Shown here in pieces: positions 1 through 64,000 of a DNA stretch of 64,000 bases. This DNA comes from Marixanthomonas ophiurae (GTDB lineage Bacteria > Bacteroidota > Bacteroidia > Flavobacteriales > Flavobacteriaceae): positions 620,001 through 684,000 of the forward strand of contig NZ_QVID01000001.1 of the NCBI RefSeq assembly GCF_003413745.1. Reading direction: 5' to 3'. Both the position numbers and the translations under genes were made by a program. The notes beneath the pieces were generated by a model. The model had not been told where the DNA came from, did no database searches, and worked only from the letters and a program-made list of their open reading frames with translations. The first letter of the stretch is position 1; each line of letters opens with the position of its first letter.

Positions 1-527
1 ATGGGGATTTAATTTTACTAGACGTCGGTGCAGAGTACGCCAATTACAGTAGCGATATGTCTCGTACGATTCCGGTAGGTGGAAAATTCACCAAACGACA
101 GAAAGAAGTTTATAATGCTGTAAATCGTGTTAAAAACGACGCTACAAAAATGCTCGTTCCTGGAACGCTTTGGAAAGAATATCACGAAGAAGTTGGAAAA
201 TTAATGACTTCAGAATTACTTGGATTAGGAATCTTAGATAAAGCTGATGTAAAAAACGAAAATCCAGACTGGCCAGCATACAAAAAATACTTTATGCACG
301 GTACTAGCCATCACATTGGTCTAGATACACACGATTACGGAATTTTATGGGAGCCTATGCAAGCCAATCAAGTGTTTACCGTTGAGCCTGGTATCTATTT
401 ACCGGATGAAGGTTTCGGAATCCGCTTGGAAGATGATGTGGTTATTCAGGAAAATGGGGAACCTCATAACCTGATGCGCAACATTCCGATTGAAGCAGAT
501 GAAATTGAAGAAATCATGAATAAATAA
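1..527 (+). CDS. pepP: Xaa-Pro aminopeptidase (aminopeptidase P), C-terminal part, cut by window edge
   Basis: The reading frame is open from base 3 of the window, so the 5' end of the gene lies outside. The visible part is the pita-bread catalytic domain of M24B peptidases, which remove an N-terminal residue preceding proline. All five expected metal ligands can be seen: Asp in LLDVGAEY (upstream of the first ATG in view), Asp in YSSDMSRT, His in the HGTSHHIGLDTHD region, Glu in TVEPGIY and Glu in RLEDDV. The internal ATG at 57 lies between the first two ligands and cannot be the real start. A good hairpin terminator follows the stop. Likely cytoplasmic; no signal can be judged because the N-terminus is missing. 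Confidence 0.92.
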   Translation, partial: GDLILLDVGAEYANYSSDMSRTIPVGGKFTKRQKEVYNAVNRVKNDATKMLVPGTLWKEYHEEVGKLMTSELLGLGILDKADVKNENPDWPAYKKYFMHGTSHHIGLDTHDYGILWEPMQANQVFTVEPGIYLPDEGFGIRLEDDVVIQENGEPHNLMRNIPIEADEIEEIMNK

Positions 528-553
528 ACGTTTTAGGCGTTTTTAAATATATT

Positions 554-589
554 CCGGTATAGAAATGAATCGCTATGCCGGATTTTTTT
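554..589 (+). terminator. Rho-independent terminator after the aminopeptidase gene
   Basis: A 9-bp stem (554-562 with 573-581, one G-U pair) with a 10-base loop is followed by a run of seven T. It sits 26 bases after the aminopeptidase stop and before the hydrolase start at 603. Confidence 0.8.
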
Positions 590-602
590 ATACCATTATA
601 TA

Positions 603-1373
603 ATGACACATACTTTTAAAAACACACCTATATATTATAGTATAACCGGAAGTGGTCCGGCAATGGTTTTATTACATGGATTTCTAGAAAGTTCAACTAT
701 ATGGAATGAATATATTGCTGCCCTTTCTGAAAAACATACTGTCATTACTATAGACTTCCCTGGGCACGGAAAAAGCGAAATCGTTTCTAAAACACATAGT
801 ATGCAACTTATGGCCAAAGTGGTAAAAAGTGTTTTACATGAATTAAATATTGAATCTGCAATTCTTATTGGTCATTCTATGGGCGGCTATGTGGCATTGG
901 CTTATACTGAATTGTTTCAGGATGACGTTGAAAAATTAATTTTATTGAATTCTACGCCTACAGCAGATTCTGAAGAACGTAAGCAAAACCGAAGACGCGC
1001 TTTAAAAGTACTAGATCATAATGCAGAAGCTTTTATAAGTATGGCGATTATGAATCTATTTTCTGAAAATTCAAAAAAGAGATTTACTTCAGAAATTGAA
1101 ACATTAAAAAAAGAAGCGCTTCAGTTTCCAGTAGCTGGTATACAAGCAGCCATCCGTGGGATGATTAATCGAAAAGACCGGACCGATGTTTTAGCGAATT
1201 TTGATAAGAAGAAAATCATGGTTTGCGGTAATGAAGACCCAATTATGTCTATTTCAGATTCAAAAGTTATTTCAGAAACAACAAATACGGAGTTAATTCA
1301 GCTTGAGGGAGGACATATGAGTTGGCTAGAAAACACCGATGAAATTCATAAAATAATGCATTTCATCGAATAA
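603..1373 (+). CDS. alpha/beta hydrolase
   Basis: A 256-residue protein with a complete alpha/beta-hydrolase fold. The oxyanion-hole segment LLHGF lies near residues 23-27, the nucleophile elbow GHSMGG at 90-95 (Ser92), the acid in CGNEDP (Asp212) and the base in GGHMSW (His238). There is no signal peptide, so it is cytoplasmic. Sequence of this type is shared by esterases, MenH-like enzymes and other small hydrolases, and the substrate cannot be read from the sequence. It has its own transcription unit, set off from the upstream aminopeptidase by a terminator, and no pathway partners are adjacent. Confidence 0.85.
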   Translation: MTHTFKNTPIYYSITGSGPAMVLLHGFLESSTIWNEYIAALSEKHTVITIDFPGHGKSEIVSKTHSMQLMAKVVKSVLHELNIESAILIGHSMGGYVALAYTELFQDDVEKLILLNSTPTADSEERKQNRRRALKVLDHNAEAFISMAIMNLFSENSKKRFTSEIETLKKEALQFPVAGIQAAIRGMINRKDRTDVLANFDKKKIMVCGNEDPIMSISDSKVISETTNTELIQLEGGHMSWLENTDEIHKIMHFIE

Positions 1374-1439
1374 ATATGCGTTTTAACGTTTTTTTAAAAC
1401 TTTTATCTATATTTATCACAACAAAAAAACGTAGAAAAT

Positions 1440-1682
1440 ATGGATAATTCCTCTAAATCATCATTTTCAATAGGAAGTGTAATTTGCCAAACCATAGGGC
1501 ACAAGTATACAGAAACACGAAAAATCACTAATCACATTCACGAATACAAGTGCAAACACTGTGGCCGTGAAGTAACTGAAAATTCTGCAGGAAAAATTGA
1601 ACTGCTTACCCATAAAATAAGGCAGGTAAACAATAACGTAGCTGAGTTTTTTGAACGTAAAAACAGAAAAGTAGCTGTATAA
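1440..1682 (+). CDS. small Cys/His protein, possible zinc-binding
   Basis: An 80-residue protein I cannot assign to a named family with certainty. Cys16, His21, Cys38 and Cys41 (a C-x4-H then C-x2-C arrangement) could form one zinc site; the flanks are hydrophilic with a basic C-terminus and no signal peptide. The segment GHKYTETRK followed by CKHCGREVT recalls small zinc-ribbon proteins of the DUF1660 kind, but this is a weak resemblance. The gene stands alone, converging on thiL with only 7 bases between the stop codons. Codon use looks like its neighbours. Confidence 0.6.
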   Translation: MDNSSKSSFSIGSVICQTIGHKYTETRKITNHIHEYKCKHCGREVTENSAGKIELLTHKIRQVNNNVAEFFERKNRKVAV

Positions 1683-1689
1683 GCTCTAA

Positions 1690-2742
1690 TTAATCTTCTT
1701 GCATTGAATTCCAGCCTCTTGCTACCAATGGAATTTTTGTATTAGCGCGTGTTATTAAATGCATCCCTTCGCTTTCTTGTGTCATATGCCCAATAACTGT
1801 TAAGTGTGGATTCCCCTTAATTTTCGGAAAATCTTCTGTAGAAACGGTAAACAGCAATTCGTAATCTTCGCCTCCACTTAAAGCAATTGTAGTGCTATCC
1901 ATTTCAAATTCTTCACAGGTTGAGATAACTTGTGGATCTAACGGAATTTTGTCTTCGTATAAATTACAACCTACTTTCGAGTTTTTACAAATGTGGATTA
2001 CTTCCGAAGATAATCCATCACTAACATCAATCATAGAAGTAGGTTTGACATCTAAATCTTTTAATAGAGCAGAGATACCTTGCCGCGCTTCGGGTTTTAA
2101 TTGACGCTCAATTATATAAGTATATTTATCAAGGTCAGGCTGCGATTTTGGGTTTACCTTAAATACTTGTTTTTCCCGTTCTAACACTTGAAGCCCCAAA
2201 TAGGCAGCACCCACATCACCCGTTAAAACTAAAAGGTCATTTTCTTTGGCGCCGCTTCTATAAACAACACTTTCTTTGTTTACTTGGCCTAAAGCAGTAA
2301 CACTAATAACCAAACCCGTTGTAGATGATGTGGTATCTCCTCCCACCACATCAACATTATAAATACTTGCAGCCGTTTCAATTCCGGCATACAATTCTTC
2401 CAACGCCTCAACCGGAAACCGATTAGAAACAGCAATAGAAACCGTTATCTGGTTTGCCTTAGCATTCATAGCATATATATCAGAGAGATTGACTACAACA
2501 GCTTTATACCCTAAATGTTTTAATGGCATATAGCTTAAATCGAAATGTACGCCTTCTACCAACATATCTGTTGTAACTACTATTTGATTATTTTCTTCTG
2601 AAGTAATAACCGCAGCATCGTCTCCAATTCCTTTAATCGTGGTCTCTTGCTTTATTTTAAAGTTTTTTGTTAAATGATCTATTAGACCAAATTCCCCTAA
2701 TTGTGAAATGCTGGTTTTAGAAGTATCTTTATTATCAAACAT
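1690..2742 (-). CDS. thiL: thiamine-monophosphate kinase
   Basis: The 350-residue product has the AIR synthase/ThiL fold. GIGDDAAVI near residues 39-47 is the nucleotide- and Mg-binding loop, GGDTTSS lies in the N-terminal domain, and the C-terminal half carries DVSDGLSSEV and LSGGEDYELLF, both ThiL signatures. It phosphorylates thiamine monophosphate to thiamine diphosphate, the last step of cofactor synthesis, in the cytoplasm. No other thiamine gene is next to it. A good flavobacterial promoter lies 21-48 bases upstream of the start. Length is normal for the family. Confidence 0.95.
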   Translation of the reverse strand: MFDNKDTSKTSISQLGEFGLIDHLTKNFKIKQETTIKGIGDDAAVITSEENNQIVVTTDMLVEGVHFDLSYMPLKHLGYKAVVVNLSDIYAMNAKANQITVSIAVSNRFPVEALEELYAGIETAASIYNVDVVGGDTTSSTTGLVISVTALGQVNKESVVYRSGAKENDLLVLTGDVGAAYLGLQVLEREKQVFKVNPKSQPDLDKYTYIIERQLKPEARQGISALLKDLDVKPTSMIDVSDGLSSEVIHICKNSKVGCNLYEDKIPLDPQVISTCEEFEMDSTTIALSGGEDYELLFTVSTEDFPKIKGNPHLTVIGHMTQESEGMHLITRANTKIPLVARGWNSMQED

Positions 2743-2762
2743 ATATAGAAGGTTTTAAAGTA

Positions 2763-2790
2763 CAAAAATAAGGGTTAGGGTTTAAACAAA
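2763..2790 (-). promoter_or_regulatory. predicted thiL promoter (Bacteroidota type)
   Basis: On the minus strand TTTG (2790-2787) is followed after 16 bases by TATTTTTG (2770-2763), matching the TTTG/TAnnTTTG pattern of Bacteroidota housekeeping promoters. It ends 20 bases before the thiL ATG. Confidence 0.5.
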
Positions 2791-2954
2791 GTCTCTTTCA
2801 CTCTAAAAACTCAATATTGACAATGAGCAAATTAGATGTTCTCTATATAAATAATTTTTGTAGTTTCGCATCACATTTTTATGATAATACTATTAACTTT
2901 TATCTTTTAGTAAAGAATTCATAGTCTTCTATTAAATAATTTAATACCTCAATA

Positions 2955-4877
2955 ATGAAAAAATCTCTACTTACCCTATTAATTTTAGCGTGCACACAAG
3001 TATTTGCTCAAACACCATGCAATAATGGTATGGCTGGTCAATATCCTTGCAATGGCTATGATTTACAGTCACGCGTTTCACTTTCTGACATGAATGCGAA
3101 TGCGGCAAACGATTCTTGGGGTTGGACAGATCCTCAAGATGGAAAAGAATATGCCATAATAGGTTTAGAAGGCGGCACTACTTTTATTGATATTTCAAAC
3201 CCAACAAACCCAATTTATTTAGGAAAATTACCAACACACAGTTTTAGTAGTAACTGGAGAGATGTAAAAACATATAACAACCATGCCTTTATAGTTAGTG
3301 AAGATTTTTCACACGGTATGCAAGTTTTTGATTTAACTCGATTGCGAAATGTATCAAATCCACCCGTAACATTTACAGAAGATGCCCATTACGATGGGTT
3401 TGGCAATGCACATAATATTGTAATTAATGAAGACTCAGGTTATGCCTACGCAGTTGGGACATCTACATATAGCGGAGGCTCTCATTTTATAAACATACAA
3501 GACCCTACAAACCCCGTTGCTGCTGGTGGTTTTGGAGGTGACGGATACACTCATGATGCACAAGTTATAACTTATAATGGACCAGACAGCGATTATACTG
3601 GCCGTGAAATTTTACTAAGTAGTAGTGGAAATGAAAACTACGTTTCTATTGTAGATGTAACCGATAAAGCAAATCCTCAAAGTATTTCCACAATTAGTTA
3701 CCTTAATTCCAGTTATACACACCAAGGTTGGTTTACAGAAGATCAACGCTATTTTATACTTGGTGACGAAATAGATGAGCAAGATTTTGGATTTAACACT
3801 AGAACAATCATATTTGATCTGACCGATCTTGACAATCCAGTATTGGATTTTGAGCATTTTGGAGAAACCGAAGCAACCGACCATAATGGATACGTACTTG
3901 GAGACAACTATTATCTAGCTAATTATGCTGCTGGTTTAAGAGTACTCGATATTTCAGATATTGCGAATGGAAATATTTCCGAAGTAGGATACTTTGACTC
4001 ATTTAGTGCTCATAATAGTGTTGGATATGAAGGGGTGTGGAATGTATATCCATACTTAGGAAGTGGCAATATTATAATTAGTGATCGCGTAGGAGGATTG
4101 TTTGTTGTAAAATCATCAGCTCCAGATACCACGGATCCAGTTGCTATTTGCCAGAATACAAGCGTATCCTTAGATTCAAACGGAGAAATAATTATTGATC
4201 CCGCTTTACTGGACGGAGGCTCAAGCGATGATAGCGGTTCTTTCTCATTGTCCTTGAGTGAAAACACATTTACCTGTTCAGATATAGGAGAAAACACGGT
4301 TACCTTAACCGTAACAGACCCTTCAGGAAATACCGATGCTTGTACAGCTATAATCACTATAGAAGATAACACAGATCCAATAATAACGTGTACAACAGAC
4401 ACAACTGTTGAATATGATTCTGGAGCCAGTTTTTATACGTTACCTAATTATGAGGCAGAAGGTTTAGTACTTACAATAGATAATTGTTCTCAAAATCCCA
4501 CCGTTACACAAACCCCGGTAGCTGGAACAGAACTTACAGAAGGTATATACACCATTGATTTTCAGTCTGAAGACGCTGCTGGAAATACCGGAAACTGTTC
4601 ATTTGAGTTAACCGTAATAGAAGAATTATCTATTAATGATAATACTTTTGAAAACAGCATTAAAGTGTTCCCGGTACCTGCTTTAAATGAAATAAACATC
4701 ACTTCGGAAAACAAAACAATAGAATTTATTGATGTTTATGATATTATGGGGAAAAAGGTTTATACCGAAAAGAACATCAACACCACTAAAAAAACAATAA
4801 ACATCTCAAGCTTTTCAAAAGGAATGTATTTTTTATCAATTAATAATAAGGCAACCAAAAAAATTGTAAAAAAATAA
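2955..4877 (+). CDS. choice-of-anchor B family beta-propeller protein with HYR-like domains and T9SS sorting domain
   Basis: A 640-residue secreted protein. Residues 1-19 are a signal peptide ending VFAQ. Residues 45-385 form seven repeats of about 45-55 residues of the LVIVD/choice-of-anchor B kind, each with a FIDIS or VLDIS-like strand. Residues about 390-560 contain one or two Ig-like/HYR segments (TDPVAICQN, EDNTDPIITC, AAGNTGNCSFEL). Residues about 565-640 are a type A T9SS C-terminal sorting domain (VFPVPALNE, YDIMGKKV, ending KKIVKK), so it should be exported through T9SS to the surface. The blades start with Trp or His at equivalent positions (see findings). It heads a five-gene cluster and has a shorter paralogue immediately downstream. 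Function unknown. Confidence 0.85.
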   Translation: MKKSLLTLLILACTQVFAQTPCNNGMAGQYPCNGYDLQSRVSLSDMNANAANDSWGWTDPQDGKEYAIIGLEGGTTFIDISNPTNPIYLGKLPTHSFSSNWRDVKTYNNHAFIVSEDFSHGMQVFDLTRLRNVSNPPVTFTEDAHYDGFGNAHNIVINEDSGYAYAVGTSTYSGGSHFINIQDPTNPVAAGGFGGDGYTHDAQVITYNGPDSDYTGREILLSSSGNENYVSIVDVTDKANPQSISTISYLNSSYTHQGWFTEDQRYFILGDEIDEQDFGFNTRTIIFDLTDLDNPVLDFEHFGETEATDHNGYVLGDNYYLANYAAGLRVLDISDIANGNISEVGYFDSFSAHNSVGYEGVWNVYPYLGSGNIIISDRVGGLFVVKSSAPDTTDPVAICQNTSVSLDSNGEIIIDPALLDGGSSDDSGSFSLSLSENTFTCSDIGENTVTLTVTDPSGNTDACTAIITIEDNTDPIITCTTDTTVEYDSGASFYTLPNYEAEGLVLTIDNCSQNPTVTQTPVAGTELTEGIYTIDFQSEDAAGNTGNCSFELTVIEELSINDNTFENSIKVFPVPALNEINITSENKTIEFIDVYDIMGKKVYTEKNINTTKKTINISSFSKGMYFLSINNKATKKIVKK

Positions 4878-5003
4878 GCTTTTTTGTAATGTAATGGAGC
4901 TCGATGAGACATACTTACTGTTAATAGCACACTAACTTTTAACCTTTTACGTTAGGATGTAAAGCTTTAAAATAATATTTTATATATAAATTAAACTTAA
5001 ATA

Positions 5004-6416
5004 ATGAAACAATTCTATCTACTTGTATTTGCACTTATCAGCGCTGTCACTTTCAGCCAAACGCCTTGTGAAAATGGAACCGCTAGCGGTTTTCCTTGCC
5101 AAAATTTTGACTTATTATCGCGTATTAGCCTTAGCGAAATGAACGCCTCCGGTGGTAACGATTCTTGGGGGTGGACCGATTCGCAAGATGGCAAAGAATA
5201 TGCTCTTATTGGATTAACCAACGGAACTGCTTTTATCGATATTTCAGACCCAATTAACCCGATTTATTTAGGAAAGCTACCTACGCACACATCTTCAAGT
5301 ACATGGCGAGATGTAAAAGTATATAGTGACCACGCTTTTATAGTAAGTGAAGCTTCCGGTCATGGTATGCAAGTTTTTGACTTAACTCGATTGCGGGATG
5401 TAAGTAATCCTCCAGAAACATTTACAGAAGATGCTCATTATGATGGTTTTGGTAATGCTCACAATATTGTAATAAACGAAGACACGGGATATGCATACGG
5501 AGTAGGAACTTCAACATATTCTGGCGGGCCACATTTTATAAACATACAAGATCCAATTAACCCAGTAGGTGAAGGAGGATACGCAATGGATAGTTATAGT
5601 CATGATGCTCAGGTAGTCACTTATTCAGGTCCCGATTCTGACTATACAGGAAAAGAAATCTTAATTGGCAGTAACGAAAACGAAGTAGTATTAGTTGATA
5701 TTACAGACAAATCTAGCCCTCAAGGTATTTCAACCATAAGCTATAATAATGTAGGCTATACACACCAAGGATGGTTTACAGAAGATCAAAAATATTTTAT
5801 TCTTGGAGACGAAACAGACGAAATAAACTTTGGATTTAACACTAGAACATTAATATTTGACTTCACAGATTTGGACAACCCTCAATTTCACACTGAATAT
5901 CTAGGGCCAACAGCTGCTACAGACCACAATGGATACGTAGTGGGTGACAAATATTATTTTGCTAATTATGCAGCTGGTTTAAATGTTTTAGATATAAGTG
6001 ATATTGAAAATGAAAACATCTCACAATACGGATATTTCGACACCTTCCCAGGTAGTAACGGCGCAGGATTCGGCGGAAGTTGGAATGTATATCCATATTT
6101 TGAAAGCGGAAACATCGTAATTAGTGGTAGTGGTGGTTTTACCTTGGTAAAAGATACAAATGAATTAAATATTAATGAGTTAAACAATTCTGGCTTTGTC
6201 ATTTATCCAAATCCAGCTAAAGATCATTTAAACATTGTTTCTTCAACGTCTCCTATACAACAAGTTGAAGTATATTCAGTTATAGGTAAACGTATTCTAA
6301 ATTATACTTTTTCTGAAAATAATAATGAAGAAAACGTCAACATAAATTCACTGCAAAGTGGAGTTTATTTAGTTAAAATCAATAATCTAACTACCAAAAG
6401 ATTGGTGGTAAAATAA
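5004..6416 (+). CDS. choice-of-anchor B family beta-propeller protein with T9SS sorting domain
   Basis: A 470-residue paralogue of the preceding gene, aligned almost end to end over the propeller and sharing long identical stretches such as WGWTD, HYDGFGNAHNIVINED and THQGWFTEDQ. It has a signal peptide (1-19, ending TFSQ) and a type A sorting domain (about 397-470, IYPNPAKDHLNI then VYLVKINNLTTKRLVVK) but lacks the HYR-like segment. Conserved blade-start His and Trp residues are all retained. The duplication is old enough for third-codon positions to have diverged. It is only 4 bases upstream of the next lipoprotein gene, which implies co-transcription. Probably surface-anchored; activity not known. 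Confidence 0.85.
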   Translation: MKQFYLLVFALISAVTFSQTPCENGTASGFPCQNFDLLSRISLSEMNASGGNDSWGWTDSQDGKEYALIGLTNGTAFIDISDPINPIYLGKLPTHTSSSTWRDVKVYSDHAFIVSEASGHGMQVFDLTRLRDVSNPPETFTEDAHYDGFGNAHNIVINEDTGYAYGVGTSTYSGGPHFINIQDPINPVGEGGYAMDSYSHDAQVVTYSGPDSDYTGKEILIGSNENEVVLVDITDKSSPQGISTISYNNVGYTHQGWFTEDQKYFILGDETDEINFGFNTRTLIFDFTDLDNPQFHTEYLGPTAATDHNGYVVGDKYYFANYAAGLNVLDISDIENENISQYGYFDTFPGSNGAGFGGSWNVYPYFESGNIVISGSGGFTLVKDTNELNINELNNSGFVIYPNPAKDHLNIVSSTSPIQQVEVYSVIGKRILNYTFSENNNEENVNINSLQSGVYLVKINNLTTKRLVVK

Positions 6417-6420
6417 CACT

Positions 6421-7812
6421 ATGAAAATTTATAGCTTAACCTACAACATACTATTACTTTTTACATTGATTGCATTTTTTTCGTGCAAAGACGATGACTC
6501 CCCAACGGTTGAGGAAGAAGAAACTGAAACTGAAACCACAGGTTTTCAGGGTGAAATAGACTATATAAAAACCTATGGCGGTAGTAATCTTGACAAAGCA
6601 GTTAGTATCGTATTGGCTAATGATGGCAACTATGTTATCTTAGGTTCTACTAAAAGTACCGATGGCGACATCACGGACAAAACAACTTCTGATGAAGATT
6701 ACTGGCTCTTAAAAGTGAAGCCTGATGGCGAAATAATCTGGAGCAAAACATATGGTGGTCCCGAAGACGATACTGCCTCTAACCTAGAAAAAACAAGTGA
6801 TGGAGGTTATATAGCCTCTGGTTACAGTAGAGGTGCTGGTGGCGATGTTAGTAGCAATGCAGGATTTCATGACTTCTGGGTTGTAAAATTTAGTGCCTCA
6901 GGTGATCTTCAATGGCAAAAAAGTTTTGGTTTTCCAGGAAGTGATAAAGCTTATAAAGCTAAACAAACTAGGGATGGTGGTTATATAGTTGCAGGGGTGC
7001 TAGATGTTTCTGCCAGTAATGGAGAAGGTGGATTAGGCTCCAAAAAACCTAAAGAAGCAGCAGGTAGATCCCCTCAGCATGCTGGAGGTGATTACTGGGT
7101 TATCAAACTCTCCGCAACGGGAGAAATGCAATGGAGAAATTATTTCGGTGGCACTTTTACCGATACCGCTTACGATGTTTTGCAGACCTCTGATGGAGCG
7201 TACCTTATTTTTGGCACCTCAGATAGTTCTGATGTGGACATTTCAGAAAATATTGGCACGTACGACTATTGGGTGGTAAAAGTTTCTGCAAATGGTGAAT
7301 TGGTATGGGAAAAAAACTATGGCGGTAAACAAATAGAAAACTTATATACTGCCTCTACAGCTTCAAACGGAAATTTTCTCATCTTTGGCGACACCCGAAG
7401 TAATGATATAAACGTAACTAGTAATTTTGGTAAAGCAGATATATGGGGTGTAAAAATTGATTCAGAAGGAGAGCTATTATCACAGCAATCCTATGGCGGA
7501 CTTGAATTTGAAAGTGCCAGAGGTATCTCTCAACTATCAAACGGAAATCACATAGTAACAGGCAACACCAGAAGTATCGATGGAGATTTTGATCAAAACA
7601 AAGGTGATAACGACGCTTTGGTTATGATAATAGATGATAAACAAAGTATTGAATTTCAATTAACAGTAGGTGGTTCAACCTTTGACTTTGCTCAGGATGC
7701 AATTGAGGCAGAAAACAAAACCTACGTTATTGCAGGTAGCACGCAGAGTGACGACAAAGATATTCCTTTAAACCGCGGCGTAGAAGATTTATTATTATTT
7801 AAAATTAAGTAA
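6421..7812 (+). CDS. lipoprotein with seven beta-propeller-like repeats
   Basis: A 463-residue protein with a signal peptide and lipobox (FFSC, Cys22) followed by an acidic linker (DDDSP to ETETET). The rest is seven repeats of about 50-65 residues, each opening with a YGG-x4-D/E-x-A segment, continuing through DGGY..G and closing with DYWVVKxxxxGExxW. This is the look of a seven-bladed propeller. The third repeat carries an extra Gly/Lys-rich insert of about 20 residues (near 202-220). The leading Asp residues after the lipobox fit a surface-export signal of Bacteroidota lipoproteins. No enzymatic motif is visible. It sits between the propeller proteins and the MbnP/MbnH pair, spaced 4 and 26 bases from its neighbours. 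Confidence 0.8.
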   Translation: MKIYSLTYNILLLFTLIAFFSCKDDDSPTVEEEETETETTGFQGEIDYIKTYGGSNLDKAVSIVLANDGNYVILGSTKSTDGDITDKTTSDEDYWLLKVKPDGEIIWSKTYGGPEDDTASNLEKTSDGGYIASGYSRGAGGDVSSNAGFHDFWVVKFSASGDLQWQKSFGFPGSDKAYKAKQTRDGGYIVAGVLDVSASNGEGGLGSKKPKEAAGRSPQHAGGDYWVIKLSATGEMQWRNYFGGTFTDTAYDVLQTSDGAYLIFGTSDSSDVDISENIGTYDYWVVKVSANGELVWEKNYGGKQIENLYTASTASNGNFLIFGDTRSNDINVTSNFGKADIWGVKIDSEGELLSQQSYGGLEFESARGISQLSNGNHIVTGNTRSIDGDFDQNKGDNDALVMIIDDKQSIEFQLTVGGSTFDFAQDAIEAENKTYVIAGSTQSDDKDIPLNRGVEDLLLFKIK

Positions 7813-7838
7813 ACGGCATTAACATTAAATCAAATCGA

Positions 7839-8621
7839 ATGAAAAAAAATGTTTTATTATTATTTGCAATAGCTTTGAGTTTTTTTGCTTGTAAAGATGT
7901 AGATGAAGAAGAGGTTGTAAACCCAAACCGAAATGTTACTTTTAATTTTACTCAAAACTGGGAAGGTGAAGAAATCACTAACCCTGACTACCAAACGACT
8001 GAATATACAAATGCGAATGATGAGGTATTAACCATCTCAAAGTTACGCTATTTGATTTCAGATGTCACATTTACCGATGAAGAAGGCGACAGTACCGTTA
8101 TTAAAGGCTATAACCTAGTTAATGCCAGAGAAGGCACAAACCTACAATACAAACCCTCTAAAAAAATACCCGAAGGAACTTACGACCTAAGCTTTACTTT
8201 TGGTTTTGACAAGGAAGACAATATTGACGGCACATATGAAGATTTAACTGCTGCCAGTTGGGGCGTTCCCGAACAACTTGGCGGAGGCTATCACTTTATG
8301 CAGATGGAAGGTACATTTATAGACAGTAATGATTCTCAAGCCCCATATCTATATCACACCATACGAGCAGCCGATATGACAGACGAAGGCTTGCTATTAG
8401 AAGACACTTCGTTTGAAGTAAGCTTAGGCACTGTAACAGTTAAAGAAGACGCCTCTTTTGAAATTAAGATGGACGTGTCCGAATGGTATAAAAATCCAAA
8501 TCGATGGGATTTAAATGTTTTGAACACTAATTTAATGATGAACTTCGAAGCGCAGAAAATGATGTCTGAAAATGGTAAAACCGTTTTTAGCCTAGGAGAA
8601 GAAACCACTGTAGAAGAATAG
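7839..8621 (+). CDS. MbnP-like copper-binding lipoprotein
   Basis: A 260-residue lipoprotein (lipobox FFAC, Cys18). The body resembles the MbnP family: an early strand NVTFNFTQNW, LTISKLRYLISDV near 65-76, IPEGTYDLSFTFGF near 110-123, a WGVPEQ..GGGYHFMQMEG block near 141-158, YHTIRA near 172-177 and a C-terminal NLMMNF...VFSL segment. In methanotrophs MbnP binds copper after a partner di-haem enzyme, MbnH, oxidises one of its tryptophans to kynurenine. Trp141, Trp216 and Trp223 are candidates here; I cannot say which. The next gene, 3 bases downstream, encodes that kind of di-haem enzyme, which strongly supports the call. No methanobactin genes are seen. Confidence 0.82.
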   Translation: MKKNVLLLFAIALSFFACKDVDEEEVVNPNRNVTFNFTQNWEGEEITNPDYQTTEYTNANDEVLTISKLRYLISDVTFTDEEGDSTVIKGYNLVNAREGTNLQYKPSKKIPEGTYDLSFTFGFDKEDNIDGTYEDLTAASWGVPEQLGGGYHFMQMEGTFIDSNDSQAPYLYHTIRAADMTDEGLLLEDTSFEVSLGTVTVKEDASFEIKMDVSEWYKNPNRWDLNVLNTNLMMNFEAQKMMSENGKTVFSLGEETTVEE

Positions 8622-8624
8622 TAA

Positions 8625-9722
8625 TTGACTTATTTTAAACACATACAAACATTCTTTTTTGCAGCAGCATGTTGTTTTTTTATCGCTTCATGTGCTAGTG
8701 ATGAAGGTAGTACCCCCGAAGAGGAAGGCTACGAACCAACTCCTTTGGACTTGAAAGTACCGGTATTGTTTCAACAAACAATATCATCGCCTGTAATTCC
8801 TGGAGACAACCCTCAAACCGTTGAGGGGGTTGCTTTAGGTAAAAAATTATTTTTTGATCCCATCCTCTCAGGAGACAATACCTTAGCTTGTGCTGGTTGT
8901 CATGCCCCAGAGGAAGCTTTTTCAGATTCAAGACAATTCAGTCCAGGGATTGATGGTATAGAAGGTAGAAGAAATTCCATGCCGTTATTTAATTTGGCTT
9001 GGAATTTCAAAGAAAACTTTTTTTGGGACGGCCGTGTTAATTCTTTAGAAAAACAAGCATTAGAGCCCGTTATAGATCCTGTTGAGATGCACAACACGTG
9101 GCCAAATGCCATTTCGAATTTACAAGCAACATCAGCGTACCCAGAACTTTTTTCAAAAGCATTTGGCACCTCTACTATAGACTCCACTATGGTTTCAAAA
9201 GCCATTGCACAGTTTGTACGTACACTTATTTCGGGCAATTCAAGATACGATCAATTTTTACGTGGTGAAATAGAACTAACGGAAGCTGAACAGAATGGTT
9301 TGGATATCTATATTGATGAAGAACGAGGCGATTGTTTTCACTGCCACGGCACACCCCCCAACGACCTGCTTTGGACAGACAATGATTTTCATAATAATGG
9401 CTTAGACGAAATCTTTGACGATCTTGGTCGTGGTGCTGCCACAGGTGATCCAAGAGAGTTTGGTCTCTTTAAAACCCCTTCCTTGCGTAATTTGGCCTAT
9501 ACAGCTCCATATATGCACGATGGCCGTTTTGAGACCCTAGAAGAAGTAATAGATCATTATAGCGAGGGCTTAGTCTATTCTGAAACCATAGACCCACTTA
9601 TGAAAGCCGTGGGCGAAGGTGGTGTTCAGCTTACCGAACAAGACAAACAAGACCTTAAAGCTTTTTTACTTTCTTTATCTGATGAAAGTTTTATAAATAA
9701 CCCAGACTTTCAGGAACCTTAG
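8625..9722 (+). CDS. MbnH/MauG-like di-haem cytochrome c peroxidase family lipoprotein
   Basis: A 365-residue exported protein with a lipobox (IASC, Cys23) and two haem-binding CXXCH motifs, CAGCH (89-93) and CFHCH (237-241), plus PYMHDGRF near 295-302, typical of the CcpA/MauG superfamily. The start must be TTG at 8625: an in-frame stop (TAA, 8622-8624) lies immediately before it and no ATG precedes the mature region. With 3 bases between stop and start, it is translationally coupled to the MbnP-like gene. By analogy with the MbnP/MbnH pair it probably oxidises a tryptophan in its neighbour; a general periplasmic peroxide-detoxifying role is the alternative. Confidence 0.85.
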   Translation: MTYFKHIQTFFFAAACCFFIASCASDEGSTPEEEGYEPTPLDLKVPVLFQQTISSPVIPGDNPQTVEGVALGKKLFFDPILSGDNTLACAGCHAPEEAFSDSRQFSPGIDGIEGRRNSMPLFNLAWNFKENFFWDGRVNSLEKQALEPVIDPVEMHNTWPNAISNLQATSAYPELFSKAFGTSTIDSTMVSKAIAQFVRTLISGNSRYDQFLRGEIELTEAEQNGLDIYIDEERGDCFHCHGTPPNDLLWTDNDFHNNGLDEIFDDLGRGAATGDPREFGLFKTPSLRNLAYTAPYMHDGRFETLEEVIDHYSEGLVYSETIDPLMKAVGEGGVQLTEQDKQDLKAFLLSLSDESFINNPDFQEP

Positions 9723-9799
9723 TTTTTTTCTTTAAAAAATCAATATTTCTCTTTCAATTTTAAGTCTTTACACGCCAATTTGTTAATTATTATTTAAAA

Positions 9800-9827
9800 C
9801 TATCGCGTCATAAGTTTAAATCGATAG
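9800..9827. promoter_or_regulatory. 6-bp inverted repeat upstream of the suf operon promoter
   Basis: CTATCG (9800-9805) and CGATAG (9822-9827) are exact inverted repeats 16 bases apart, about 30 bases before the suf -7 element. This could be an operator for an iron-sulphur or redox regulator, but the arms are short and may arise by chance. Confidence 0.25.
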
Positions 9828-9856
9828 CTAACTATGGCTACCATCCGTATTTACCG

Positions 9857-9864
9857 TATATTTG
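9857..9864 (+). promoter_or_regulatory. predicted -7 element of the suf operon promoter
   Basis: TATATTTG matches the Bacteroidota -7 consensus TAnnTTTG exactly and lies 27 bases before the ATG of the first suf gene. I do not see a clear TTTG at the -33 position, so an activator may contribute. Confidence 0.55.
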
Positions 9865-9890
9865 CAGTCTAATAAGAACAAATTTATCTT

Positions 9891-10220
9891 ATGATAAAAG
9901 TTAGTGAAAATGCAAAATCAAAACTAGAACAATTGATGTCTGAAGAAGGCTTCAATATAATAAACGATTTTGTAAGAGTAGGTGTAAAAAGCGGAGGTTG
10001 CTCTGGTTTGTCCTACGATCTTAAGTTTGACGACAAAATTGGAGAAAACGATAAGCTTTTTGAAGATGAATCGGTAAAAATTGCTATCGATAAAAAAAGT
10101 TTTCTCTATCTAGTAGGAACCACGTTGGAATACAGCGGTGGATTAAACGGTAAAGGGTTTGTGTTCAACAATCCCAATGCAAACCGCACCTGTGGTTGTG
10201 GCGAAAGTTTTTCGCTTTAA
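9891..10220 (+). CDS. sufA: A-type iron-sulphur carrier (HesB/IscA/SufA family)
   Basis: A 109-residue protein with the three invariant cysteines of A-type carriers: Cys37 in SGGCSGLSY and Cys101/Cys103 in the C-terminal CGCGESF. It receives [2Fe-2S] or [4Fe-4S] clusters from the SufBCD scaffold and passes them to apoproteins in the cytoplasm. It is the first gene of the SUF operon, 76 bases before sufB. Length is standard. SufA is the natural name by context; ErpA or IscA cannot be separated from it by sequence alone. Confidence 0.93.
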   Translation: MIKVSENAKSKLEQLMSEEGFNIINDFVRVGVKSGGCSGLSYDLKFDDKIGENDKLFEDESVKIAIDKKSFLYLVGTTLEYSGGLNGKGFVFNNPNANRTCGCGESFSL

Positions 10221-10296
10221 TTAATTTGAATAAAAATCTTGCTTTGCTTTATATCTGAAATAGATCTAGTAAAGAAGAAAAAAAATAAAAGCTACA

Positions 10297-11745
10297 ATGG
10301 CTAAGTTTACTGAAGACGATTTAAAGAAAGAACTCGAAACAAAAGAGTACGAATACGGATTTTATACCGATATAGAATCTGACACGTTCCCTGTTGGCTT
10401 AAACGAGGACATTGTTCGTGCTATTTCAAAAAAGAAGGAAGAGCCCGAATGGATGACCGAATGGCGTTTAGAATCATTTCGTTATTGGAAAGAAATGATT
10501 GAACCTGAATGGGCAAACGTTCATTACAACAAACCAGATTTTCAAAACATATCATATTATTCAGCTCCTAACAAAAAGCCGAAATATGACAGTATTGACG
10601 AAGTAGACCCAGAATTATTGGAAACCTTCAATAAGCTAGGTATTTCACTAGATGAGCAAAAAAAATTAGCAGGTGTTGCCGTAGATATTGTAATGGACTC
10701 CGTTTCAGTAACTACAACTTTTAAAGATACTTTAGCAAAGAAGGGGATTATTTTCTGTTCTATTTCCGAAGCGATTAAAGAGCATCCAGAATTAGTAAAA
10801 AAGTACCTTGGTTCAGTAGTACCACAAAAAGACAACTTTTATGCGGCCTTAAATAGCGCGGTATTTAGTGATGGTTCATTCTGTTACATCCCAAAAGGCG
10901 TTCGATGCCCAATGGAACTTTCAACCTATTTCCGAATTAACCAAGCAGGAACAGGGCAATTTGAACGCACATTGGTTGTCGCCGATGAAGACAGTTACGT
11001 GAGTTATCTAGAAGGTTGTACTGCCCCGATGCGTGATGAAAATCAATTACACGCCGCTGTTGTGGAATTGGTAGCGTTAGATGGTGCTGAAATTAAATAT
11101 TCTACAGTCCAAAACTGGTTTCCAGGAAGTAAAGATGGAAAGGGCGGAGTATTCAACTTTGTGACAAAAAGAGGGATTTGCGAGAAGAACGCAAAAATTT
11201 CGTGGACACAAGTAGAAACCGGAAGCGCCGTAACTTGGAAATATCCTAGTTGTATATTAAAAGGCGATAACTCTATTGGAGAGTTTTATTCCATTGCTGT
11301 TACGAACAACTTTCAGCAGGCCGATACGGGTACCAAAATGATTCATTTGGGTAAAAACACCAAGAGTACCATCATTTCTAAAGGAATTTCGGCTGGAAAA
11401 TCGCAAAACAGTTATCGTGGATTAGTACAGATAAATAGCCGAGCCGAGAATGCCCGTAATTTTTCACAATGTGATTCGCTGCTAATGGGTAATGAATGTG
11501 GTGCGCATACCTTCCCTTACATTGAAGCTAAAAATAAAACGGCCCAAGTAGAGCACGAGGCTACAACAAGTAAAATTGGAGAGGATCAAATTTTTTACTG
11601 TAATCAGCGTGGTATTGACACTGAAAAAGCTATTGCATTAATTGTAAACGGTTTCAGTAAAGAAGTGTTAAATAAACTGCCTATGGAATTTGCCGTTGAA
11701 GCGCAAAAACTATTAGAAATTTCACTAGAAGGATCTGTAGGTTAA
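10297..11745 (+). CDS. sufB: Fe-S cluster assembly scaffold SufB
   Basis: The 482-residue product is full-length SufB, with the beta-helix core segments [20 protein letters not shown] and [17 protein letters not shown] and the C-terminal [14 protein letters not shown] helix. SufB forms the SufBC2D scaffold on which sulphur from SufS/SufE and iron are combined. The operon order A-B-(lipoprotein)-C-D-S places it as expected for flavobacteria except for the lipoprotein gene between B and C. Nothing is missing or truncated. Confidence 0.97.
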
Positions 11746-11782
11746 TTTTTATGAAAAAATAAAAAAACCAAAATATAGTGCC

Positions 11783-12196
11783 ATGAAAAAAATATTTTTG
11801 CTGCTATTACTTTCAGCCACAGTGATTGCTTGTAACAATACTAAAAAAGAAACTGAAAAACAGTCTGAAGAAAAAGTAGCTTCAACAGCCGACGAGAGTC
11901 TAAAGACTTACAGGGGCGAATTTATTTATACAGATGAAGCCGCAGTTTTAAAAGGGAATAACTTTATTTATGGCGTTACCATAGATGAAAAAAGCCAAGA
12001 ACTAGCTGATAAGGTTTCTGAAATAAAAAAAGACGCTTATGATATGGTTCCGGTAATTGTTACCGGTGAGGTAAAACCCAATCCAAAGGCCGAAACCGAA
12101 GAAGTTTGGGAAGAAGTGATTACCATTAAAGATATTTTACATGTTAGCGAGAAACCCGCTAAAAACGATATAAAATTAGAAGAAAAGAAAAGTTAA
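11783..12196 (+). CDS. small lipoprotein embedded between sufB and sufC
   Basis: A 137-residue protein with a lipobox (VIAC, Cys17) followed by a Lys/Glu-rich linker. The body (YRGEFIYTDEAAVLKG, then VPVIVTGEVKPNP and EEVITIKDILHV) reads as a small beta-barrel, perhaps OB-like, similar in feel to the C-terminal domain of NlpE-type copper/envelope-stress lipoproteins; that comparison is tentative. The stop is only 2 bases before the sufC ATG and 37 bases after sufB, so it is surely co-transcribed. An envelope lipoprotein inside a cytoplasmic Fe-S operon is unexpected; a stress-sensing or metal-related role is inference only. Confidence 0.75.
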   Translation: MKKIFLLLLLSATVIACNNTKKETEKQSEEKVASTADESLKTYRGEFIYTDEAAVLKGNNFIYGVTIDEKSQELADKVSEIKKDAYDMVPVIVTGEVKPNPKAETEEVWEEVITIKDILHVSEKPAKNDIKLEEKKS

Positions 12197-12198
12197 TT

Positions 12199-12948
12199 AT
12201 GCTACATATAAAAAACCTGCACGCAGGTATTGAAGGAAAAGATATTTTAAAAGGCATTGACTTAGAGGTTAATGCTGGGGAAGTTCATGCTATTATGGGA
12301 CCAAATGGTTCTGGTAAAAGTACATTGGCTTCGGTAATTGCAGGAAAAGAAGAGTTTGAGCTTCAACAAGGAGAAATTGTCTTTGAAGGCGCTGAGATAT
12401 CTGAACTGGATCCCGAAGAACGCGCACATAAAGGCTTGTTCTTGTCTTTTCAATATCCTATTGAAATTCCTGGGGTTACGGTAACCAACTTTATAAAAAC
12501 GGCTATCAACGAAACTCGTAAGGCCAAAGGCTTGAAGGATATGCCAGCTAGCGAAATGCTTAAAAAAATCAAGGAAAAGGCGGATATGCTCGAGATAGAC
12601 CGAAAGTTTTTATCTCGTTCCTTAAACGAAGGATTTTCGGGTGGTGAGAAAAAACGAAACGAGATTTTTCAATTAGCTATGATGGAACCAAAATTGGCCA
12701 TCTTAGACGAAACAGATTCTGGCTTGGACATTGATGCCCTAAAAGTTGTGGCCGACGGAGTTAACAAACTAAAGAGTAAGGACAATGCCGTTATCGTAAT
12801 TACGCACTATCAACGTTTGCTAAACCATATAGTTCCGGATTATGTACACGTACTAATGGGTGGGAAAATAGTAAAATCTGGCGGCAAAGAATTAGCTTAT
12901 GAGCTTGAAGAAAGAGGCTACGACTGGATTAAAGAAGAATTGGTTTAA
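12199..12948 (+). CDS. sufC: Fe-S cluster assembly ATPase SufC
   Basis: A 249-residue ABC-type ATPase. Walker A GPNGSGKST is at 34-42, the Q-loop region FQYPIEIPGV near 84-93, the signature FSGGEKKRNE at 146-155 (the KKRNE form is specific to SufC) and Walker B with LAILDETDSGLDID at 167-179. It energises the SufBCD scaffold in the cytoplasm and has no transmembrane partner. It follows the embedded lipoprotein gene by 2 bases. A short hairpin-forming sequence (CCCTC/GAGGG) lies in the 65-base gap before sufD. Confidence 0.97.
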   Translation: MLHIKNLHAGIEGKDILKGIDLEVNAGEVHAIMGPNGSGKSTLASVIAGKEEFELQQGEIVFEGAEISELDPEERAHKGLFLSFQYPIEIPGVTVTNFIKTAINETRKAKGLKDMPASEMLKKIKEKADMLEIDRKFLSRSLNEGFSGGEKKRNEIFQLAMMEPKLAILDETDSGLDIDALKVVADGVNKLKSKDNAVIVITHYQRLLNHIVPDYVHVLMGGKIVKSGGKELAYELEERGYDWIKEELV

Positions 12949-13013
12949 ACAAGCCTATTCCCTCATTGAGGGCCGATAAGCATGTTTTCCATAAATCTTA
13001 AACAAAGATAAAA

Positions 13014-14330
13014 ATGAGTTTAAAAGATAAATTAGTTTCATCATACATCGCTTTTGAAGATCACTTGGAGCCCGACTCTCCTATACACGACCTTCGCAAT
13101 AAAGCCATGAAAGTTTTTGAAGAACAAGGTTTCCCTTCCAAAAAGGAAGAAGCTTGGAAATACACTTCTTTAAAATCAGTTGAAAAAACCGATTACAGTA
13201 TTTTTCCAAAGCAACAGGAAAAGCACATTGAGTTTAAGGATGTCAAAAAATACTTCCTACACGACATCGATACCTATAAAATCGTTTTTATAGACGGTGT
13301 TTACAGTTCATTTTTATCCGAAACTACACACGATTCTATCGATGTTTGCCTGCTATCTTCTGCTTTGAACAAATCGAAATACCAACCGGTAATCGAAACG
13401 TATTTCAATAAAGTGGCTGAGAAAGATAGTCTTACCTCTTTAAATACCGCTTTTGCTAAAGAAGGCGCGTATATTCACATTCCAAAGAACAAAGAAGTTG
13501 AAAAACCTATTGAAATTATCAACTTCTCAACTGGAAATGAAGCGGCAGCTATGTTGCAGCCTCGTAATTTAGTAGTAGTTGGTGAAAATGCACACGTTCA
13601 GATTATTGAGCGACATCAAAGTCTTTCAGAAAATGCTGTGTTCACAAATAGCGTTACTGAAATATTCGCAGAAAAGCGCGCGTATGTAGATTATTATAAA
13701 ATCCAAACTGACAACCCTACAGCTTCTTTAATTGACAACACATACGTTTCGCAACAACGAGAAAGCAACTGCCGAGTACACACCTTTTCATTTGGTGGAA
13801 AATTAACTCGTAATAACCTTCATTTTTATCAATTTGGAGAGCGTTGCGATTCTACACTTAATGGTATTACTATTATTGAGGATAAACAACACGTAGATCA
13901 CAATACCTTGGTGCACCACACAGCACCAAACTGTGAAAGTCACCAAGATTATAAGGGTATTTATGCAGATAAATCAACTGGGGTTTTTAACGGTAAAGTA
14001 TTGGTTGATAAAGTAGCTCAAAAGATTGATGCATTTCAAAAAAACAACAACATTTTAGTGGACGATGGTGCTACTATTAACTCTAAACCACAATTAGAAA
14101 TTTTTGCAGACGATGTAAAATGTACGCACGGTTGTACCATTGGTCAATTAGATGAAGACGCATTATTCTATATGCGTTCTCGTGGTATTGCTAAAAAAGA
14201 AGCTCGTGCATTATTAATGTATGCTTTTGCAAATAGTGTACTTGAAAGTGTGAAAATTCCCGAATTGAAACAACGTATCAATAAACTAATTGCCAAGAAA
14301 ATTGGCGTTAGTCTGGGTTTTCAATTGTAA
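13014..14330 (+). CDS. sufD: Fe-S cluster assembly protein SufD
   Basis: The 438-residue product has the N-terminal helical region ending PSKKEEAWKYTSL (typical of SufD), the SufBD beta-helix core (GERCDSTLNGITIIEDKQHVDHNTLVHH, residues about 277-303) and the C-terminal HGCTIGQLDEDALFYMRSRGI segment carrying the conserved His and Cys. SufD pairs with SufB and is needed for iron entry to the scaffold. Normal length; gap of 23 bases to sufS. Confidence 0.96.
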   Translation: MSLKDKLVSSYIAFEDHLEPDSPIHDLRNKAMKVFEEQGFPSKKEEAWKYTSLKSVEKTDYSIFPKQQEKHIEFKDVKKYFLHDIDTYKIVFIDGVYSSFLSETTHDSIDVCLLSSALNKSKYQPVIETYFNKVAEKDSLTSLNTAFAKEGAYIHIPKNKEVEKPIEIINFSTGNEAAAMLQPRNLVVVGENAHVQIIERHQSLSENAVFTNSVTEIFAEKRAYVDYYKIQTDNPTASLIDNTYVSQQRESNCRVHTFSFGGKLTRNNLHFYQFGERCDSTLNGITIIEDKQHVDHNTLVHHTAPNCESHQDYKGIYADKSTGVFNGKVLVDKVAQKIDAFQKNNNILVDDGATINSKPQLEIFADDVKCTHGCTIGQLDEDALFYMRSRGIAKKEARALLMYAFANSVLESVKIPELKQRINKLIAKKIGVSLGFQL

Positions 14331-14353
14331 TCACCCCTTAAATAAAATTTTCC

Positions 14354-15571
14354 ATGGCCTTTAACGTTCAGGAAATTAGAAAAGACTTTCCCATTCTTCA
14401 ACGTGAAGTAAATGGCAAACCCCTTGTATATTTGGATAATGCAGCTACTGCTCAAAAACCACAAGCGGTGATTGACTGTATTGTAGATTATTATTCAAAC
14501 TACAATGCAAACATCCATCGTGGTGTTCATACGTTGTCTCAAGAAGCAACCGACGCGTATGAAGGTGCTCGGAAAAAAATTCAAGAGCATTTCAACATAC
14601 AGCATTCGCACGAAGTTATTCTAACCGCGGGTACCACTCATGGCATTAATATGATAGCGAATGGCTTTAATGAATTTCTAAAAAAAGGCGATGAGATTAT
14701 CGTTTCTGCTTTAGAACATCATTCTAATATCGTTCCTTGGCAAATGCTTTGTGAACGTACGGGAGCTGAATTAAAAGTAATTCCTATTGATGAAAAGGGC
14801 GTTTTAGTTCTTTCAGAATATGAAAAATTGCTTTCAGAAAATACAAAGTTGGTTTTTGTGAATCATATTTCAAATGCATTGGGAACTATTAATCCTATTG
14901 CTGAAATTATAAAAAAAGCACACGAAAAAGACGCAGCAGTCTTGGTGGATGGAGCACAAGCCTGTTCGCACATTAAACCTGATTTACAAGCCTTAGATGT
15001 TGACTTCTATGTAACATCTGCCCACAAAATGTGCGGCCCCACAGGGACAGGAATGCTCTATGGAAAAGAAGACTGGCTCAACAAGCTACCTCCGTATCAA
15101 GGTGGTGGCGAGATGATTGCCGAAGTAACGTTCGAAAAAACGACGTATGCCGGACTTCCGCATAAATTTGAAGCTGGCACGCCTAATATTGCAGGAGGTA
15201 TTGCTTTTGGCGCTGCAATTGATTATCTTAACAGTATCGGTTTTGATGAAATTGAAGCGTACGAACATGAATTATTAACCTATGCCACCGAGCAATTAAC
15301 ATTAATTGAAGGATTAAAAATCTACGGAACAGGAGTGGATAAAACATCAGTAATATCGTTTAATATTGAAGGTATTCACCCGTATGATATTGGTACTATT
15401 GTTGATAAATTAGGTATAGCAGTTCGAACCGGACATCATTGCGCACAGCCGATAATGGATTATTATAAAATTCCTGGTACGGTGCGTGCTTCGTTCGCTT
15501 TTTACAACACAAAAGAAGAAATTGATGCACTCGTTAAAGCTGTAAAAAAAGCAAAATCAATGTTAACCTAA
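14354..15571 (+). CDS. sufS: cysteine desulfurase SufS
   Basis: A 405-residue class V aminotransferase-fold enzyme. The PLP lysine is Lys225 (TSAHKMCGP) and the persulphide cysteine is Cys363 in RTGHHCAQP on the short group-II loop. It removes sulphur from cysteine and hands it to SufE, encoded two genes downstream. The start ATG overlaps an NcoI-like CCATGG and gives the usual MAFNVQEIRKDFPIL beginning. Cytoplasmic. Confidence 0.96.
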   Translation: MAFNVQEIRKDFPILQREVNGKPLVYLDNAATAQKPQAVIDCIVDYYSNYNANIHRGVHTLSQEATDAYEGARKKIQEHFNIQHSHEVILTAGTTHGINMIANGFNEFLKKGDEIIVSALEHHSNIVPWQMLCERTGAELKVIPIDEKGVLVLSEYEKLLSENTKLVFVNHISNALGTINPIAEIIKKAHEKDAAVLVDGAQACSHIKPDLQALDVDFYVTSAHKMCGPTGTGMLYGKEDWLNKLPPYQGGGEMIAEVTFEKTTYAGLPHKFEAGTPNIAGGIAFGAAIDYLNSIGFDEIEAYEHELLTYATEQLTLIEGLKIYGTGVDKTSVISFNIEGIHPYDIGTIVDKLGIAVRTGHHCAQPIMDYYKIPGTVRASFAFYNTKEEIDALVKAVKKAKSMLT

Positions 15572-15583
15572 ACTTAATTAAAT

Positions 15584-16021
15584 ATGAAATCACTTGCCAC
15601 GCTTAGCTTATTAGTATTCGCCCTTATTTTTACAAGTTGTGATGAAACCAAAAAAGTAATTGATGTTGCCGGAAATGTACAGTTATCTGGTGATTATACC
15701 GTAACTAATGTTGAAGGCACTTCTATGTCTGCAACTAAACCAACCATTACTTTTGCGGCTCTTAGTAGCAGAGTTTCTGGAAATGCTGGGTGTAACAATT
15801 ACTTTGGTGATTACACAATTACCAACAATACGTTGACTTTGGGTGAACTGGCTGCCACAAAAAAAATGTGCGGAGAAGATGTAATGCAAGTTGAAGACAA
15901 GTTTTTAGAAACTATAAATAAAGTTGGTGGATACCGTATTCAAGATAACGTGTTAACTTTATATGCAAAAAGCGACCAAAGTGTCCTGATAACCGCAACA
16001 AAAGACAAAGAAGAAAATTAA
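15584..16021 (+). CDS. META-domain lipoprotein within the suf operon
   Basis: A 145-residue lipoprotein (lipobox FTSC, Cys19). Residues about 32-140 match the META/DUF306 (HslJ-like) domain: LSGDYTVTNVEG, then FAALSSRVSGNAGCNNYFGDYTI with the typical GCNNY segment, LGELAATKKMCGED and a C-terminal LTLYAKSDQSVLI. HslJ-type proteins are envelope proteins tied to heat or novobiocin tolerance in E. coli. The stop overlaps the sufE ATG by one base (TAATG), so it is part of the operon. It is the second lipoprotein gene inside this SUF cluster. Confidence 0.88.
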   Translation: MKSLATLSLLVFALIFTSCDETKKVIDVAGNVQLSGDYTVTNVEGTSMSATKPTITFAALSSRVSGNAGCNNYFGDYTITNNTLTLGELAATKKMCGEDVMQVEDKFLETINKVGGYRIQDNVLTLYAKSDQSVLITATKDKEEN

Positions 16022-16446
16022 TGACCATACAAGAGATACAAAACGATTTAATTGACGAGTTTTCCATGTTCGATGATTGGATGGAACGCTATGAATATAT
16101 GATAGAGTTGGGAAAATCGTTACCATTGATTGATGAGGAACTTAAAACGGAAGATAAACTAATTAAAGGTTGTCAGTCTCGTGTTTGGCTAAATGCCGAA
16201 GTAAAAGATGACAAAGTAGTCTTCACTGCAGATAGTGATGCCATTATCACAAAAGGCATTATTGCTATATTAATCCGAGCTTTTTCAAATCAAAAGCCAG
16301 AGGATATCATTGAAGCAGACACACAGTTTATTGACGAGATTGGCTTAAAAGAACATTTATCTCCTACACGTGCAAATGGTTTGGTTTCTATGGTAAAACA
16401 ATTAAAATTGTATGCCGTAGCATATCAAGCACAACTAAAAAATTAA
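16021..16446 (+). CDS. sufE: sulphur transfer protein SufE
   Basis: A 141-residue SufE. The sulphur-accepting cysteine is Cys51 in LIKGCQSRVW. SufE takes persulphide sulphur from SufS and passes it to SufB. The start overlaps the stop of the META-domain gene by one base and the next gene begins 4 bases after its stop, so translation is probably coupled. Length and motif order are normal. Confidence 0.96.
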   Translation: MTIQEIQNDLIDEFSMFDDWMERYEYMIELGKSLPLIDEELKTEDKLIKGCQSRVWLNAEVKDDKVVFTADSDAIITKGIIAILIRAFSNQKPEDIIEADTQFIDEIGLKEHLSPTRANGLVSMVKQLKLYAVAYQAQLKN

Positions 16447-16450
16447 AATT

Positions 16451-16777
16451 ATGAGCGCTGAAACTATAAATACAACCGAATTGGGCGATAAAATCGTAAA
16501 AGTGATTAAAACCATTTACGATCCTGAAATCCCTGTAGACGTATACGAGCTTGGACTTATTTACGATGTTTTCGTAAATGAAGATCACGAAGTAAAAATA
16601 TTGATGACGTTAACTACTCCTAACTGCCCCGTAGCAGAATCTTTACCTCAAGAAGTTGAAGACAAAGTGAAATCTATAAAAATGGTTAAAGACGCCGAAG
16701 TGGAAATCACCTTCGACCCACCGTGGAGCCAAGAATTAATGAGCGAAGAAGCGAAGTTGGAATTAGGAATGCTTTAA
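16451..16777 (+). CDS. sufT: SufT-like MIP18/DUF59 family protein
   Basis: A 108-residue protein of the MIP18 (DUF59) family: IYDPEIPVDVYELGLIYDV near 22-40 and TTPNCPVAESLP near 56-67 with the conserved Cys59, ending in a VEITFDPPWSQELMSEEAK segment. Members act in Fe-S protein maturation, and being last in the SUF operon fits SufT. It is cytoplasmic and has no Mrp ATPase domain. The same family includes PaaD; the neighbourhood rules against that. Confidence 0.9.
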   Translation: MSAETINTTELGDKIVKVIKTIYDPEIPVDVYELGLIYDVFVNEDHEVKILMTLTTPNCPVAESLPQEVEDKVKSIKMVKDAEVEITFDPPWSQELMSEEAKLELGML

Positions 16778-16826
16778 TTTCAGTTGGCGGTACGCAACAA
16801 ATCGGTGGTTTCGATACTATTCTCTA

Positions 16827-16924
16827 AACCCTTTGGGTTGTAGAAAATCACTCAACCACCTTAGATTTAGAATGAATTAAGGTGGTTGAGTGATTTTTAT
16901 GTTTTGCTTCGCAAAACATAAAAA
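16827..16924 (+). terminator. compound hairpin region ending the suf operon
   Basis: Three inverted repeats follow one another: AACCC/GGGTT (16827-16831, 16835-16839); an exact 20-bp stem (16844-16863 with 16878-16897, 14-base loop) followed by five T; and an exact 14-bp stem (16894-16907 with 16911-16924, loop TTC). The second and third share their T tract, so only one can fully form at once. The 20-bp stem plus T run should terminate suf transcription. The extra structure is more than a plain terminator needs. Confidence 0.7.
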
Positions 16925-16959
16925 TTGTACCAAAACCCCCGATTAAAAAGAAACAGTTT

Positions 16960-17469
16960 ATGGAAGAACAAATTATAAACCGCGTAGCGAACAGCAAGCT
17001 TATCACCTTTAATCTGGAAGACTTTTACCCAGAAGGGAAACGTGTTTCCATTGATATTTCGCAATGGTTACTGGAAGGTATTGTATTGCGCGAAAAAGAT
17101 TTTCGTAGCGATGTAAAAGAATACGACTGGTCGCAATATGAAGCTTGTTTTGTAAATCTATATTGTTCTACCGATGCTATCATCCCCGGTTGGGCATATA
17201 TGTTTCTTTCACTTCAATTAGCGCCGTATGCTAAAAAAACGGTAGTCGGTACTTCAGAAACACTTGAAAGTATTTTGTTTGCTGAAATTTTACACACATT
17301 AGATGTTTTAGAATATGAAGATAAACCAGTCATCATTAAAGGCTGTGCCAATAAGCCCATTCCTGAGAATGCTTATGTACTTCTTGCACAAAGACTTCAA
17401 GAAGTTGCCAAAAGTGTAATGTATGGAGAAGCATGTTCTTCTGTCCCCTTATTTAAGCGAAAAAAGTAG
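16960..17469 (+). CDS. DUF2480 family protein
   Basis: A 169-residue cytoplasmic protein that matches my memory of DUF2480, a family largely confined to Bacteroidota. Recognisable segments are ITFNLEDFYPEGKRVSIDISQWL, VNLYCSTDAIIPGWAYMFL and VIIKGCANKPIPENAYVLL, with Cys residues in YCSTDA, KGCANK and EACSSV. The function is unknown to me. It lies downstream of the suf terminator region in the same direction; conservation next to Fe-S assembly genes in other flavobacteria would be worth checking before proposing a link. Confidence 0.75.
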   Translation: MEEQIINRVANSKLITFNLEDFYPEGKRVSIDISQWLLEGIVLREKDFRSDVKEYDWSQYEACFVNLYCSTDAIIPGWAYMFLSLQLAPYAKKTVVGTSETLESILFAEILHTLDVLEYEDKPVIIKGCANKPIPENAYVLLAQRLQEVAKSVMYGEACSSVPLFKRKK

Positions 17470-17549
17470 CATACACCTACTTTAACTTTCACTATACCTA
17501 AATTTTTGTTTTTCAGAATTCATCTACTTTTTAAATTGGATAGATGCCT

Positions 17550-17557
17550 TATATTTG
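17550..17557 (+). promoter_or_regulatory. predicted -7 element of the DUF3078 gene
   Basis: TATATTTG matches TAnnTTTG and lies 23 bases before the ATG at 17581. It also shows that a longer reading from a TTG at 17506 is not translated, since that codon is upstream of the predicted transcription start. Confidence 0.55.
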
Positions 17558-17580
17558 CAAAAAAAATAAACGTAACAATT

Positions 17581-18489
17581 ATGAAAAAAGTTTTAATTCT
17601 CCTACTGTTCATTTCCCCATTTATTGCAATGGCACAAGATGAAGAAACTGAAGAACCAAAAGACGGTTGGACCCGATCTGGAAATGTTTCTTTAATTTTT
17701 AACCAAGCAGCTTTTAACGACGAATGGACTGGTGGAGGAACATCCAATTATGCAGCAAACCTTAATTTTACTTACGACTTTAACTACCGACAGGGAAAAT
17801 TAACGTGGGATAACCGGATATTGGCAGATTACGGAATTACAAAAACAAAAGATGATGATTTTTCCAGAAAAACAAATGACCGATTAGAACTAAATTCTAT
17901 TTTAGGTCGTCAAATACAAGAAAGCAACTGGTATTACTCCTTTTTTGTAAACTTTAAAACCCAATTTGCAAAAGGATACGAATTTGGCGAAGATGCTGAT
18001 GGTAACGAAATACGTACCGAAACCACACGCTTTATGTCTCCTGGTTATCTCCAGTTTGGACCTGGCATGCTTTGGAAAAAGAGCGATAACTTTAAAGTAA
18101 ATATAGCTCCTGCAACTGCTCGTCTTATTTTTGTAAACGAAAAATTTACGACTGTTGATCCAGCTCTAGCTGATGAATTTAACGAAGCAGGTGGTTATTT
18201 TGGTGTTGACGCAAACGAAACTACTCGTTTTGAGTTTGGCGCCTCGATAAATGCATACTATAAAGTAGATTTAATGGAAAATGTATCTATGGAAAATGTT
18301 TTGGGGCTGTACTCTAATTACTTAGAAGATCCTCAAAATGTTGATCTAGATTATACAATGAATCTAGTATTGAAAGTAAACGACTGGATTACGGCCAATG
18401 CTACCTTCCAAGCAATTTATGACGATAATGCCGTACAAGCTTTTCAAATACGTGAAACTCTTGGTGTAGGTGTTGGTTATAAATTTTAA
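17581..18489 (+). CDS. DUF3078 family outer-membrane protein
   Basis: A 302-residue exported protein: signal peptide 1-19 (ends IAMAQ), an acidic stretch (DEETEEPKDG), then the DUF3078 opening GWTRSGNVSLIFNQAAFND-EWTGGG and alternating amphipathic strands to a C-terminal VGVGYKF, which ends in the Phe expected of a beta-barrel. The family is common in Bacteroidota and is thought to be outer-membrane; its job is not known. I chose the ATG at 17581 because it gives a clean signal peptide and follows the -7 element. A strong bidirectional terminator comes after. Confidence 0.82.
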   Translation: MKKVLILLLFISPFIAMAQDEETEEPKDGWTRSGNVSLIFNQAAFNDEWTGGGTSNYAANLNFTYDFNYRQGKLTWDNRILADYGITKTKDDDFSRKTNDRLELNSILGRQIQESNWYYSFFVNFKTQFAKGYEFGEDADGNEIRTETTRFMSPGYLQFGPGMLWKKSDNFKVNIAPATARLIFVNEKFTTVDPALADEFNEAGGYFGVDANETTRFEFGASINAYYKVDLMENVSMENVLGLYSNYLEDPQNVDLDYTMNLVLKVNDWITANATFQAIYDDNAVQAFQIRETLGVGVGYKF

Positions 18490-18510
18490 TAGCTACTGTA
18501 AAAAATCATG

Positions 18511-18545
18511 AAAAAACCGGCAAATAGAATTTGCCGGTTTTTTTA
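18511..18545. terminator. bidirectional terminator between DUF3078 gene and hflX
   Basis: A 15-bp perfect stem (18511-18525 with 18529-18543) and 3-base loop, A-rich on the left and T-rich on the right, so it can stop transcription from both converging genes. Confidence 0.85.
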
Positions 18546-19757
18546 TTCTTCTTCATACAGGTACTTCTCTGGATAGAGAAAGTTATTGTAGGGGAAACGT
18601 GTAACGTGAATATCCCTTACTTTTTCATACACCAGCTTCCTAAACTCTTCAAAATTATCTTTATTCAATGCTGAAATGAAAATAGCGTTTTCCTCACGGT
18701 TCATCCAAGTCTGTTTCCAATCTTTCAAGGTGTTGTGTGCTGTTGTTTTTTCAGTAACCAAATCGTCTTCTTCAATCACTTCAGGGTTGTATTGATCAAT
18801 TTTATTAAAAACCATAATTACTGGTTTATCTGCACTTTCAATTTCGTCCAATACTTTGTTTACCGAAGCAATATGATCTTCAAAAGAAGGGTGCGAAATA
18901 TCCACAACGTGTAATAATAGATCTGCTTCCCGAACCTCATCCAACGTACTTTTAAATGATTCTACCAACTGGGTAGGCAGCTTTCTTATAAATCCAACGG
19001 TGTCAGTTAATAGAAAAGGAAGATTCCCAATTACTACTTTTCTAACTGTAGTATCAAGCGTTGCAAAAAGTTTATTTTCGGCAAATACTTCACTTTTACT
19101 AATGCTGTTCATCAAGGTAGACTTACCAACATTTGTGTAACCCACTAAGGCCACACGAACCAACGAACCACGATTTCCACGTTGCACTTCCATTTGCTTG
19201 TCAATCTTCTCCAACTTTTTCTTCAAAAGTGTGATGCGGTCTCTTACAATACGACGGTCGGTTTCAATTTCGGTTTCACCGGGCCCACGCATACCAATAC
19301 CACCACGTTGACGCTCTAAGTGCGTCCACATACCGGCTAATCGGGGTAGTAAATATTCGTATTGGGCTAATTCCACTTGCGTACGAGCATAGCTAGTTTT
19401 AGCTCTTTGTGCGAAGATATCTAGTATTAAATTAGTTCGGTCTATAATTTTGCACCGTAATATTTTCTCAATGTTTTTTTGTTGAGCAGGTGATAATTCG
19501 TCATCAAAAATTGCGGTACCAATATCGTTTTCTTCAACAAATTCCCGCACTTGTTCCATTTTACCACTTCCAATAAAAGTTTTAGGATTTGGGGAATCCA
19601 TTTTTTGGGTAAAACGTTTTGATACTTCACCTCCGGCAGTATAAGCCAAAAACTCTAGTTCATCTAAATATTCTGTAGACTTATCTTCGTCTTGATATTG
19701 TGTTATTAAACCAATGAGTATGGTTTTTTCGTATTCTATTTTAGTTTGTTCAATCAT
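18543..19757 (-). CDS. hflX: ribosome-associated GTPase HflX
   Basis: A 404-residue HflX. The N-terminal domain holds FIGSGKMEQV and FDDELSPAQQKNIE, the linker has the RGGIGMRGPGETEIETDRR signature, and the G domain shows G1 GYTNVGKST, G3 DTVGFIRKLP and G4 NKID. It binds the 50S subunit and splits stalled ribosomes, notably in heat stress. The ATG at 19757 is chosen over one 27 bases upstream because the predicted -7 element (19774-19781) would leave the longer start at or before the transcription start. Confidence 0.94.
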   Translation of the reverse strand: MIEQTKIEYEKTILIGLITQYQDEDKSTEYLDELEFLAYTAGGEVSKRFTQKMDSPNPKTFIGSGKMEQVREFVEENDIGTAIFDDELSPAQQKNIEKILRCKIIDRTNLILDIFAQRAKTSYARTQVELAQYEYLLPRLAGMWTHLERQRGGIGMRGPGETEIETDRRIVRDRITLLKKKLEKIDKQMEVQRGNRGSLVRVALVGYTNVGKSTLMNSISKSEVFAENKLFATLDTTVRKVVIGNLPFLLTDTVGFIRKLPTQLVESFKSTLDEVREADLLLHVVDISHPSFEDHIASVNKVLDEIESADKPVIMVFNKIDQYNPEVIEEDDLVTEKTTAHNTLKDWKQTWMNREENAIFISALNKDNFEEFRKLVYEKVRDIHVTRFPYNNFLYPEKYLYEEE

Positions 19758-19773
19758 ATATTTAGTTCTGTAA

Positions 19774-19781
19774 CAAAGATA
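19774..19781 (-). promoter_or_regulatory. predicted -7 element of hflX
   Basis: On the minus strand TATCTTTG matches TAnnTTTG, 16 bases before the hflX ATG. No clear -33 TTTG at the usual distance. Confidence 0.5.
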
Positions 19782-19866
19782 CAAAAGGTTTTGCTTCAGA
19801 ATTTTGTAATTTAGGTGCTTTTAAGAGTTTTAAAGTCTATAAGAAGTTATAAATAAATAGCCGCAC

Positions 19867-21291
19867 TCAATTTATAGCTTCGGCATTAATTAAAACCTCG
19901 TCAAGTTCGTATGTTCCATCAAAATTTTCTTCGTCTTTACCCACATACTTAAATGCAATATGAACACTCCCTTCTATACAAGATAAATCTATGGTGCCAG
20001 ACTCAATCCAATCTCCAAAAAAGTCACTATCCTCAACAATTAAGGCTTCAGGAATTGGTTTCCAATTGGCTAATGGAATATTTTTAGAATTCCCGTCCCA
20101 ATCAGTTGCATATAAAACCACCATATAACTTAAATCAGAAAAACTATTCGATGTTTTAAAATTCAAGGTTTCTCCTTCTTGAGCATCAAAATCGATTTCT
20201 GGACTGACCAACCAACCAATTGAAAGTTCATCATTACTATTCCTGGCACTAAACCGTGCCGAAATACCCAATGACGCATTGCTGCTATCATCAAAATAAG
20301 CTTCCCACAACTCGGCACCCGCTTCGGCGTAATTAGTCCACCCATTTCCGCTAATAGGACTATCTTCAGTTTGAGTTTCAAAGAAATCCTTGAATAATTC
20401 TATTTCACCCATTTCGTTAGCTATACCACAAACATCGCAACGGTCACTTCCTTCTAACTTTATAGTAGAAGGATTGTTTACTGTCACAATAAATTCACTT
20501 CCATTAAAACTTTTACTCAATATTGCAGCCATAGAACCTTTACCTTGTGGTAAAAGCAATGATTTAAAATCTGCGAATGTGCTTGTACTGAAAACAGTTT
20601 TACTTCCTGTTGTACAACTCTCTAAAATACGTTCTCCGTCAAAGCTATCTTCAGGTTCACCGGAAAATGTTTTTCTATTTTCTCCGAAAACTTCGCTACT
20701 GTTAAACTGAACGTTTTCCAGTTGAATATATAGGTTTGTTTTTGAGTCATCAAACTCTGTTATGTTAATTGGTAACGCAACAATTTCAGCTAATTCTTCA
20801 TCTCTAATAAGGAATTCATCAAATTGAGATTCTGCAATGCTTTCAATAGCGTTTCCATCTCTAATTCCCAATGTTAACACACCGCTATCCAAACCTACTG
20901 TAAGGCCATCCAATTTAACATGTACTTTTCGGCCAAATTCATAGACTGTAAACAATGGGTTTGAATCTATTAACACCTTTACTCCGGCTTTTGGATTTTC
21001 AGGGCTGTCCTGTATTATTAATTCTTCAAAAAAGTTTCCTCCTTCATCGCTTGAAATAACATATCCGGTAACATATGAGTCGGTTTCAGAAAAAGTTAAA
21101 AACTCATTTTCATTTGTGTTTAATTCTTGTAAATATAGGTTTCTAAGCTGCTCAACAGTAACATCGCCTTCTAGATCAACAACCGTAGTATCGGTATTTG
21201 GCACATTAAAATCGTCGTCCTTAACACAGGAAGTAGCTACTACTGCCAGTAAGAACAGGGTTATCAGTTTATAAAAGTTAAAAGTTTTCAT
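19867..21291 (-). CDS. DUF5689-type lipoprotein
   Basis: A 474-residue lipoprotein (lipobox ATSC, Cys22). Residues about 38-275 resemble DUF5689, an OB-like module found beside TonB receptors in Bacteroidota: VTVEQLRNLY, TGYVISSDEGGNFFEELIIQD and TLGIRDGNAIESI. Residues about 300-470 form a jelly-roll/choice-of-anchor J-like domain (NEMGEIELFKDFFETQ, LSIGWLVSPEIDF, HIAFKYVG). It follows the TonB receptor gene by 32 bases in the same transcript, as a surface partner lipoprotein would. The ligand is not evident. A surface nutrient-binding role is inference. Confidence 0.75.
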   Translation of the reverse strand: MKTFNFYKLITLFLLAVVATSCVKDDDFNVPNTDTTVVDLEGDVTVEQLRNLYLQELNTNENEFLTFSETDSYVTGYVISSDEGGNFFEELIIQDSPENPKAGVKVLIDSNPLFTVYEFGRKVHVKLDGLTVGLDSGVLTLGIRDGNAIESIAESQFDEFLIRDEELAEIVALPINITEFDDSKTNLYIQLENVQFNSSEVFGENRKTFSGEPEDSFDGERILESCTTGSKTVFSTSTFADFKSLLLPQGKGSMAAILSKSFNGSEFIVTVNNPSTIKLEGSDRCDVCGIANEMGEIELFKDFFETQTEDSPISGNGWTNYAEAGAELWEAYFDDSSNASLGISARFSARNSNDELSIGWLVSPEIDFDAQEGETLNFKTSNSFSDLSYMVVLYATDWDGNSKNIPLANWKPIPEALIVEDSDFFGDWIESGTIDLSCIEGSVHIAFKYVGKDEENFDGTYELDEVLINAEAIN

Positions 21292-21323
21292 TTTATATAG
21301 GTATTTGTTTTATTCGGTTTTAG

Positions 21324-24176
21324 TTAAAAGCGTACGTAAAAATTTAGGTAATAGGAAGTTCCATATCCAAAGAAATAACGGGGTCCAAAAATAGCGCCGT
21401 TTGCTCTAGATTGATCTTCTTGTAAATCTGGATAGGCAGTTTTTCTTCCTTGTTCAAAACCTCCTGTTTTATATTCTTGGTCTAAAATATTGGTGATTAC
21501 AGCAAAGAAACCTACATAGTAATCGTTTATTTTCCAGGATTTTCCACCTATTGCATTTACCAAAAAGTAATCGCCAAATTCTTCTTGTTTAAGGATATCT
21601 TTTGCAACTTCAGGATCGTAATTTGAATAGGGTTGTCCATCAAAATCAGTACTGAAATTGGCAGATCGTGCCAAGTTATTTACATCTATATATGCATTGC
21701 TGAAATAATTGGTTGTTGTACCTACCCACCAAAAGTCAGGATCACGATATTCAAACCCTACTTGATATGCTCTTTCAGGCCCTCCAGCAATGTGATAGTT
21801 TTTTAAGTTGGTTGTACCGCCACCAAATACCAACGGGCCTTCAAAATCATCACTTGTTAAATACAAGTTAGGATTGTTATTGTAAATGTATTGTCCAACA
21901 GACGCCGCTGCTTTTAATTTAATTGTAGGTGTTACTTGGGCCTCAATACCTAATTCGGCTCCTAAGTGTCTTTTTTCGGCACCCTTAATCACTTCCTGTA
22001 CAAAAGCCCCTTCGTCATAACCAAGACCAGTTAGATTTTCAGTAAAGTAGAAACCTATATCTGTTGCATCTTTAATATTTGCGTAAAATCCAGTCAATCT
22101 TGCTTTTACTATAGGCGAACGGAAAATGTAACTAAGGTCGGCAGTTGTAATTTTCTCATCTTCTAAACCAATAACTACATCGTTATTTTGACGTGCATTG
22201 CTAAAGGTGTTGCGAATGCTTGGGGCTTTCGTCAAGTAACCGGCATTAAAGTCAACCAAATGACGGCCTGTTACTTTATAAGTTGCCCCTCCTTTTACTT
22301 TAAAGTTAGTAAAGCTCACCTTTTCACTTTTCCCTAACGATCTGCTACCTGGGTAATTTCCGTTTTCATACAATCCATTACGTTGGTAATTAGTTGATGA
22401 AACTTCGGCACCTGTGTAAAAATCTATTTTGTTGTATTTAAATTGAGTTTGGGCAAAACCTGTAAGCACATCAGCGTTGATATCGTAATTATACTTGTAA
22501 CGATCGCCTTCTTTTACAATACGATTTCGATTTTGCAAATCACTCTGTGCTATATCGCCTACACTTATTTGTTGGTTTTGGGCATCTTCGCCAGCAAAGA
22601 AATCTACATCTAAATAACCTGTACCTCCCAATAAGTCTTTTAGTTCAGCAAAATTTTCACTTTTTAAATTACGATAGTTCGCACTAGCAGTAAAAAGTAT
22701 ATTTTCTGCAAAACTGGTATTTAAAATGGTGTTTGCAGTAAGTTGTGTATCGTCAACTCTATCTTCTTGTATAGCATAAATAGCATTTCCTCCATTTGTT
22801 CTTACAATGGAATTAGCTCTATACAATGACTCCCAATCTAATTGACCGTCATTTATAAACTCTTGTTCGGCCAAATATGCATTTCGGTAATCAGCTGTTG
22901 TTGGGTCGTCGTCCTGTAAAAAATAACTAGGTAAACGTTGATAATAATTACCCAAAGGGTTTCGGGCACCCCCAATATAGGCTTCTTCTCCGTCAATGTT
23001 TATCAATCTAGTACCTCCATTGTCTATGCGGGTATTTCCCATTTTTCCAAATTGGTAGCCAAGATTGGTATTAAGTGTTGTTTTATCTGAAATATCCCAG
23101 TAATGGTTCAACATAATGACCGGTTCTTCAATCTCCCGAATGCGGCTATTGCGTTTACCCCCATCTTGATAGCCCCAGTTTGGGTTGTACCTTCTATCTT
23201 TTAGGTCTTTCATCTCTTGAGTAATAGCCGTAGATTTCCCTCTTCTATTTGGTGTATAAAAAGCCGAAAAATTTAAACTATGATCATCGCTCAATTGTTT
23301 TTCTACTGAAGCAAATATGGAGTTAGCATCATATAAAGTACCATCTATATATCCTTCGTTACCAAAACGTCTAGAAACCAATACTGAGTATGCCCAACCA
23401 TTGTTTAATAGACCACTATTATACGACCCCATAACACGACCACTATAACTGCGGTTTGCCATAGCATATGAAATACGCCCTCCTTCCCTGTATTGAGATG
23501 CACGCATAACAATATTAGTAGTCCCAGCAATGCCCCCGAATGTATAATCATTAGGACTCAAGCCCATTGAAAACTCTCGGTTTCGTTGCGCATCGTTCAA
23601 CCCGCCCCAATTGCTCCATTGTGGGCGGCCGTTGTATTGTTTGTTCATTTCAATACCGTTGATCAATACTTTCCCGTTTTCATTGTCTAGTCCTCTTGGA
23701 CGGAAAAAAGTAGCACTGAAATCGAAAGCGGCAGCATTAAGAAATACATCCCTTGATGCTTGCAAAAGCCCTGAAATATTAAAAGAGGTTCCATCATCTT
23801 GGTCCAACTCATTATTTGAAAGACTAATAACACCTATCTGAGCTTCTACTTCAGTTAGGTCAACCTCTAATAAAATAGGGTCAAGGTTAATAGTTTCTCC
23901 ATTTTGAATAATAATTGGAATACGTTGGCTTATGTAACTTGGGGTAGCAACTAAAAGTACTTGCTCCCCTTGTGGCAAGTCACTTGCTTTAATACTGAAA
24001 GTTCCTTCAGCAGAGGTTTCAGCACTAAAATTACTGGACTGAATATGTACCTCAACACCGGTTATGGGCTCACTGGAATCTGTATCAACAATTCTCCCCA
24101 TTACAACTGTATCTTGGGCTTGAAACTGAAAGAAACTCAATAACCCAATCCACAGCACAAATAGATACTGTTTCAT
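21324..24176 (-). CDS. TonB-dependent receptor with carboxypeptidase-regulatory-like N-terminus
   Basis: A 950-residue outer-membrane receptor. Signal peptide 1-20, then a CarboxypepD_reg-like domain (about 24-110, VVMGRIVDTDSSEPITGVEV), a plug domain (about 125-235, GKVLINGIEMN, then PQWSNWGGLND and FGGIAGTTNIVMRAS) and a 22-strand barrel with closing NFYVRF. The terminal aromatic fits BAM insertion. It transports a large substrate with TonB energy. The next gene in the transcript encodes a DUF5689 lipoprotein, and the divergent neighbour is an exported endonuclease/phosphatase-type enzyme. It is paralogous to the receptor at 25936-28692 (shared WSNWxGL plug motif). Confidence 0.88.
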   Translation of the reverse strand: MKQYLFVLWIGLLSFFQFQAQDTVVMGRIVDTDSSEPITGVEVHIQSSNFSAETSAEGTFSIKASDLPQGEQVLLVATPSYISQRIPIIIQNGETINLDPILLEVDLTEVEAQIGVISLSNNELDQDDGTSFNISGLLQASRDVFLNAAAFDFSATFFRPRGLDNENGKVLINGIEMNKQYNGRPQWSNWGGLNDAQRNREFSMGLSPNDYTFGGIAGTTNIVMRASQYREGGRISYAMANRSYSGRVMGSYNSGLLNNGWAYSVLVSRRFGNEGYIDGTLYDANSIFASVEKQLSDDHSLNFSAFYTPNRRGKSTAITQEMKDLKDRRYNPNWGYQDGGKRNSRIREIEEPVIMLNHYWDISDKTTLNTNLGYQFGKMGNTRIDNGGTRLINIDGEEAYIGGARNPLGNYYQRLPSYFLQDDDPTTADYRNAYLAEQEFINDGQLDWESLYRANSIVRTNGGNAIYAIQEDRVDDTQLTANTILNTSFAENILFTASANYRNLKSENFAELKDLLGGTGYLDVDFFAGEDAQNQQISVGDIAQSDLQNRNRIVKEGDRYKYNYDINADVLTGFAQTQFKYNKIDFYTGAEVSSTNYQRNGLYENGNYPGSRSLGKSEKVSFTNFKVKGGATYKVTGRHLVDFNAGYLTKAPSIRNTFSNARQNNDVVIGLEDEKITTADLSYIFRSPIVKARLTGFYANIKDATDIGFYFTENLTGLGYDEGAFVQEVIKGAEKRHLGAELGIEAQVTPTIKLKAAASVGQYIYNNNPNLYLTSDDFEGPLVFGGGTTNLKNYHIAGGPERAYQVGFEYRDPDFWWVGTTTNYFSNAYIDVNNLARSANFSTDFDGQPYSNYDPEVAKDILKQEEFGDYFLVNAIGGKSWKINDYYVGFFAVITNILDQEYKTGGFEQGRKTAYPDLQEDQSRANGAIFGPRYFFGYGTSYYLNFYVRF

Positions 24177-24303
24177 ATTAAAAAATAGTTGCTTGTTGCT
24201 AAAAAAGGAGAGTCTTATTAAAAGTAAAATTACAATTTTTTATTGAATAACTTTCTTTTTAATACTTTTATAGTTATTTATTTACAATTTTAACTATATT
24301 TTA

Positions 24304-25359
24304 ATGAAATTCACTTATTATTATTTTGTCCTTTTGACTCTCTATTGTACCCTTGCCTTCTCTCAAGAGACTAAAAAATATAAAATAAATACCATTGCTT
24401 TTTACAATCTTGAAAACCTATACGATACCGAAGATGACACTACTATTTATGACGAATCTAGCCCGATGATGGAAATGGGAGAGAATGTACGAGAAGAAGT
24501 ATACAAACAAAAGCTTTCCAATATGGCGAAAGTTATTTCAGAAATTGGAGAAGATATAACTGGGACTAGCCCTGCTATTATAGGGGTTTCTGAAATTGAA
24601 AACAAGAAGGTAGTAGAAGACCTTGTAAACCAAGAACCTCTTTTAAACAAAGATTACGGTATTATTCAGTTTGACTCTCCCGACAGGCGTGGGATTGATG
24701 TAGCATTTTTATACCAAAAAAAACTATTTATACCAACTAATTATAAAGCGCACCCACTTTTAATATATTATAATAATGATCGTACTAGACGCATATATAC
24801 AAGGGATCAACTTTTGGTTAGTGGTATGCTCGATGGTGAAAAAATACACTTTATAGTAAATCACTGGCCCTCTCGTAGCGGTGGGGAAGCTAGGAGTCGT
24901 CCCAAACGAATAAAGGCTGCAAAGCTGAACAAACAGATTATCGATTCACTTTTTAGTCAAGATCCATATGCTAAAATTATTACCATGGGTGATTTAAACG
25001 ACGACCCCACTAGTCCAAGTGTAAAAGAAGTTTTAAAAGCTAAAAAAAATAGAGAGGATGTTAAACTTAAAGAACTTTATAACCCTATGGAAGAGATGCA
25101 CAATAAAGGAATTGGTACTCTGGCATGGAGAGATAGCTGGAATTTATTTGATCAAATAATTCTCTCTAAAGAATTACTTAAGAAAGACTATTCTTCATAT
25201 AGGTTTTACAAAGCTGGTATATTTAACAAGAGCTATCTTGCAAATCCTAGAGGGAGATATAAAGGGTATCCGTACCGAAGTTTTGCAAATGGTTTTACTG
25301 GTGGTTATAGCGATCACTTCCCAGTGTATGTTTATTTAATTAAAGAAGTTTCAAAATAA
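24304..25359 (+). CDS. exported endonuclease/exonuclease/phosphatase family protein
   Basis: A 351-residue protein with a signal peptide (about 1-21, ending LAFSQ) and the EEP fold: FYNLENLYDTEDD near 32-44 (Asn), GVSEIENKKV near 96-105 (catalytic Glu), IVNHWPSRSGG near 183-193 (catalytic His), MGDLNDDP near 228-235 (Asp/Asn) and GYSDHFPVY near the C-terminus (Asp/His). All active-site residues appear present. Substrates of such exported enzymes include DNA and phosphodiesters. It is divergent from the TonB receptor/DUF5689 pair, which suggests that its products may be taken up by that system; this is inference. Confidence 0.86.
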   Translation: MKFTYYYFVLLTLYCTLAFSQETKKYKINTIAFYNLENLYDTEDDTTIYDESSPMMEMGENVREEVYKQKLSNMAKVISEIGEDITGTSPAIIGVSEIENKKVVEDLVNQEPLLNKDYGIIQFDSPDRRGIDVAFLYQKKLFIPTNYKAHPLLIYYNNDRTRRIYTRDQLLVSGMLDGEKIHFIVNHWPSRSGGEARSRPKRIKAAKLNKQIIDSLFSQDPYAKIITMGDLNDDPTSPSVKEVLKAKKNREDVKLKELYNPMEEMHNKGIGTLAWRDSWNLFDQIILSKELLKKDYSSYRFYKAGIFNKSYLANPRGRYKGYPYRSFANGFTGGYSDHFPVYVYLIKEVSK

Positions 25360-25401
25360 ATATCTTCTTTTAACGACAATAAAAAGGGCTTTTTTTAATT
25401 C

Positions 25402-25842
25402 TTAAAACCACTGTCCCCAAGGTATTCTACTCAGCATTAAAATAAGGGCGATGGTATAAAATATAGCCAGCATCTTAAATTTTGGTTTGGAAACCAATTT
25501 CTTTTTATGTTTTGAGTAACCAATTGTTATAAAAACCACCGTAAGTATCATAACAAGTGGATGTTCTACTGCATATAAGCGTAACATAGAATCTTTCATA
25601 ACAGTCCCCATACCATTACTTGTCAACGATTGTAAGCCTAAAGGCGACACAAAATAAAGTATTAGACCAATTAATAACTGAATATGAGTTACGATTAACG
25701 CAAATAACGAAATCCTGAAATCTTTAGGGGAATATTCTTTATTAGAGAAAAAGCTAATTAAAGCGTTTAGGGTTGCCAAGACAACAATAACTAAAACAAG
25801 GTATGCCCAATACGAATGAACAAATTGAAGAGTGGTGTACAT
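25402..25842 (-). CDS. four-helix integral membrane protein (cytochrome b-like, function uncertain)
   Basis: A 146-residue protein with four predicted membrane helices (about 8-31, 46-66, 93-110 and 124-141). Histidines lie in or near helices at FVHSYW, VTHIQ and VEHPLV, so haem binding is possible, and similar proteins are commonly labelled cytochrome B in flavobacteria, a name I regard as unproven. No CXXCH motif. It stands alone between a nuclease gene and a TonB receptor; the terminator just upstream belongs to the receptor gene. Confidence 0.6.
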   Translation of the reverse strand: MYTTLQFVHSYWAYLVLVIVVLATLNALISFFSNKEYSPKDFRISLFALIVTHIQLLIGLILYFVSPLGLQSLTSNGMGTVMKDSMLRLYAVEHPLVMILTVVFITIGYSKHKKKLVSKPKFKMLAIFYTIALILMLSRIPWGQWF

Positions 25843-25882
25843 AGTTAGATTTTTAGAATCCCAAAGGTAGCGATTATTCCAT

Positions 25883-25915
25883 AAAAAAACCGCTTCAAAT
25901 AGATGAAGCGGTTTT
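25883..25915 (-). terminator. terminator of the TonB receptor gene
   Basis: 12-bp exact stem (25886-25897 with 25904-25915) and 6-base loop; on the minus strand it is followed by a T run. It lies 20 bases after the receptor stop codon. Confidence 0.85.
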
Positions 25916-25935
25916 AGAAAATTTAAAGATATTTC

Positions 25936-28692
25936 TTAGAAGTTAAAACGAACACTTGCGTTCCATGTTCTTCCAAATCCGAAGAATACGCGGTTTTGAG
26001 TTGATATACCATCGTAAGTACTGTCTCCTGCTTCAGCAAAAACATTTGTATCAGATTCTGAAATATAAGTTTCGTCAAGAACGTTGTTGATGTTTAATCT
26101 AAACTCAACTCTTTCATCATTTACGAAAGGAACGTTAAAAGACAAACCTGCATCTAATAAACCATAAGATGGTAATTTAAGCGCTCCTTCTGGTCCTACA
26201 GATGTAGCGTCAAAGTCTGCATATAAATTATCGTGGAATCTGTAGTTTGCATCTACACTTAAATTATCTAAGATATTTACATCTGCTCCTAATGATGTTG
26301 TAAACTGTGCAGCATCACCTACTTTTACACCATCTAATTCCAATGTTTCTACTTGTGGCACTCCTCCAACAATAATTGGAGATTGGTCATTGTCAAAATA
26401 AGCTGCCGTTACATCATCCTGATATTGCCAATCTGCTACAGAAAGCATTCCTCGTAATGTAACAGTATTTGTCAATTTATATCTGAAATCTGCTTCAACA
26501 CCCATATGGACTTGAGTAATACCTGTAATGTTAGCAGTACCTCTTACTTCATCTGGTTCACCTTGGTTAAAGGTAGCTCCAACTGATTCAAATCTATCTG
26601 CCCAGCTTGTTCTGTACACATTTACATTGGCTCTTAACTTTCTGCTTCTGTAACCATATCCTGCTTCTATACCTACTATCTTTTCGTTTTGTAAGTCTGG
26701 GTTTAGGTTATTTCCAAAGTTTATATATACAGCATCAAATAAAGGTTGTTTAGAGTAGTAACCTCCATTAGCAAAAACATTATGGTTGTCATCAATATTC
26801 CAGTTAACACCACCTTTTATATTTCCACCTAAGATGTTCTCATAATCAGTTTTCTCTGGAGGTGTTTCCCCGAAAAATTCTTCACGAGCAAATCCTTGGT
26901 TTGCTAAAGATCCTTGTACAAAAGTTGTTATATCCTCACCTATGGTATATTCTAATTGACCAAATGCACCTACCCAATTAACTAGACCTGTATTATAGTA
27001 GTCAATTTTTTCTTCATCGTCGATATCTCCAAATACCCACCAAGGTTGATCTGCATCATAGGTTTCATAGAAAATATTTGTTTCGCCCTCTCCTATAGGA
27101 TTGTTTCTATCATCGGTTTGCTGGTATGCATCAGCACCTAGGCGGTCATTAACCCTTCTGTAGTGAAAACCTGTGTAGGTTCTTAAGTCAACACCAAAAT
27201 CTAACACAAGATTTTCATTTAGTTCAGTTTTTAAGTTAGCTAATACACCGTACCAGTTATGTGAATTAATAGAAGCTCGACGAGTAATACCATTCGTATT
27301 ATCGGCATTATCGTTTATATCGCTATTATTTAAGTATAGACCGTTTACTTGATCTCTTTGAATTACTCTAGTAAGATCCTCTCCTACTAATCCTTGTACT
27401 GAACCACCACTATTATAACGAATGATATCATCTACTCTAATTAATCCATCACTAGTTCTATTCAATTGAAACTGTCTAGCTCCTTGTATCTCACCAATTT
27501 CTCCGGTTCCACCACCACGGCCAAATGAAGCATAGGTAGTAGTCGTTAATTTTGTTGCATCAGTTATATCCCAGTCCCAAGTAAGGTTTAATACAGGCTT
27601 GTGGTAGAAGTTTCTTCTAAATGAAAATTCTTTTCCATTTTTATATCCCCATTCATCGTTATATTTTATATTCGGCTCTCCATCGTTACCATACTTTAGG
27701 TATTCACTTATTGCAATACCTCTAGAACGTTGGTGGTGCCACTGTGGTGCTCCAGTTACTGTAAACTCTAAAGAGTGATCTTCATTAGGCTTATAACCTA
27801 TCGCAGCAAAATAGTTGTATCCTTCAAATTTTCCTCCGTTAATATAACCATCACCAGCAGTTCTACTGAAAAGGAATGATCCAGACCAACCATTTTCACT
27901 TAAACCAGTTGAGTAAGACACAACATTTTTTAAGTAATCATTATTCCCTACAGCACCTGAAAAGAAACCACCTTCTTTACGTTCTGAAGATTTAGTAATT
28001 ACATTAATAGTACCTCCAACTGAAGAAATAGCCAGCTTTGAAGAACCTAAACCACGTTGTACTTGTATTGCCGAAGCAACATCAGACAAACCAGCCCAGT
28101 TACTCCAATATACTTGTCCGTTTTCCATATCATTAACAGGAACCCCGTTAATCATTACAGCAGAGTTTTGTGTATCGAAACCACGAATGTTAATACGAGC
28201 ATCTCCAAACCCACCACCTTGCTTAGTAGCATAAATAGAAGGAGTGTTGCTTAAAATTTCAGGAAATTCCTGAGACCCTAGCTTCTGCTGAATTTGTTCA
28301 GCTCCAATTGTTGAAACAGCAACAGGTGTTTTTCTGTCTTTTGCAATATCTAATACCCCAGCAGCTGTAATTACAACTTCAGACAATGCATTGTCATCAG
28401 GCATTAATACGATTGTTTTAAGATTGGCTGAACCATTACTTAAAGTATATGAAATATTTTGAGTTTCATAACCTACATAAGTAATGTTAACACTTCCAGA
28501 ATTTTCAGAAACTTTCAAAGAGAAGTTACCGTCAAAATCGGTAGTCGTTCCATTATTGGCTCCTGTTTCTACAACATTGGCCCCTAAAAGAGGTTCGTTT
28601 GTATTTCCATCTAATACTTTTCCCGAAATAGTCCCTTGCGAAAAGGCAGCAAAGCCTATCAAAAGGAAAGTAAATAAAAATAATTTTTTCAT
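25936..28692 (-). CDS. TonB-dependent receptor (SusC-like architecture)
   Basis: A 918-residue receptor: signal peptide 1-18, CarboxypepD_reg-like domain (about 20-105, TISGKVLDGNTNEPLLGANV), plug (about 110-230, with GVPVNDMENGQVYWSNWAGLSD and SVGGTINVITKSS) and barrel ending RTWNASVRFNF. The ATG at 28692 gives a standard signal peptide; an upstream ATG at 28725 falls within the predicted -7 element, so it is not used. The substrate is not evident; the family includes siderophore, metal and glycan receptors. No SusD-type partner is adjacent. Related in its plug to the receptor at 21324-24176. Confidence 0.88.
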   Translation of the reverse strand: MKKLFLFTFLLIGFAAFSQGTISGKVLDGNTNEPLLGANVVETGANNGTTTDFDGNFSLKVSENSGSVNITYVGYETQNISYTLSNGSANLKTIVLMPDDNALSEVVITAAGVLDIAKDRKTPVAVSTIGAEQIQQKLGSQEFPEILSNTPSIYATKQGGGFGDARINIRGFDTQNSAVMINGVPVNDMENGQVYWSNWAGLSDVASAIQVQRGLGSSKLAISSVGGTINVITKSSERKEGGFFSGAVGNNDYLKNVVSYSTGLSENGWSGSFLFSRTAGDGYINGGKFEGYNYFAAIGYKPNEDHSLEFTVTGAPQWHHQRSRGIAISEYLKYGNDGEPNIKYNDEWGYKNGKEFSFRRNFYHKPVLNLTWDWDITDATKLTTTTYASFGRGGGTGEIGEIQGARQFQLNRTSDGLIRVDDIIRYNSGGSVQGLVGEDLTRVIQRDQVNGLYLNNSDINDNADNTNGITRRASINSHNWYGVLANLKTELNENLVLDFGVDLRTYTGFHYRRVNDRLGADAYQQTDDRNNPIGEGETNIFYETYDADQPWWVFGDIDDEEKIDYYNTGLVNWVGAFGQLEYTIGEDITTFVQGSLANQGFAREEFFGETPPEKTDYENILGGNIKGGVNWNIDDNHNVFANGGYYSKQPLFDAVYINFGNNLNPDLQNEKIVGIEAGYGYRSRKLRANVNVYRTSWADRFESVGATFNQGEPDEVRGTANITGITQVHMGVEADFRYKLTNTVTLRGMLSVADWQYQDDVTAAYFDNDQSPIIVGGVPQVETLELDGVKVGDAAQFTTSLGADVNILDNLSVDANYRFHDNLYADFDATSVGPEGALKLPSYGLLDAGLSFNVPFVNDERVEFRLNINNVLDETYISESDTNVFAEAGDSTYDGISTQNRVFFGFGRTWNASVRFNF

Positions 28693-28722
28693 TGTAATGA
28701 AGTTTGTTTTTAAAAATTTCTG

Positions 28723-28730
28723 CAAATATA
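28723..28730 (-). promoter_or_regulatory. predicted -7 element of the TonB receptor gene
   Basis: TATATTTG on the minus strand, 30 bases before the ATG at 28692 and overlapping the alternative upstream ATG, which decides the start. Confidence 0.55.
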
Positions 28731-28878
28731 CATCTCCTTTTTCCTTTTTTAAAGTATAAAGGTTAAGAAAACGCTAACAAATTTTTCAAAAATAAAAGTA
28801 CAATGAAAATTGTAAGGAATTGAATTTCTGATTATTAGTTAATAACAGGTTTTTAACAAATTAAAAAAATGTTAAATA

Positions 28879-30105
28879 TCAATATTCAATACAGTCTAAT
28901 TGAGTCTTTAAAGGCGTCATAAATGAGATGTAATCTTCTTTATATTTTTCCTCTAAAGGTTTCGACATGGGTAAGTCTTGTTTAAAAGGATCTACTTGCT
29001 TACCATTTTTCCAAAAACGATAGCAAACATGAGGACCTCCTGTATTTCCGGTCATCCCAATCCAGCCAATTACATCGCCCTGGCGTACATAATTGCCCAC
29101 GCGTACATTACGTTTTTTCATGTGGAGATATTGGGTTTCGTAGGTGCTGTTATGACGAATTTTTACATAATTGCCATTTCCACCGCGATATTCAGATTTT
29201 GTAACAGTACCATCTGCTGTTGCCAAAATTGGAGTACCTAATGGTGCAGCAAAATCCGTCCCTTTATGTGGACGTAACTTATACCCATAATAAGCAATCC
29301 TTCTATTAAGATTGTAACGGGAAGAAATTCTACTAAACTGTACCGGTGCTTTTAAAAAAGCACGACGTAGGTTATCTGCTTGCTCGTCATAATAATCCAT
29401 TACTGTTGTGCTATCCAATTTCGTTTCGTAATTAAAAGCATACAATGGTGTGCCTCGGTGTTCAAAATAGGCTGCTTTAATTTCTCCCAAACCAGCAGGA
29501 ATAGTATCATTAATAAATTTTTCAGTATAAACAACTTTAAAACGATCTCCTTTTTGAAGATGAAAAAAGTTAACAGTCCACGCATAAATATTAGATAGCT
29601 TATCGGTCATATACGGACTTAAATCTGCATCTGCCATAGTTTGCGACAAGGAACTTTCAATGATTCCACCTGCAGACTTTTCAACATACGTGACAGGTTT
29701 TTCGCCAGTATAACTCGATAGGTCATCCCTAAAATCGACCACCGAATAGTCCACTTTATTATTTTCGTAGATAAAAACCTGTGTGGTATTTAATGAGTCT
29801 TTTGAATTGAGAAGTACATACGGTTTGCCTACTACTATTTTACGGACATCAAAACTGTCTTTAAACTTAGTAGCTACTTTAAAAATTTTATCCTGTGGAA
29901 CTCCATGAGCATCAAGAATATCCCCGAAGGTGTCACCAGACTGAATTGTATCCCTTATTATATTATAATCATTTAAAATATAACCGTATTCTTTAATTAA
30001 TTCAGGGGCCTTTTCTATTTCTACAGCTTCGGCTAAGTCTTTATTGCCAGATTCGCAAGCTATTAAAAGCAAAACGGGCAAAAACATTACTAGTATTTTC
30101 TTCAA
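28879..30105 (-). CDS. M23 family metallopeptidase lipoprotein
   Basis: A 408-residue lipoprotein (lipobox LIAC, Cys17). Residues about 45-130 contain an OapA/LysM-like substrate-binding region (IQSGDTFGDILDAHGVPQDKIF), and residues about 265-380 the LytM domain: HKGTD with His280 and Asp284, TQYLHMKKRNVRVGNYVRQGDVIGWIG, then GPHVCYRFW. Classic M23 enzymes have HxH here; this one has His359-Val-Cys361, so a cysteine takes the place of a zinc-ligand histidine. It would act on peptidoglycan cross-links in the periplasm, or be a regulatory variant. It stands alone as a transcript. Confidence 0.87.
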   Translation of the reverse strand: MKKILVMFLPVLLLIACESGNKDLAEAVEIEKAPELIKEYGYILNDYNIIRDTIQSGDTFGDILDAHGVPQDKIFKVATKFKDSFDVRKIVVGKPYVLLNSKDSLNTTQVFIYENNKVDYSVVDFRDDLSSYTGEKPVTYVEKSAGGIIESSLSQTMADADLSPYMTDKLSNIYAWTVNFFHLQKGDRFKVVYTEKFINDTIPAGLGEIKAAYFEHRGTPLYAFNYETKLDSTTVMDYYDEQADNLRRAFLKAPVQFSRISSRYNLNRRIAYYGYKLRPHKGTDFAAPLGTPILATADGTVTKSEYRGGNGNYVKIRHNSTYETQYLHMKKRNVRVGNYVRQGDVIGWIGMTGNTGGPHVCYRFWKNGKQVDPFKQDLPMSKPLEEKYKEDYISFMTPLKTQLDCIEY

Positions 30106-30383
30106 TTTTTTGTAGCTTTATTGGGGTTCTACGATACTGCCATCTTTGGGAAGGAGCAGTAGGTTTTAAGTTCAGGTTCAATATTACGAAAAAAAAGGCC
30201 TTTTTGAATGTAAATCCTCAAAAAAAGAAGCTAACAGACTTATTTTAACACAAATAGCATAAAACTATGTTATAGCTAAGATGAAAATTAATTTCTTTTC
30301 CTTATTCCTTTAGTTTCGTTAACGTAGAAATTTCAAATATCTTATATTAAATAGGGTTTATTTTTGAAGTTTTCAATAACCTG

Positions 30384-31154
30384 TTAATCCATTATTATTT
30401 TAAAGGAATGTTTGAGGCCTTTAAATTCTGAAAGCGATGCTTTTAAAGATCCAACAGCTAAATCAGCTTTTATAAGCATAGGCATCTTGTTGTCATCATC
30501 TGTTACCCAAACAGTAAGGCTTTCTTTCTCTTTAAACACACGACCTGCTTGTACATATGGTCTAAATATTAAACAAGGGACTTTCCCAAATTTAGTGTCT
30601 AATACTTCTCTGCCTAAAAATTTTAAACGGAATTTATAGTTTTCTTTATCAAAAAACATATCCATGTCTATTGTTTCACCTTTCTGTATATTACTTGCAT
30701 CTAAATTATTACGCAAGTAGTAAAAGGCCGAAACCATATCTTGTGCATTTTTAGGAAATGAAACTACCTCTTTTTTTTTGTGCTTTTTATTATTTATATG
30801 TGCAATTCCTGTTGCGTGGTCAAAATCTATCTGAATGTCTTTGGTATGTCCTCCTTCATCTATTTTCCTAATGAAACGGTATGGAATATCTTTTTCTTTA
30901 TCTATATAAGATTGATAATCATCTTCTACATTAAAAAACACTTTTGAAAGCCCTACAGTTCTTCCTTTTCCTTTTACATGATACACTTCTCTACCTTCCA
31001 ATTTGGCATTATCAACTTCAAGGGTTGCATAACCTGCAGTAACAAAGCCATAATGCACCCGAAATTTGAACCATTCACCATCGCCATAGGCCTTGTCTTG
31101 TGCCAGTAACACAAAAGAAGTACATAAAAACAGAAGAGAAAATAGGTATTTCAT
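30384..31154 (-). CDS. DUF3108 family exported protein
   Basis: A 256-residue protein with signal peptide about 1-18 (ends VLLAQ). The body matches DUF3108: GEWFKFRVHYGFVTAGYATLEV near 23-44, ARNIPYRFI-type strands, DMVSAFYYLRNN near 135-146, and a C-terminal AGRVFKEKESLTVWVTDDDNKMPM segment. The family is a periplasmic/outer-membrane beta-sheet protein of unknown role. An upstream in-frame ATG (31190) would add 12 residues and spoil the signal peptide, so I chose 31154. Separated by its own terminator region from hppD. Confidence 0.8.
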   Translation of the reverse strand: MKYLFSLLFLCTSFVLLAQDKAYGDGEWFKFRVHYGFVTAGYATLEVDNAKLEGREVYHVKGKGRTVGLSKVFFNVEDDYQSYIDKEKDIPYRFIRKIDEGGHTKDIQIDFDHATGIAHINNKKHKKKEVVSFPKNAQDMVSAFYYLRNNLDASNIQKGETIDMDMFFDKENYKFRLKFLGREVLDTKFGKVPCLIFRPYVQAGRVFKEKESLTVWVTDDDNKMPMLIKADLAVGSLKASLSEFKGLKHSFKIIMD

Positions 31155-31206
31155 TATTTGGGGTTTTAGTTTGTATAAGAATATATACAAGTTTTATTCC
31201 AAAAAA

Positions 31207-31238
31207 ATAAACTCCATCTTTAAGACGATGGAGTTTAT
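31207..31238 (-). terminator. terminator of hppD
   Basis: 12-bp exact stem (31207-31218 with 31227-31238), 8-base loop, followed by a T run on the minus strand, 16 bases after the hppD stop. Confidence 0.85.
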
Positions 31239-31254
31239 TATATGTTACATTTAT

Positions 31255-32415
31255 TTACAAGGTTCCTCTTGATGCTTGTTCACGTTCTATAGACTCGAAT
31301 AACGCTTTAAAGTTACCAGCGCCAAATCCTCTAGCACCCATACGCTGTATAATTTCGAAAAATAAAGTTGGCCTATCTTCTACAGGTTTTGTGAAAATTT
31401 GCAATAAATACCCTTCTTCATCTGCATCGATCATAATACCTAAACTCATTAATTTTTCGATGTCTTCTTTTAATTCGTGCTCAAATTCTTTTAACCGAGC
31501 AGGTACAGCATTGTAATATTCTTCTGGAGGAATGGATAAAAACTCCACACCGCGCTCTCGTAATTTGGAAACCGTTGTGATAATATCGTCGGTAGCAACT
31601 GCGATGTGCTGAACGCCTGGTCCTTCATAAAAATCTAAATATTCTTCTATTTGTGATTTTTTCTTTCCTTCGGCTGGTTCGTTAATGGGAAATTTAATTC
31701 TTCCATTCCCATTACTCATCACTTTACTCATTAAGGCAGAATATTCGGTGTGAATTTGTTTATCGTCAAATGAAAGGAAATTCACAAAGCCCATCACGTC
31801 TTCGTACCATTTTACCCAAGTGTTCATCTCGTTCCAGCCTACATTACCAACCATATGGTCTATGTATTTAAGACCAACGGGTTCTGGATTGTAATCTGGG
31901 TTCCACTCTCTAAAACCTGGCATAAAAGTTCCGTTGTAGTTTTTACGCTCTACAAACATATGTACAGTTTCTCCATATGTGTAAATTCCGGCCCGTACCA
32001 CTTCGCCATGTTCGTCTTTCTCAACTGTAGGTTCCATAAATGGTTTTGCACCGCGTTTAGTGGTTTCTTCAAAAGACTTTCGAGCATCTTCTACCCAAAG
32101 TGCCACCACTTTTACACCATCACCGTGTTTAACAATATGGTCATTAATTGGATTTTTTGAACTTAAAGGTGTTGTAAGCACTAAACGAATTTTATCTTGT
32201 TTAAGCACATACGAAACACTGTCTTTACTACCTGTTTCCAAACCTTTATAGGCGTATGATTGAAAACCAAAAGCAGTTTTGTAAAAATGAGCTGCTTGTT
32301 TGGCATTTCCTACGTAAAACTCTACATAGTCCGTCCCTAATAGAGGAAGAAAATCTTGTGCTCCCTCGAATATTTTCTCTAATCCGTAATCTACTGATTT
32401 TATGTCTTTACTCAT
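31255..32415 (-). CDS. hppD: 4-hydroxyphenylpyruvate dioxygenase
   Basis: A 386-residue two-domain vicinal oxygen chelate enzyme. Iron ligands are visible as His187 (YIDHMVGNV), His270 (GVQHIAVATDD) and Glu354 (LFFEIIQRMG). The C-terminal ARGFGAGNFKALFESIE segment is the helix gating the active site. It converts 4-hydroxyphenylpyruvate to homogentisate, the substrate of the hmgA product encoded 128 bases upstream on the same strand. Together they form the middle of tyrosine breakdown. Cytoplasmic; length normal. Confidence 0.97.
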   Translation of the reverse strand: MSKDIKSVDYGLEKIFEGAQDFLPLLGTDYVEFYVGNAKQAAHFYKTAFGFQSYAYKGLETGSKDSVSYVLKQDKIRLVLTTPLSSKNPINDHIVKHGDGVKVVALWVEDARKSFEETTKRGAKPFMEPTVEKDEHGEVVRAGIYTYGETVHMFVERKNYNGTFMPGFREWNPDYNPEPVGLKYIDHMVGNVGWNEMNTWVKWYEDVMGFVNFLSFDDKQIHTEYSALMSKVMSNGNGRIKFPINEPAEGKKKSQIEEYLDFYEGPGVQHIAVATDDIITTVSKLRERGVEFLSIPPEEYYNAVPARLKEFEHELKEDIEKLMSLGIMIDADEEGYLLQIFTKPVEDRPTLFFEIIQRMGARGFGAGNFKALFESIEREQASRGTL

Positions 32416-32543
32416 TGTGTTTAGTTTTTAATGAATGCGTTACTGTTTTTTTCTGAATAATAATATATCTGCTTATTAAAGAGAATTACCACATAGCACG
32501 CATTTGTGCGGAAATAACTAGTTTTTTCAAATATTTCGTTTTT

Positions 32544-33707
32544 TTAGTCATGTTCTAACCAAGATTGGTAATACGTGCCATCGGCTAGCTTTAAAGCATC
32601 TTCGGTTACCTTAAGCGGTTTAAATGTATCGACCATAACAGCTAATTCGCCTGTTTTTTCTTTCCCAATACTACGCTCAGTCGCTCCCGGATGTGGGCCA
32701 TGGGGTATTCCTGCCGGGTGTAATGAAATGTAACCTGCATCAATATCGTTACGACTCATAAAATCACCATCTACATAATACAACACCTCATCACTATCAA
32801 TATTACTGTGATTATACGGTGCCGGAATAGATTCCGGATGATAATCATATAATCGAGGTACAAAACTACATACTACAAAAGCATCGGTTTCAAAGGTTTG
32901 ATGTACTGGTGGTGGTTGGTGAATACGTCCGGTAATAGGTTCAAAATCGTGAATAGAAAAGGCATACGGATAATTATAACCATCGTAGCCTACTACATCA
33001 AAGGGATGAGTGGCGTAGGTCATTTCAAAAATATCATCCTGCTTTTTTATTTTTATTAAAAAGTCGCCTTTTTCATCGTGAGTTTCCAATTCTTGCGGTC
33101 TGCGTAAGTCGCGTTCGCAATATGGGGAATGCTCTAATAATTGCCCAAACCAATTTCTATAGCGTTTTGGAGTGTAAATAGGCCTTCTAGATTCTACAAT
33201 AAACAAGCGGTTGTCATCTGTATCAAAATCTATTTTATAGATAATGCCACGAGGCACTAATAGATAATCCCCATACTTAAAATCCAAATTTCCTAAATGC
33301 GTCCGTAGCTTTCCACTGCCTTTATGAATAAAAATTAGCTCATCAGCATCTGTATTTTTATAAAAATAATCTCTTTGCGATTCTTGTGGTGCGGCAAGAA
33401 TAATACTACAATCACTGTTTGTCAATACTGTTTTTCGACTTTGTAAGTAATCCTTTTCAGGTTGCACATTAAATCCCTTAAATTTATACGACTGCATATT
33501 ATTATGCTTCGCAATTTTAGGTGCAACGCTGTATTGTTTCGCTATTTCTTTAACTTGAGTAGGGCGATGTTCGTGGTAACTATTAGTGGACATACCATCA
33601 AAACCAATGGTTCCGAAGAGTTGTTCTGAATATAGACTCCCGTCTGGTTTACGGAATTGTGTATGTCGTTTATGAGGTATTTTTCCTAATTTATGATAGA
33701 ATGGCAT
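32544..33707 (-). CDS. hmgA: homogentisate 1,2-dioxygenase
   Basis: A 387-residue protein with clear homogentisate dioxygenase features: DYLLVPRGIIYKIDFD, THPFDVVGYDGYNYPYAFSIHDFEPITGRIHQPPPVHQTFE (about 233-272), and HPAGIPHGPHPGATE (about 338-352), which hold the iron-binding His and Glu. It opens the homogentisate ring to maleylacetoacetate. It is shorter than the about 440-residue animal and proteobacterial forms, as is usual for Bacteroidota. Encoded upstream of hppD in the same direction; the fumarylacetoacetase gene is not in this window. Confidence 0.95.
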   Translation of the reverse strand: MPFYHKLGKIPHKRHTQFRKPDGSLYSEQLFGTIGFDGMSTNSYHEHRPTQVKEIAKQYSVAPKIAKHNNMQSYKFKGFNVQPEKDYLQSRKTVLTNSDCSIILAAPQESQRDYFYKNTDADELIFIHKGSGKLRTHLGNLDFKYGDYLLVPRGIIYKIDFDTDDNRLFIVESRRPIYTPKRYRNWFGQLLEHSPYCERDLRRPQELETHDEKGDFLIKIKKQDDIFEMTYATHPFDVVGYDGYNYPYAFSIHDFEPITGRIHQPPPVHQTFETDAFVVCSFVPRLYDYHPESIPAPYNHSNIDSDEVLYYVDGDFMSRNDIDAGYISLHPAGIPHGPHPGATERSIGKEKTGELAVMVDTFKPLKVTEDALKLADGTYYQSWLEHD

Positions 33708-33768
33708 AATGTGCTTGTTTTCTACACAAATATCGGAAAAAAATCACTGTTTTCGTTTTAAGGTTATG

Positions 33769-36006
33769 CTAAAACCTAAACCCTGCTGCAATATGCCATT
33801 CGCTTTCATCCCGTTCCGGCGAAAAAGCCCATTTCACTTCAAGGGGACCTAAAAAGGTTTCCATACCATACCCTAAAGCAAAACCACTATAGTCAATGCC
33901 GTCTATCCATTTTCCATCGGTTAAAAGATCATCGCCTACATTGGCAATATTAACTGCTATGTTGATGTGGTTTTTTCTAAAAAATTCATAATCTAACGTC
34001 AAAGAAGATTTTAAATAGGTGTCGCCACGAAGGCTCAAACCTTCATACCCATAAAATTGTTTTATATTATTTATAGGTCTATATCCATATCCGCCTAAGA
34101 AAAAATCTAATGAGTGAGTTGAATCATCCCCTATTTTAAAACCGCCTTCTGTGGTAATCACTGCCGAAAGTTTGCTTGAAAAAGACTGTGCATAGCCAAC
34201 TTTTGCTTGAGCGATTGAAAACTGATCGAAACCTGTGTTTCTGCCCTCGCCCAAAATATATAAATGAAAATCTCCATTGAAGTAAAATCCATCATTCGGG
34301 AAAAAGCTATTGTTAAACGTATCGTAACGAAGGTATCCGTATGTGCTAAAATAGTTTGTACTTTCAAAAACAGTTCGAGGAATACCGTCTTCATCAATAC
34401 CTATGGTTTCAGAAAGATATCGCAACCATTTATGCTCTATTCCCGCACCTAACAAAAAACTTCTTCTAAAAAGTGTTTCTACGAATATACGATTGGTTAA
34501 ATCACTATACTCGAGCTCTAATTTATTTATTTGTGAATTTTCTTCCGGGGGTAATTCTGGAGAAAGGAAATCAATGTCTACATCTTTATCAAAAAAAGTA
34601 TACTGAGAATTTAAACCAATGCTCCAGTAAAATCCTTTGTCAATATAATAGTTGAAATCGTACCTAATGTTATCACCTACCACAAAATCTAATGAAGCAA
34701 TATCGTTATTGGTAAATATTCTTTTTCGAGTTACATTCATTAATGCTGCTGTGCCGTATAAATCGTCATAATGAGCGCCCAAACGCATCAGCATTTTAGA
34801 TTCGTTTTCCCGTAAATTAAAAATAAGGTCATAGGTATTATCTTCATTAGTCTCCAATCGATAATTTATATCTTGAAAATTGCCTGTCGCCGATAGATTG
34901 TTAACTCCTTCGTTAAAACGGTCATAGCTTATTTTTGCAGGCACTTTTAGTTTTAGTTTTCCTAAAACATATGCGCGGGTATAATTTTCGTTACCTTTAA
35001 TACTAACCGATTGAATAAAAATGGAGTTTTTACTGAAAAAATCTACCTTTTGCTTTTTATGTGTTTTTTGACGAGAAGCCACACTATCTAATTGATCTCT
35101 TAACCTATTAGCTTCAATCTCTCCTGATTCGATTATTTTTTTTCCATCATTAAATGAAACCACCGAAAAGTCTTTAATATTCGGATTAATATAAATATCC
35201 GTCCGCCCTCTTTTCTCTGCCATATCTTCGATGGTGCGATAATTATTTATTTGTACCAATACATCAAATGCCGATTTTAGCATTTTTCGGCCTTTCAAAC
35301 TGTCTTGAACATCTACACCAATTACAATATCTGCCCCTTTATTTCGCACCTCATCTACTGGATAATTGTTAACCACACCACCATCGACCATGACCGTATC
35401 GTTTATTATTACTGGTGAAAATAAAGAAGGCAAGGCTCCACTTGCGGTAATGGCTCTAGGTAAATACCCTTTGTCTAATAACACTTCTTTACCAGTTTCC
35501 ACATTGGTGGCCACACAAAAAAATGGAATAGGAAGTTTACTAAAATCTTCAATATCACTCACATGAAGGGTTAACTTTGAGAGTAGATTATATACATTCT
35601 GTCCTTTTGAAAGCCCTGAGGGAAATCCTACTTTAAAATCATCAAACGGTAAACTAATGGCGTATTTTTCAGATTCATCTTTTTCGTAAAAAGTTTTAGC
35701 ACTTCGTGGAATATCATCCTGAATTAACGTATTAAAATCGACCATATTAAAAATAGAGTCTAATTGTTTTGCTGAATACCCCGATGCATACAAAGCCCCT
35801 ACGATCGCCCCCATACTCGTTCCTCCAATGTAATCTACCCGAATACCTGCTTCTTCAATTACTTTTAACGCACCAATATGTGCCAAGCCTTTTGCGCCAC
35901 CCCCGCTAAGGACCACACCGACTTTTAGGTCTTCTTGGTTCTCTTTCTCTTGAGAAAAAAGAATGCCTGAAAGTAACATGCATAGTATGATTAATATCTG
36001 CTTCAT
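33769..36006 (-). CDS. patatin-like phospholipase fused to an outer-membrane barrel
   Basis: A 745-residue protein: signal peptide 1-19, patatin domain about 28-310 (oxyanion loop GGGAKG at 35-40, nucleophile Ser64 in GGTSMG, catalytic Asp208 in VDGGVVNNYP), a POTRA-like linker about 325-400, and a BamA/surface-antigen-type 16-strand barrel to the end (AAGFRF). This is the PlpD-type autotransporter (type Vd) arrangement, except that the enzyme seems to remain attached to the barrel. The start overlaps the uvrC stop by 4 bases (ATGA), so the two are co-translated. Lipid hydrolysis at the cell surface or in the periplasm is expected. Confidence 0.88.
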   Translation of the reverse strand: MKQILIILCMLLSGILFSQEKENQEDLKVGVVLSGGGAKGLAHIGALKVIEEAGIRVDYIGGTSMGAIVGALYASGYSAKQLDSIFNMVDFNTLIQDDIPRSAKTFYEKDESEKYAISLPFDDFKVGFPSGLSKGQNVYNLLSKLTLHVSDIEDFSKLPIPFFCVATNVETGKEVLLDKGYLPRAITASGALPSLFSPVIINDTVMVDGGVVNNYPVDEVRNKGADIVIGVDVQDSLKGRKMLKSAFDVLVQINNYRTIEDMAEKRGRTDIYINPNIKDFSVVSFNDGKKIIESGEIEANRLRDQLDSVASRQKTHKKQKVDFFSKNSIFIQSVSIKGNENYTRAYVLGKLKLKVPAKISYDRFNEGVNNLSATGNFQDINYRLETNEDNTYDLIFNLRENESKMLMRLGAHYDDLYGTAALMNVTRKRIFTNNDIASLDFVVGDNIRYDFNYYIDKGFYWSIGLNSQYTFFDKDVDIDFLSPELPPEENSQINKLELEYSDLTNRIFVETLFRRSFLLGAGIEHKWLRYLSETIGIDEDGIPRTVFESTNYFSTYGYLRYDTFNNSFFPNDGFYFNGDFHLYILGEGRNTGFDQFSIAQAKVGYAQSFSSKLSAVITTEGGFKIGDDSTHSLDFFLGGYGYRPINNIKQFYGYEGLSLRGDTYLKSSLTLDYEFFRKNHINIAVNIANVGDDLLTDGKWIDGIDYSGFALGYGMETFLGPLEVKWAFSPERDESEWHIAAGFRF

Positions 36007-37799
36007 TTGGTTTGTTGAAAATGCGTGACTATTTTTTTTGCTCTGCTCGTTCCCACTACATCTGCTAATTCATCAAAACTTGCATTTTTTATACGCTTTG
36101 TGCTTTTAAACTGTTTCAATAACTGAATTACTGTTTTCTCTCCTATTCCCGGTATAGTCTCTAGTACTGTATCTAAAGCTTGTTTACTTCTTTTGTCACG
36201 GTGAAAGGTGATTCCAAACCGGTGTGCTTCATTTCGTAATTGCTGAATTATTTTTAACGTTTCACTTTTCTTGTCTAAATACAACGGAATTGGATCATCG
36301 GGATAAAACAGTTCTTCTAGTCGTTTTGCGATACCAATAATTGCAATCTTTCCGCGTAATTCTAATTTATCTAAACTTTTTAAAGAGGAAGACAACTGTC
36401 CTTTCCCCCCATCTATGATGATAAGTTGCGGTAAAGGTTGCTCTTCTTCTTTTAATCTTTTGTACCGACGATAGACTACTTCTTCCATAGAAGCGAAATC
36501 GTCCGGACCTTCCACTGTTTTTATATTAAATTTACGATAATCCTTTTTACTAGGTTTTCCATTTTTAAAAACCACACAAGCAGCTACCGGATTTGTCCCT
36601 TGAATGTTACTATTATCAAAACATTCAATATGCCTTGGCTCTTCACTCAACCGAAGGTCTTTTTTCATCTGCGCCATAATTCGGTTTTCATGACGGTCGG
36701 GATCGACAATCCTCGCTTGCTTAAATCGCTCCATCCGGTAATATTTCGCGTTGCGAAGGGACAGGTCCAGGATTTTCTTTTTATCACCTGCTTTCGGTAT
36801 GTGTACTTTCAAACCTTCTTCAGTTTCAATTTTAAAGGGTACATACAATTCTTTAGACTGCGAATTAAAACGCTGTCGCAATTCGATTACAGCTAACGTG
36901 AGTAACTCTTTATCGCTTTCGTCCAGTTTCTTTTTTATCTCTAAGGTGTGGGAACGAATAATACTTCCAAAGGAAATTTGAAGGAAATTTACATACCCGT
37001 AGCTTTCATCTGAAGTAATGGAAAAAACATCGACATTATTAATTTTTGGATTCACTACCGTGCTTTTTGCTTGGTAATTTTCCAACACATCAATCTTTTC
37101 TTTTATGCGTTGTGCATCTTCAAACTTAAGATCGGCTGCATATTTTTTCATTTGGGTTTTAAACTGATTAAGCGAATCTTTAAAATTTCCTTTAATGATG
37201 TTTCGTATCGCTTCTATATTATCGTTATAATCGGCTTCGGTTTGTTTGCCTTCGCAAGGCCCTAAACAATTGCCTAAATGATATTCTAAACAAACTTTAT
37301 ATTTATCGTTTCGTATTTTTTCTTCGGCTAAATCGTAATTACAGGTTCGTAATTGATACAACCCTCGAATTAAATCTAGTAAGGTGTGTACCGTTTTCAT
37401 ACTGGTATAAGGGCCAAAGTATTCCGAGCCGTCCTTGATCAACCGTCGGGTGGGAAAAACTCTGGGGAAACGCTCCTTTTTAATGCAAATCCACGGATAC
37501 GATTTGTCATCTTTAAGCAAGACATTATAGCGAGGCTGGTATTTTTTAATTAAGTTGTTTTCTAGCAATAGTGCATCGGTTTCGGTAGCTACAACAATAT
37601 GCTTTATGGTTTTTATTTTTTTTACCAATAACCGTGTACGGGCATTATCGTGCTGTTTGGTAAAATAAGAGGAGACTCTTTTCTTTAAATTTTTTGCCTT
37701 TCCAACATATAACAACTTTTCGTTTTTATCATAATATTGGTACACCCCAGGAGAGTTAGGGAGTGTAGAAATTTGTAGCTGTACCGAAGCTTCTGCCAT
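36003..37799 (-). CDS. uvrC: excinuclease ABC subunit C
   Basis: A 598-residue UvrC with its four parts: GIY-YIG nuclease (about 14-90, PGVYQYYD, LLYVGKAKNL), UVR/UvrB-binding region (about 205-240), the RNase H-like 5' nuclease (about 385-510, ECFDNSNIQGTNPVAACVVF, LIIIDGGKGQL) and a C-terminal helix-hairpin-helix (IPGIGEKTVIQLL). It makes both incisions in nucleotide-excision repair. Followed with a 4-base overlap by the patatin-barrel gene. A -7 element ends only about 4 bases before the ATG, so the transcript may be nearly leaderless. Confidence 0.96.
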   Translation of the reverse strand: MAEASVQLQISTLPNSPGVYQYYDKNEKLLYVGKAKNLKKRVSSYFTKQHDNARTRLLVKKIKTIKHIVVATETDALLLENNLIKKYQPRYNVLLKDDKSYPWICIKKERFPRVFPTRRLIKDGSEYFGPYTSMKTVHTLLDLIRGLYQLRTCNYDLAEEKIRNDKYKVCLEYHLGNCLGPCEGKQTEADYNDNIEAIRNIIKGNFKDSLNQFKTQMKKYAADLKFEDAQRIKEKIDVLENYQAKSTVVNPKINNVDVFSITSDESYGYVNFLQISFGSIIRSHTLEIKKKLDESDKELLTLAVIELRQRFNSQSKELYVPFKIETEEGLKVHIPKAGDKKKILDLSLRNAKYYRMERFKQARIVDPDRHENRIMAQMKKDLRLSEEPRHIECFDNSNIQGTNPVAACVVFKNGKPSKKDYRKFNIKTVEGPDDFASMEEVVYRRYKRLKEEEQPLPQLIIIDGGKGQLSSSLKSLDKLELRGKIAIIGIAKRLEELFYPDDPIPLYLDKKSETLKIIQQLRNEAHRFGITFHRDKRSKQALDTVLETIPGIGEKTVIQLLKQFKSTKRIKNASFDELADVVGTSRAKKIVTHFQQTK

Positions 37800-37803
37800 A
37801 GTT

Positions 37804-37811
37804 CAAAGATA
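37804..37811 (-). promoter_or_regulatory. predicted -7 element just before uvrC
   Basis: TATCTTTG on the minus strand matches TAnnTTTG exactly and ends 4 bases before the uvrC ATG. If used, the uvrC mRNA would have almost no leader. Confidence 0.4.
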
Positions 37812-37936
37812 GTGGCTATTTTGTAATTTACTTTTCCTATAACTTACGAAATTTTGTTAAGAAAGGGTTAAACAAAACTATTTATAAAACCAATCTTGCC
37901 TTTCTTTACGTACTTTATAGTAACTAACACAACTCA

Positions 37937-38356
37937 ATGTTTAACACAGCCTTTCTTTCAATTTTAAAAAAGCGATTTATACTATCGCTGGCTGTCTTGT
38001 ATCTTATAGTTCCGTTACATCAATCGTTATCGGAAGGCTTTCACAAACTTTCACATGCTTTAACGCACACTAGTGCAAACCATCACCATGATTTAGAACA
38101 CGAATTGGACAAGGAACACACGCACGAACATAAAGCGATTGCCTTTTTCAATAACTTGTTTTCTGCAGACGATACAAATTCTGATAAAGATGCCCTCTTA
38201 TTTGAAATAAAGTACGACAAACACATTACACAGGAATACTTTCAATTAAAACCCGTAATCTCACCCCAAACAAAACATACATTTACGTATCACTACGGAA
38301 AATACTGCACGTCTCTTTCTGTGCAAACACCTCCTCCCAGAGTAATGGTTTCATAA
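37937..38356 (+). CDS. histidine-rich protein upstream of a TonB receptor
   Basis: A 139-residue protein I cannot place in a named family. Residues about 12-32 are a hydrophobic segment (signal anchor or signal peptide). Residues 35-68 contain a dense histidine run including FHKLSHALTHT, HHHD, LEHELDKEHTHEHK, suited to binding Zn, Cu, Ni or Co. The C-terminal part is hydrophilic and ends PPPRVMVS. The TonB receptor gene follows 90 bases downstream with no terminator between, so co-transcription is likely. The arrangement suggests metal uptake across the outer membrane; the metal is not determined. Confidence 0.65.
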   Translation: MFNTAFLSILKKRFILSLAVLYLIVPLHQSLSEGFHKLSHALTHTSANHHHDLEHELDKEHTHEHKAIAFFNNLFSADDTNSDKDALLFEIKYDKHITQEYFQLKPVISPQTKHTFTYHYGKYCTSLSVQTPPPRVMVS

Positions 38357-38368
38357 TCCGTTTTTCAA

Positions 38369-38418
38369 GTTTCAGAAATACTTTTTCCTTCCCATCTTAT
38401 ATTGGGCAGGTCTGAAAC
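38369..38418 (+). repeat. inverted repeat between the His-rich gene and the TonB receptor gene
   Basis: GTTTCAGA (38369-38376) and TCTGAAAC (38411-38418) are exact 8-base inverted repeats enclosing a smaller CCCA/TGGG repeat. Ends 28 bases before the receptor ATG. It may be an RNA hairpin influencing receptor expression or an operator; no T run follows, so it is not a terminator. Confidence 0.35.
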
Positions 38419-38446
38419 AATCTATTTATTCAAAATTTTAAAATTT

Positions 38447-40669
38447 ATGAAACCTATATTATTATGGGCACTATTACTATGCTCTGTTGTTGCGCAATCG
38501 CAAAGCATTACTGGTAAAATAGTTACCCAAAACAATACACCACTTGAAAACGTTTATGTTTTCAACAAAAACTCAAACACACATACCCATACAGACATTT
38601 CCGGAAATTTTACCATAGCTGGTAATACAGAAGGCGATCAACTTATTATTTCTCATTTAGGTTACAAAGGCATAACAATTCCTGTTACTGCTGAAAGTTT
38701 CACCGAAAATCTTAGCATTGTATTAAAGGAAGCTTCAGTAAGTTTGGGACAAATTGTTATCACACCTCAAGTAAATGCCTTAAACCAATTGACCGATGTT
38801 GATTTAAAAACCAATCCTGTAAAATCGTCACAAGAAATTCTACGGAAAGTTCCCGGACTTATGATTGGCCAACACGCCGGTGGTGGAAAAGCTGAACAGA
38901 TTTTCCTTCGTGGTTTCGATATTGATCACGGTACAGACATCAGCCTTTCGGTAGATGGTATGCCGGTTAATATGGTATCGCACGCGCACGGACAAGGTTA
39001 TAGCGACCTCCACTTTTTAATTCCAGAAACCATTGAAAATATCGAATTTGGTAAAGGCCCTTATTATGCATCACAAGGTGATTTTGCTACTGCCGGTTAT
39101 GTAGATTTTAAAACTAAAAACAAATTGGACAACAGTTCCATTTCGGTTGAATACGGTGATTTTAATTCATTTAGAACCGTTGGAATGTTCAAGGTATTGG
39201 AAACCGAAAAAAGCAACGCCTACATTGCGACTTCCTTAAATACCTTTGACGGACCGTACGATTCCCCTCAAAACTTTAACCGTTATAATATAATGGGGAA
39301 ATTTAATTTTCAACTCCCGGGTAATCAGCATGTGAGCGTAAGTGCATCACACCTGCAGAGTAAATGGGATGCTTCAGGACAAATTCCCCAACGCGCTGTA
39401 GACGCAGGTTTAATAGATCGTTTTGGTGCTATTGATGATACCGAAGGCGGTAATACCAGCCGTACCAACTTAATTTTAAACCATACCAAAATAATTTCAC
39501 CAACACAGAAGCTTAAAAGCACTGCTTATGTGACTCATTATGATTTTGAATTGTATTCTAACTTTACTTTTTTTTTAGAAGATCCTGTAAATGGTGATCA
39601 AATAAAACAAAAAGAAGACCGTAACCTATTCGGCTTTAAAACCGCCTACACGGAAAAAATGGAAGCAGATGCTTTCGATTTTGAATATACTGCCGGTGGT
39701 GGCGTTCGGTATGACGATGTAAATGATGTCCAGCTTTCCAGAACCAAAAACCGAGATGAATTATTGGAGCGCTTAGCCTTCGGAAATGTAGACCAAATGA
39801 ATGCCTTCGGATTTGTAAACACAGAATTTGATTTTGGCGACTTTAAAATAAATCCTGCCTTACGTTTGGATTACTTTAAGTTCGATTATGAAAATTTCTT
39901 AACGGAAACATACGATAACAAAAGTGAAAGCAAAGTCTTCGCCAGTCCGAAGTTAAACTTTGTTTATAGCCCCAACCGTCAATTACAATTGTTTGCAAAA
40001 ACAGGAATTGGTTTCCATTCCAATGACAGCCGTGTAGTGGTTGCTAATAGCGGGGAAGATATTCTACCCGCTGCATACGGAGCCGATGTAGGAGCCATTT
40101 ATAAAGTAACTGACAACTTAATCCTGAATACTGCTCTTTGGACGTTGTTCTTAGATCAAGAATTTGTGTACGTAGGCGATGCTGCCATTGTAGAACCTAG
40201 CGGAAAAACCCGTAGAATGGGAGTCGATTTTGGTGCTCGTTATGAAGCTACCGACTGGATGTACTTTTTTGGTGATGTAAATTATACGTATGCCCGAAGC
40301 ACTGAAGCTCCAGATGGTGAGGATTACATACCGTTAGCTCCAGACTTAACCTCAACCGGAGGTGTTGCTTTTGATAATATTGGCGATTTTTCTGGCGGAT
40401 TGAATTACCGTTACATCAAGGATCGTGCGGCTAATGAAGACAACAGTATTGTGGCAGAGGGCTATTTTGTAACCGATTTCAACATTAATTACACCTATAA
40501 AAACCTAGTTTTTGGGGTGATTATTGAAAACCTATTCGATACCGAATGGAACGAAACGCAATTCGCCACCGAAAGTCGTTTATTTAATGAAGCTAACCCA
40601 GTTGAAGAAATCCATTTTACACCGGGAACGCCTCTTTTTATTCGAGGGAAAGTGACAGTTAATTTTTAA
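38447..40669 (+). CDS. TonB-dependent receptor, probably for a metal or metal complex
   Basis: A 740-residue receptor: signal peptide 1-18 (ends VVAQS), CarboxypepD_reg-like domain (about 20-105), plug (about 115-235, IFLRGFDIDHGTDISLSVDGMPVNM, then VSHAHGQGYSDLHFLIPETIENIEF) and a barrel ending RGKVTVNF. The His-containing plug segment and the His-rich gene upstream point to a metal, in the manner of ZnuD-type receptors, but this is inference. The ATG at 38447 gives a standard signal peptide; a TTG 45 bases upstream does not. A bidirectional terminator follows. Confidence 0.85.
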   Translation: MKPILLWALLLCSVVAQSQSITGKIVTQNNTPLENVYVFNKNSNTHTHTDISGNFTIAGNTEGDQLIISHLGYKGITIPVTAESFTENLSIVLKEASVSLGQIVITPQVNALNQLTDVDLKTNPVKSSQEILRKVPGLMIGQHAGGGKAEQIFLRGFDIDHGTDISLSVDGMPVNMVSHAHGQGYSDLHFLIPETIENIEFGKGPYYASQGDFATAGYVDFKTKNKLDNSSISVEYGDFNSFRTVGMFKVLETEKSNAYIATSLNTFDGPYDSPQNFNRYNIMGKFNFQLPGNQHVSVSASHLQSKWDASGQIPQRAVDAGLIDRFGAIDDTEGGNTSRTNLILNHTKIISPTQKLKSTAYVTHYDFELYSNFTFFLEDPVNGDQIKQKEDRNLFGFKTAYTEKMEADAFDFEYTAGGGVRYDDVNDVQLSRTKNRDELLERLAFGNVDQMNAFGFVNTEFDFGDFKINPALRLDYFKFDYENFLTETYDNKSESKVFASPKLNFVYSPNRQLQLFAKTGIGFHSNDSRVVVANSGEDILPAAYGADVGAIYKVTDNLILNTALWTLFLDQEFVYVGDAAIVEPSGKTRRMGVDFGARYEATDWMYFFGDVNYTYARSTEAPDGEDYIPLAPDLTSTGGVAFDNIGDFSGGLNYRYIKDRAANEDNSIVAEGYFVTDFNINYTYKNLVFGVIIENLFDTEWNETQFATESRLFNEANPVEEIHFTPGTPLFIRGKVTVNF

Positions 40670-40692
40670 AATTTTCAGAATTATTTATTATG

Positions 40693-40725
40693 AAAAGCAC
40701 AGTGCTATAAGTACTGTGCTTTTTT
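40693..40725. terminator. bidirectional terminator between TonB receptor and recO
   Basis: 11-bp exact stem (40693-40703 with 40713-40723) with A-rich left and T-rich right flanks; serves both converging genes and overlaps the recO stop. Confidence 0.85.
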
Positions 40726-41443
40726 AATTAAAAAGCTGTTGCAACACTGCCAATGATCTTGGTGTTTTAAACCCTTGCGAATGATATTGATAATAGGTAA
40801 GCATTAAATTTAATGTTGCCGTACGTGTATTCTTTGTGAGTTTTATTTCAATTAAATCGTTAAAATCTTTATTGAAAAACTGTTTTAAAGCTTCCACTTC
40901 ATTGCCTTCTGCTGAAAAATGATCGTCAAATTGTTTTTCAAATGTACCTTCTTGTATATTGAAATATGAATATTCCATATGTGAAGTGTCTGGATAAAAA
41001 CCTAAGTATTGTGATAATTTCAGCAGAAAAAGAATGTGAAAATCGGCATAGTTTTCATGTAAGTCCAACCACTGAAAGGAATAGGCTAAAAACTGAAATA
41101 GTTGGTTGTTGGTTTCTTCTTCTTTAATGGTGCTTTTTAGTATTTCAGAAAGGAACATAACGAGCGACGATTTAAAAACATCGTTATGCAAGGTTTGATA
41201 ATGCAGGATAATTTTTGCCTCTTTTATATACTCTAAAGTTCCCTTGTTTTTATGGTTGGCAACCAGTTCAAGCTGTGTTAAAGGCTGAAAAAAAGAAGTA
41301 CGTAATTTTCCTTTTTTGGACTTTAAAATATTGCGAAGCATATAGCTTTTCATGCCATCAGCTTCGGTAAAACAGCTCACAATTAAATCGGCTTCAGAAT
41401 AGCGTAATGAAGAAACAACAATCGCTTTGGTGGAAACAAGCAT
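40724..41443 (-). CDS. recO: DNA repair protein RecO
   Basis: A 239-residue RecO: an N-terminal OB fold (TKAIVVSSLRYSEADLIVSCFTE, GKLRTSFFQPLTQLEL) and a C-terminal helical domain (FHILFLLKLSQYLGFYPDTS). The zinc-finger cysteines found in many RecO proteins are absent, as in other Bacteroidota. It loads RecA onto SSB-covered DNA with RecR. Its start overlaps the stop of the porZ-like gene by one base, so translation is coupled to a secretion-related gene. Confidence 0.93.
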   Translation of the reverse strand: MLVSTKAIVVSSLRYSEADLIVSCFTEADGMKSYMLRNILKSKKGKLRTSFFQPLTQLELVANHKNKGTLEYIKEAKIILHYQTLHNDVFKSSLVMFLSEILKSTIKEEETNNQLFQFLAYSFQWLDLHENYADFHILFLLKLSQYLGFYPDTSHMEYSYFNIQEGTFEKQFDDHFSAEGNEVEALKQFFNKDFNDLIEIKLTKNTRTATLNLMLTYYQYHSQGFKTPRSLAVLQQLFN

Positions 41444-43740
41444 TACCTGACAACCATGATTTTAGCGACTTTGGTTTCCAAGGCATCCTCTGTGCTTATT
41501 AACACCAAATACACTCCAGAGGCAACTTTATACTTACCAAAAGCTGTGGTATCCCACAAAATACTACCACCCTCGCTTGTTTCTTCAAAAACAAGATTTC
41601 CTTCTATATCGGTTATTTTTACATTGGCATTAGCGGTGAGCCCATCGATGGTTACATTTCCTTTAAACTCGGGGCGTACTGGATTGGGATATGCATAGAC
41701 CTCATCTAAATTTTCACGTGGCGCTGTTGCTGTTCCATTATAAGAAACCAAACCTTTATTGGTTGCAATGTAAACCACTCCGCTAAAGTCATCGATAGCA
41801 ATATCTTGTATGTTATTAGATGGCAATGGCGAGTTATCCTTTGTAAAGCGTAAAAGAGTTTCTTGTCCGTTAGGAGAAACATAAAAAACGCCGGAATTAC
41901 CAGTGGCTATCCATTTATTATTTGAGCCGTCAACGACAATTTGTGTTATGGATTGTTCAAAAAGTAGTTCTTGCGGCACACCGTCTTCAACAATAATTAT
42001 TTCTTGGGCTTCAACATTTGTATCTTCTTCAAAAAACCCTCCTGTATTGAAAAGTACGCGCAAACCTTCAAAAGTACCTATCCACAATCTGTTTTGTTTG
42101 TCCAATGCCAAGGCACGAATATACACACTGGGTAAATTTCCATTTCCTTCACCTTCGGTTATTCTGTTAAATTTATTTTGGTTCTGGTCATAACCAGCCA
42201 AGCCGCTTTGAGCGGTCCCAAAGAACACATAACCTTGGGAGGTTGTTACTACCTCAGTTAAGGCCAATTCACTCTCTGTATTAACAATATCGCTTACATC
42301 AACACGTTGAAATTGACCTTCAGGCGTACGTTTTATTAGCCCTTCGGCTATTCTTGACTGTGTAAACCACAAATTGCCTTGGTTGTCGTAATCCATTCCA
42401 AAAAGGCGAATTCCTTCAACACCTCCGCCTGAGGTAGTGGTTATCTCGAGCGGACTATTCGTCTCATTAAATAAAGTGGTTGGCTGCTGTTCTATAATTT
42501 GTAACAAACCCTTTTGATACGATGTCATGAAAACCTCTTCAAAATTATTTGGATTTATTTTTACCCTTACCAAATCGTTTACATCAGTATTAAATTTTTC
42601 AGCAAGTTCTTCATAAGATATATTGGTCCAGGTTCCTTCCCTTAAATTACTAATTCCTTTAAATGTTAATGGAAAAGGGTTAAAAGTAACGGTAACATCA
42701 CCATAATTCATCCACAATTGTCCAGGAGATGCATCAATGCTAAACCCTTGATTAAAAAGTGGACCATCGGGTAAAATTTGTTCAGCTTGGTTGCTATCAA
42801 AGGGGACGGCTAAGATACCATCTTCGCTTGTACCCATGTAAAATACATTATTGAAAGCATAACCAGAAAGTAACTGATAATCAAACTCTGGAACCGAAGT
42901 TACAGATGCCTGCTGCTGAAAACCTTCTGTATAAGCATTTATAGATGTTGTGGTTGTAATCGTCAACACATCATTAAACGTTTGAAAATCTACAATATCA
43001 TTAAAATTCCCTACGGAATTTATACCTCCATTGGGATTAAAGTTGAAAACAGTATTTCCAGTATTTGCAACATAGAGTTCTGCACCTAGTTTTTGAATCC
43101 CTTTAAAATTTCCGTTTTGTATGGTGGTCCATTGTTGAAAATCGATTAAATTTTCATTTTCCAATAGCGCTCTTTTAATTCCGTTGGAAGCAGTTGCTGC
43201 AAAAATATAGGGTTCTGCTACTGTTGTTTGTGCAATGTTTATTTGTGTTCCTCCGGCACCAATAAAATAGGTGTCCCCAAACTCTAAAGTTGCTAAATTA
43301 TAGACAGATATACCGTATTCTGTTGAAATATAAAGCAGATCGTTGTATTCATCAAAATAATTAATATTTTTTTGATTCGGTGGAATCACCTGTTTGTCTA
43401 ATATATCAACAACCGTCAATACGTTTTCTTCGCCGTCTTGAACAATCTCTATCAGTCCAGTTTCATAACCTATTACCAATAAATTATGATTTTCACTATA
43501 ATGAATGGTTGAAATAAGCTCTCCGGAAAGACCGTTAATAGTTGAAATTGTTTGTATTTCGTTGGTGCTTAAATCGTACGTAAATACAGCATTTTCTGAA
43601 GCTGCATATATTTTATCATTTCCTTGAGATATGTCCTTGATTGAAGTGTATGAAAAATACCCGGACCAAGAATTTTCAAAATTTTGAGCACTACCAGAAA
43701 AAACAATGAAAAACAGAATAGTTGTTACAACATACTTCAT
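41443..43740 (-). CDS. porZ: PorZ-like T9SS component with propeller and type A sorting domain
   Basis: A 765-residue protein: signal peptide 1-18 (ends SGSAQ), two beta-propellers (NFENSWSGYFSYTSIKDISQGNDKIYAASENAVFTYD opens the first, about 20-330; RLWIGTFEGLRVLFN and NNIQDIAIDDFSGVVYIATNKGLVSYNG belong to the second, about 340-680), and a C-terminal sorting domain (about 690-765, YPNPVRPEFKGNVTI, ending AKIMVVR). This is the architecture of PorZ, which in Porphyromonas forms the surface attachment complex with PorU, PorV and PorQ and uses T9SS itself. Two-component-regulator-propeller proteins are the alternative. The N-terminal segment is what favours PorZ. Confidence 0.85.
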   Translation of the reverse strand: MKYVVTTILFFIVFSGSAQNFENSWSGYFSYTSIKDISQGNDKIYAASENAVFTYDLSTNEIQTISTINGLSGELISTIHYSENHNLLVIGYETGLIEIVQDGEENVLTVVDILDKQVIPPNQKNINYFDEYNDLLYISTEYGISVYNLATLEFGDTYFIGAGGTQINIAQTTVAEPYIFAATASNGIKRALLENENLIDFQQWTTIQNGNFKGIQKLGAELYVANTGNTVFNFNPNGGINSVGNFNDIVDFQTFNDVLTITTTTSINAYTEGFQQQASVTSVPEFDYQLLSGYAFNNVFYMGTSEDGILAVPFDSNQAEQILPDGPLFNQGFSIDASPGQLWMNYGDVTVTFNPFPLTFKGISNLREGTWTNISYEELAEKFNTDVNDLVRVKINPNNFEEVFMTSYQKGLLQIIEQQPTTLFNETNSPLEITTTSGGGVEGIRLFGMDYDNQGNLWFTQSRIAEGLIKRTPEGQFQRVDVSDIVNTESELALTEVVTTSQGYVFFGTAQSGLAGYDQNQNKFNRITEGEGNGNLPSVYIRALALDKQNRLWIGTFEGLRVLFNTGGFFEEDTNVEAQEIIIVEDGVPQELLFEQSITQIVVDGSNNKWIATGNSGVFYVSPNGQETLLRFTKDNSPLPSNNIQDIAIDDFSGVVYIATNKGLVSYNGTATAPRENLDEVYAYPNPVRPEFKGNVTIDGLTANANVKITDIEGNLVFEETSEGGSILWDTTAFGKYKVASGVYLVLISTEDALETKVAKIMVVR

Positions 43741-43803
43741 AGAGAATACTTTTTCAGAAATATAACACGCTAAAATACTATTTATTGCAGGATTTTAATG
43801 AAA

Positions 43804-43840
43804 AAAGGTTGATGATTTGAAATACAAATCATCAACCTTT
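43804..43840 (-). terminator. terminator of gdhA
   Basis: 15-bp exact stem (43804-43818 with 43826-43840), 7-base loop; a T run follows on the minus strand. Located 32 bases after the gdhA stop. Confidence 0.88.
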
Positions 43841-43871
43841 ATACTATTTCGATTATATTGATATTCAGAAA

Positions 43872-45215
43872 TTACACCACTCCTTGAGCCATCATAGCTT
43901 CTGCTACTTTTACAAATCCTGCAATATTGGCTCCTTTTACGTAATCTACATACCCATCGCCATCTTTACCATATTTAACGCAAGCTGCATGAATATCGTT
44001 CATGATTGTATGAAGTTTTTCGTCTACTTCTTGAGCAGTCCAATTTAAACGTAATGAATTTTGAGACATCTCTAGACCTGAAGTTGCAACACCTCCAGCA
44101 TTTGATGCTTTACCAGGAGAAAATAATATTTTAGCTTTCTGGAAAACTTCTATTGCTTCTGGAGTAGAAGGCATATTAGCTCCTTCGCCCACGCACATAC
44201 AACCGTTATCTATTAGTGTTTTAGCTTCATCAGCATCTAATTCGTTTTGAGTTGCACACGGTAAAGCAATATCGCATTTTATGCTCCAAGGACGTTTACC
44301 TTCATGGTATTCAGCCCCAGCATATTTATCAACGTATTCTTTAATACGTCCTCTTTGTTCATTTTTAAGCTCCATTACAAAAGCTAGTTTTTCTTCATCT
44401 ATTCCTTCAGAATCATATATAAAACCTGATGAATCTGAAAAAGTAACTACTTTACCACCAAATTCCATCGCTTTTTGAGCCGCAAATTGCGCTACATTAC
44501 CAGATCCTGAAATTACAACCGTTTTTCCTTTAAACGATTCGCCTTTAGTTTCTAACATGTTTTTTGCAAAGTACACGTTTCCATAACCAGTTGCTTCTGG
44601 ACGGATTAATGATCCTCCGTACGAGCGTCCTTTTCCTGTTAAAACCCCGGTAAACTCATTTCGTAATCTTTTATATTGACCAAACATATAGCCAATTTCA
44701 CGTCCTCCAACGCCAATATCTCCTGCAGGAACATCGGTATTTGGACCAATGTGTTTAGCCAATTCTGTCATAAAACTTTGACAAAAACGCATTACTTCAT
44801 TATCACTTTTCCCTTTCGGGTTAAAGTTAGAACCTCCTTTTCCACCTCCCATTGGCAACGTGGTAAGACTGTTTTTAAAAACTTGCTCAAATCCTAAAAA
44901 CTTTAAGATGCTCAGGTTTACTGAAGGGTGAAAACGCAATCCTCCTTTGTATGGTCCAATCGCAGAGTTATACTCAACGCGATATCCTTTGTTAACTTGA
45001 ATGTCGCCATTGTCATCTATCCAAGGGACTCTGAATAATATAGTGCGCTCTGGCTCTACCATGCGCTCTAGCAACATTTTGTTTTGGTATTTTTCGTTTT
45101 TTTCTATAAACGGAATAACTGTTTCTGCAACTTCAGTCACAGCCTGCATAAATTCAGGTTCATTGGGATTGGATTGTTCAACTTTTGAAATGAAATCTTG
45201 AATACTTTGTTTCAT
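43872..45215 (-). CDS. gdhA: NADP-specific glutamate dehydrogenase
   Basis: A 447-residue hexameric glutamate dehydrogenase. The substrate domain has RVPWIDDNGDIQVNKGYRVEYNSAIGPYKGGLRFHPSVN and PMGGGKGGSNFNPKGKSDNE, with catalytic Lys and Asp (VPAGDIGVGGREIGYMFGQYKR); the dinucleotide domain has VVISGSGNVAQFAAQKAMEFG. Length and motif order match the about 447-residue NADP type (like E. coli GdhA). It makes glutamate from 2-oxoglutarate and ammonia. A -7 element lies about 127 bases upstream, giving a long leader. Confidence 0.96.
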   Translation of the reverse strand: MKQSIQDFISKVEQSNPNEPEFMQAVTEVAETVIPFIEKNEKYQNKMLLERMVEPERTILFRVPWIDDNGDIQVNKGYRVEYNSAIGPYKGGLRFHPSVNLSILKFLGFEQVFKNSLTTLPMGGGKGGSNFNPKGKSDNEVMRFCQSFMTELAKHIGPNTDVPAGDIGVGGREIGYMFGQYKRLRNEFTGVLTGKGRSYGGSLIRPEATGYGNVYFAKNMLETKGESFKGKTVVISGSGNVAQFAAQKAMEFGGKVVTFSDSSGFIYDSEGIDEEKLAFVMELKNEQRGRIKEYVDKYAGAEYHEGKRPWSIKCDIALPCATQNELDADEAKTLIDNGCMCVGEGANMPSTPEAIEVFQKAKILFSPGKASNAGGVATSGLEMSQNSLRLNWTAQEVDEKLHTIMNDIHAACVKYGKDGDGYVDYVKGANIAGFVKVAEAMMAQGVV

Positions 45216-45341
45216 CTTAGAAAAGGGTTTTTATTGTTTGTAGGAAAGTATTTCGAAAATAAGAAGATGATTTTTAAACTTTTACAAATAGTTTCTACCG
45301 CTTCAAAATACTTTAAAAAATTTGTTTACGTTATTAGATTG

Positions 45342-45349
45342 CAAATATA
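45342..45349 (-). promoter_or_regulatory. predicted -7 element of gdhA
   Basis: TATATTTG on the minus strand; the resulting mRNA leader is about 120 bases and A/T-rich with no strong fold that I can see. Confidence 0.45.
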
Positions 45350-45431
45350 AACGTTATATAAAAAAAGGACGTTAATTTTTTACAAATAAGCTAAATATCT
45401 TTATTATATTTCACTGTTAGATATGTTTTTA

Positions 45432-45439
45432 TATATTTG
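45432..45439 (+). promoter_or_regulatory. predicted -7 element of the outer-membrane protein gene at 45468
   Basis: TATATTTG matches TAnnTTTG, 28 bases before the ATG. Confidence 0.5.
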
Positions 45440-45467
45440 TTACGATTCAAACTAAACCCAATCGACA

Positions 45468-46268
45468 ATGAATACCAGAAATCTACTATTGGTATTTTTA
45501 CTACTAATTTCTGCTAGACAGGAAGTTTTAAGCCAATTTGGCTTCTCTCACGAGGTAGGTGTAATTACAGGACCTGTCACTTTTTATTCAGATTTTGGAC
45601 AACGAAATGACTTTGAAACCAATGCAGGAAACGTAGGTTTTGGTATAGGTTTAGTGCATTATTTAAACTTTTCTTACAGAGCTGATTGTAATTGTTATAC
45701 TCGCGACACCTACTTTAACGATCATTTTAAAATACGTAATGAGATAGATTACCATAAAACCAACTTGGAACATATGGGGCGTTGGGTTGACCCTGATGAC
45801 AACTCTGAGTTTGCACAACAGTTGCGTGCCATGGAAGCTTCTACAACTGTTTTTGATATTGGTTCACAACTTGAATATTACCCTCTTAGTATTAGAGATT
45901 TTGCTGCCGGAGGTTACAAGCTTGCTCCTTTTGTAAGCTTGGGTGTTCACTATGTCAATTTTAATCCAGAAGTTACATCAAGCCGCGGTCCGTTAAACAC
46001 ACCTGCTTCCACCCCTGTTAAATATTTAAACGCATTTCAACAAGAAGCTGCATCTACATTCTCTATGGTAGGAAGTATTGGAGTTCGATATAAATTAACG
46101 CCTTTGAGCGACCTGATGCTCGATAGCCGCTGGCAATATTATTTTAGTGATTGGGTAGATGGTCTAAACCCAGGTATAGACCAAAATGAAGTACGTCCTG
46201 TTCCCGAAAATAAAAGTAATGATTGGATATTCTGGTTAAATGTAGGGTATATTTACTATTTAGATTAA
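45468..46268 (+). CDS. THC0290_0291-type outer-membrane protein
   Basis: A 266-residue exported protein (signal peptide about 1-22, ending VLSQF) that reads as an outer-membrane beta-barrel, with alternating strands such as FGFSHEVGVITGPVTFYSDFGQ and GVGFGIGLVHYLNFSYR and the end WLNVGYIYYLD. It resembles the family I recall as THC0290_0291 in flavobacteria; this is from memory. Its two Cys residues sit close together (ADCNCYTRD). The role is unknown. It stands alone with its own promoter and a terminator shared with metB. Confidence 0.7.
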   Translation: MNTRNLLLVFLLLISARQEVLSQFGFSHEVGVITGPVTFYSDFGQRNDFETNAGNVGFGIGLVHYLNFSYRADCNCYTRDTYFNDHFKIRNEIDYHKTNLEHMGRWVDPDDNSEFAQQLRAMEASTTVFDIGSQLEYYPLSIRDFAAGGYKLAPFVSLGVHYVNFNPEVTSSRGPLNTPASTPVKYLNAFQQEAASTFSMVGSIGVRYKLTPLSDLMLDSRWQYYFSDWVDGLNPGIDQNEVRPVPENKSNDWIFWLNVGYIYYLD

Positions 46269-46285
46269 AGAAACACACTTATTAT

Positions 46286-46322
46286 ATAAAGTCCGAAACT
46301 GTTAGTTTCAGGCTTTATTTTT
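46286..46322. terminator. bidirectional terminator between 45468 gene and metB
   Basis: 14-bp stem (46286-46299 with 46305-46318) with one G-U pair and one mismatch, 5-base loop, T run on the right. Confidence 0.75.
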
Positions 46323-46341
46323 ATACTAAAATCAATTTTTG

Positions 46342-47484
46342 TTATCCAATTGCTTGTTTAAGATCGGCAACCAAATCGTCTCCATCTTCAATACCAACAC
46401 TCAACCTAATTAGGGAATCTACAACTCCCGTCTTTTCACGTTCTGCTTTTGGGATGCTAGCATGTGTCATACTCGCAGGGTGTCCAGCTAAGCTTTCTAC
46501 GCCTCCTAAACTTTCTGCTAAGGTAAATATGTTTAAGTTCTCCACTATTTTAATGGCTTCTTCATAGTTATTCCCTTTAGTAGTAAATGAAATCATCCCT
46601 CCAAAACCGTCCATCTGTTTTTTAGCAATATCGTGATTAGGATGATTTTTTAGTCCAGGCCAATATACATTTTCTATTTTTGGATGGTTAGAAAGATATT
46701 CTGCTACCTGTTTACCGTTTTCACAATGGCGCTGCATTCTTACATGTAATGTTTTTAAACCTCGTAATACCAAAAAACAGTCTTGTGGCCCAGCGATAGC
46801 TCCACTAGCATTTTGAATAAAGTATAATTTATCGGCTAGCTCCTTATCTTTTACTGCTAAAGTACCCATCACCACATCACTGTGTCCCCCTAAATATTTA
46901 GTAGCACTGTGCATTACAATATCTGCTCCTAAATCTAAAGGACGTTGCAAGTAGGCTGTCGCAAAAGTGTTATCTACTGCTAAGAGAACATTATGCTTTT
47001 TAGCAACTGCTGCTGCTTTTTTAATATCGATAATGTTCATCATTGGGTTGGTTGGTGTTTCTACCCAAATGAGTTTTGTTTTATCGGTAACGTATTCGTC
47101 TATTTTTTCGGCGTTTTCCATCCCGATGAACTTGAATTTAATCCCGAAATCTTCAAAAATAGACGTGAATAATCGGTACGTGCCTCCATACAAATCGTTG
47201 GTAGAAATCACCTCATCACCAGACTTCAATAACTTTAGAACCGCATCAATTGCAGCTAAGCCGCTTCCAAAAGCCATTCCGTGGTTTCCATTTTCAATAC
47301 TAGCAATAGCTCGTTCTAAAGCATCTCTTGTTGGATTAGCGCTCCGGGAATACTCAAAACCCTTATGGCCACCAGGTGTACTTTGCGAGTAAGTAGTAGT
47401 TTGATAAATAGGAGGCATAACAGATCCATAAGCTGGATCTATTTCTTTTAGTCCCCCGTGAATTGCTTTTGTATTAAATTTCAT
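46342..47484 (-). CDS. metB: cystathionine gamma-synthase/lyase family PLP enzyme
   Basis: A 380-residue Cys/Met-metabolism PLP enzyme. Tyr/Arg in EYSRSANPTRDALE, GSGLAAIDAVL, DNTFATAYLQRPLDLGADIVMHSATKYLGGHSDVVMG with the Schiff-base Lys196, and SLGGVESLAGHPASMTHA identify it. It joins cysteine with an activated homoserine to give cystathionine, or cleaves cystathionine; MetB and the gamma-lyase cannot be split with certainty. I chose the ATG at 47484, giving MKFNTKAIHGG; an ATG 9 bases earlier is possible. Confidence 0.9.
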   Translation of the reverse strand: MKFNTKAIHGGLKEIDPAYGSVMPPIYQTTTYSQSTPGGHKGFEYSRSANPTRDALERAIASIENGNHGMAFGSGLAAIDAVLKLLKSGDEVISTNDLYGGTYRLFTSIFEDFGIKFKFIGMENAEKIDEYVTDKTKLIWVETPTNPMMNIIDIKKAAAVAKKHNVLLAVDNTFATAYLQRPLDLGADIVMHSATKYLGGHSDVVMGTLAVKDKELADKLYFIQNASGAIAGPQDCFLVLRGLKTLHVRMQRHCENGKQVAEYLSNHPKIENVYWPGLKNHPNHDIAKKQMDGFGGMISFTTKGNNYEEAIKIVENLNIFTLAESLGGVESLAGHPASMTHASIPKAEREKTGVVDSLIRLSVGIEDGDDLVADLKQAIG

Positions 47485-47616
47485 ATCCTTCATCTATACT
47501 GTTGCTTTTAACCTTTTAATATAATTTTGAGAGTTGCTTTCTCTAATCTTACTACTTTTGATAAATAAAGATACTGGTTTCCCTTTGGAAAGATAAACCC
47601 ATCAATTATTTAACGT

Positions 47617-48378
47617 ATGAATAACAAATTTTTACTCATTTGCATCTGTCTATTTTCATTACTAAGTTGTAAAAAAGAACAACCCCTTTCTTTTTCTTCA
47701 GAAAGTTTCACTGAAAAAACCCTCCCCGACTGTAACAATGGAGACTGTCCTGAAATTACTATCAACTATTTTACGGTAGAAGGAGAAGAAGCTGTTTCAA
47801 AAAATATTAATTCTAAAATAGAGAGATTTATTCTTTCTTCCTTAAAAACCATGGAAGAAGAACCAACTGCCAATAGTATGGAAAAAGCGGCAACAAACTT
47901 CATTAAAACATACCGAAGGGATAAGGCAGAATTTCCAGATATGGCAGGCGAATATGTAGTTGATATTACGGTGCGTAGGAATCTTGAAAACTCTGAAATC
48001 CTTTCGGTTGAAGAAAAACAATATAAATTTACTGGCGGTGCCCATGGCTACGGGAGCACCACTTTTGCTAATTTTAACCCTAAAACTGGCGAGTTACTTC
48101 AGAAAAAAGATTTGTTTAATAATATAGCTGATTTTAAAAGTTTTGCTGAAACAGCGTTTAGAAAACAACATACTATTTCAGAAAGCGAATCGATAAACTC
48201 AACGGGTTTTTGGTTTGAAAATGAAGCATTTTACCTTCCTGAAAATATCGGGTTTACAGAAAGCGACGTGATTATAGTTTATAATCAATACGACATTGCT
48301 AGCTATGCCGATGGTCCTATTGAACTGAAAATACCAATAGAAAAAGCCAAAGAGTTTCTAACCTTTTCACTTGATTAA
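47617..48378 (+). CDS. DUF3298/DUF4163-type lipoprotein
   Basis: A 253-residue lipoprotein (lipobox LLSC, Cys18). Residues about 45-145 match DUF4163 (PEITINYFTVEGEEAVSKNINSKIERFIL) and residues about 150-245 match DUF3298 (EEKQYKFTGGAHGYGSTTFANFNPKTGELLQKKDLF, then IVYNQYDIASYADGPIELKIPIEK). The GGAHG segment is typical. Relatives include the RsiV anti-sigma factor's exported domain, which binds lysozyme; whether this protein binds a similar ligand is unknown. No sigma-factor gene is adjacent. Confidence 0.85.
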   Translation: MNNKFLLICICLFSLLSCKKEQPLSFSSESFTEKTLPDCNNGDCPEITINYFTVEGEEAVSKNINSKIERFILSSLKTMEEEPTANSMEKAATNFIKTYRRDKAEFPDMAGEYVVDITVRRNLENSEILSVEEKQYKFTGGAHGYGSTTFANFNPKTGELLQKKDLFNNIADFKSFAETAFRKQHTISESESINSTGFWFENEAFYLPENIGFTESDVIIVYNQYDIASYADGPIELKIPIEKAKEFLTFSLD

Positions 48379-48408
48379 ATTCAAAATGTATATTTAAAAT
48401 AACAAACC

Positions 48409-48768
48409 ATGAAAAAAGTATATTATTTGAGCAGTTGCGATACATGCAAGCGTATTATGAAGGAAATTGAAATTCCTCAATCGTTTCAAAAACAAGACAT
48501 AAAAACCCAAGGCATCACTGAAAATGAACTGGAAGAGCTTTATAATTTAGCAGGCACTTATGAAGCATTGTTTAGTAAACGCGCTCAATTATACAAAAAG
48601 CGTAACTTAAAAGATGAACAGTTGCTCGAAGAAGATTTTAAAAATCTGTTATTGGAACACTACACTTTTTTAAAGCGGCCTGTTATCGTGAATAATGACG
48701 AGATTTTTATCGGTAATAGTAAAAAAACGGTTGAAGCCGCTAAAAATTCAATCCATAACAATACATGA
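48409..48768 (+). CDS. ArsC/Spx family thioredoxin-fold protein
   Basis: A 119-residue thioredoxin-fold protein with the N-terminal SSCDTCKRIM (Cys10, Cys13) and IKTQGITENELEEL, RAQLYKKRNL and HYTFLKRPVIVNNDEIFIGN, the ArsC family pattern. The family includes arsenate reductases and the regulator Spx; the CxxC and lack of nearby ars genes make arsenate reduction doubtful. The stop overlaps the following transporter start by 4 bases, so the two are translated together. Confidence 0.82.
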   Translation: MKKVYYLSSCDTCKRIMKEIEIPQSFQKQDIKTQGITENELEELYNLAGTYEALFSKRAQLYKKRNLKDEQLLEEDFKNLLLEHYTFLKRPVIVNNDEIFIGNSKKTVEAAKNSIHNNT

Positions 48769-49670
48769 ATAGCCGAGTACTAGCCTTACTCGCGGCTACT
48801 GCTGCCAGTGCTATATATGGAGTAAACCATACCATAGCAAAAGACTTGATGCCTACTATAATTGAACCTTATGGATTTATCGTCTTGCGGGTGGGTGGTG
48901 CTGCTGTACTATTTTGGGCGATAAGTATCTTTTATCCTTCGGAAAAAATTGACAAGAAAGATTGGCCACGAATCATTGCCTGTGCTTGTTTTGGAATGGT
49001 TATAAATATGTTGATGTTTTTTAAAGGTCTAAGTTTATCCACGCCAATTAACAGTTCCGTTGTGATAACGCTCTCGCCAGTATTGTTGCTTATTCTTTCA
49101 GCCTTATTTTTAAAAGAACGTATTACCCTTCGAAAAGCGATAGGTATTTGTATGGGTTTAGCCGGAGCCTTGGTGTTGATTTTATTTGGGTTGAAAATTC
49201 AGCCGAACGCACCCAACATTCCATTGGGTAATTTGTTGTTTATTATTAATGCCACTTCGTATTCCATCTATTTAATTATTGTAAAACCGTTGGTTTCAAA
49301 ATATAGCTCTATCACATTAATGAAGCTGTTTTTCTTATTTGCCATAGTAATAAACCTACCTATAGGATTTACTGAATTTAAAGCTGTAGATTGGTTTAAT
49401 TTACCGTTTGATGCTATTTGGAAACTGGCTTTTGTAGTGATTGGGACTACGTTTTTAACGTATTTATTCAACATTTATGCTCTAAAGCAATTAAGCCCAT
49501 CAACCATTGGTGCATTTATTTATCTACAGCCCGTATTAGCTGTTTTATTTGCTGTTTTGTTAGGTGCTGACACGCTTACCCCAATTAGAATAGTAGCAGC
49601 TGTATTGATTTTTTTAGGGGTATATCTTTCTTCTAGAAAACCGAAAAGAAGAAAAAATCTATCGACTTGA
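48765..49670 (+). CDS. DMT superfamily transporter (EamA family)
   Basis: A 301-residue membrane protein with ten predicted helices in two EamA repeats (about 8-135 and 148-292), including NSSVVITLSPVLLLILSALFLKERI at the end of repeat 1 and PSTIGAFIYLQPVLAVLFAVLLGADTL in repeat 2. It is an inner-membrane exporter of amino acids or related metabolites; the substrate cannot be read. Translationally coupled to the ArsC-like gene. A bidirectional terminator follows. Confidence 0.9.
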   Translation: MNSRVLALLAATAASAIYGVNHTIAKDLMPTIIEPYGFIVLRVGGAAVLFWAISIFYPSEKIDKKDWPRIIACACFGMVINMLMFFKGLSLSTPINSSVVITLSPVLLLILSALFLKERITLRKAIGICMGLAGALVLILFGLKIQPNAPNIPLGNLLFIINATSYSIYLIIVKPLVSKYSSITLMKLFFLFAIVINLPIGFTEFKAVDWFNLPFDAIWKLAFVVIGTTFLTYLFNIYALKQLSPSTIGAFIYLQPVLAVLFAVLLGADTLTPIRIVAAVLIFLGVYLSSRKPKRRKNLST

Positions 49671-49703
49671 TATTTTATTTAATGTGAATAAATTAAACAA
49701 ATA

Positions 49704-49731
49704 AAAAAAGAGCCCCGAAAGGCTCTTTTTT
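49704..49731. terminator. bidirectional terminator between transporter and M13 peptidase gene
   Basis: 11-bp exact stem (49704-49714 with 49721-49731), 6-base loop, A-rich left and T-rich right. Confidence 0.88.
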
Positions 49732-49748
49732 GTTTTATAAATTACGAA

Positions 49749-51818
49749 TTACCAAATTCGAACGCGATCTTCTGGTGCTAACCACATAGAATCTCCTTCT
49801 TTAATGTCAAATGCTTCATAAAAAGAATCTACATTTTGTAAAGGCTGTGTTGCACGGTAACGACCTGGCGAGTGTGGATCGGTTTTCACCTGCTCGCTCA
49901 ATGACTCGTCACGTTGCTTAGTACGCCAAACAGTTGCCCAACTCATAAAGAATCGTTGCTCTGGAGTAAACCCATCAATTTTTTCTGGACGTCCGTTCTT
50001 TTCGTAAAAACGTTGTAAACCATCATAAGCAGCTAATACACCACCTAAGTCACCAATATTTTCACCCAAAGTAAATTTACCATTGATAAACACACTGTCT
50101 AATACTTCAATATTGCTATATTGTTCAGCCAATTGGTTTCCTCTTTTAGTAAAGTTTTCAAGATCGGTATCGGTCCACCAGTTTACTAGGTTTCCGCTGG
50201 CATCAAAACGTGATCCACTATCATCAAAAGCGTGAGAAATTTCGTGACCAATAACAGCTCCAATTCCACCGTAATTTACAGCTTCATCAGCTTTATAATC
50301 GTAAAAAGGTGGTTGTAAAATTGCTGCTGGGAACACAATCTCGTTGTTAAACGGATTAAAGTATGCATTCACTGTTTGTGGCGACATACCCCATTCGGTA
50401 CGGTCTACAGGTTCATTAATTTTTTCTAAGTTGTCTTTCAGGTTCCATTTACCAACAGCGATCATATTATCGTAATAACTGTTTCCTGATTTTACTTCCA
50501 AGGTTGAATAATCTTTCCACTTGTCTGGATATGCGATTTTAACAGTGAATTTATCCAATTTTTCAATGGCTTTTGTTTTGGTACTATCACTCATCCACTC
50601 TAAATTGTTGATGCGGTCTTCAAAAGCTACGATGATATTTTTTATCATATTTTCAGCTTTTTCTTTAGCTTCTGGAGGAAACATTTCGTCCACATACAAT
50701 TTACCGACAGCTTCACCAACCGTTCCGTTTACAGTACTTAAAGCTCTTTCGTCTGCTGGTTTTTGTTTTTTACTTCCGTTAAGGTATTTGCTGTAAAAAT
50801 TCCAGTTTGTTTTGTCAATTTCGGTAGTTAGCATTCCTGCAGAATCATTTAAGGTTGACCAACGTAGTACTGTTTTCCAAGTATCTACATCGTCATTTGC
50901 AAGTGTTTTTTCAACAACATCCATATACTTAGGCTGCATCACGATTAACGTATCGACCGCTTTGGTTACACCCAAGTCTTTTATCGCTTGCTCCCACTGG
51001 ATAGTCGGCACCATCTTCTGTACTTCTGCCACAGATCGTGGGTTATTAAAGTTTCTAAAATCACGACTTGCTACTTTATCTAATCTTGGTTCTGCCAATT
51101 TTGTTTCAAAAGCTAAAATGGTTTCAGCTTGCTTACGTGCTTCTTCTTCAGTATCTCCTAAAAATTGAAGCATACGCGTAATATGGTTTACATACTCCTT
51201 TCGTATTTCAATAGATTTGGCGTCCGTATTGGTGTAATAATCACGATCTGGCAATCCTAATCCACCTGGAGTAAGATAAGCCGCATTCATAGCACTATTA
51301 CTTGGGTTTGAATATGCCGCAATGCCAAAAAACGGTTGGCTCACCATTGTTGCATCTTCTGTAATAACTTTTTGAAAATCTTTTACCGAAGAAATACTTG
51401 CAATTTTATCCAATGCCGGTTGTAAAGGTTTAATTCCAGCTTCGTCTCGCGCTACAGTATCCAACTTCGTTTCAAAAATCATTAATGCTTTAGCCTGATC
51501 TGTATCATCGGCATATTTGTCACTTTCTTTTGCTGTTTCAAGAATGCCCAACATATCATGAGCAGTCTTTTTTCTTAACACACCAAAGCCACCCCAACGT
51601 ACTTGATCGTCTGGAATTTCAGTGTTTTTCATCCACGTACCATTTACATAATTGTAAAAGTCATTTTTAGGATTTACAGTGGTATCCATATTTGAAAGGA
51701 TAATCCCGCGCTCTTCTTCTTCGTTTTGAGCCATTTTTTTGTCCTTGTTATCACAAGCACTTACTGCTAAAGTAAGGACTGCAACAGCAACAACAGATTT
51801 TAACATATTTGTTTTCAT
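49749..51818 (-). CDS. M13 family metallopeptidase lipoprotein (neprilysin/PepO-like)
   Basis: A 689-residue lipoprotein (lipobox VSAC, Cys22) with the M13 layout. The N-terminal half has NDFYNYVNGTWMKNTEIPDDQVRWG; the catalytic domain has VNAYFNPFNNEIVFPAAILQPPFYD, the zinc motif HEISH at 525-529 and the third ligand in FTLGENIGDLGG (ENIGD). The ending PEDRVRIW is the conserved C-terminal Trp motif. Full length. It would degrade oligopeptides in the periplasm or at the surface. Confidence 0.95.
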   Translation of the reverse strand: MKTNMLKSVVAVAVLTLAVSACDNKDKKMAQNEEEERGIILSNMDTTVNPKNDFYNYVNGTWMKNTEIPDDQVRWGGFGVLRKKTAHDMLGILETAKESDKYADDTDQAKALMIFETKLDTVARDEAGIKPLQPALDKIASISSVKDFQKVITEDATMVSQPFFGIAAYSNPSNSAMNAAYLTPGGLGLPDRDYYTNTDAKSIEIRKEYVNHITRMLQFLGDTEEEARKQAETILAFETKLAEPRLDKVASRDFRNFNNPRSVAEVQKMVPTIQWEQAIKDLGVTKAVDTLIVMQPKYMDVVEKTLANDDVDTWKTVLRWSTLNDSAGMLTTEIDKTNWNFYSKYLNGSKKQKPADERALSTVNGTVGEAVGKLYVDEMFPPEAKEKAENMIKNIIVAFEDRINNLEWMSDSTKTKAIEKLDKFTVKIAYPDKWKDYSTLEVKSGNSYYDNMIAVGKWNLKDNLEKINEPVDRTEWGMSPQTVNAYFNPFNNEIVFPAAILQPPFYDYKADEAVNYGGIGAVIGHEISHAFDDSGSRFDASGNLVNWWTDTDLENFTKRGNQLAEQYSNIEVLDSVFINGKFTLGENIGDLGGVLAAYDGLQRFYEKNGRPEKIDGFTPEQRFFMSWATVWRTKQRDESLSEQVKTDPHSPGRYRATQPLQNVDSFYEAFDIKEGDSMWLAPEDRVRIW

Positions 51819-51894
51819 TGTCTGGTTATTGAATTAGTACTTTTTTAAAGTTTGAATTATCTATATACGTATCAAAAAATTGATATTGTTACAG

Positions 51895-52488
51895 TTATTG
51901 TTGGGTTTTATCTTTTAATTCTTCTTGAAATATCGAGTCCCTAAGCCTTTTTTGCGTTTCAATTTCTTTTTTCTCGGTATTGATACGCTGCTGGTCTATA
52001 GCGTCTTTTTTAAATTTATCATTAAGCTGAACAATTAGATTACTCGTAGCATTATTCATCTCAGCAATGTATGTTTGAAGTGTAACAGAATCGATATGAG
52101 CTCTATGAACTAATTGGTCCAATAAATGGGCTCTTGTTTTGGCTATCATAACACGAGATTTTATAGACTGTACAGCCAATGTATCGGGTATTTTTTTTGC
52201 AATGGAATCGGTATATACTAAAAGACGCTCTGTTTTATTTTTCAATTCTTCCACAGTGCTTCCATTAATAGATATTGCCTGAGATTCGAAGTCTTCAAAA
52301 GCGCCCCATTGGTTAGTGTACGAACGAGTATTTTCAGATAATTCAGGAAATGAAAAGCTTGTGTTTCCATATAAAACATCGGTGTGTTCTTGTAGGGTAT
52401 CGGTTTCGTTTTGCGTTTCTTCATTTCCGCAATTAACCATAAGTACGCCAATAAAAGCTACCGTTAAAAAAGATAAAAGTCGATTCAT
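51895..52488 (-). CDS. hypothetical lipoprotein with coiled-coil tendency
   Basis: A 197-residue lipoprotein I do not recognise. Lipobox VNC at Cys20, then an N-terminal region rich in Glu/Thr and aromatic residues, and a long helical part from about residue 65 to the end (SIKSRVMIAKTRAHLLDQLVHRAHIDS, then KDAIDQQRINTEKKEIETQKRLRDSIFQEELKDK) with heptad-like patterning. I chose the ATG at 52488 since a predicted -7 element (52508-52515) places the transcript start near 52501, after the alternative ATG at 52503. Probably a periplasm-facing lipoprotein. Confidence 0.7.
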   Translation of the reverse strand: MNRLLSFLTVAFIGVLMVNCGNEETQNETDTLQEHTDVLYGNTSFSFPELSENTRSYTNQWGAFEDFESQAISINGSTVEELKNKTERLLVYTDSIAKKIPDTLAVQSIKSRVMIAKTRAHLLDQLVHRAHIDSVTLQTYIAEMNNATSNLIVQLNDKFKKDAIDQQRINTEKKEIETQKRLRDSIFQEELKDKTQQ

Positions 52489-52507
52489 TCTAAATTTCAA
52501 CAAGTGA

Positions 52508-52515
52508 CAAATATA
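52508..52515 (-). promoter_or_regulatory. predicted -7 element of the lipoprotein gene at 51895
   Basis: TATATTTG on the minus strand, 19 bases before the chosen ATG; supports the shorter start. Confidence 0.5.
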
Positions 52516-52572
52516 CGTGATATCTGTAAAATTAAGTCCGTTTTGTGTTAAAGAAGTCCCTTATATAATGAG

Positions 52573-52580
52573 TATCTTTG
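52573..52580 (+). promoter_or_regulatory. predicted -7 element of the threonine dehydrogenase gene
   Basis: TATCTTTG, 29 bases before the ATG at 52610. The nearest TTTG upstream (52542-52545) is 27 bases away, further than usual. Confidence 0.5.
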
Positions 52581-52609
52581 CCCTGCTTTAAATCGATTAA
52601 AACTCCACT

Positions 52610-53560
52610 ATGAAAAAAAGAATCCTCATTATTGGTGCTTGCGGGCAAATAGGAACTGAATTAACTGCCTTTCTACGAAACAAATACGGCGCTCACAAAG
52701 TAGTTGCCAGCGACATTCGTGAAGGAGACGATGAATTGATGGAAAGCGGTCCATTTGAGGTATTAGATGCTATGGATTATGATGCCGTGCAAGACATAGT
52801 AATTAATTACGAGATTACCGATGTGTATTTAATGGCGGCTATGCTTTCAGCTACGGGTGAAAAATTCCCTATGAAAGCTTGGAACCTGAATATGAATTCT
52901 CTTTTTAACGTTTTAAATCTAGCTAAAGAAGGAAAAGTGGACAAAGTATTCTGGCCTTCTAGTATCGCAGTCTTTGGCTCTACAACCCCAAAACAAGACA
53001 CCCCACAACGTACCGTAATGGAACCTTCTACTGTATACGGAATTAGCAAACAAACCGGAGAACGTTGGTGCGAATATTACAACAAACGTTTTGGAGTTGA
53101 TGTTCGTAGCATTCGCTATCCTGGTATTATCAGTTATAAAACTCTTCCTGGCGGCGGAACCACCGATTATGCGGTCGATATTTACCACAAAGCCTTAAAG
53201 CACAAAAAATATATTTGTTTTTTAAATGCTGAAACCACCTTACCGATGATGTATATGGAAGATGCCATTAGAGCAACTGTAGGTATTATGGAAGCCGATG
53301 AAAAAGACATTAAAATAAAGAGTTCTTATAATTTATCTGCTATGAGCTTTAATCCTGAAGATGTTACAGCAAGCATCAAAAAACACATTCCCGAATTTAC
53401 AATTAGCTACGAACCTGATTTTAGACAAGAAATTGCTGACAGCTGGCCCAGTAGCATTGACGACAGCAAAGCCCGTGAGGATTGGGGTTGGCAGCATAAA
53501 TATTCGTTAGATGAAATGACAGAAGAGATGTTGAAGAATTTGAAGGGGGAGTATAAGTAA
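52610..53560 (+). CDS. tdh: SDR-type L-threonine 3-dehydrogenase
   Basis: A 316-residue extended short-chain dehydrogenase. GACGQIG near 9-15 binds NAD, and Tyr143/Lys147 (TVYGISKQTGE) form the catalytic pair; Ser117/118 in FWPSSIAVFGSTTPKQDTPQ is the third. This type, known from Flavobacterium frigidimaris, oxidises threonine to 2-amino-3-oxobutyrate, then cleaved by Kbl (gene not in this window). Cytoplasmic. It could be called a generic epimerase, but the WPSSIAVFG and MPGIISYKTLPGGGTTDYAVDIYHKA segments fit the dehydrogenase. Stands alone with a -7 element 29 bases upstream. Confidence 0.88.
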   Translation: MKKRILIIGACGQIGTELTAFLRNKYGAHKVVASDIREGDDELMESGPFEVLDAMDYDAVQDIVINYEITDVYLMAAMLSATGEKFPMKAWNLNMNSLFNVLNLAKEGKVDKVFWPSSIAVFGSTTPKQDTPQRTVMEPSTVYGISKQTGERWCEYYNKRFGVDVRSIRYPGIISYKTLPGGGTTDYAVDIYHKALKHKKYICFLNAETTLPMMYMEDAIRATVGIMEADEKDIKIKSSYNLSAMSFNPEDVTASIKKHIPEFTISYEPDFRQEIADSWPSSIDDSKAREDWGWQHKYSLDEMTEEMLKNLKGEYK

Positions 53561-53627
53561 ACCTGTAAAAAATCATAAAAAAGGATTGCTATTTTATTTT
53601 CACAAAGTGGGTATAAAAAAGTTACTC

Positions 53628-54317
53628 CTATTCAGATTGCCAAAGTAATTTTTGGGCAGTACCAAAAGATCCCAATTGATAGACGCTTATGGAAGTAGCT
53701 TGAAACTTCGTTGGTCGAAAATTGTTTTGATTTAAACTGTCCAATAATGACGTTTTAGCTACGCCGAGGCTGATGTGTGGATTGTAGTTCTCAAAGCTAT
53801 GCTCAGGTACAAAAACAGGCACATAGTCTATGGTAAATTGATCTATGGGTGTGTCATCGGTGTTTTGTACATACGATTCTTGGGAACCGTTGGTAACCAT
53901 ATATGGTTTTACAAGTGCTATTACTTTTTTATGAAGTGTTACTAACTGGTTACTTTTTTTAATACGGATAGACGAGAAACTTTCCTCTTTCTCTTTTGTG
54001 TACTGAAGATTATCAGCCCATAACGTATCATGCTCCACCGTTTTATAAAGTCCTTTTAATGCTTCAGCTACGTTGGAAAGATCACTTTCTGGAATATAAC
54101 ATTGCAACAGCGTAATATGTGGAATATGGTTTTTATCTAACGTAAAGTTAGTGGGATTGTCTTTTACTATCGCCTGGTTCAATTGAATGGCCTGTTGATC
54201 CATTTCTTTAGGAAGCGTTAGCAGTACGTCTATGGCTATAATTTCCTCTTGTTTCGGGGCGCAAGCGCTGGCAATGAAGAAAATGGATAATATAAGACCG
54301 AGAATGTTTTTGTTCAT
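53628..54317 (-). CDS. exported 2H phosphoesterase-like lipoprotein
   Basis: A 229-residue lipoprotein (lipobox SAC, Cys19). It holds the two histidine motifs of the 2H/2'-5' RNA ligase fold: HIPHITLLQC near 64-73 and YNPHISLGVA near 178-187. A mid-section NTDDTPIDQFTIDYVPVFVP and ATSISVYQLGSFGTAQKLLW support the fold. 2H enzymes hydrolyse cyclic phosphates or nucleotide 2'-5' bonds, mostly in the cytoplasm; an envelope location is unusual. The active-site pattern (H-x-T, H-x-S) looks intact. No linked RNA-processing gene is next to it. Confidence 0.8.
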   Translation of the reverse strand: MNKNILGLILSIFFIASACAPKQEEIIAIDVLLTLPKEMDQQAIQLNQAIVKDNPTNFTLDKNHIPHITLLQCYIPESDLSNVAEALKGLYKTVEHDTLWADNLQYTKEKEESFSSIRIKKSNQLVTLHKKVIALVKPYMVTNGSQESYVQNTDDTPIDQFTIDYVPVFVPEHSFENYNPHISLGVAKTSLLDSLNQNNFRPTKFQATSISVYQLGSFGTAQKLLWQSE

Positions 54318-54358
54318 ATGGTATGATTAAAGTTGGTGCTTGTATTGGGAAAGAAACA

Positions 54359-55057
54359 TTATCCTTCCAAAAAATAGGACACCATCGTTTCGCTTAAACG
54401 ATCCTGGTCTACTTGTCCTATTGGGTGTTTAAAACCTTCTATTTCCAAAAAAGTGCCATTGCTTAAAGTATCAGCCAATTGTTCTGATTCTTTCTTGCTG
54501 ACCATCGTATCTTCTGTGCCCAGACAGACCAAAACTTCCGAATTAATGGTTTTAAAAGATTCCGAATTAATTGCTTTCCCGTTCCCTAATCCGTGCATCA
54601 TCGTGGCTGTTTTTGTTACAAGATGTTTCCAAGTAGCTGAACCGTGCTCTTTTTTTAGTACTTCAACAAATTGTGGGATTTTTTCGACCATCTTTTCGGG
54701 GTTCAGGAGTCTAACTTCTTTTTCGGCCGTTTCAGGATCCCACTGAACTTTTGTCCCCAACGTCATCACTTTTTGGACTTTTTCAGGATACTCTATCGCT
54801 AATTTTAGCGCTACATACCCTCCCATACTATAGCCGAAAATGCTAGCCGAAGCCAATGAATTATCTTTCATAAAACGCAACACATCCTCCTGAAACAATT
54901 TCATAGAAAAACCTTTATCGGTCGGTTTGTTTCCGTGCCCAGAAAAATTGAATGTATGCACTTGAAAATAAGGCTCCAGCAATTTCTTTAAACGGGTAAA
55001 TTGGGTTTGGCTACCCAAAGCACCGTGAAGTAATAGTAAGTCGGTCTTTTTTTTCAT
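54359..55057 (-). CDS. alpha/beta hydrolase
   Basis: A 232-residue hydrolase: LLLLHGALGSQTQF near 6-19, GYSMGGYVAL near 84-93 with the nucleophile Ser, EDTMVSKKES with the Asp, and GFKHPIGQVD with the His at the end. The catalytic triad seems complete. I chose the ATG at 55057 because the longer start adds a leader without similarity to the fold. Substrate unknown. Possibly in the same transcript as the PLP enzyme upstream, 47 bases away. Confidence 0.82.
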   Translation of the reverse strand: MKKKTDLLLLHGALGSQTQFTRLKKLLEPYFQVHTFNFSGHGNKPTDKGFSMKLFQEDVLRFMKDNSLASASIFGYSMGGYVALKLAIEYPEKVQKVMTLGTKVQWDPETAEKEVRLLNPEKMVEKIPQFVEVLKKEHGSATWKHLVTKTATMMHGLGNGKAINSESFKTINSEVLVCLGTEDTMVSKKESEQLADTLSNGTFLEIEGFKHPIGQVDQDRLSETMVSYFLEG

Positions 55058-55104
55058 ATTAAAAAAATGATTATTAGGAGACGCCAAGCGTCTCCTAATT
55101 TTCT

Positions 55105-56949
55105 TTAAATGCTTTTAACAAAGTCTGAAAACACCTTTTTATGACGTTCCAAATCTAGATTACCAGAAACAGATACCCGGACAATATAATCTTTGTCGCC
55201 CTCTTTAGTCGTCCCCTGCGTAGAAGTTGCAGGTACCGTCCAGTAGCATCCTTTTAACTGTCCGTAGCTCACACAAAACTTACTTTCATTCGGGATTTCG
55301 GTAATCATTAAATTGATTAACTTCAGGTTTAACGCTCTTTTATACGCTTCTTTTTCTTCAGCTGTTTCCCCTTTTGTGGGAAGATCTAATGAAAATACGG
55401 AGGGTGTAAACCCTTCAGCTGCTAATTCCTCTGAAACAAAGTTGATCTTTGCTTTTGGTAAAACATCGTGGATAAAGATTACAAATTCACGTGTGTTTTT
55501 ATAAGCATCCTTAATCCGTTGGTTCATAGAAGGCATTTGCTTTGCCAATATTTCATATTGAAGTGCTGTAGCCTCATTATCGCAAAGATTTAGATGTGCT
55601 TCAATTTTATCTAGTAGTGAATTAGTTTTTGTATTTCCTACACAATAACCGGCCGTACATTTTCCGCCACTTGGGAATTTCGATCCACTAACATACGAAA
55701 TAGTCCGCACTGTTGACAGTATTTCACCTTCCCCCAAAAAGTGATAGTTAGGGCAAAAGGTTTGATCTAAAATAAAAACGGGATCAATCGCAGTTTCACC
55801 TGTCGCCGTTTTACGTTCTTGACTTAAAACTTGTTTTAATTTTTGAAGGTCTGGAACTTCAACTCTAGGATTTGTCGGAATTTCAGCAATGATATACGGA
55901 ACCGCATCTTCCTTGGCAATTTTAGTTAAAATAGTGTCAATACTTGTAACCATATCGTTATCACCATCCACGGGTAAATCTACCACTTCAACAGTATCAA
56001 GACACGCGGCAACACGTCTTGCTTGGTCATTTGTACCGCCGTAACAATTAGGAGGAACAATAAATTTGATGTCTTTGCCTTTATGGTTTTCTAATGCATC
56101 GTGAACGAGTCCCATCATAATCGCATACTGCATCGATAGCCCACAAGATGCAACAAGTGCCTTTGTAGTAGTGCCAGTAATGGTATTAATGGAATCTACA
56201 ACACTTTTTTTGTTGGTTTCGACAGTATTTTGTTGAGCTTCAAAAGAAGAACTTTCTACTAAAGATTTTAACGCAGTATAACAATTGTCTGGCGTCATTG
56301 AAATGGTTTCCCTTCTTCTTACATGCTGTATTTCTGAAATATAGGGTTTATTTTGCGACCCATTTACCGTTAAAATACTTCCAAGGTGATCATGAAGGCT
56401 GATATAAAAGTCAACATTTGAGTTGAGTGCAACAGTCGAGATTTTATCATCTTGTGAAATAAAAATAGTACTGCCGTTAAATTCAGAAACATCCGCTACG
56501 TTGTCAACTTTCTTTAATTCAAATTTATATCCATACACACGTTTCACCGTTTCAACATCAAAATCTTTCGGTAATTCATCTGTGTAAACTATTTGAGTGT
56601 CCTTATGGTTTAATAAGTTTTTTCTCAAAATCGCCAAAATAGGAATCGTCTTGGATTGAAAACTGATTACGTTTTCTGAGTTAAGATGATGCACGTTTGC
56701 AATTCCCCATTCTAGTATACTAGATAACGGATGCCCTAATCGAATATAATCATAGGCAGTAGGTAATGCCCTGAGTGCCGATGTTTCGGCATTATTTTCT
56801 TTAAATAAGTTTTCAAATTGATCTAAAAACTGTGTTTTCGCCAATTTTTCATTATAAATATCCAGTCGATGGGTTGTTAGCTTCAACCAGTCTGTTGGCA
56901 TATTTTCTAATACATCTTTTATATAATTGCGCATCTTATTGTCTGTCAT
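55105..56949 (-). CDS. PLP-dependent enzyme of Cys/Met metabolism type with long N-terminal extension
   Basis: A 614-residue protein. Residues about 215-600 form the PLP fold of the Cys/Met family, with the cofactor lysine probably Lys424 in VSGSKFPSGGKC and an EIPTNPRVEVPDL segment near 356 that matches the usual ETPTNP motif. Residues 1-210 are an N-terminal domain absent from normal 380-residue members. Such large proteins occur in Bacteroidota and are annotated as cystathionine-type transferases; the reaction is not known. It could be a cysteine-related lyase or a structural variant. Confidence 0.75.
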   Translation of the reverse strand: MTDNKMRNYIKDVLENMPTDWLKLTTHRLDIYNEKLAKTQFLDQFENLFKENNAETSALRALPTAYDYIRLGHPLSSILEWGIANVHHLNSENVISFQSKTIPILAILRKNLLNHKDTQIVYTDELPKDFDVETVKRVYGYKFELKKVDNVADVSEFNGSTIFISQDDKISTVALNSNVDFYISLHDHLGSILTVNGSQNKPYISEIQHVRRRETISMTPDNCYTALKSLVESSSFEAQQNTVETNKKSVVDSINTITGTTTKALVASCGLSMQYAIMMGLVHDALENHKGKDIKFIVPPNCYGGTNDQARRVAACLDTVEVVDLPVDGDNDMVTSIDTILTKIAKEDAVPYIIAEIPTNPRVEVPDLQKLKQVLSQERKTATGETAIDPVFILDQTFCPNYHFLGEGEILSTVRTISYVSGSKFPSGGKCTAGYCVGNTKTNSLLDKIEAHLNLCDNEATALQYEILAKQMPSMNQRIKDAYKNTREFVIFIHDVLPKAKINFVSEELAAEGFTPSVFSLDLPTKGETAEEKEAYKRALNLKLINLMITEIPNESKFCVSYGQLKGCYWTVPATSTQGTTKEGDKDYIVRVSVSGNLDLERHKKVFSDFVKSI

Positions 56950-57053
56950 ATTTTATTTTTAGGTAGATTGGAAACATACGGTATTTAGATTTGTTTTAAA
57001 AGTAATATAAGACGTTTTGTAACACTTTAACTATTACACGAAACTACTATTTT

Positions 57054-57127
57054 GTAGCCTCGCCAAGAATCACTTCGACAAGCTCAGCATAAACTTCTCT
57101 TCTTTTCTCGTAGCCTCGCCAAGAATC
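57054..57127. repeat. direct repeat of the tRNA-Arg 3' end
   Basis: An 18-base sequence at 57110-57127, covering the 3' acceptor and T-arm of the tRNA-Arg gene, is repeated exactly at 57054-57071. The 38-base gap between copies contains TTCGACAAGCTCAG (57074-57087), a short sequence that I recall as a widespread intergenic repeat in Bacteroidota. Confidence 0.8.
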
Positions 57128-57182
57128 GAACTTGGATCTAAAGTTTAGGAAACTTCTATTCTATCCATTGAACTACGAGGCC
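57111..57182 (-). tRNA. tRNA-Arg (anticodon CCU)
   Basis: 72 bases folding as a complete cloverleaf: acceptor GGCCTCG/CGAGGCT (one G-U), D-stem GTTC/GAAT, anticodon stem GAAGT/ACTTT with loop TTCCTAA (anticodon CCU), T-stem CCAAG/CTTGG with loop TTCGATT, discriminator A. CCA is not encoded. It lies 21 bases downstream of the VTT protein gene on the same strand. Confidence 0.95.
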
Positions 57183-57203
57183 AATTGAATTTCAATAATA
57201 ATA

Positions 57204-57899
57204 CTACTTTTTTTTATCCCAATACACATAGACGCCAAAAGCAACTAAACAGACCAAGGAGCCCCACAACAATCCATTTTTTAAACTGTCGGTGTTTTGC
57301 CCTACAATAGCTATAAAGATAGTCAATGGTGTAATGCCCAACATGGTGGCACCAATAAAACGCCAATAGCCCATATTCAAGATCCCACCAACAAAACTAA
57401 TTGCGTCGTTAGACAAAAATGGATTTATACGGGTTACCACAACAGCCCAAAAACCATAATCTTCAATAAAACCTTCGATTTTCTGTTCGGTTTTTCCTCC
57501 GATAATTTTTTCTACCAAGATTTCACCAAAATAATTACCGATGGCATAGCCTACTGAAGATGCCGTAAATACGGATAGTAAAATGATTAAACTTCCCCAG
57601 AGGGGTCCATATGCCAAAACCGAAACAACCATAAGTGCTACAGAAGGAATTACAATTAAAAACATTTGAACCACCATCGCTAAGACAAGCACCACCGGTC
57701 CCAGCCAACCAAAGCCGGAAACCCACTCCTCTATACGTTTTTCATCATTACTGGTAAGAACATTCCAAGCTTCGGTAAAAAACTGTTCAACAGAAGGAAT
57801 TGTAAAATAACAGATAACCAAAGTAGCCACCAATGCAATTGAAACATACAAAGGCAAGCGTCCTTTGCTTTTTGAAGAATCGGTGTCGTTGTTACTCAT
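57204..57899 (-). CDS. VTT (TVP38/TMEM64/DedA-like) membrane protein
   Basis: A 231-residue membrane protein of the SNARE-associated/VTT family. Helices near 15-35, 60-95, 90-115, 150-175, 185-205 and 208-225. The central segment has FGWLGPVVLVLAMVVQMFLIVIPS, GYAIGNYFGEILVEK and RINPFLSNDAISFVGGILNMGYWRFIGATMLG, the conserved re-entrant loops. Members affect lipid flipping or membrane stability. It is the last gene of a three-gene set behind the PepSY-like lipoprotein. Inner membrane. Confidence 0.88.
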   Translation of the reverse strand: MSNNDTDSSKSKGRLPLYVSIALVATLVICYFTIPSVEQFFTEAWNVLTSNDEKRIEEWVSGFGWLGPVVLVLAMVVQMFLIVIPSVALMVVSVLAYGPLWGSLIILLSVFTASSVGYAIGNYFGEILVEKIIGGKTEQKIEGFIEDYGFWAVVVTRINPFLSNDAISFVGGILNMGYWRFIGATMLGITPLTIFIAIVGQNTDSLKNGLLWGSLVCLVAFGVYVYWDKKK

Positions 57900-57915
57900 A
57901 TATCCTGTTAGGTTT

Positions 57916-58794
57916 TTATTTCAATTCTACTTTTAAAATACTAGGCACGCCGCCTGTTGCTTCATTAGAAATATACAACGTCCCGTCTGGAGAAAAAGTA
58001 ATCCCTTCGGGTTGATAAAAAACCTTATTATTTAACGGATATTCTTTTTTTACGGAACCATTAGAGTTTACAATTAGTATTCTGGGTTTTGTACCTTGAA
58101 GCACGTAGATTTCTTTTGTTTTAGGATGAATGGCAATATCTGAAGGGCGGATTTTTTTCAGCGTTTTTTGTAAATCGGCATCTGTTGCGGTGATTAATAA
58201 AACTGGTTTTTCTTGTAATGTTTTTGTATCCAAATTATAACCGTAAATGCCCCTGCCGCCATTGTCAAAAGGTTCATGGTCTTTAGCCATTAGTAAGAGC
58301 CTGTTGTTTTCTTGATCGGCCAAAAGCGTTTCGATATTGTTTTTTTCTGAAAGGGGTAGCTCGTATTGATTAAAGACGGGTTCTTCCCCCAAAAAGTCAA
58401 GCAATTCAAAAATTTCACCGTCACTACGTACCACATACATATTTTCGCCCATTAAGGCTAATCCTTCATAATCGCCATCGCCTGCAAATTTCACTTGACC
58501 GTCCAGTTTTTTTGTTTCCAAATTATAGAAAAACACAATTCCTACTTCGTCTTGAATACAGGCAATGCGGCCATCTTTAAGCCACACGATTCCTGAAATT
58601 TCATCCAGTATAGAAGGCAGTTCCCAACTTTCAATCACTTCTTGTGTAGAGTCTAATGCAATCCGTTTTTTCTCGATGCGGGTTTTATAAAAATGGTAAA
58701 ATAAAAAAGATACAACTATTACTACAACAGCAAGAATGGCCACTATTTTATTCATGTGCTTATTCATATATTTTCTTGTTTTGTTAAGTTCCAT
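57916..58794 (-). CDS. SdiA-regulated-domain propeller protein
   Basis: A 292-residue protein with one N-terminal membrane segment (about 19-38) followed by a propeller of the SdiA-regulated type: LPSILDEISGIVWLKDGRIACIQDEVGIVFFYN, GDGDYEGLALMGENMYVVRSDGEIFEL, LLLMAKDHEPFDNGGRGIYG, KKIRPSDIAIHPKTKEIYVLQG and YQPEGITFSPDGTLYISNEATG. This matches the E. coli YjiK group. The role is unclear. I chose the ATG at 58794, 2 bases after the PepSY gene's stop; a TTG 12 bases earlier would overlap that gene. Second in the operon. Confidence 0.85.
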   Translation of the reverse strand: MELNKTRKYMNKHMNKIVAILAVVVIVVSFLFYHFYKTRIEKKRIALDSTQEVIESWELPSILDEISGIVWLKDGRIACIQDEVGIVFFYNLETKKLDGQVKFAGDGDYEGLALMGENMYVVRSDGEIFELLDFLGEEPVFNQYELPLSEKNNIETLLADQENNRLLLMAKDHEPFDNGGRGIYGYNLDTKTLQEKPVLLITATDADLQKTLKKIRPSDIAIHPKTKEIYVLQGTKPRILIVNSNGSVKKEYPLNNKVFYQPEGITFSPDGTLYISNEATGGVPSILKVELK

Positions 58795-58796
58795 TT

Positions 58797-59243
58797 TTAA
58801 TCCCAATAAGAAATGTTAGTAACTTGCCCTTTTAAATCTATCACCTTTTTAAGGTCTTTAAAAGATTTTTCTATTTCAATTTGATAATATTCCTTGTTGT
58901 CTATAAAAAGCAACTCTACATCATCTATTTCTGCATCTGGATGCGTTAATGAAATAGATTTTTTTACCGCTTCAGGTAGTTGCTCGTTGTTTACTTCATA
59001 TTTATACTTTAAAATCTCTCCTTTGGAATTTAATTTTGCAGTATAATCTACATCCTCTTTTTCAAACTCAACTATAAAAAATTCATCCGATTTTTCCCAT
59101 TCTCTGTCCGTTGTATTTAAAAAACTCACTTTAAGGGCGTTAACCACTACAGATGGTACTTGATTTTCATCAATATCAATATCGCTTTCACAAGCAAAAC
59201 TTATGAGTGCTATAGTGATAAGTAAGAGTGTTTTTTTAAACAT
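58797..59243 (-). CDS. PepSY-like lipoprotein (BLIP-like family), first gene of operon
   Basis: A 148-residue lipoprotein (lipobox SFAC, Cys18 from the ATG at 59243). Two repeats of a PepSY-like unit are visible: VPSVVVNALKVSFLNTTDREWEKSDEFFIVEFEKEDVDYTAKLNSKGEIL and LPEAVKKSISLTHPDAEIDDVELLFIDNKEYYQIEIE. Related small exported proteins are often found beside two-component genes in Bacteroidota. The shared operator-like motif (59271-59304) lies upstream, and the -7 placement (59257-59264) favours the ATG at 59243 over one 9 bases earlier. Function unknown, likely an envelope inhibitor or sensor. Confidence 0.82.
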   Translation of the reverse strand: MFKKTLLLITIALISFACESDIDIDENQVPSVVVNALKVSFLNTTDREWEKSDEFFIVEFEKEDVDYTAKLNSKGEILKYKYEVNNEQLPEAVKKSISLTHPDAEIDDVELLFIDNKEYYQIEIEKSFKDLKKVIDLKGQVTNISYWD

Positions 59244-59256
59244 TTGTATCATAATA

Positions 59257-59304
59257 CAAAAATGAGCTACAAAACTGTAAAGAAATAGGAATTACAATGT
59301 TTAA
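59257..59304 (-). promoter_or_regulatory. predicted regulated promoter of the PepSY lipoprotein operon
   Basis: On the minus strand a 34-base motif (59304-59271) contains TTAAACAT, ATTCC and TTCTTTACAGTTTT, and ends 14 bases before the G of a weak -7 element, CATTTTTG (59264-59257). The same motif with the same 14-base spacing is found before the other PepSY-like gene at 61352-61399. Confidence 0.65.
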
Positions 59305-59347
59305 GGATGGTTTTTAAGAAATCTTTAAACTTCGTTTATACCACTTT

Positions 59348-60613
59348 CTAAAAGCGTATTGTAAAGGTATGAAGCTTTTTACTGTAATTATACTGAAGGT
59401 TGTATTGATATTTATCGACAATAGCTTTGGAAATTGCCAATCCTAATCCAGTAGATTTATTAGTAGTTTCACTTTTATAAAACCGAGAAAACAGTTGTTT
59501 AGAATTTAATTCTTTTTCTTCGGAAACATTACTAATCGCAACTAAAGTATCGTTTACTTCAATGATTACCTCCGTTTCAACCTTTCCATGCAACACCGCA
59601 TTTTTAATAAGGTTAGCAAATAGAATACTAGCTAAGTCGCGATTCATACTAATACTTAGCTGCGCATTTTCTTTTATTGTAAATTTTACTTGTTTGTGAG
59701 TAGCGAAATCTGAAAAGTCTTCAATTTGTTGATGCAAAAGTTTATTTACATCAACTTGATCTTTAGCCGTAAACTGTTTATTGTCAATTTTTGAAAGCAA
59801 TAGCAACGATTTATTTAACCGGGTAAGACGTTCTAAATTCTCTAAAGCTGAAATAAGTTTTACCGCCTGCTTTTCATGTAATTCGTTTTCTTCTAGAAAA
59901 AGTTCAATTTTATTAATGCTAATAGCTAAGGGTGTTTGCAATTCATGGGCTGCATTTTCAATAAATTGCTTTTGGCTGTTATAACTTTCTTTCGATTTTT
60001 CAAGTAATCTTTCTATACTTGTATTAAGTAGAGAAAACTCTTCAATATTGGTTTTCTGAAATTGTATTTCATCATTATTTTCAATACTAAACGTTTTTAA
60101 TTGTGCTACCAATTTGTAAAAAGGTCGCCATACTTTGCGTAAAAAAACATTGTTAAGCAGTAAAATACTTATTAAAAGAGCGACATATAGGATGATTAAA
60201 TACAAAAGCAGGTTTTGTAATTGATCGTCTTCTTCTACCATAGAAGTAACCACCTTTATTTTATAATAGTCCCCGTTTTGTTTAAACACACTTTCCAATA
60301 ACCGAACAGGCTCGTAATCCTCTTCGTTTTGCATATACATTATGGTATCACGGTATTGGTCTTTAACGTTTTTTATTTCTGAAAAAGGAACTTTTTTAAT
60401 CGTATACCCACTTTCATCAAAGTTCTGCTTACGTAAAATGGTGCTGTCTTTCTCGGCATATTGAATGACCAACATTTTTTGGTTCTCTAACCCATCGTCC
60501 AAGCTATCATAGATCTCATCGAACATTGCATAATAAAACAACACAGCCCAAACCGAAATAAGCACCAGCAACAGAATTGAAAAATACGTAGTCGTGTAGT
60601 TTAGCAGTTTCAT
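59348..60613 (-). CDS. sensor histidine kinase
   Basis: A 421-residue kinase: transmembrane helices about 8-30 and 134-156 enclose a periplasmic sensor domain of about 100 residues rich in acidic residues; then a HAMP-like region (about 158-210), the HisKA box with His223 in ENAAHELQTPL, and a HATPase domain with FANLIKNAVLHG (N box) and KSTGLGLAISKAIV (G box). It phosphorylates the response regulator whose gene it overlaps by 4 bases. The sensor domain resembles no named domain to me. Inner membrane. Confidence 0.93.
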   Translation of the reverse strand: MKLLNYTTTYFSILLLVLISVWAVLFYYAMFDEIYDSLDDGLENQKMLVIQYAEKDSTILRKQNFDESGYTIKKVPFSEIKNVKDQYRDTIMYMQNEEDYEPVRLLESVFKQNGDYYKIKVVTSMVEEDDQLQNLLLYLIILYVALLISILLLNNVFLRKVWRPFYKLVAQLKTFSIENNDEIQFQKTNIEEFSLLNTSIERLLEKSKESYNSQKQFIENAAHELQTPLAISINKIELFLEENELHEKQAVKLISALENLERLTRLNKSLLLLSKIDNKQFTAKDQVDVNKLLHQQIEDFSDFATHKQVKFTIKENAQLSISMNRDLASILFANLIKNAVLHGKVETEVIIEVNDTLVAISNVSEEKELNSKQLFSRFYKSETTNKSTGLGLAISKAIVDKYQYNLQYNYSKKLHTFTIRF

Positions 60614-61287
60614 ATAACTTCCAGTTTATAGCCCATTCCGTACACCGATTTTATAGTTATATCTGCTTTGTTTGCTTCAAGTTTTTTCCGAAGATTTTTA
60701 ATTTGTGAGTAGATAAAATCAAAGCTGTCCGTTTGGTCTATATGGTCGCCCCAAACGTGTTCTGCCAAAGCGGTTTTACGTACTAATCTTTTTTTATTTG
60801 AAACAAAATATAGCAATACATCAAATTCCTTACGGTTTAATTCAATCTCGGTATTGTCTATTGTTACTTCTCTGGTTTCTGGATTAATGGAAAAATTTCC
60901 CAATTTTATATTGGTTTTTCCTTCAAATTGATTGCGCCTTAACACAGCCTTTATTCTCGCGTTTAATTCGGCCATATGGAATGGTTTTGGCAAATAATCA
61001 TCTGCACCAAAATCCAGTCCTTTTAATTTATCGTCCAAAGAATTTTTTGCCGAAACAATGATAACAGAATCTTGTAATTCCTTTTTTTTAATTTCTTTCA
61101 ATAAATCGAGTCCGTTGCCATCGGGCAATCCAATGTCCAATAAAATACAATCGTAGTTATACACCCCTATTTTTTCTCTTGCATTAGTAAAATTAGTAGC
61201 AGTTTCGACAATATATGATTCCTTTTCTAACGATTCTTGTATGTTTTGAAGCATATCCTGCTCGTCTTCTACGATTAAAATTTTCAT
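60610..61287 (-). CDS. OmpR/PhoB-family response regulator
   Basis: A 225-residue regulator: receiver domain 1-115 with acidic pocket VEDEQ, phosphorylation site Asp51 (LLDIGLPDG) and Lys near 101 (YLPKPF), and a winged-helix output domain about 125-225 (NRKEFDVLLYFVSNKKRLVRKTALAEHVWG, IKSVYGMGYKLEV). Followed by the kinase with a 4-base overlap. It is a likely binder of the two matching motifs at 59271-59304 and 61352-61385, which hold direct repeats 22 bases apart as expected for this family. Cytoplasmic. Confidence 0.93.
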   Translation of the reverse strand: MKILIVEDEQDMLQNIQESLEKESYIVETATNFTNAREKIGVYNYDCILLDIGLPDGNGLDLLKEIKKKELQDSVIIVSAKNSLDDKLKGLDFGADDYLPKPFHMAELNARIKAVLRRNQFEGKTNIKLGNFSINPETREVTIDNTEIELNRKEFDVLLYFVSNKKRLVRKTALAEHVWGDHIDQTDSFDFIYSQIKNLRKKLEANKADITIKSVYGMGYKLEVI

Positions 61288-61351
61288 CTCAATTCAATTT
61301 ACCGTTAAAAATACAGCTGAAATCTATAAAGAAATGGGATTATGGTCATTC

Positions 61352-61385
61352 TTTTACATCTCCATTCCAAATTCTTTACAGTTTT
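61352..61385 (+). promoter_or_regulatory. candidate response-regulator binding site before the PepSY-like gene
   Basis: Contains TTTACA at 61353-61358 and again at 61375-61380, exactly 22 bases apart, and TTCTTTACAGTTTT (61372-61385). Matches 26 of 34 positions of the minus-strand site at 59271-59304, including a 14-base identical block and ATTCC. Confidence 0.65.
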
Positions 61386-61406
61386 AGGTCTTTACTTTGA
61401 CCTAAA
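61383..61406 (+). promoter_or_regulatory. dyad over the -7 region of the PepSY-like gene
   Basis: TTTAGGTC (61383-61390) and GACCTAAA (61399-61406) are exact 8-base inverted repeats; the intervening sequence holds TTACTTTG (61392-61399), a -7 element with one mismatch to TAnnTTTG. A second regulator or an mRNA hairpin could act here. Confidence 0.45.
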
Positions 61407-61423
61407 CATAAAAAAGAAATACT

Positions 61424-61864
61424 ATGAAAACTTTAAAATTTTTATTGGTTGCATTATTTGTAACAACTGTTGCAACCGCACAGGATTTAAAACAAACTGA
61501 TGTCCCTAACAGTGTTCTTTCTAACTTTCAGAAAGAAAACCCAAATGCTACAGATGTAGAGTGGGAAAAAGAAATGGACAATTACAAAGTAGAGTTTGAT
61601 CAAGACAGTCAAGAATACGAAATCTGGTACTCGACTTCTGGCACTATGGTTAAAATGGAACAAGATATTACTGAAAACATGCTTCCAAAAGCCATTACAA
61701 GCGTTATTAGCAGCAAGTATTCTGGATACAAAGTAGATGATTGTGAAAAGATAACTAAAGACAATAAAACTACGTATAAAGTGGAGTTAGAAAATGGGAC
61801 AGATGAAATGGATGTTGTCTTTAACGAAACTGGAAAAGTAGAAAGTGAAATGAACGACAACTAA
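61424..61864 (+). CDS. secreted PepSY-like protein (BLIP-like family)
   Basis: A 146-residue protein with signal peptide 1-20 (ends VATAQD). Two PepSY-like units: VPNSVLSNFQKENPNATDVEWEKEMDNYKVEFDQDSQEYEIWYSTSGTMVKM and LPKAITSVISSKYSGYKVDDCEKITKDNKTTYKVELENGTDEMDVVFNETGKVES. It has no lipobox, so it should be soluble in the periplasm. It is transcribed divergently from the response regulator and has the same type of upstream site as the PepSY lipoprotein operon, so it is a likely target of that system. Function unknown. Confidence 0.85.
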   Translation: MKTLKFLLVALFVTTVATAQDLKQTDVPNSVLSNFQKENPNATDVEWEKEMDNYKVEFDQDSQEYEIWYSTSGTMVKMEQDITENMLPKAITSVISSKYSGYKVDDCEKITKDNKTTYKVELENGTDEMDVVFNETGKVESEMNDN

Positions 61865-61886
61865 ATATAATATTCACTTTATTAAA

Positions 61887-61924
61887 AATAAAAAGCCTTA
61901 CAGAATTCTGTAAGGCTTTTTTTG
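61887..61924. terminator. terminator of the PepSY-like gene
   Basis: Perfect 16-base palindromic arms (61890-61905 with 61906-61921), A-rich on the left and T-rich on the right; can also stop transcripts from the tRNA-Asn side. Confidence 0.88.
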
Positions 61925-61998
61925 CTCCTCCACTTGGACTCGAACCAAGGACACCCTGATTAACAGTCAGGTGCTCTAACCAACTGAGCTATGGAGGA
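61925..61998 (-). tRNA. tRNA-Asn (anticodon GUU)
   Basis: 74 bases: acceptor TCCTCCA/TGGAGGA, D-arm GCTC...GAGC, anticodon stem with loop CTGTTAA (anticodon GUU), T-arm with TTCGAGT, discriminator G. CCA not encoded. A -7 element lies about 69 bases upstream. Confidence 0.97.
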
Positions 61999-62066
61999 AT
62001 TTAATTTTTATGTCTTTTTTGAACGTTTTGCTTAACCACACTCTAGTAAGTATTGTTAGGCGGCTG

Positions 62067-62074
62067 CAAATATA
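62067..62074 (-). promoter_or_regulatory. predicted -7 element of tRNA-Asn
   Basis: TATATTTG on the minus strand, 69 bases before the tRNA 5' end. The 240 bases between the tRNA and rseP contain this element and the rseP terminator, and nothing else that I can see. Confidence 0.5.
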
Positions 62075-62179
62075 CCCAATTTTTAATTTCATCAAAATAA
62101 TTTTGAAAACTTTTTTAATGAATTTTGCAATTAACTTTAGCTTAAAATTGCTCTAATTTTAGTTCTGAAAGCTTCAGCA

Positions 62180-62213
62180 AAAAATGCTTCAAAATTTCTT
62201 CCGAAGCATTTTT
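62180..62213 (-). terminator. terminator of rseP
   Basis: 11-bp exact stem (62180-62190 with 62203-62213) with a 12-base loop; a T run follows on the minus strand, 27 bases after the rseP stop. Confidence 0.75.
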
Positions 62214-62239
62214 ATATATTGTACTCTCTTTCAATAGTA

Positions 62240-63565
62240 TTACTCGAATAGCCAACGGTAAATATCGTTTCCATTTGCAAATAATACCAATGCTATTAGC
62301 AAGAAGAAACCGACCATTTGTGCGTATTCCATAAACTTATCTCCTGGTTTGCGACCACTTACCATTTCATATAATAAAAACATTACGTGACCCCCATCTA
62401 ATGCCGGAATGGGAAGAATGTTCATAAACGCTAGAATAATAGAGATTAAGGCTGTTGTTTCCCAGAAACTTAACCAATCCCACGTATCAGGGAACAAGCT
62501 TCCTATAGCTCCAAATCCACCAACTTGTGTAGCACCTTTTGCGGTGAAAACATATTTAAATTGTGTAACATAATCTGTTAAAACATTATAGCCGTAGCTT
62601 ATTCCTCCCGTAATACTTTCGCCTAGACCATACGTTATTTTGGTACCACTACCTGCTAGCTCTTTAGCGTAGTTGTTCACTCCTATTTGTCCCGTTTCGT
62701 TTGGTGTGACGGTAAGGGTTTCTAATGTATTATTTCTTGAAACCACTATTGTGTTTTCTTTATCTTTATTTGCTTTTACCAATGAAGTAAACTGGTGCCA
62801 ATGCCCCACTTTAGTTCCATTTACAGACACAATGCTATCGCCATTTTTAAAACCTGCTGCAATAGCTGGAAAATCGGCTGCTACGGTATCGATTACCGCA
62901 TTTCGCATCGGGTTAAATGGGCGTAACACATCTTGCTTAAACATTTTTGTCCCAATATCTTCCGGCATTGCAATTGTTTCTGTTGTTCCATCGCTATGTT
63001 CAACAGTAATGTTTTGAACATCCCTTAAAAATAAATGCTTGTTTATTAAAGTAACGTCTTCAAATTCTTTTCCATTTACTTGTAAAATATGATCGCCGTC
63101 TTCAAAACCCATTTCCTTAAAAGTCTCAGCTACTGCAAAACCTTTAGGAATATCTTCGTTTGTAATAATTGTAGTTCCGTTGAAAAATAAAATCCCCATA
63201 TATATTACAAACCCAACGATAATATTCACGGTAACTCCACCCAACATAATAATTAATCGTTGCCATGTCGGCTTACTTCTAAACTCCCACGGCTCAGGTG
63301 GTTTAGCCATTTGCTCCTTGTCCATACTCTCATCGATCATTCCGGATATTTTCACATACCCACCCAGTGGCAACCAACCAATACCATAAACGGTGTCACC
63401 GATTTTCTTTTTGAAAAGGGCAAATTTTACATCAAAAAAGAGGAAAAATTTCTCGACACGGGTTTTAAATAACTTGGCTGGGATAAAGTGTCCCAGTTCG
63501 TGCAATACGATCAATATAGATAAGCTTAATAATAGCTGAATTGCTTTAACGGCAAATGGACTCAT
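62240..63565 (-). CDS. rseP: site-2 intramembrane zinc protease RseP
   Basis: A 441-residue intramembrane protease: HELGH at 22-26 in helix 1, two PDZ domains (about 125-200 and 210-285), and the third-ligand motif LDGG at 389-392, with further helices near 115-135, 360-385 and 415-435. It cuts transmembrane anti-sigma factors or signal-peptide remnants. The start at 63565 (ATG) gives the normal N-terminus MSPFAVKAIQ; a TTG 24 bases earlier sits in a probable promoter (TTACTTTTG). It is divergent from the SCO-type gene. Confidence 0.94.
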   Translation of the reverse strand: MSPFAVKAIQLLLSLSILIVLHELGHFIPAKLFKTRVEKFFLFFDVKFALFKKKIGDTVYGIGWLPLGGYVKISGMIDESMDKEQMAKPPEPWEFRSKPTWQRLIIMLGGVTVNIIVGFVIYMGILFFNGTTIITNEDIPKGFAVAETFKEMGFEDGDHILQVNGKEFEDVTLINKHLFLRDVQNITVEHSDGTTETIAMPEDIGTKMFKQDVLRPFNPMRNAVIDTVAADFPAIAAGFKNGDSIVSVNGTKVGHWHQFTSLVKANKDKENTIVVSRNNTLETLTVTPNETGQIGVNNYAKELAGSGTKITYGLGESITGGISYGYNVLTDYVTQFKYVFTAKGATQVGGFGAIGSLFPDTWDWLSFWETTALISIILAFMNILPIPALDGGHVMFLLYEMVSGRKPGDKFMEYAQMVGFFLLIALVLFANGNDIYRWLFE

Positions 63566-63683
63566 ATACTTTATAAAATTAGCGTACAAAAGTAATCTTT
63601 TATAACCGCTTACAAAAATTAATAAAAAACTACTAAGAGCGTCTTCTAAAACTTTTAACGCTTACAACTTTACCATTTGTTTA

Positions 63684-63704
63684 TTAGGCAGTAATTTTGC
63701 CTAA
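63684..63704 (+). promoter_or_regulatory. -7 element of the SCO-type gene within a small dyad
   Basis: TAATTTTG (63692-63699) matches TAnnTTTG. It overlaps an exact inverted repeat, TTAGGCA (63684-63690) and TGCCTAA (63698-63704). The dyad may be an operator. Confidence 0.45.
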
Positions 63705-63718
63705 ATTATACATATAAC

Positions 63719-64000
63719 ATGCTTCAATTTTTTTCAAAATATAAGTTTTTTGGCATCGTGATGCTTGTTCTTTCTGCCATTATCATCACTATTATTTATA
63801 ATGTTTACACTATTGATGACGGGAAAACCTTACCCATTTATCAGCCCAATGATGTTACGGCTGAACTGGTTGACACAACCATTCAACACGTTAAAAAATA
63901 CCATGAGATTGCAAATTTTTCATTGACCAATCAAAACGGGCAAACCATTACCCAAGAGGATTATAAAGATAAAATATATGTAGCCGATTTCTTTTTTACT
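63719..64000 (+). CDS. SCO1/SenC family protein, N-terminal part, cut by window edge
   Basis: The first 94 residues of a protein with one N-terminal membrane helix (about 10-30) and, from residue 55 on, the start of a thioredoxin-fold domain (HEIANFSLTNQNGQTITQEDYKDK then VADFFFT), as in SCO1/SenC proteins. The copper-binding CxxxC would come just after the window end and cannot be seen. Members deliver copper to cytochrome oxidase or act as thiol reductants. It is divergent from rseP with its own -7 element. Confidence 0.85.
   Translation, partial: MLQFFSKYKFFGIVMLVLSAIIITIIYNVYTIDDGKTLPIYQPNDVTAELVDTTIQHVKKYHEIANFSLTNQNGQTITQEDYKDKIYVADFFFT

Follow-up and report, generated by a model that had tools for sequence, protein, structure and literature searches.

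Operators of the OmpR-family regulators PhoB and PmrA (BasR) consist of 11-bp head-to-tail repeats just 5' of the core promoter, and a tandem 11-bp repeat is expected for proteins of this family. At pho boxes, PhoB replaces the contact at the -33 region and recruits RNA polymerase. The closest described mechanism to the one proposed below is DbfQRS of Vibrio cholerae, for which positive feedback within the cascade has been reported and a dbfQRS promoter reporter was used (PMC12714742). The survey in that paper names Proteobacteria, Terrabacteria, and Fusobacteria; as far as its main text goes, where "Bacteroid" occurs 0 times, Bacteroidota were not reported (PMC12714742). The PorXY system has been described in Porphyromonas gingivalis (PMC4800418, PMC5005315, PMC8050853). 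PorX is encoded far from porY there, and its homologue in F. johnsoniae is given as a CheY/alkaline-phosphatase-like protein (PMC10951265). The precise function of PepSY-like (BLIP-like) proteins has been described as not elucidated; the same paper, on BVU2987, proposes a possible inhibitory function, and its main text contains the terms "two-component" and "histidine kinase" 0 times (PMC2954215). Among the matches listed from the open-licence literature (titles and abstract starts), no description of a PF11396/OmpR-family regulon in Bacteroidota was found.

The window analysed here is a stretch of 64,000 nucleotides from the 3.3-Mb genome of Marixanthomonas ophiurae. As in DbfQRS, a histidine kinase, a response regulator, and a small PepSY-type protein with an export-type N-terminus (judged by eye) are encoded together. 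The OmpR/PhoB-family response regulator (60610-61287, minus strand) has a receiver domain (PF00072, Response_reg, 103.5 bits) and a winged-helix domain (PF00486, Trans_reg_C, 65 bits); its recognition helix, DFIYSQIKNLRKKL, is of the Gln195 class. Its gene is overlapped by that of the sensor histidine kinase (59348-60613, minus strand), which matches the NCBIfam family NF052314 ("PorY family") with 513.3 bits, the curated cut-off being 350. PepSY-A (61424-61864, plus strand), with a signal-peptide-like N-terminus (by eye), scores 50.5 bits against PF11396 (PepSY_like), above the gathering cut-off of 28.3. Its structure model (pLDDT 91.6) resembles solved proteins of the DUF2874/BLIP-like family, to which BVU2987 belongs, the fold matching 3u1w, 4k61, 4ipb, 4fr9, and 4hbr. 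PepSY-B (58797-59252, minus strand), whose N-terminus resembles that of a lipoprotein (LISFAC, by eye), is a divergent relative which scores slightly below that cut-off (26.0 bits, E=1.2e-5). These two paralogues share 26% identity and are the only PepSY-like genes found in the whole genome. PepSY-B is apparently the first gene of a unit that continues with a gene for an SdiA-regulated/beta-propeller-like protein (57916-58806, minus strand; PF06977, 37.2 bits), whose listed TTG start overlaps PepSY-B, and a gene for a VTT-domain (DedA-like) membrane protein (57204-57899, minus strand; PF09335, 79.1 bits).

The locus differs from each of the described systems. DbfQ has been assigned to Pfam PepSY, whereas the proteins from the window match PF11396 (PepSY_like) only, with no match to Pfam PepSY itself at E<=1e-3. 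Also unlike DbfQRS, the locus has a pair of PepSY-like genes whose promoters are distinct from that of the kinase operon, and the operator is mapped by sequence alone. With PorXY of P. gingivalis, the locus shares a kinase from the family named for PorY, but the kinase is paired here with an OmpR-family regulator encoded beside it, and PepSY-like and other genes are the predicted targets. The regulator has the OmpR-family fold of PhoB and PmrA (BasR), and BasR is among its best solved relatives by sequence. However, the repeat sequence (TTCC/TTNCAG) is different, the promoter has a Bacteroidota TAnnTTTG -7 element rather than a sigma-70 -10 element, and, in an alignment of the recognition helices judged by eye, the window regulator carries Gln at a position where BasR carries His.

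In the preliminary description, a 34-base motif was noted upstream of both PepSY-like genes (61352-61385 on the plus strand, 59304-59271 on the minus strand), with identity at 26 of 34 positions. Letters and coordinates are correct and the similarity is real, since in 200 dinucleotide shuffles of the two upstream regions the best-matching pair of 34-mers agreed at 19.8 positions on average and at no more than 23. The conserved core, however, spans only about 22 bp and consists of two 11-bp direct repeats; the columns 5' of it carry almost no information across relatives. De novo motif discovery in 175 upstream regions of relatives, with the window and its 98% relative excluded, returned aTTCCcAATTcTTTCCAGAtTt, two 11-bp direct repeats that form an OmpR/PhoB-type operator. 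Its log-likelihood was 1618, as compared to 106-127 in three shuffled sets, and it is estimated to be present in 76% of the regions. The consensus of the tandem repeat reads TTCCnAATTnT TTNCAGNTTT, with a period of about one helical turn. A 22-base period of TTTACA had been taken as the geometry of a dimer; this does not hold, because the double TTTACA occurs in the window and its 98% relative (L075) but is absent even in the congener (L076). The true repeat period is 11 bp.

Three predicted operators surround the two-component system. That of PepSY-A (61364-61385, plus strand; ATTCCAAATTCTTTACAGTTTT; two 11-bp direct repeats) scores 27.9 bits (genome E=1.8e-7) and that of PepSY-B (59271-59292, minus strand; ATTCCTATTTCTTTACAGTTTT) 26.1 bits (genome E=4.8e-5). 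The third copy, which had been overlooked, stands ahead of the response-regulator gene (61341-61320, minus strand; AATCCCATTTCTTTATAGATTT; 20.5 bits, genome E=0.002). With a matrix built only from loci outside the flavobacteria (70 upstream regions from 35 loci; the set was judged by names, with Pelobium and Flavisolibacter confirmed as other classes), the same sites rank 1-2-3 in the window, with 25.7 (PepSY-A), 23.9 (PepSY-B), and 19.6 bits (regulator), the next score being 10.5. An initial consensus scan in the window's own spelling (up to 3 mismatches) gave 14 matches, including the 3 sites of the locus, while the reversed control gave 6; it was replaced by model R1 because it was too permissive.

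Each operator is followed by a -7 element at the same offset: TTACTTTG for PepSY-A (61392-61399, plus strand), CATTTTTG for PepSY-B (59257-59264, minus strand), and TATTTTTA for the regulator gene (61306-61313, minus strand), all with one mismatch to TAnnTTTG. The initial observations that the conserved block ends 14 bases ahead of the G of TTTG in both PepSY-like promoters, and that these elements deviate from the consensus, are confirmed. Across relatives, TAnnTTTG with at most one mismatch is found at exactly this offset for 118 of 164 sites, and at 0-4% for other offsets from 22 to 44. The operator keeps a single distance to a degenerate -7 element and sits at the expected -33 position; the columns upstream hold no separate -33-like element. 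Activator-dependent weak promoters had been proposed: the geometry fits such promoters, at which the regulator would act as an activator.

At E<0.01, the motif is restricted to the locus, in line with the small self-contained regulon first suggested. A 38-position model (trained on relatives, including three sites from the congener) was run over the 3.3 Mb: three matches, no more, reach E<0.01, all at the locus, and the next has E=0.06. Among 100 family genomes, the operator (E<=1e-3) is present in 15 of 21 with a kinase over the cut-off and in 1 of 79 without (Fisher p=3e-12), several of these genomes having also supplied training loci. The kinase search retained 80 loci, all with a matching regulator gene adjoining or near the kinase gene, and for 71 of them a PepSY-like gene is found in the fetched DNA. 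In the loci L121 and L128, the motif scan detected no site of at least 10 bits.

The operator tracks not only the kinase but, more sharply, the type of recognition helix. All 49 kinase relatives examined have an adjacent OmpR-family regulator. The predicted operator recurs in nearly every examined relative with a Gln195-type regulator (21/22 genomes) and in none with His195 (0/27), the two classes being clades so that the association may reflect a single evolutionary event. For the His195 class, upstream DNA alone yielded a separate tandem repeat, of the TTCA type; a motif from a search which included coding DNA proved to be the beginning of the regulator's coding sequence and was discarded. 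Gln/TTCC and His/TTCA would make up a natural recognition-code pair that differs by one residue and by one base per half-site. Operator columns covary with helix residues (188 with column 15; 189 and 192 with column 18), a signal that is confounded by descent and was set aside.

The initial assignment of the two PepSY-like genes to the regulon stands, but the regulon is slightly larger, with the regulator gene behind its own predicted operator and the SdiA-regulated-like and VTT genes apparently in one unit with PepSY-B. An operator followed by the same gene order (PepSY-B, SdiA-regulated-like, VTT) is found in L092 and L096. Homologues of the SdiA-regulated-like gene (198-244 bits) stand directly behind an operator in L078, L081, L082, L083, L086, L088, L090, L094, L225, and L231, and a further site, in L216, is also ahead of such a gene (226.8 bits). 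In L082, L092, L096, L223, and L231, the SdiA-like gene is in turn followed by a VTT homologue, and in L146 a VTT homologue stands behind an 18.3-bit site. A gene behind the L137 site seemed DedA-like by eye; it has no match to the window VTT protein at E<=1e-10 and was not counted. Unlinked sites in three other genomes (L214, L215, L218) again precede PepSY-like genes. Many operator matches first labelled "other" were due to mis-called ORF starts or to non-PepSY targets. In one genome (G061), operators are also found ahead of a pectic-acid-lyase-like and an Sde182-like gene, and in L122 ahead of a PLP enzyme gene; such targets are at odds with a regulon devoted simply to the envelope.

We consider it highly probable that the locus is a compact two-component circuit in which regulator and kinase control three promoters via tandem 11-bp repeats, by activation and with feedback from PepSY-like proteins. 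The kinase would phosphorylate the regulator, which would bind the repeat as a head-to-tail dimer just 5' of the degenerate -7 element, stand in for the -33 element, and recruit RNA polymerase. The promoters under control would be those of the regulator-kinase operon, of PepSY-A, and of PepSY-B with the SdiA-regulated-like and VTT genes. Because the operator follows the recognition-helix type, the adjacent regulator very probably binds the three sites, and the case for autoregulation is stronger than first seen because the regulator gene has its own operator. By analogy with DbfQ and DbfS, the small periplasmic domain of the kinase is probably where the PepSY-like proteins, after export to the envelope, exert feedback; the signal would presumably be envelope stress. 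The three matching sites mark a small self-regulated circuit by which periplasmic PepSY-like proteins are probably switched on. PepSY-like (BLIP-like) proteins of the envelope can now be given a candidate regulator, together with a predicted operator and a predicted promoter geometry.

That the regulator is instead a repressor, which keeps RNA polymerase off the -33 region until the signal arrives, is unlikely: the operator does overlap the expected -33 position, but there is no -33-like element upstream and the -7 elements are mostly one mismatch off, so that activation fits better. A different, unlinked regulator, co-inherited with the locus, might bind the operator, as the link to the adjacent regulator is predicted from sequence comparison. 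Moreover, one genome (G027) has a strong operator-like site before an SdiA-regulated-like gene while having neither a kinase over the cut-off nor a close regulator (best 34% identity). The split between Gln195 and His195 genomes, the site at the regulator's own promoter, and a repeat of the type expected for an OmpR-family protein make this very improbable. It is hardly credible that the likeness of the 34-mers stems from a local duplication of the PepSY genes with their promoters. PepSY-A and PepSY-B are indeed paralogues, but the third site and such broad conservation already contradict this view: copies of the motif stand ahead of the regulator gene and of non-PepSY genes as well, and the motif is kept in relatives at fixed spacing and tracks the regulator helix.

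The family assignment of the kinase could also be taken at face value, as a true PorY with PorX as its signalling partner and type IX secretion under its control, the adjacent OmpR-family pair being incidental. Besides the score of 513 bits, it can be adduced that phosphotransfer from PorY to PorX was shown in P. gingivalis, where both genes were called orphans (PMC4800418), and that a probable PorX, about 520 aa long and with a PglZ domain, is encoded in this genome. The evidence against is indirect: a PglZ match is found in 95 of 100 family genomes and a PorY-family kinase over the cut-off in only 21, an OmpR-family partner accompanies the kinase in all 80 loci and all 49 relatives, and every operator with E<0.01 in the genome lies at the locus. 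We thus regard a true PorY as improbable; apart from the "PorY family" label of NCBIfam, nothing in our analysis ties the kinase to PorX or type IX secretion.

On the compact-circuit reading, a kinase family that bears the name of a type IX secretion regulator would usually have another role. Tentatively, and with somewhat less than even confidence, we propose that the "PorY family" serves chiefly for envelope sensing across the phylum, as a rule together with a neighbouring OmpR-family regulator that controls PepSY-like feedback proteins, and that the link of PorY to PorX and type IX secretion in P. gingivalis is a derived re-wiring. The two regulator classes would then reflect a matched change of specificity (Gln195 with TTCC, His195 with TTCA repeats) in the same promoter geometry. 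In a structure search with the kinase, the best 50 of 1086 matches were mostly catalytic cores of kinases and photoreceptor kinases of chimeric or multidomain make-up, with a WalK-YycH integrative model at rank 2.

The two PepSY-like genes of the locus, PepSY-A (PF11396, 50.5 bits) and PepSY-B (26.0 bits, just below the cut-off of 28.3), hold all matches to PF11396 at E ≤ 0.01 in the whole genome. The OmpR-family regulator and histidine kinase genes are listed between them, and an SdiA-regulated-like gene and then a VTT-domain gene follow PepSY-B. The preliminary description had paired a 34-base stretch upstream of PepSY-A (61352-61385, plus strand) with one upstream of PepSY-B (59304-59271, minus strand) and had read the pair as a small regulon around the two-component system. 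The two stretches agree, as described, at 26 of 34 positions, compared with a mean of 19.8 and a maximum of 23 for the best 34-mer match between shuffled upstream regions (200 dinucleotide shuffles), and the distance from the identical block to the G of TTTG is indeed 14 in both copies. A third copy, which had gone unmentioned, lies upstream of the regulator gene (61341-61320, minus strand), with TATTTTTA at the same spacing as in the other two. The observation is real and larger than stated; its main reading is correct, with the size of the regulon understated. One detail fell away: TTTACA at a 22-bp period, proposed as dimer geometry, occurs in the window and in L075, its 98% relative, and is absent from the congener (L076), and the actual repeat period of the operator is 11 bp.

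The suggested genome-wide search was performed with a model (R1) of 38 positions, built from 69 sites of relatives, three of them from the congener. In the 3.3-Mb genome, E < 0.01 was obtained exactly at the three locus sites (1.8e-7, 4.8e-5, and 0.002; next match 0.06), so that strong matches are confined to the locus. Because PepSY-B and the listed SdiA-like ORF overlap, and 16 bases separate the latter from the VTT gene on the same strand, these three genes likely form one predicted transcription unit. PepSY-A is probably monocistronic, since it is directly followed (61890-61923, plus strand) by a perfect hairpin, AAAAAGCCTTACAG AATT CTGTAAGGCTTTTT, and a T run, resembling an intrinsic terminator. 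Just past PepSY-A, ARAGORN places a tRNA-Asn with anticodon gtt (61924-61998, minus strand); five other similarity matches (query positions 3328-3395) are explained by stretches resembling it at other places in the genome.

A kinase-alignment search yielded 80 named loci spread over many genera of Bacteroidota, the best 80 of at least 576 confirmed stretches. In all of these 80, a gene similar to the window's regulator lies next or close to the kinase gene (annotated gaps exceed 60 bases in L107 and L126), and the DNA fetched for 71 of them includes one or more PepSY-like genes. De novo analysis of 175 upstream regions, with the window and L075 left out, returned aTTCCcAATTcTTTCCAGAtTt with a log-likelihood of 1618, compared with 106-127 in three shuffled sets. 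The resulting matrix has 212 matches of at least 10 bits in 81 loci (window included) versus 17 when that DNA is shuffled once; at this threshold, L121 and L128 are without any site. Such sites precede 75 of 96 PepSY-like genes and 60 of 82 regulator genes (window excluded, L075 included; two of these regulators belong to distant second systems, one each in L097 and L099), most of these upstream regions having also trained the matrix. An independent matrix, trained solely on loci judged non-flavobacterial by name (35 loci, 70 upstream regions), ranks the three window sites 1, 2, and 3 over both strands (25.7, 23.9, and 19.6 bits; next 10.5).

The promoter consensus of Bacteroidota consists of -7 and -33 elements. 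Among 170 sites of at least 18 bits, columns on the upstream side of the operator are close to random, and the one other strong element downstream is TAnnTTTG at a fixed offset, followed by an A-rich stretch. With at most one mismatch, it is found at this offset in 118 of 164 sites (window and L075 excluded), being perfect in only 16, and at other offsets (22 to 44) in 0-4%. The fixed offset and the nearly random upstream columns indicate that the operator sits in the place of the -33 element.

The co-occurrence of motif and regulator system in related genomes, which had been proposed as a check, is pronounced. Among 100 family genomes, some of which also supplied training loci, 16 carry the operator at E ≤ 1e-3, and 15 of these belong to the 21 in which a kinase exceeds the PorY-family cut-off (Fisher p = 3e-12). 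The sole exception, G027, has a strong operator position (L225, 2660-2683) before an SdiA-regulated-like gene (241.6 bits), and its best match to the regulator shows 34% identity; an orphan remnant or another regulator is possible. Weaker matches (E between 1e-3 and 0.01) in nine further family genomes without a kinase over the cut-off are taken as background. In 247 phylum genomes, searched with stricter filters for large searches which lose some weak matches, the operator (E ≤ 1e-3) occurs in 8, all among the 50 with a kinase at E ≤ 1e-95.

The six kinase-positive family genomes without operator all have a regulator with His195 in its recognition helix. Among 49 kinase loci, the better-scoring part of 78 distinct listed kinase matches, all have an adjacent OmpR-family regulator; its helix reads Y[SYT]Q (Gln195) in 22 and has His at position 195 in 27. 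The operator was found at E ≤ 1e-3 in 21 of the 22 Gln195 genomes, and the remaining one, G332, carries a site of 17.7 bits; two of the 22 have their site beyond the 1.5-kb flanks (G307, about 1.6 kb away; G023, unlinked, before PepSY-like genes). It was found at this threshold in none of the 27 His-class genomes, where matrix values at the loci reach 16.2, and is also absent from two more His-class second copies (L271 and L272). The His class (29 loci including these two) has a tandem repeat, aaATTCAgaATTtcTTCAaAAT, with a log-likelihood of 200.8 versus 59-73 in ten shuffles, although a few of the 36 upstream regions score near or below 0; by eye, a -7-like element often follows at a similar distance. 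Because both classes are clades, the association of helix and operator may go back to one historical change.

The kinase belongs to the NCBIfam PorY family (513 bits). In P. gingivalis, porX is described as lying far from porY (PMC4800418, PMC5005315), and F. johnsoniae PorX as a CheY/alkaline-phosphatase-like protein (PMC10951265). A PglZ-domain match is present in 95 of 100 family genomes versus a kinase over the cut-off in 21, and the kinase is therefore not the general partner of PorX in this family, cross-talk being possible. NF052314 "PorY" (window 59348-60613) joins at least two kinase-locus classes differing in regulator helix and operator, and the family name may mislead annotation. 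The reported stimulation of PorX/PorY-dependent genes by hemin in P. gingivalis (PMC8050853) and the listing of the PepSY-like B. thetaiotaomicron genes BT0922-BT0923 in an iron-dependent gene table (PMC10434189) have no direct bearing on the window locus.

The locus resembles a DbfQRS-like two-component module. According to PMC12714742, the small periplasmic PepSY protein DbfQ of V. cholerae binds the DbfS sensor domain, and outer-membrane damage switches the pathway on. The PepSY-A model (pLDDT 91.6) matches solved DUF2874/BLIP-like proteins in fold; in the kinase model (mean pLDDT 82.5, pTM 0.51), a helix at the N-terminus precedes a small domain of mixed strands (residues ~57-124), after which come another helix and the catalytic core. 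By analogy, the PepSY-like proteins of the locus would likely act as feedback ligands. In this module, an OmpR/PhoB-type operator is mapped by sequence on Bacteroidota promoters.

In the 80 loci (the best 80 of at least 576), the 167 sites of at least 18 bits precede PepSY-like genes (79), regulator genes (59), other genes (25), or none (4). Eight loci contribute SdiA-regulated-like genes to the others (198-244 bits against the protein of the window); further members include a VTT gene behind an 18.3-bit site (L146, 313 bits), a Porin_O_P gene (L092, by eye L096), an HD-domain gene (L086), a PLP-dependent enzyme (L122), and a protein of outer-membrane type that matches no Pfam family. The window's order of PepSY-like, SdiA-like, and VTT genes behind one operator recurs in L092 and L096, and the latter two genes share one in L082 and L231. 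In other genomes, sites without linkage to the kinase stand before PepSY-like genes (L214, L215, L218; 92-128 bits), an SdiA-like gene (L216), a glycosyltransferase family 9 gene (L217), and a short ORF followed by a VTT homologue that is divided between two frames (L222). Other sites lie 7-12 kb from the kinase before PepSY-like genes (L223, L224) or beside it before a PAP2 phosphatase gene (L227); one inside an ORF (L228) may be due to chance. The targets trend towards envelope genes, which is a trend and not a statistical test. In G061, which also has a site before a PepSY-like gene, sites before a pectic-acid-lyase-like (L219) and a Sde182-like gene (L221) count against a purely envelope regulon; in this species, the regulon seems extended to polysaccharide-related genes.

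In the same genome, an operator-like site (L220) precedes a 566-aa ORF. At the unlinked site of G023 (L214, 2428-3896), three consecutive PepSY-like ORFs come after the operator. Rows of half-sites in 11-bp steps (L116, 7454-7499; L119, 10161-10206) lie upstream of the gene for an outer-membrane-type protein that bears a conserved HAEP.[FY].DL[VI]RDLGARKGEKE-like motif; its homologue in L110 matches no Pfam family.
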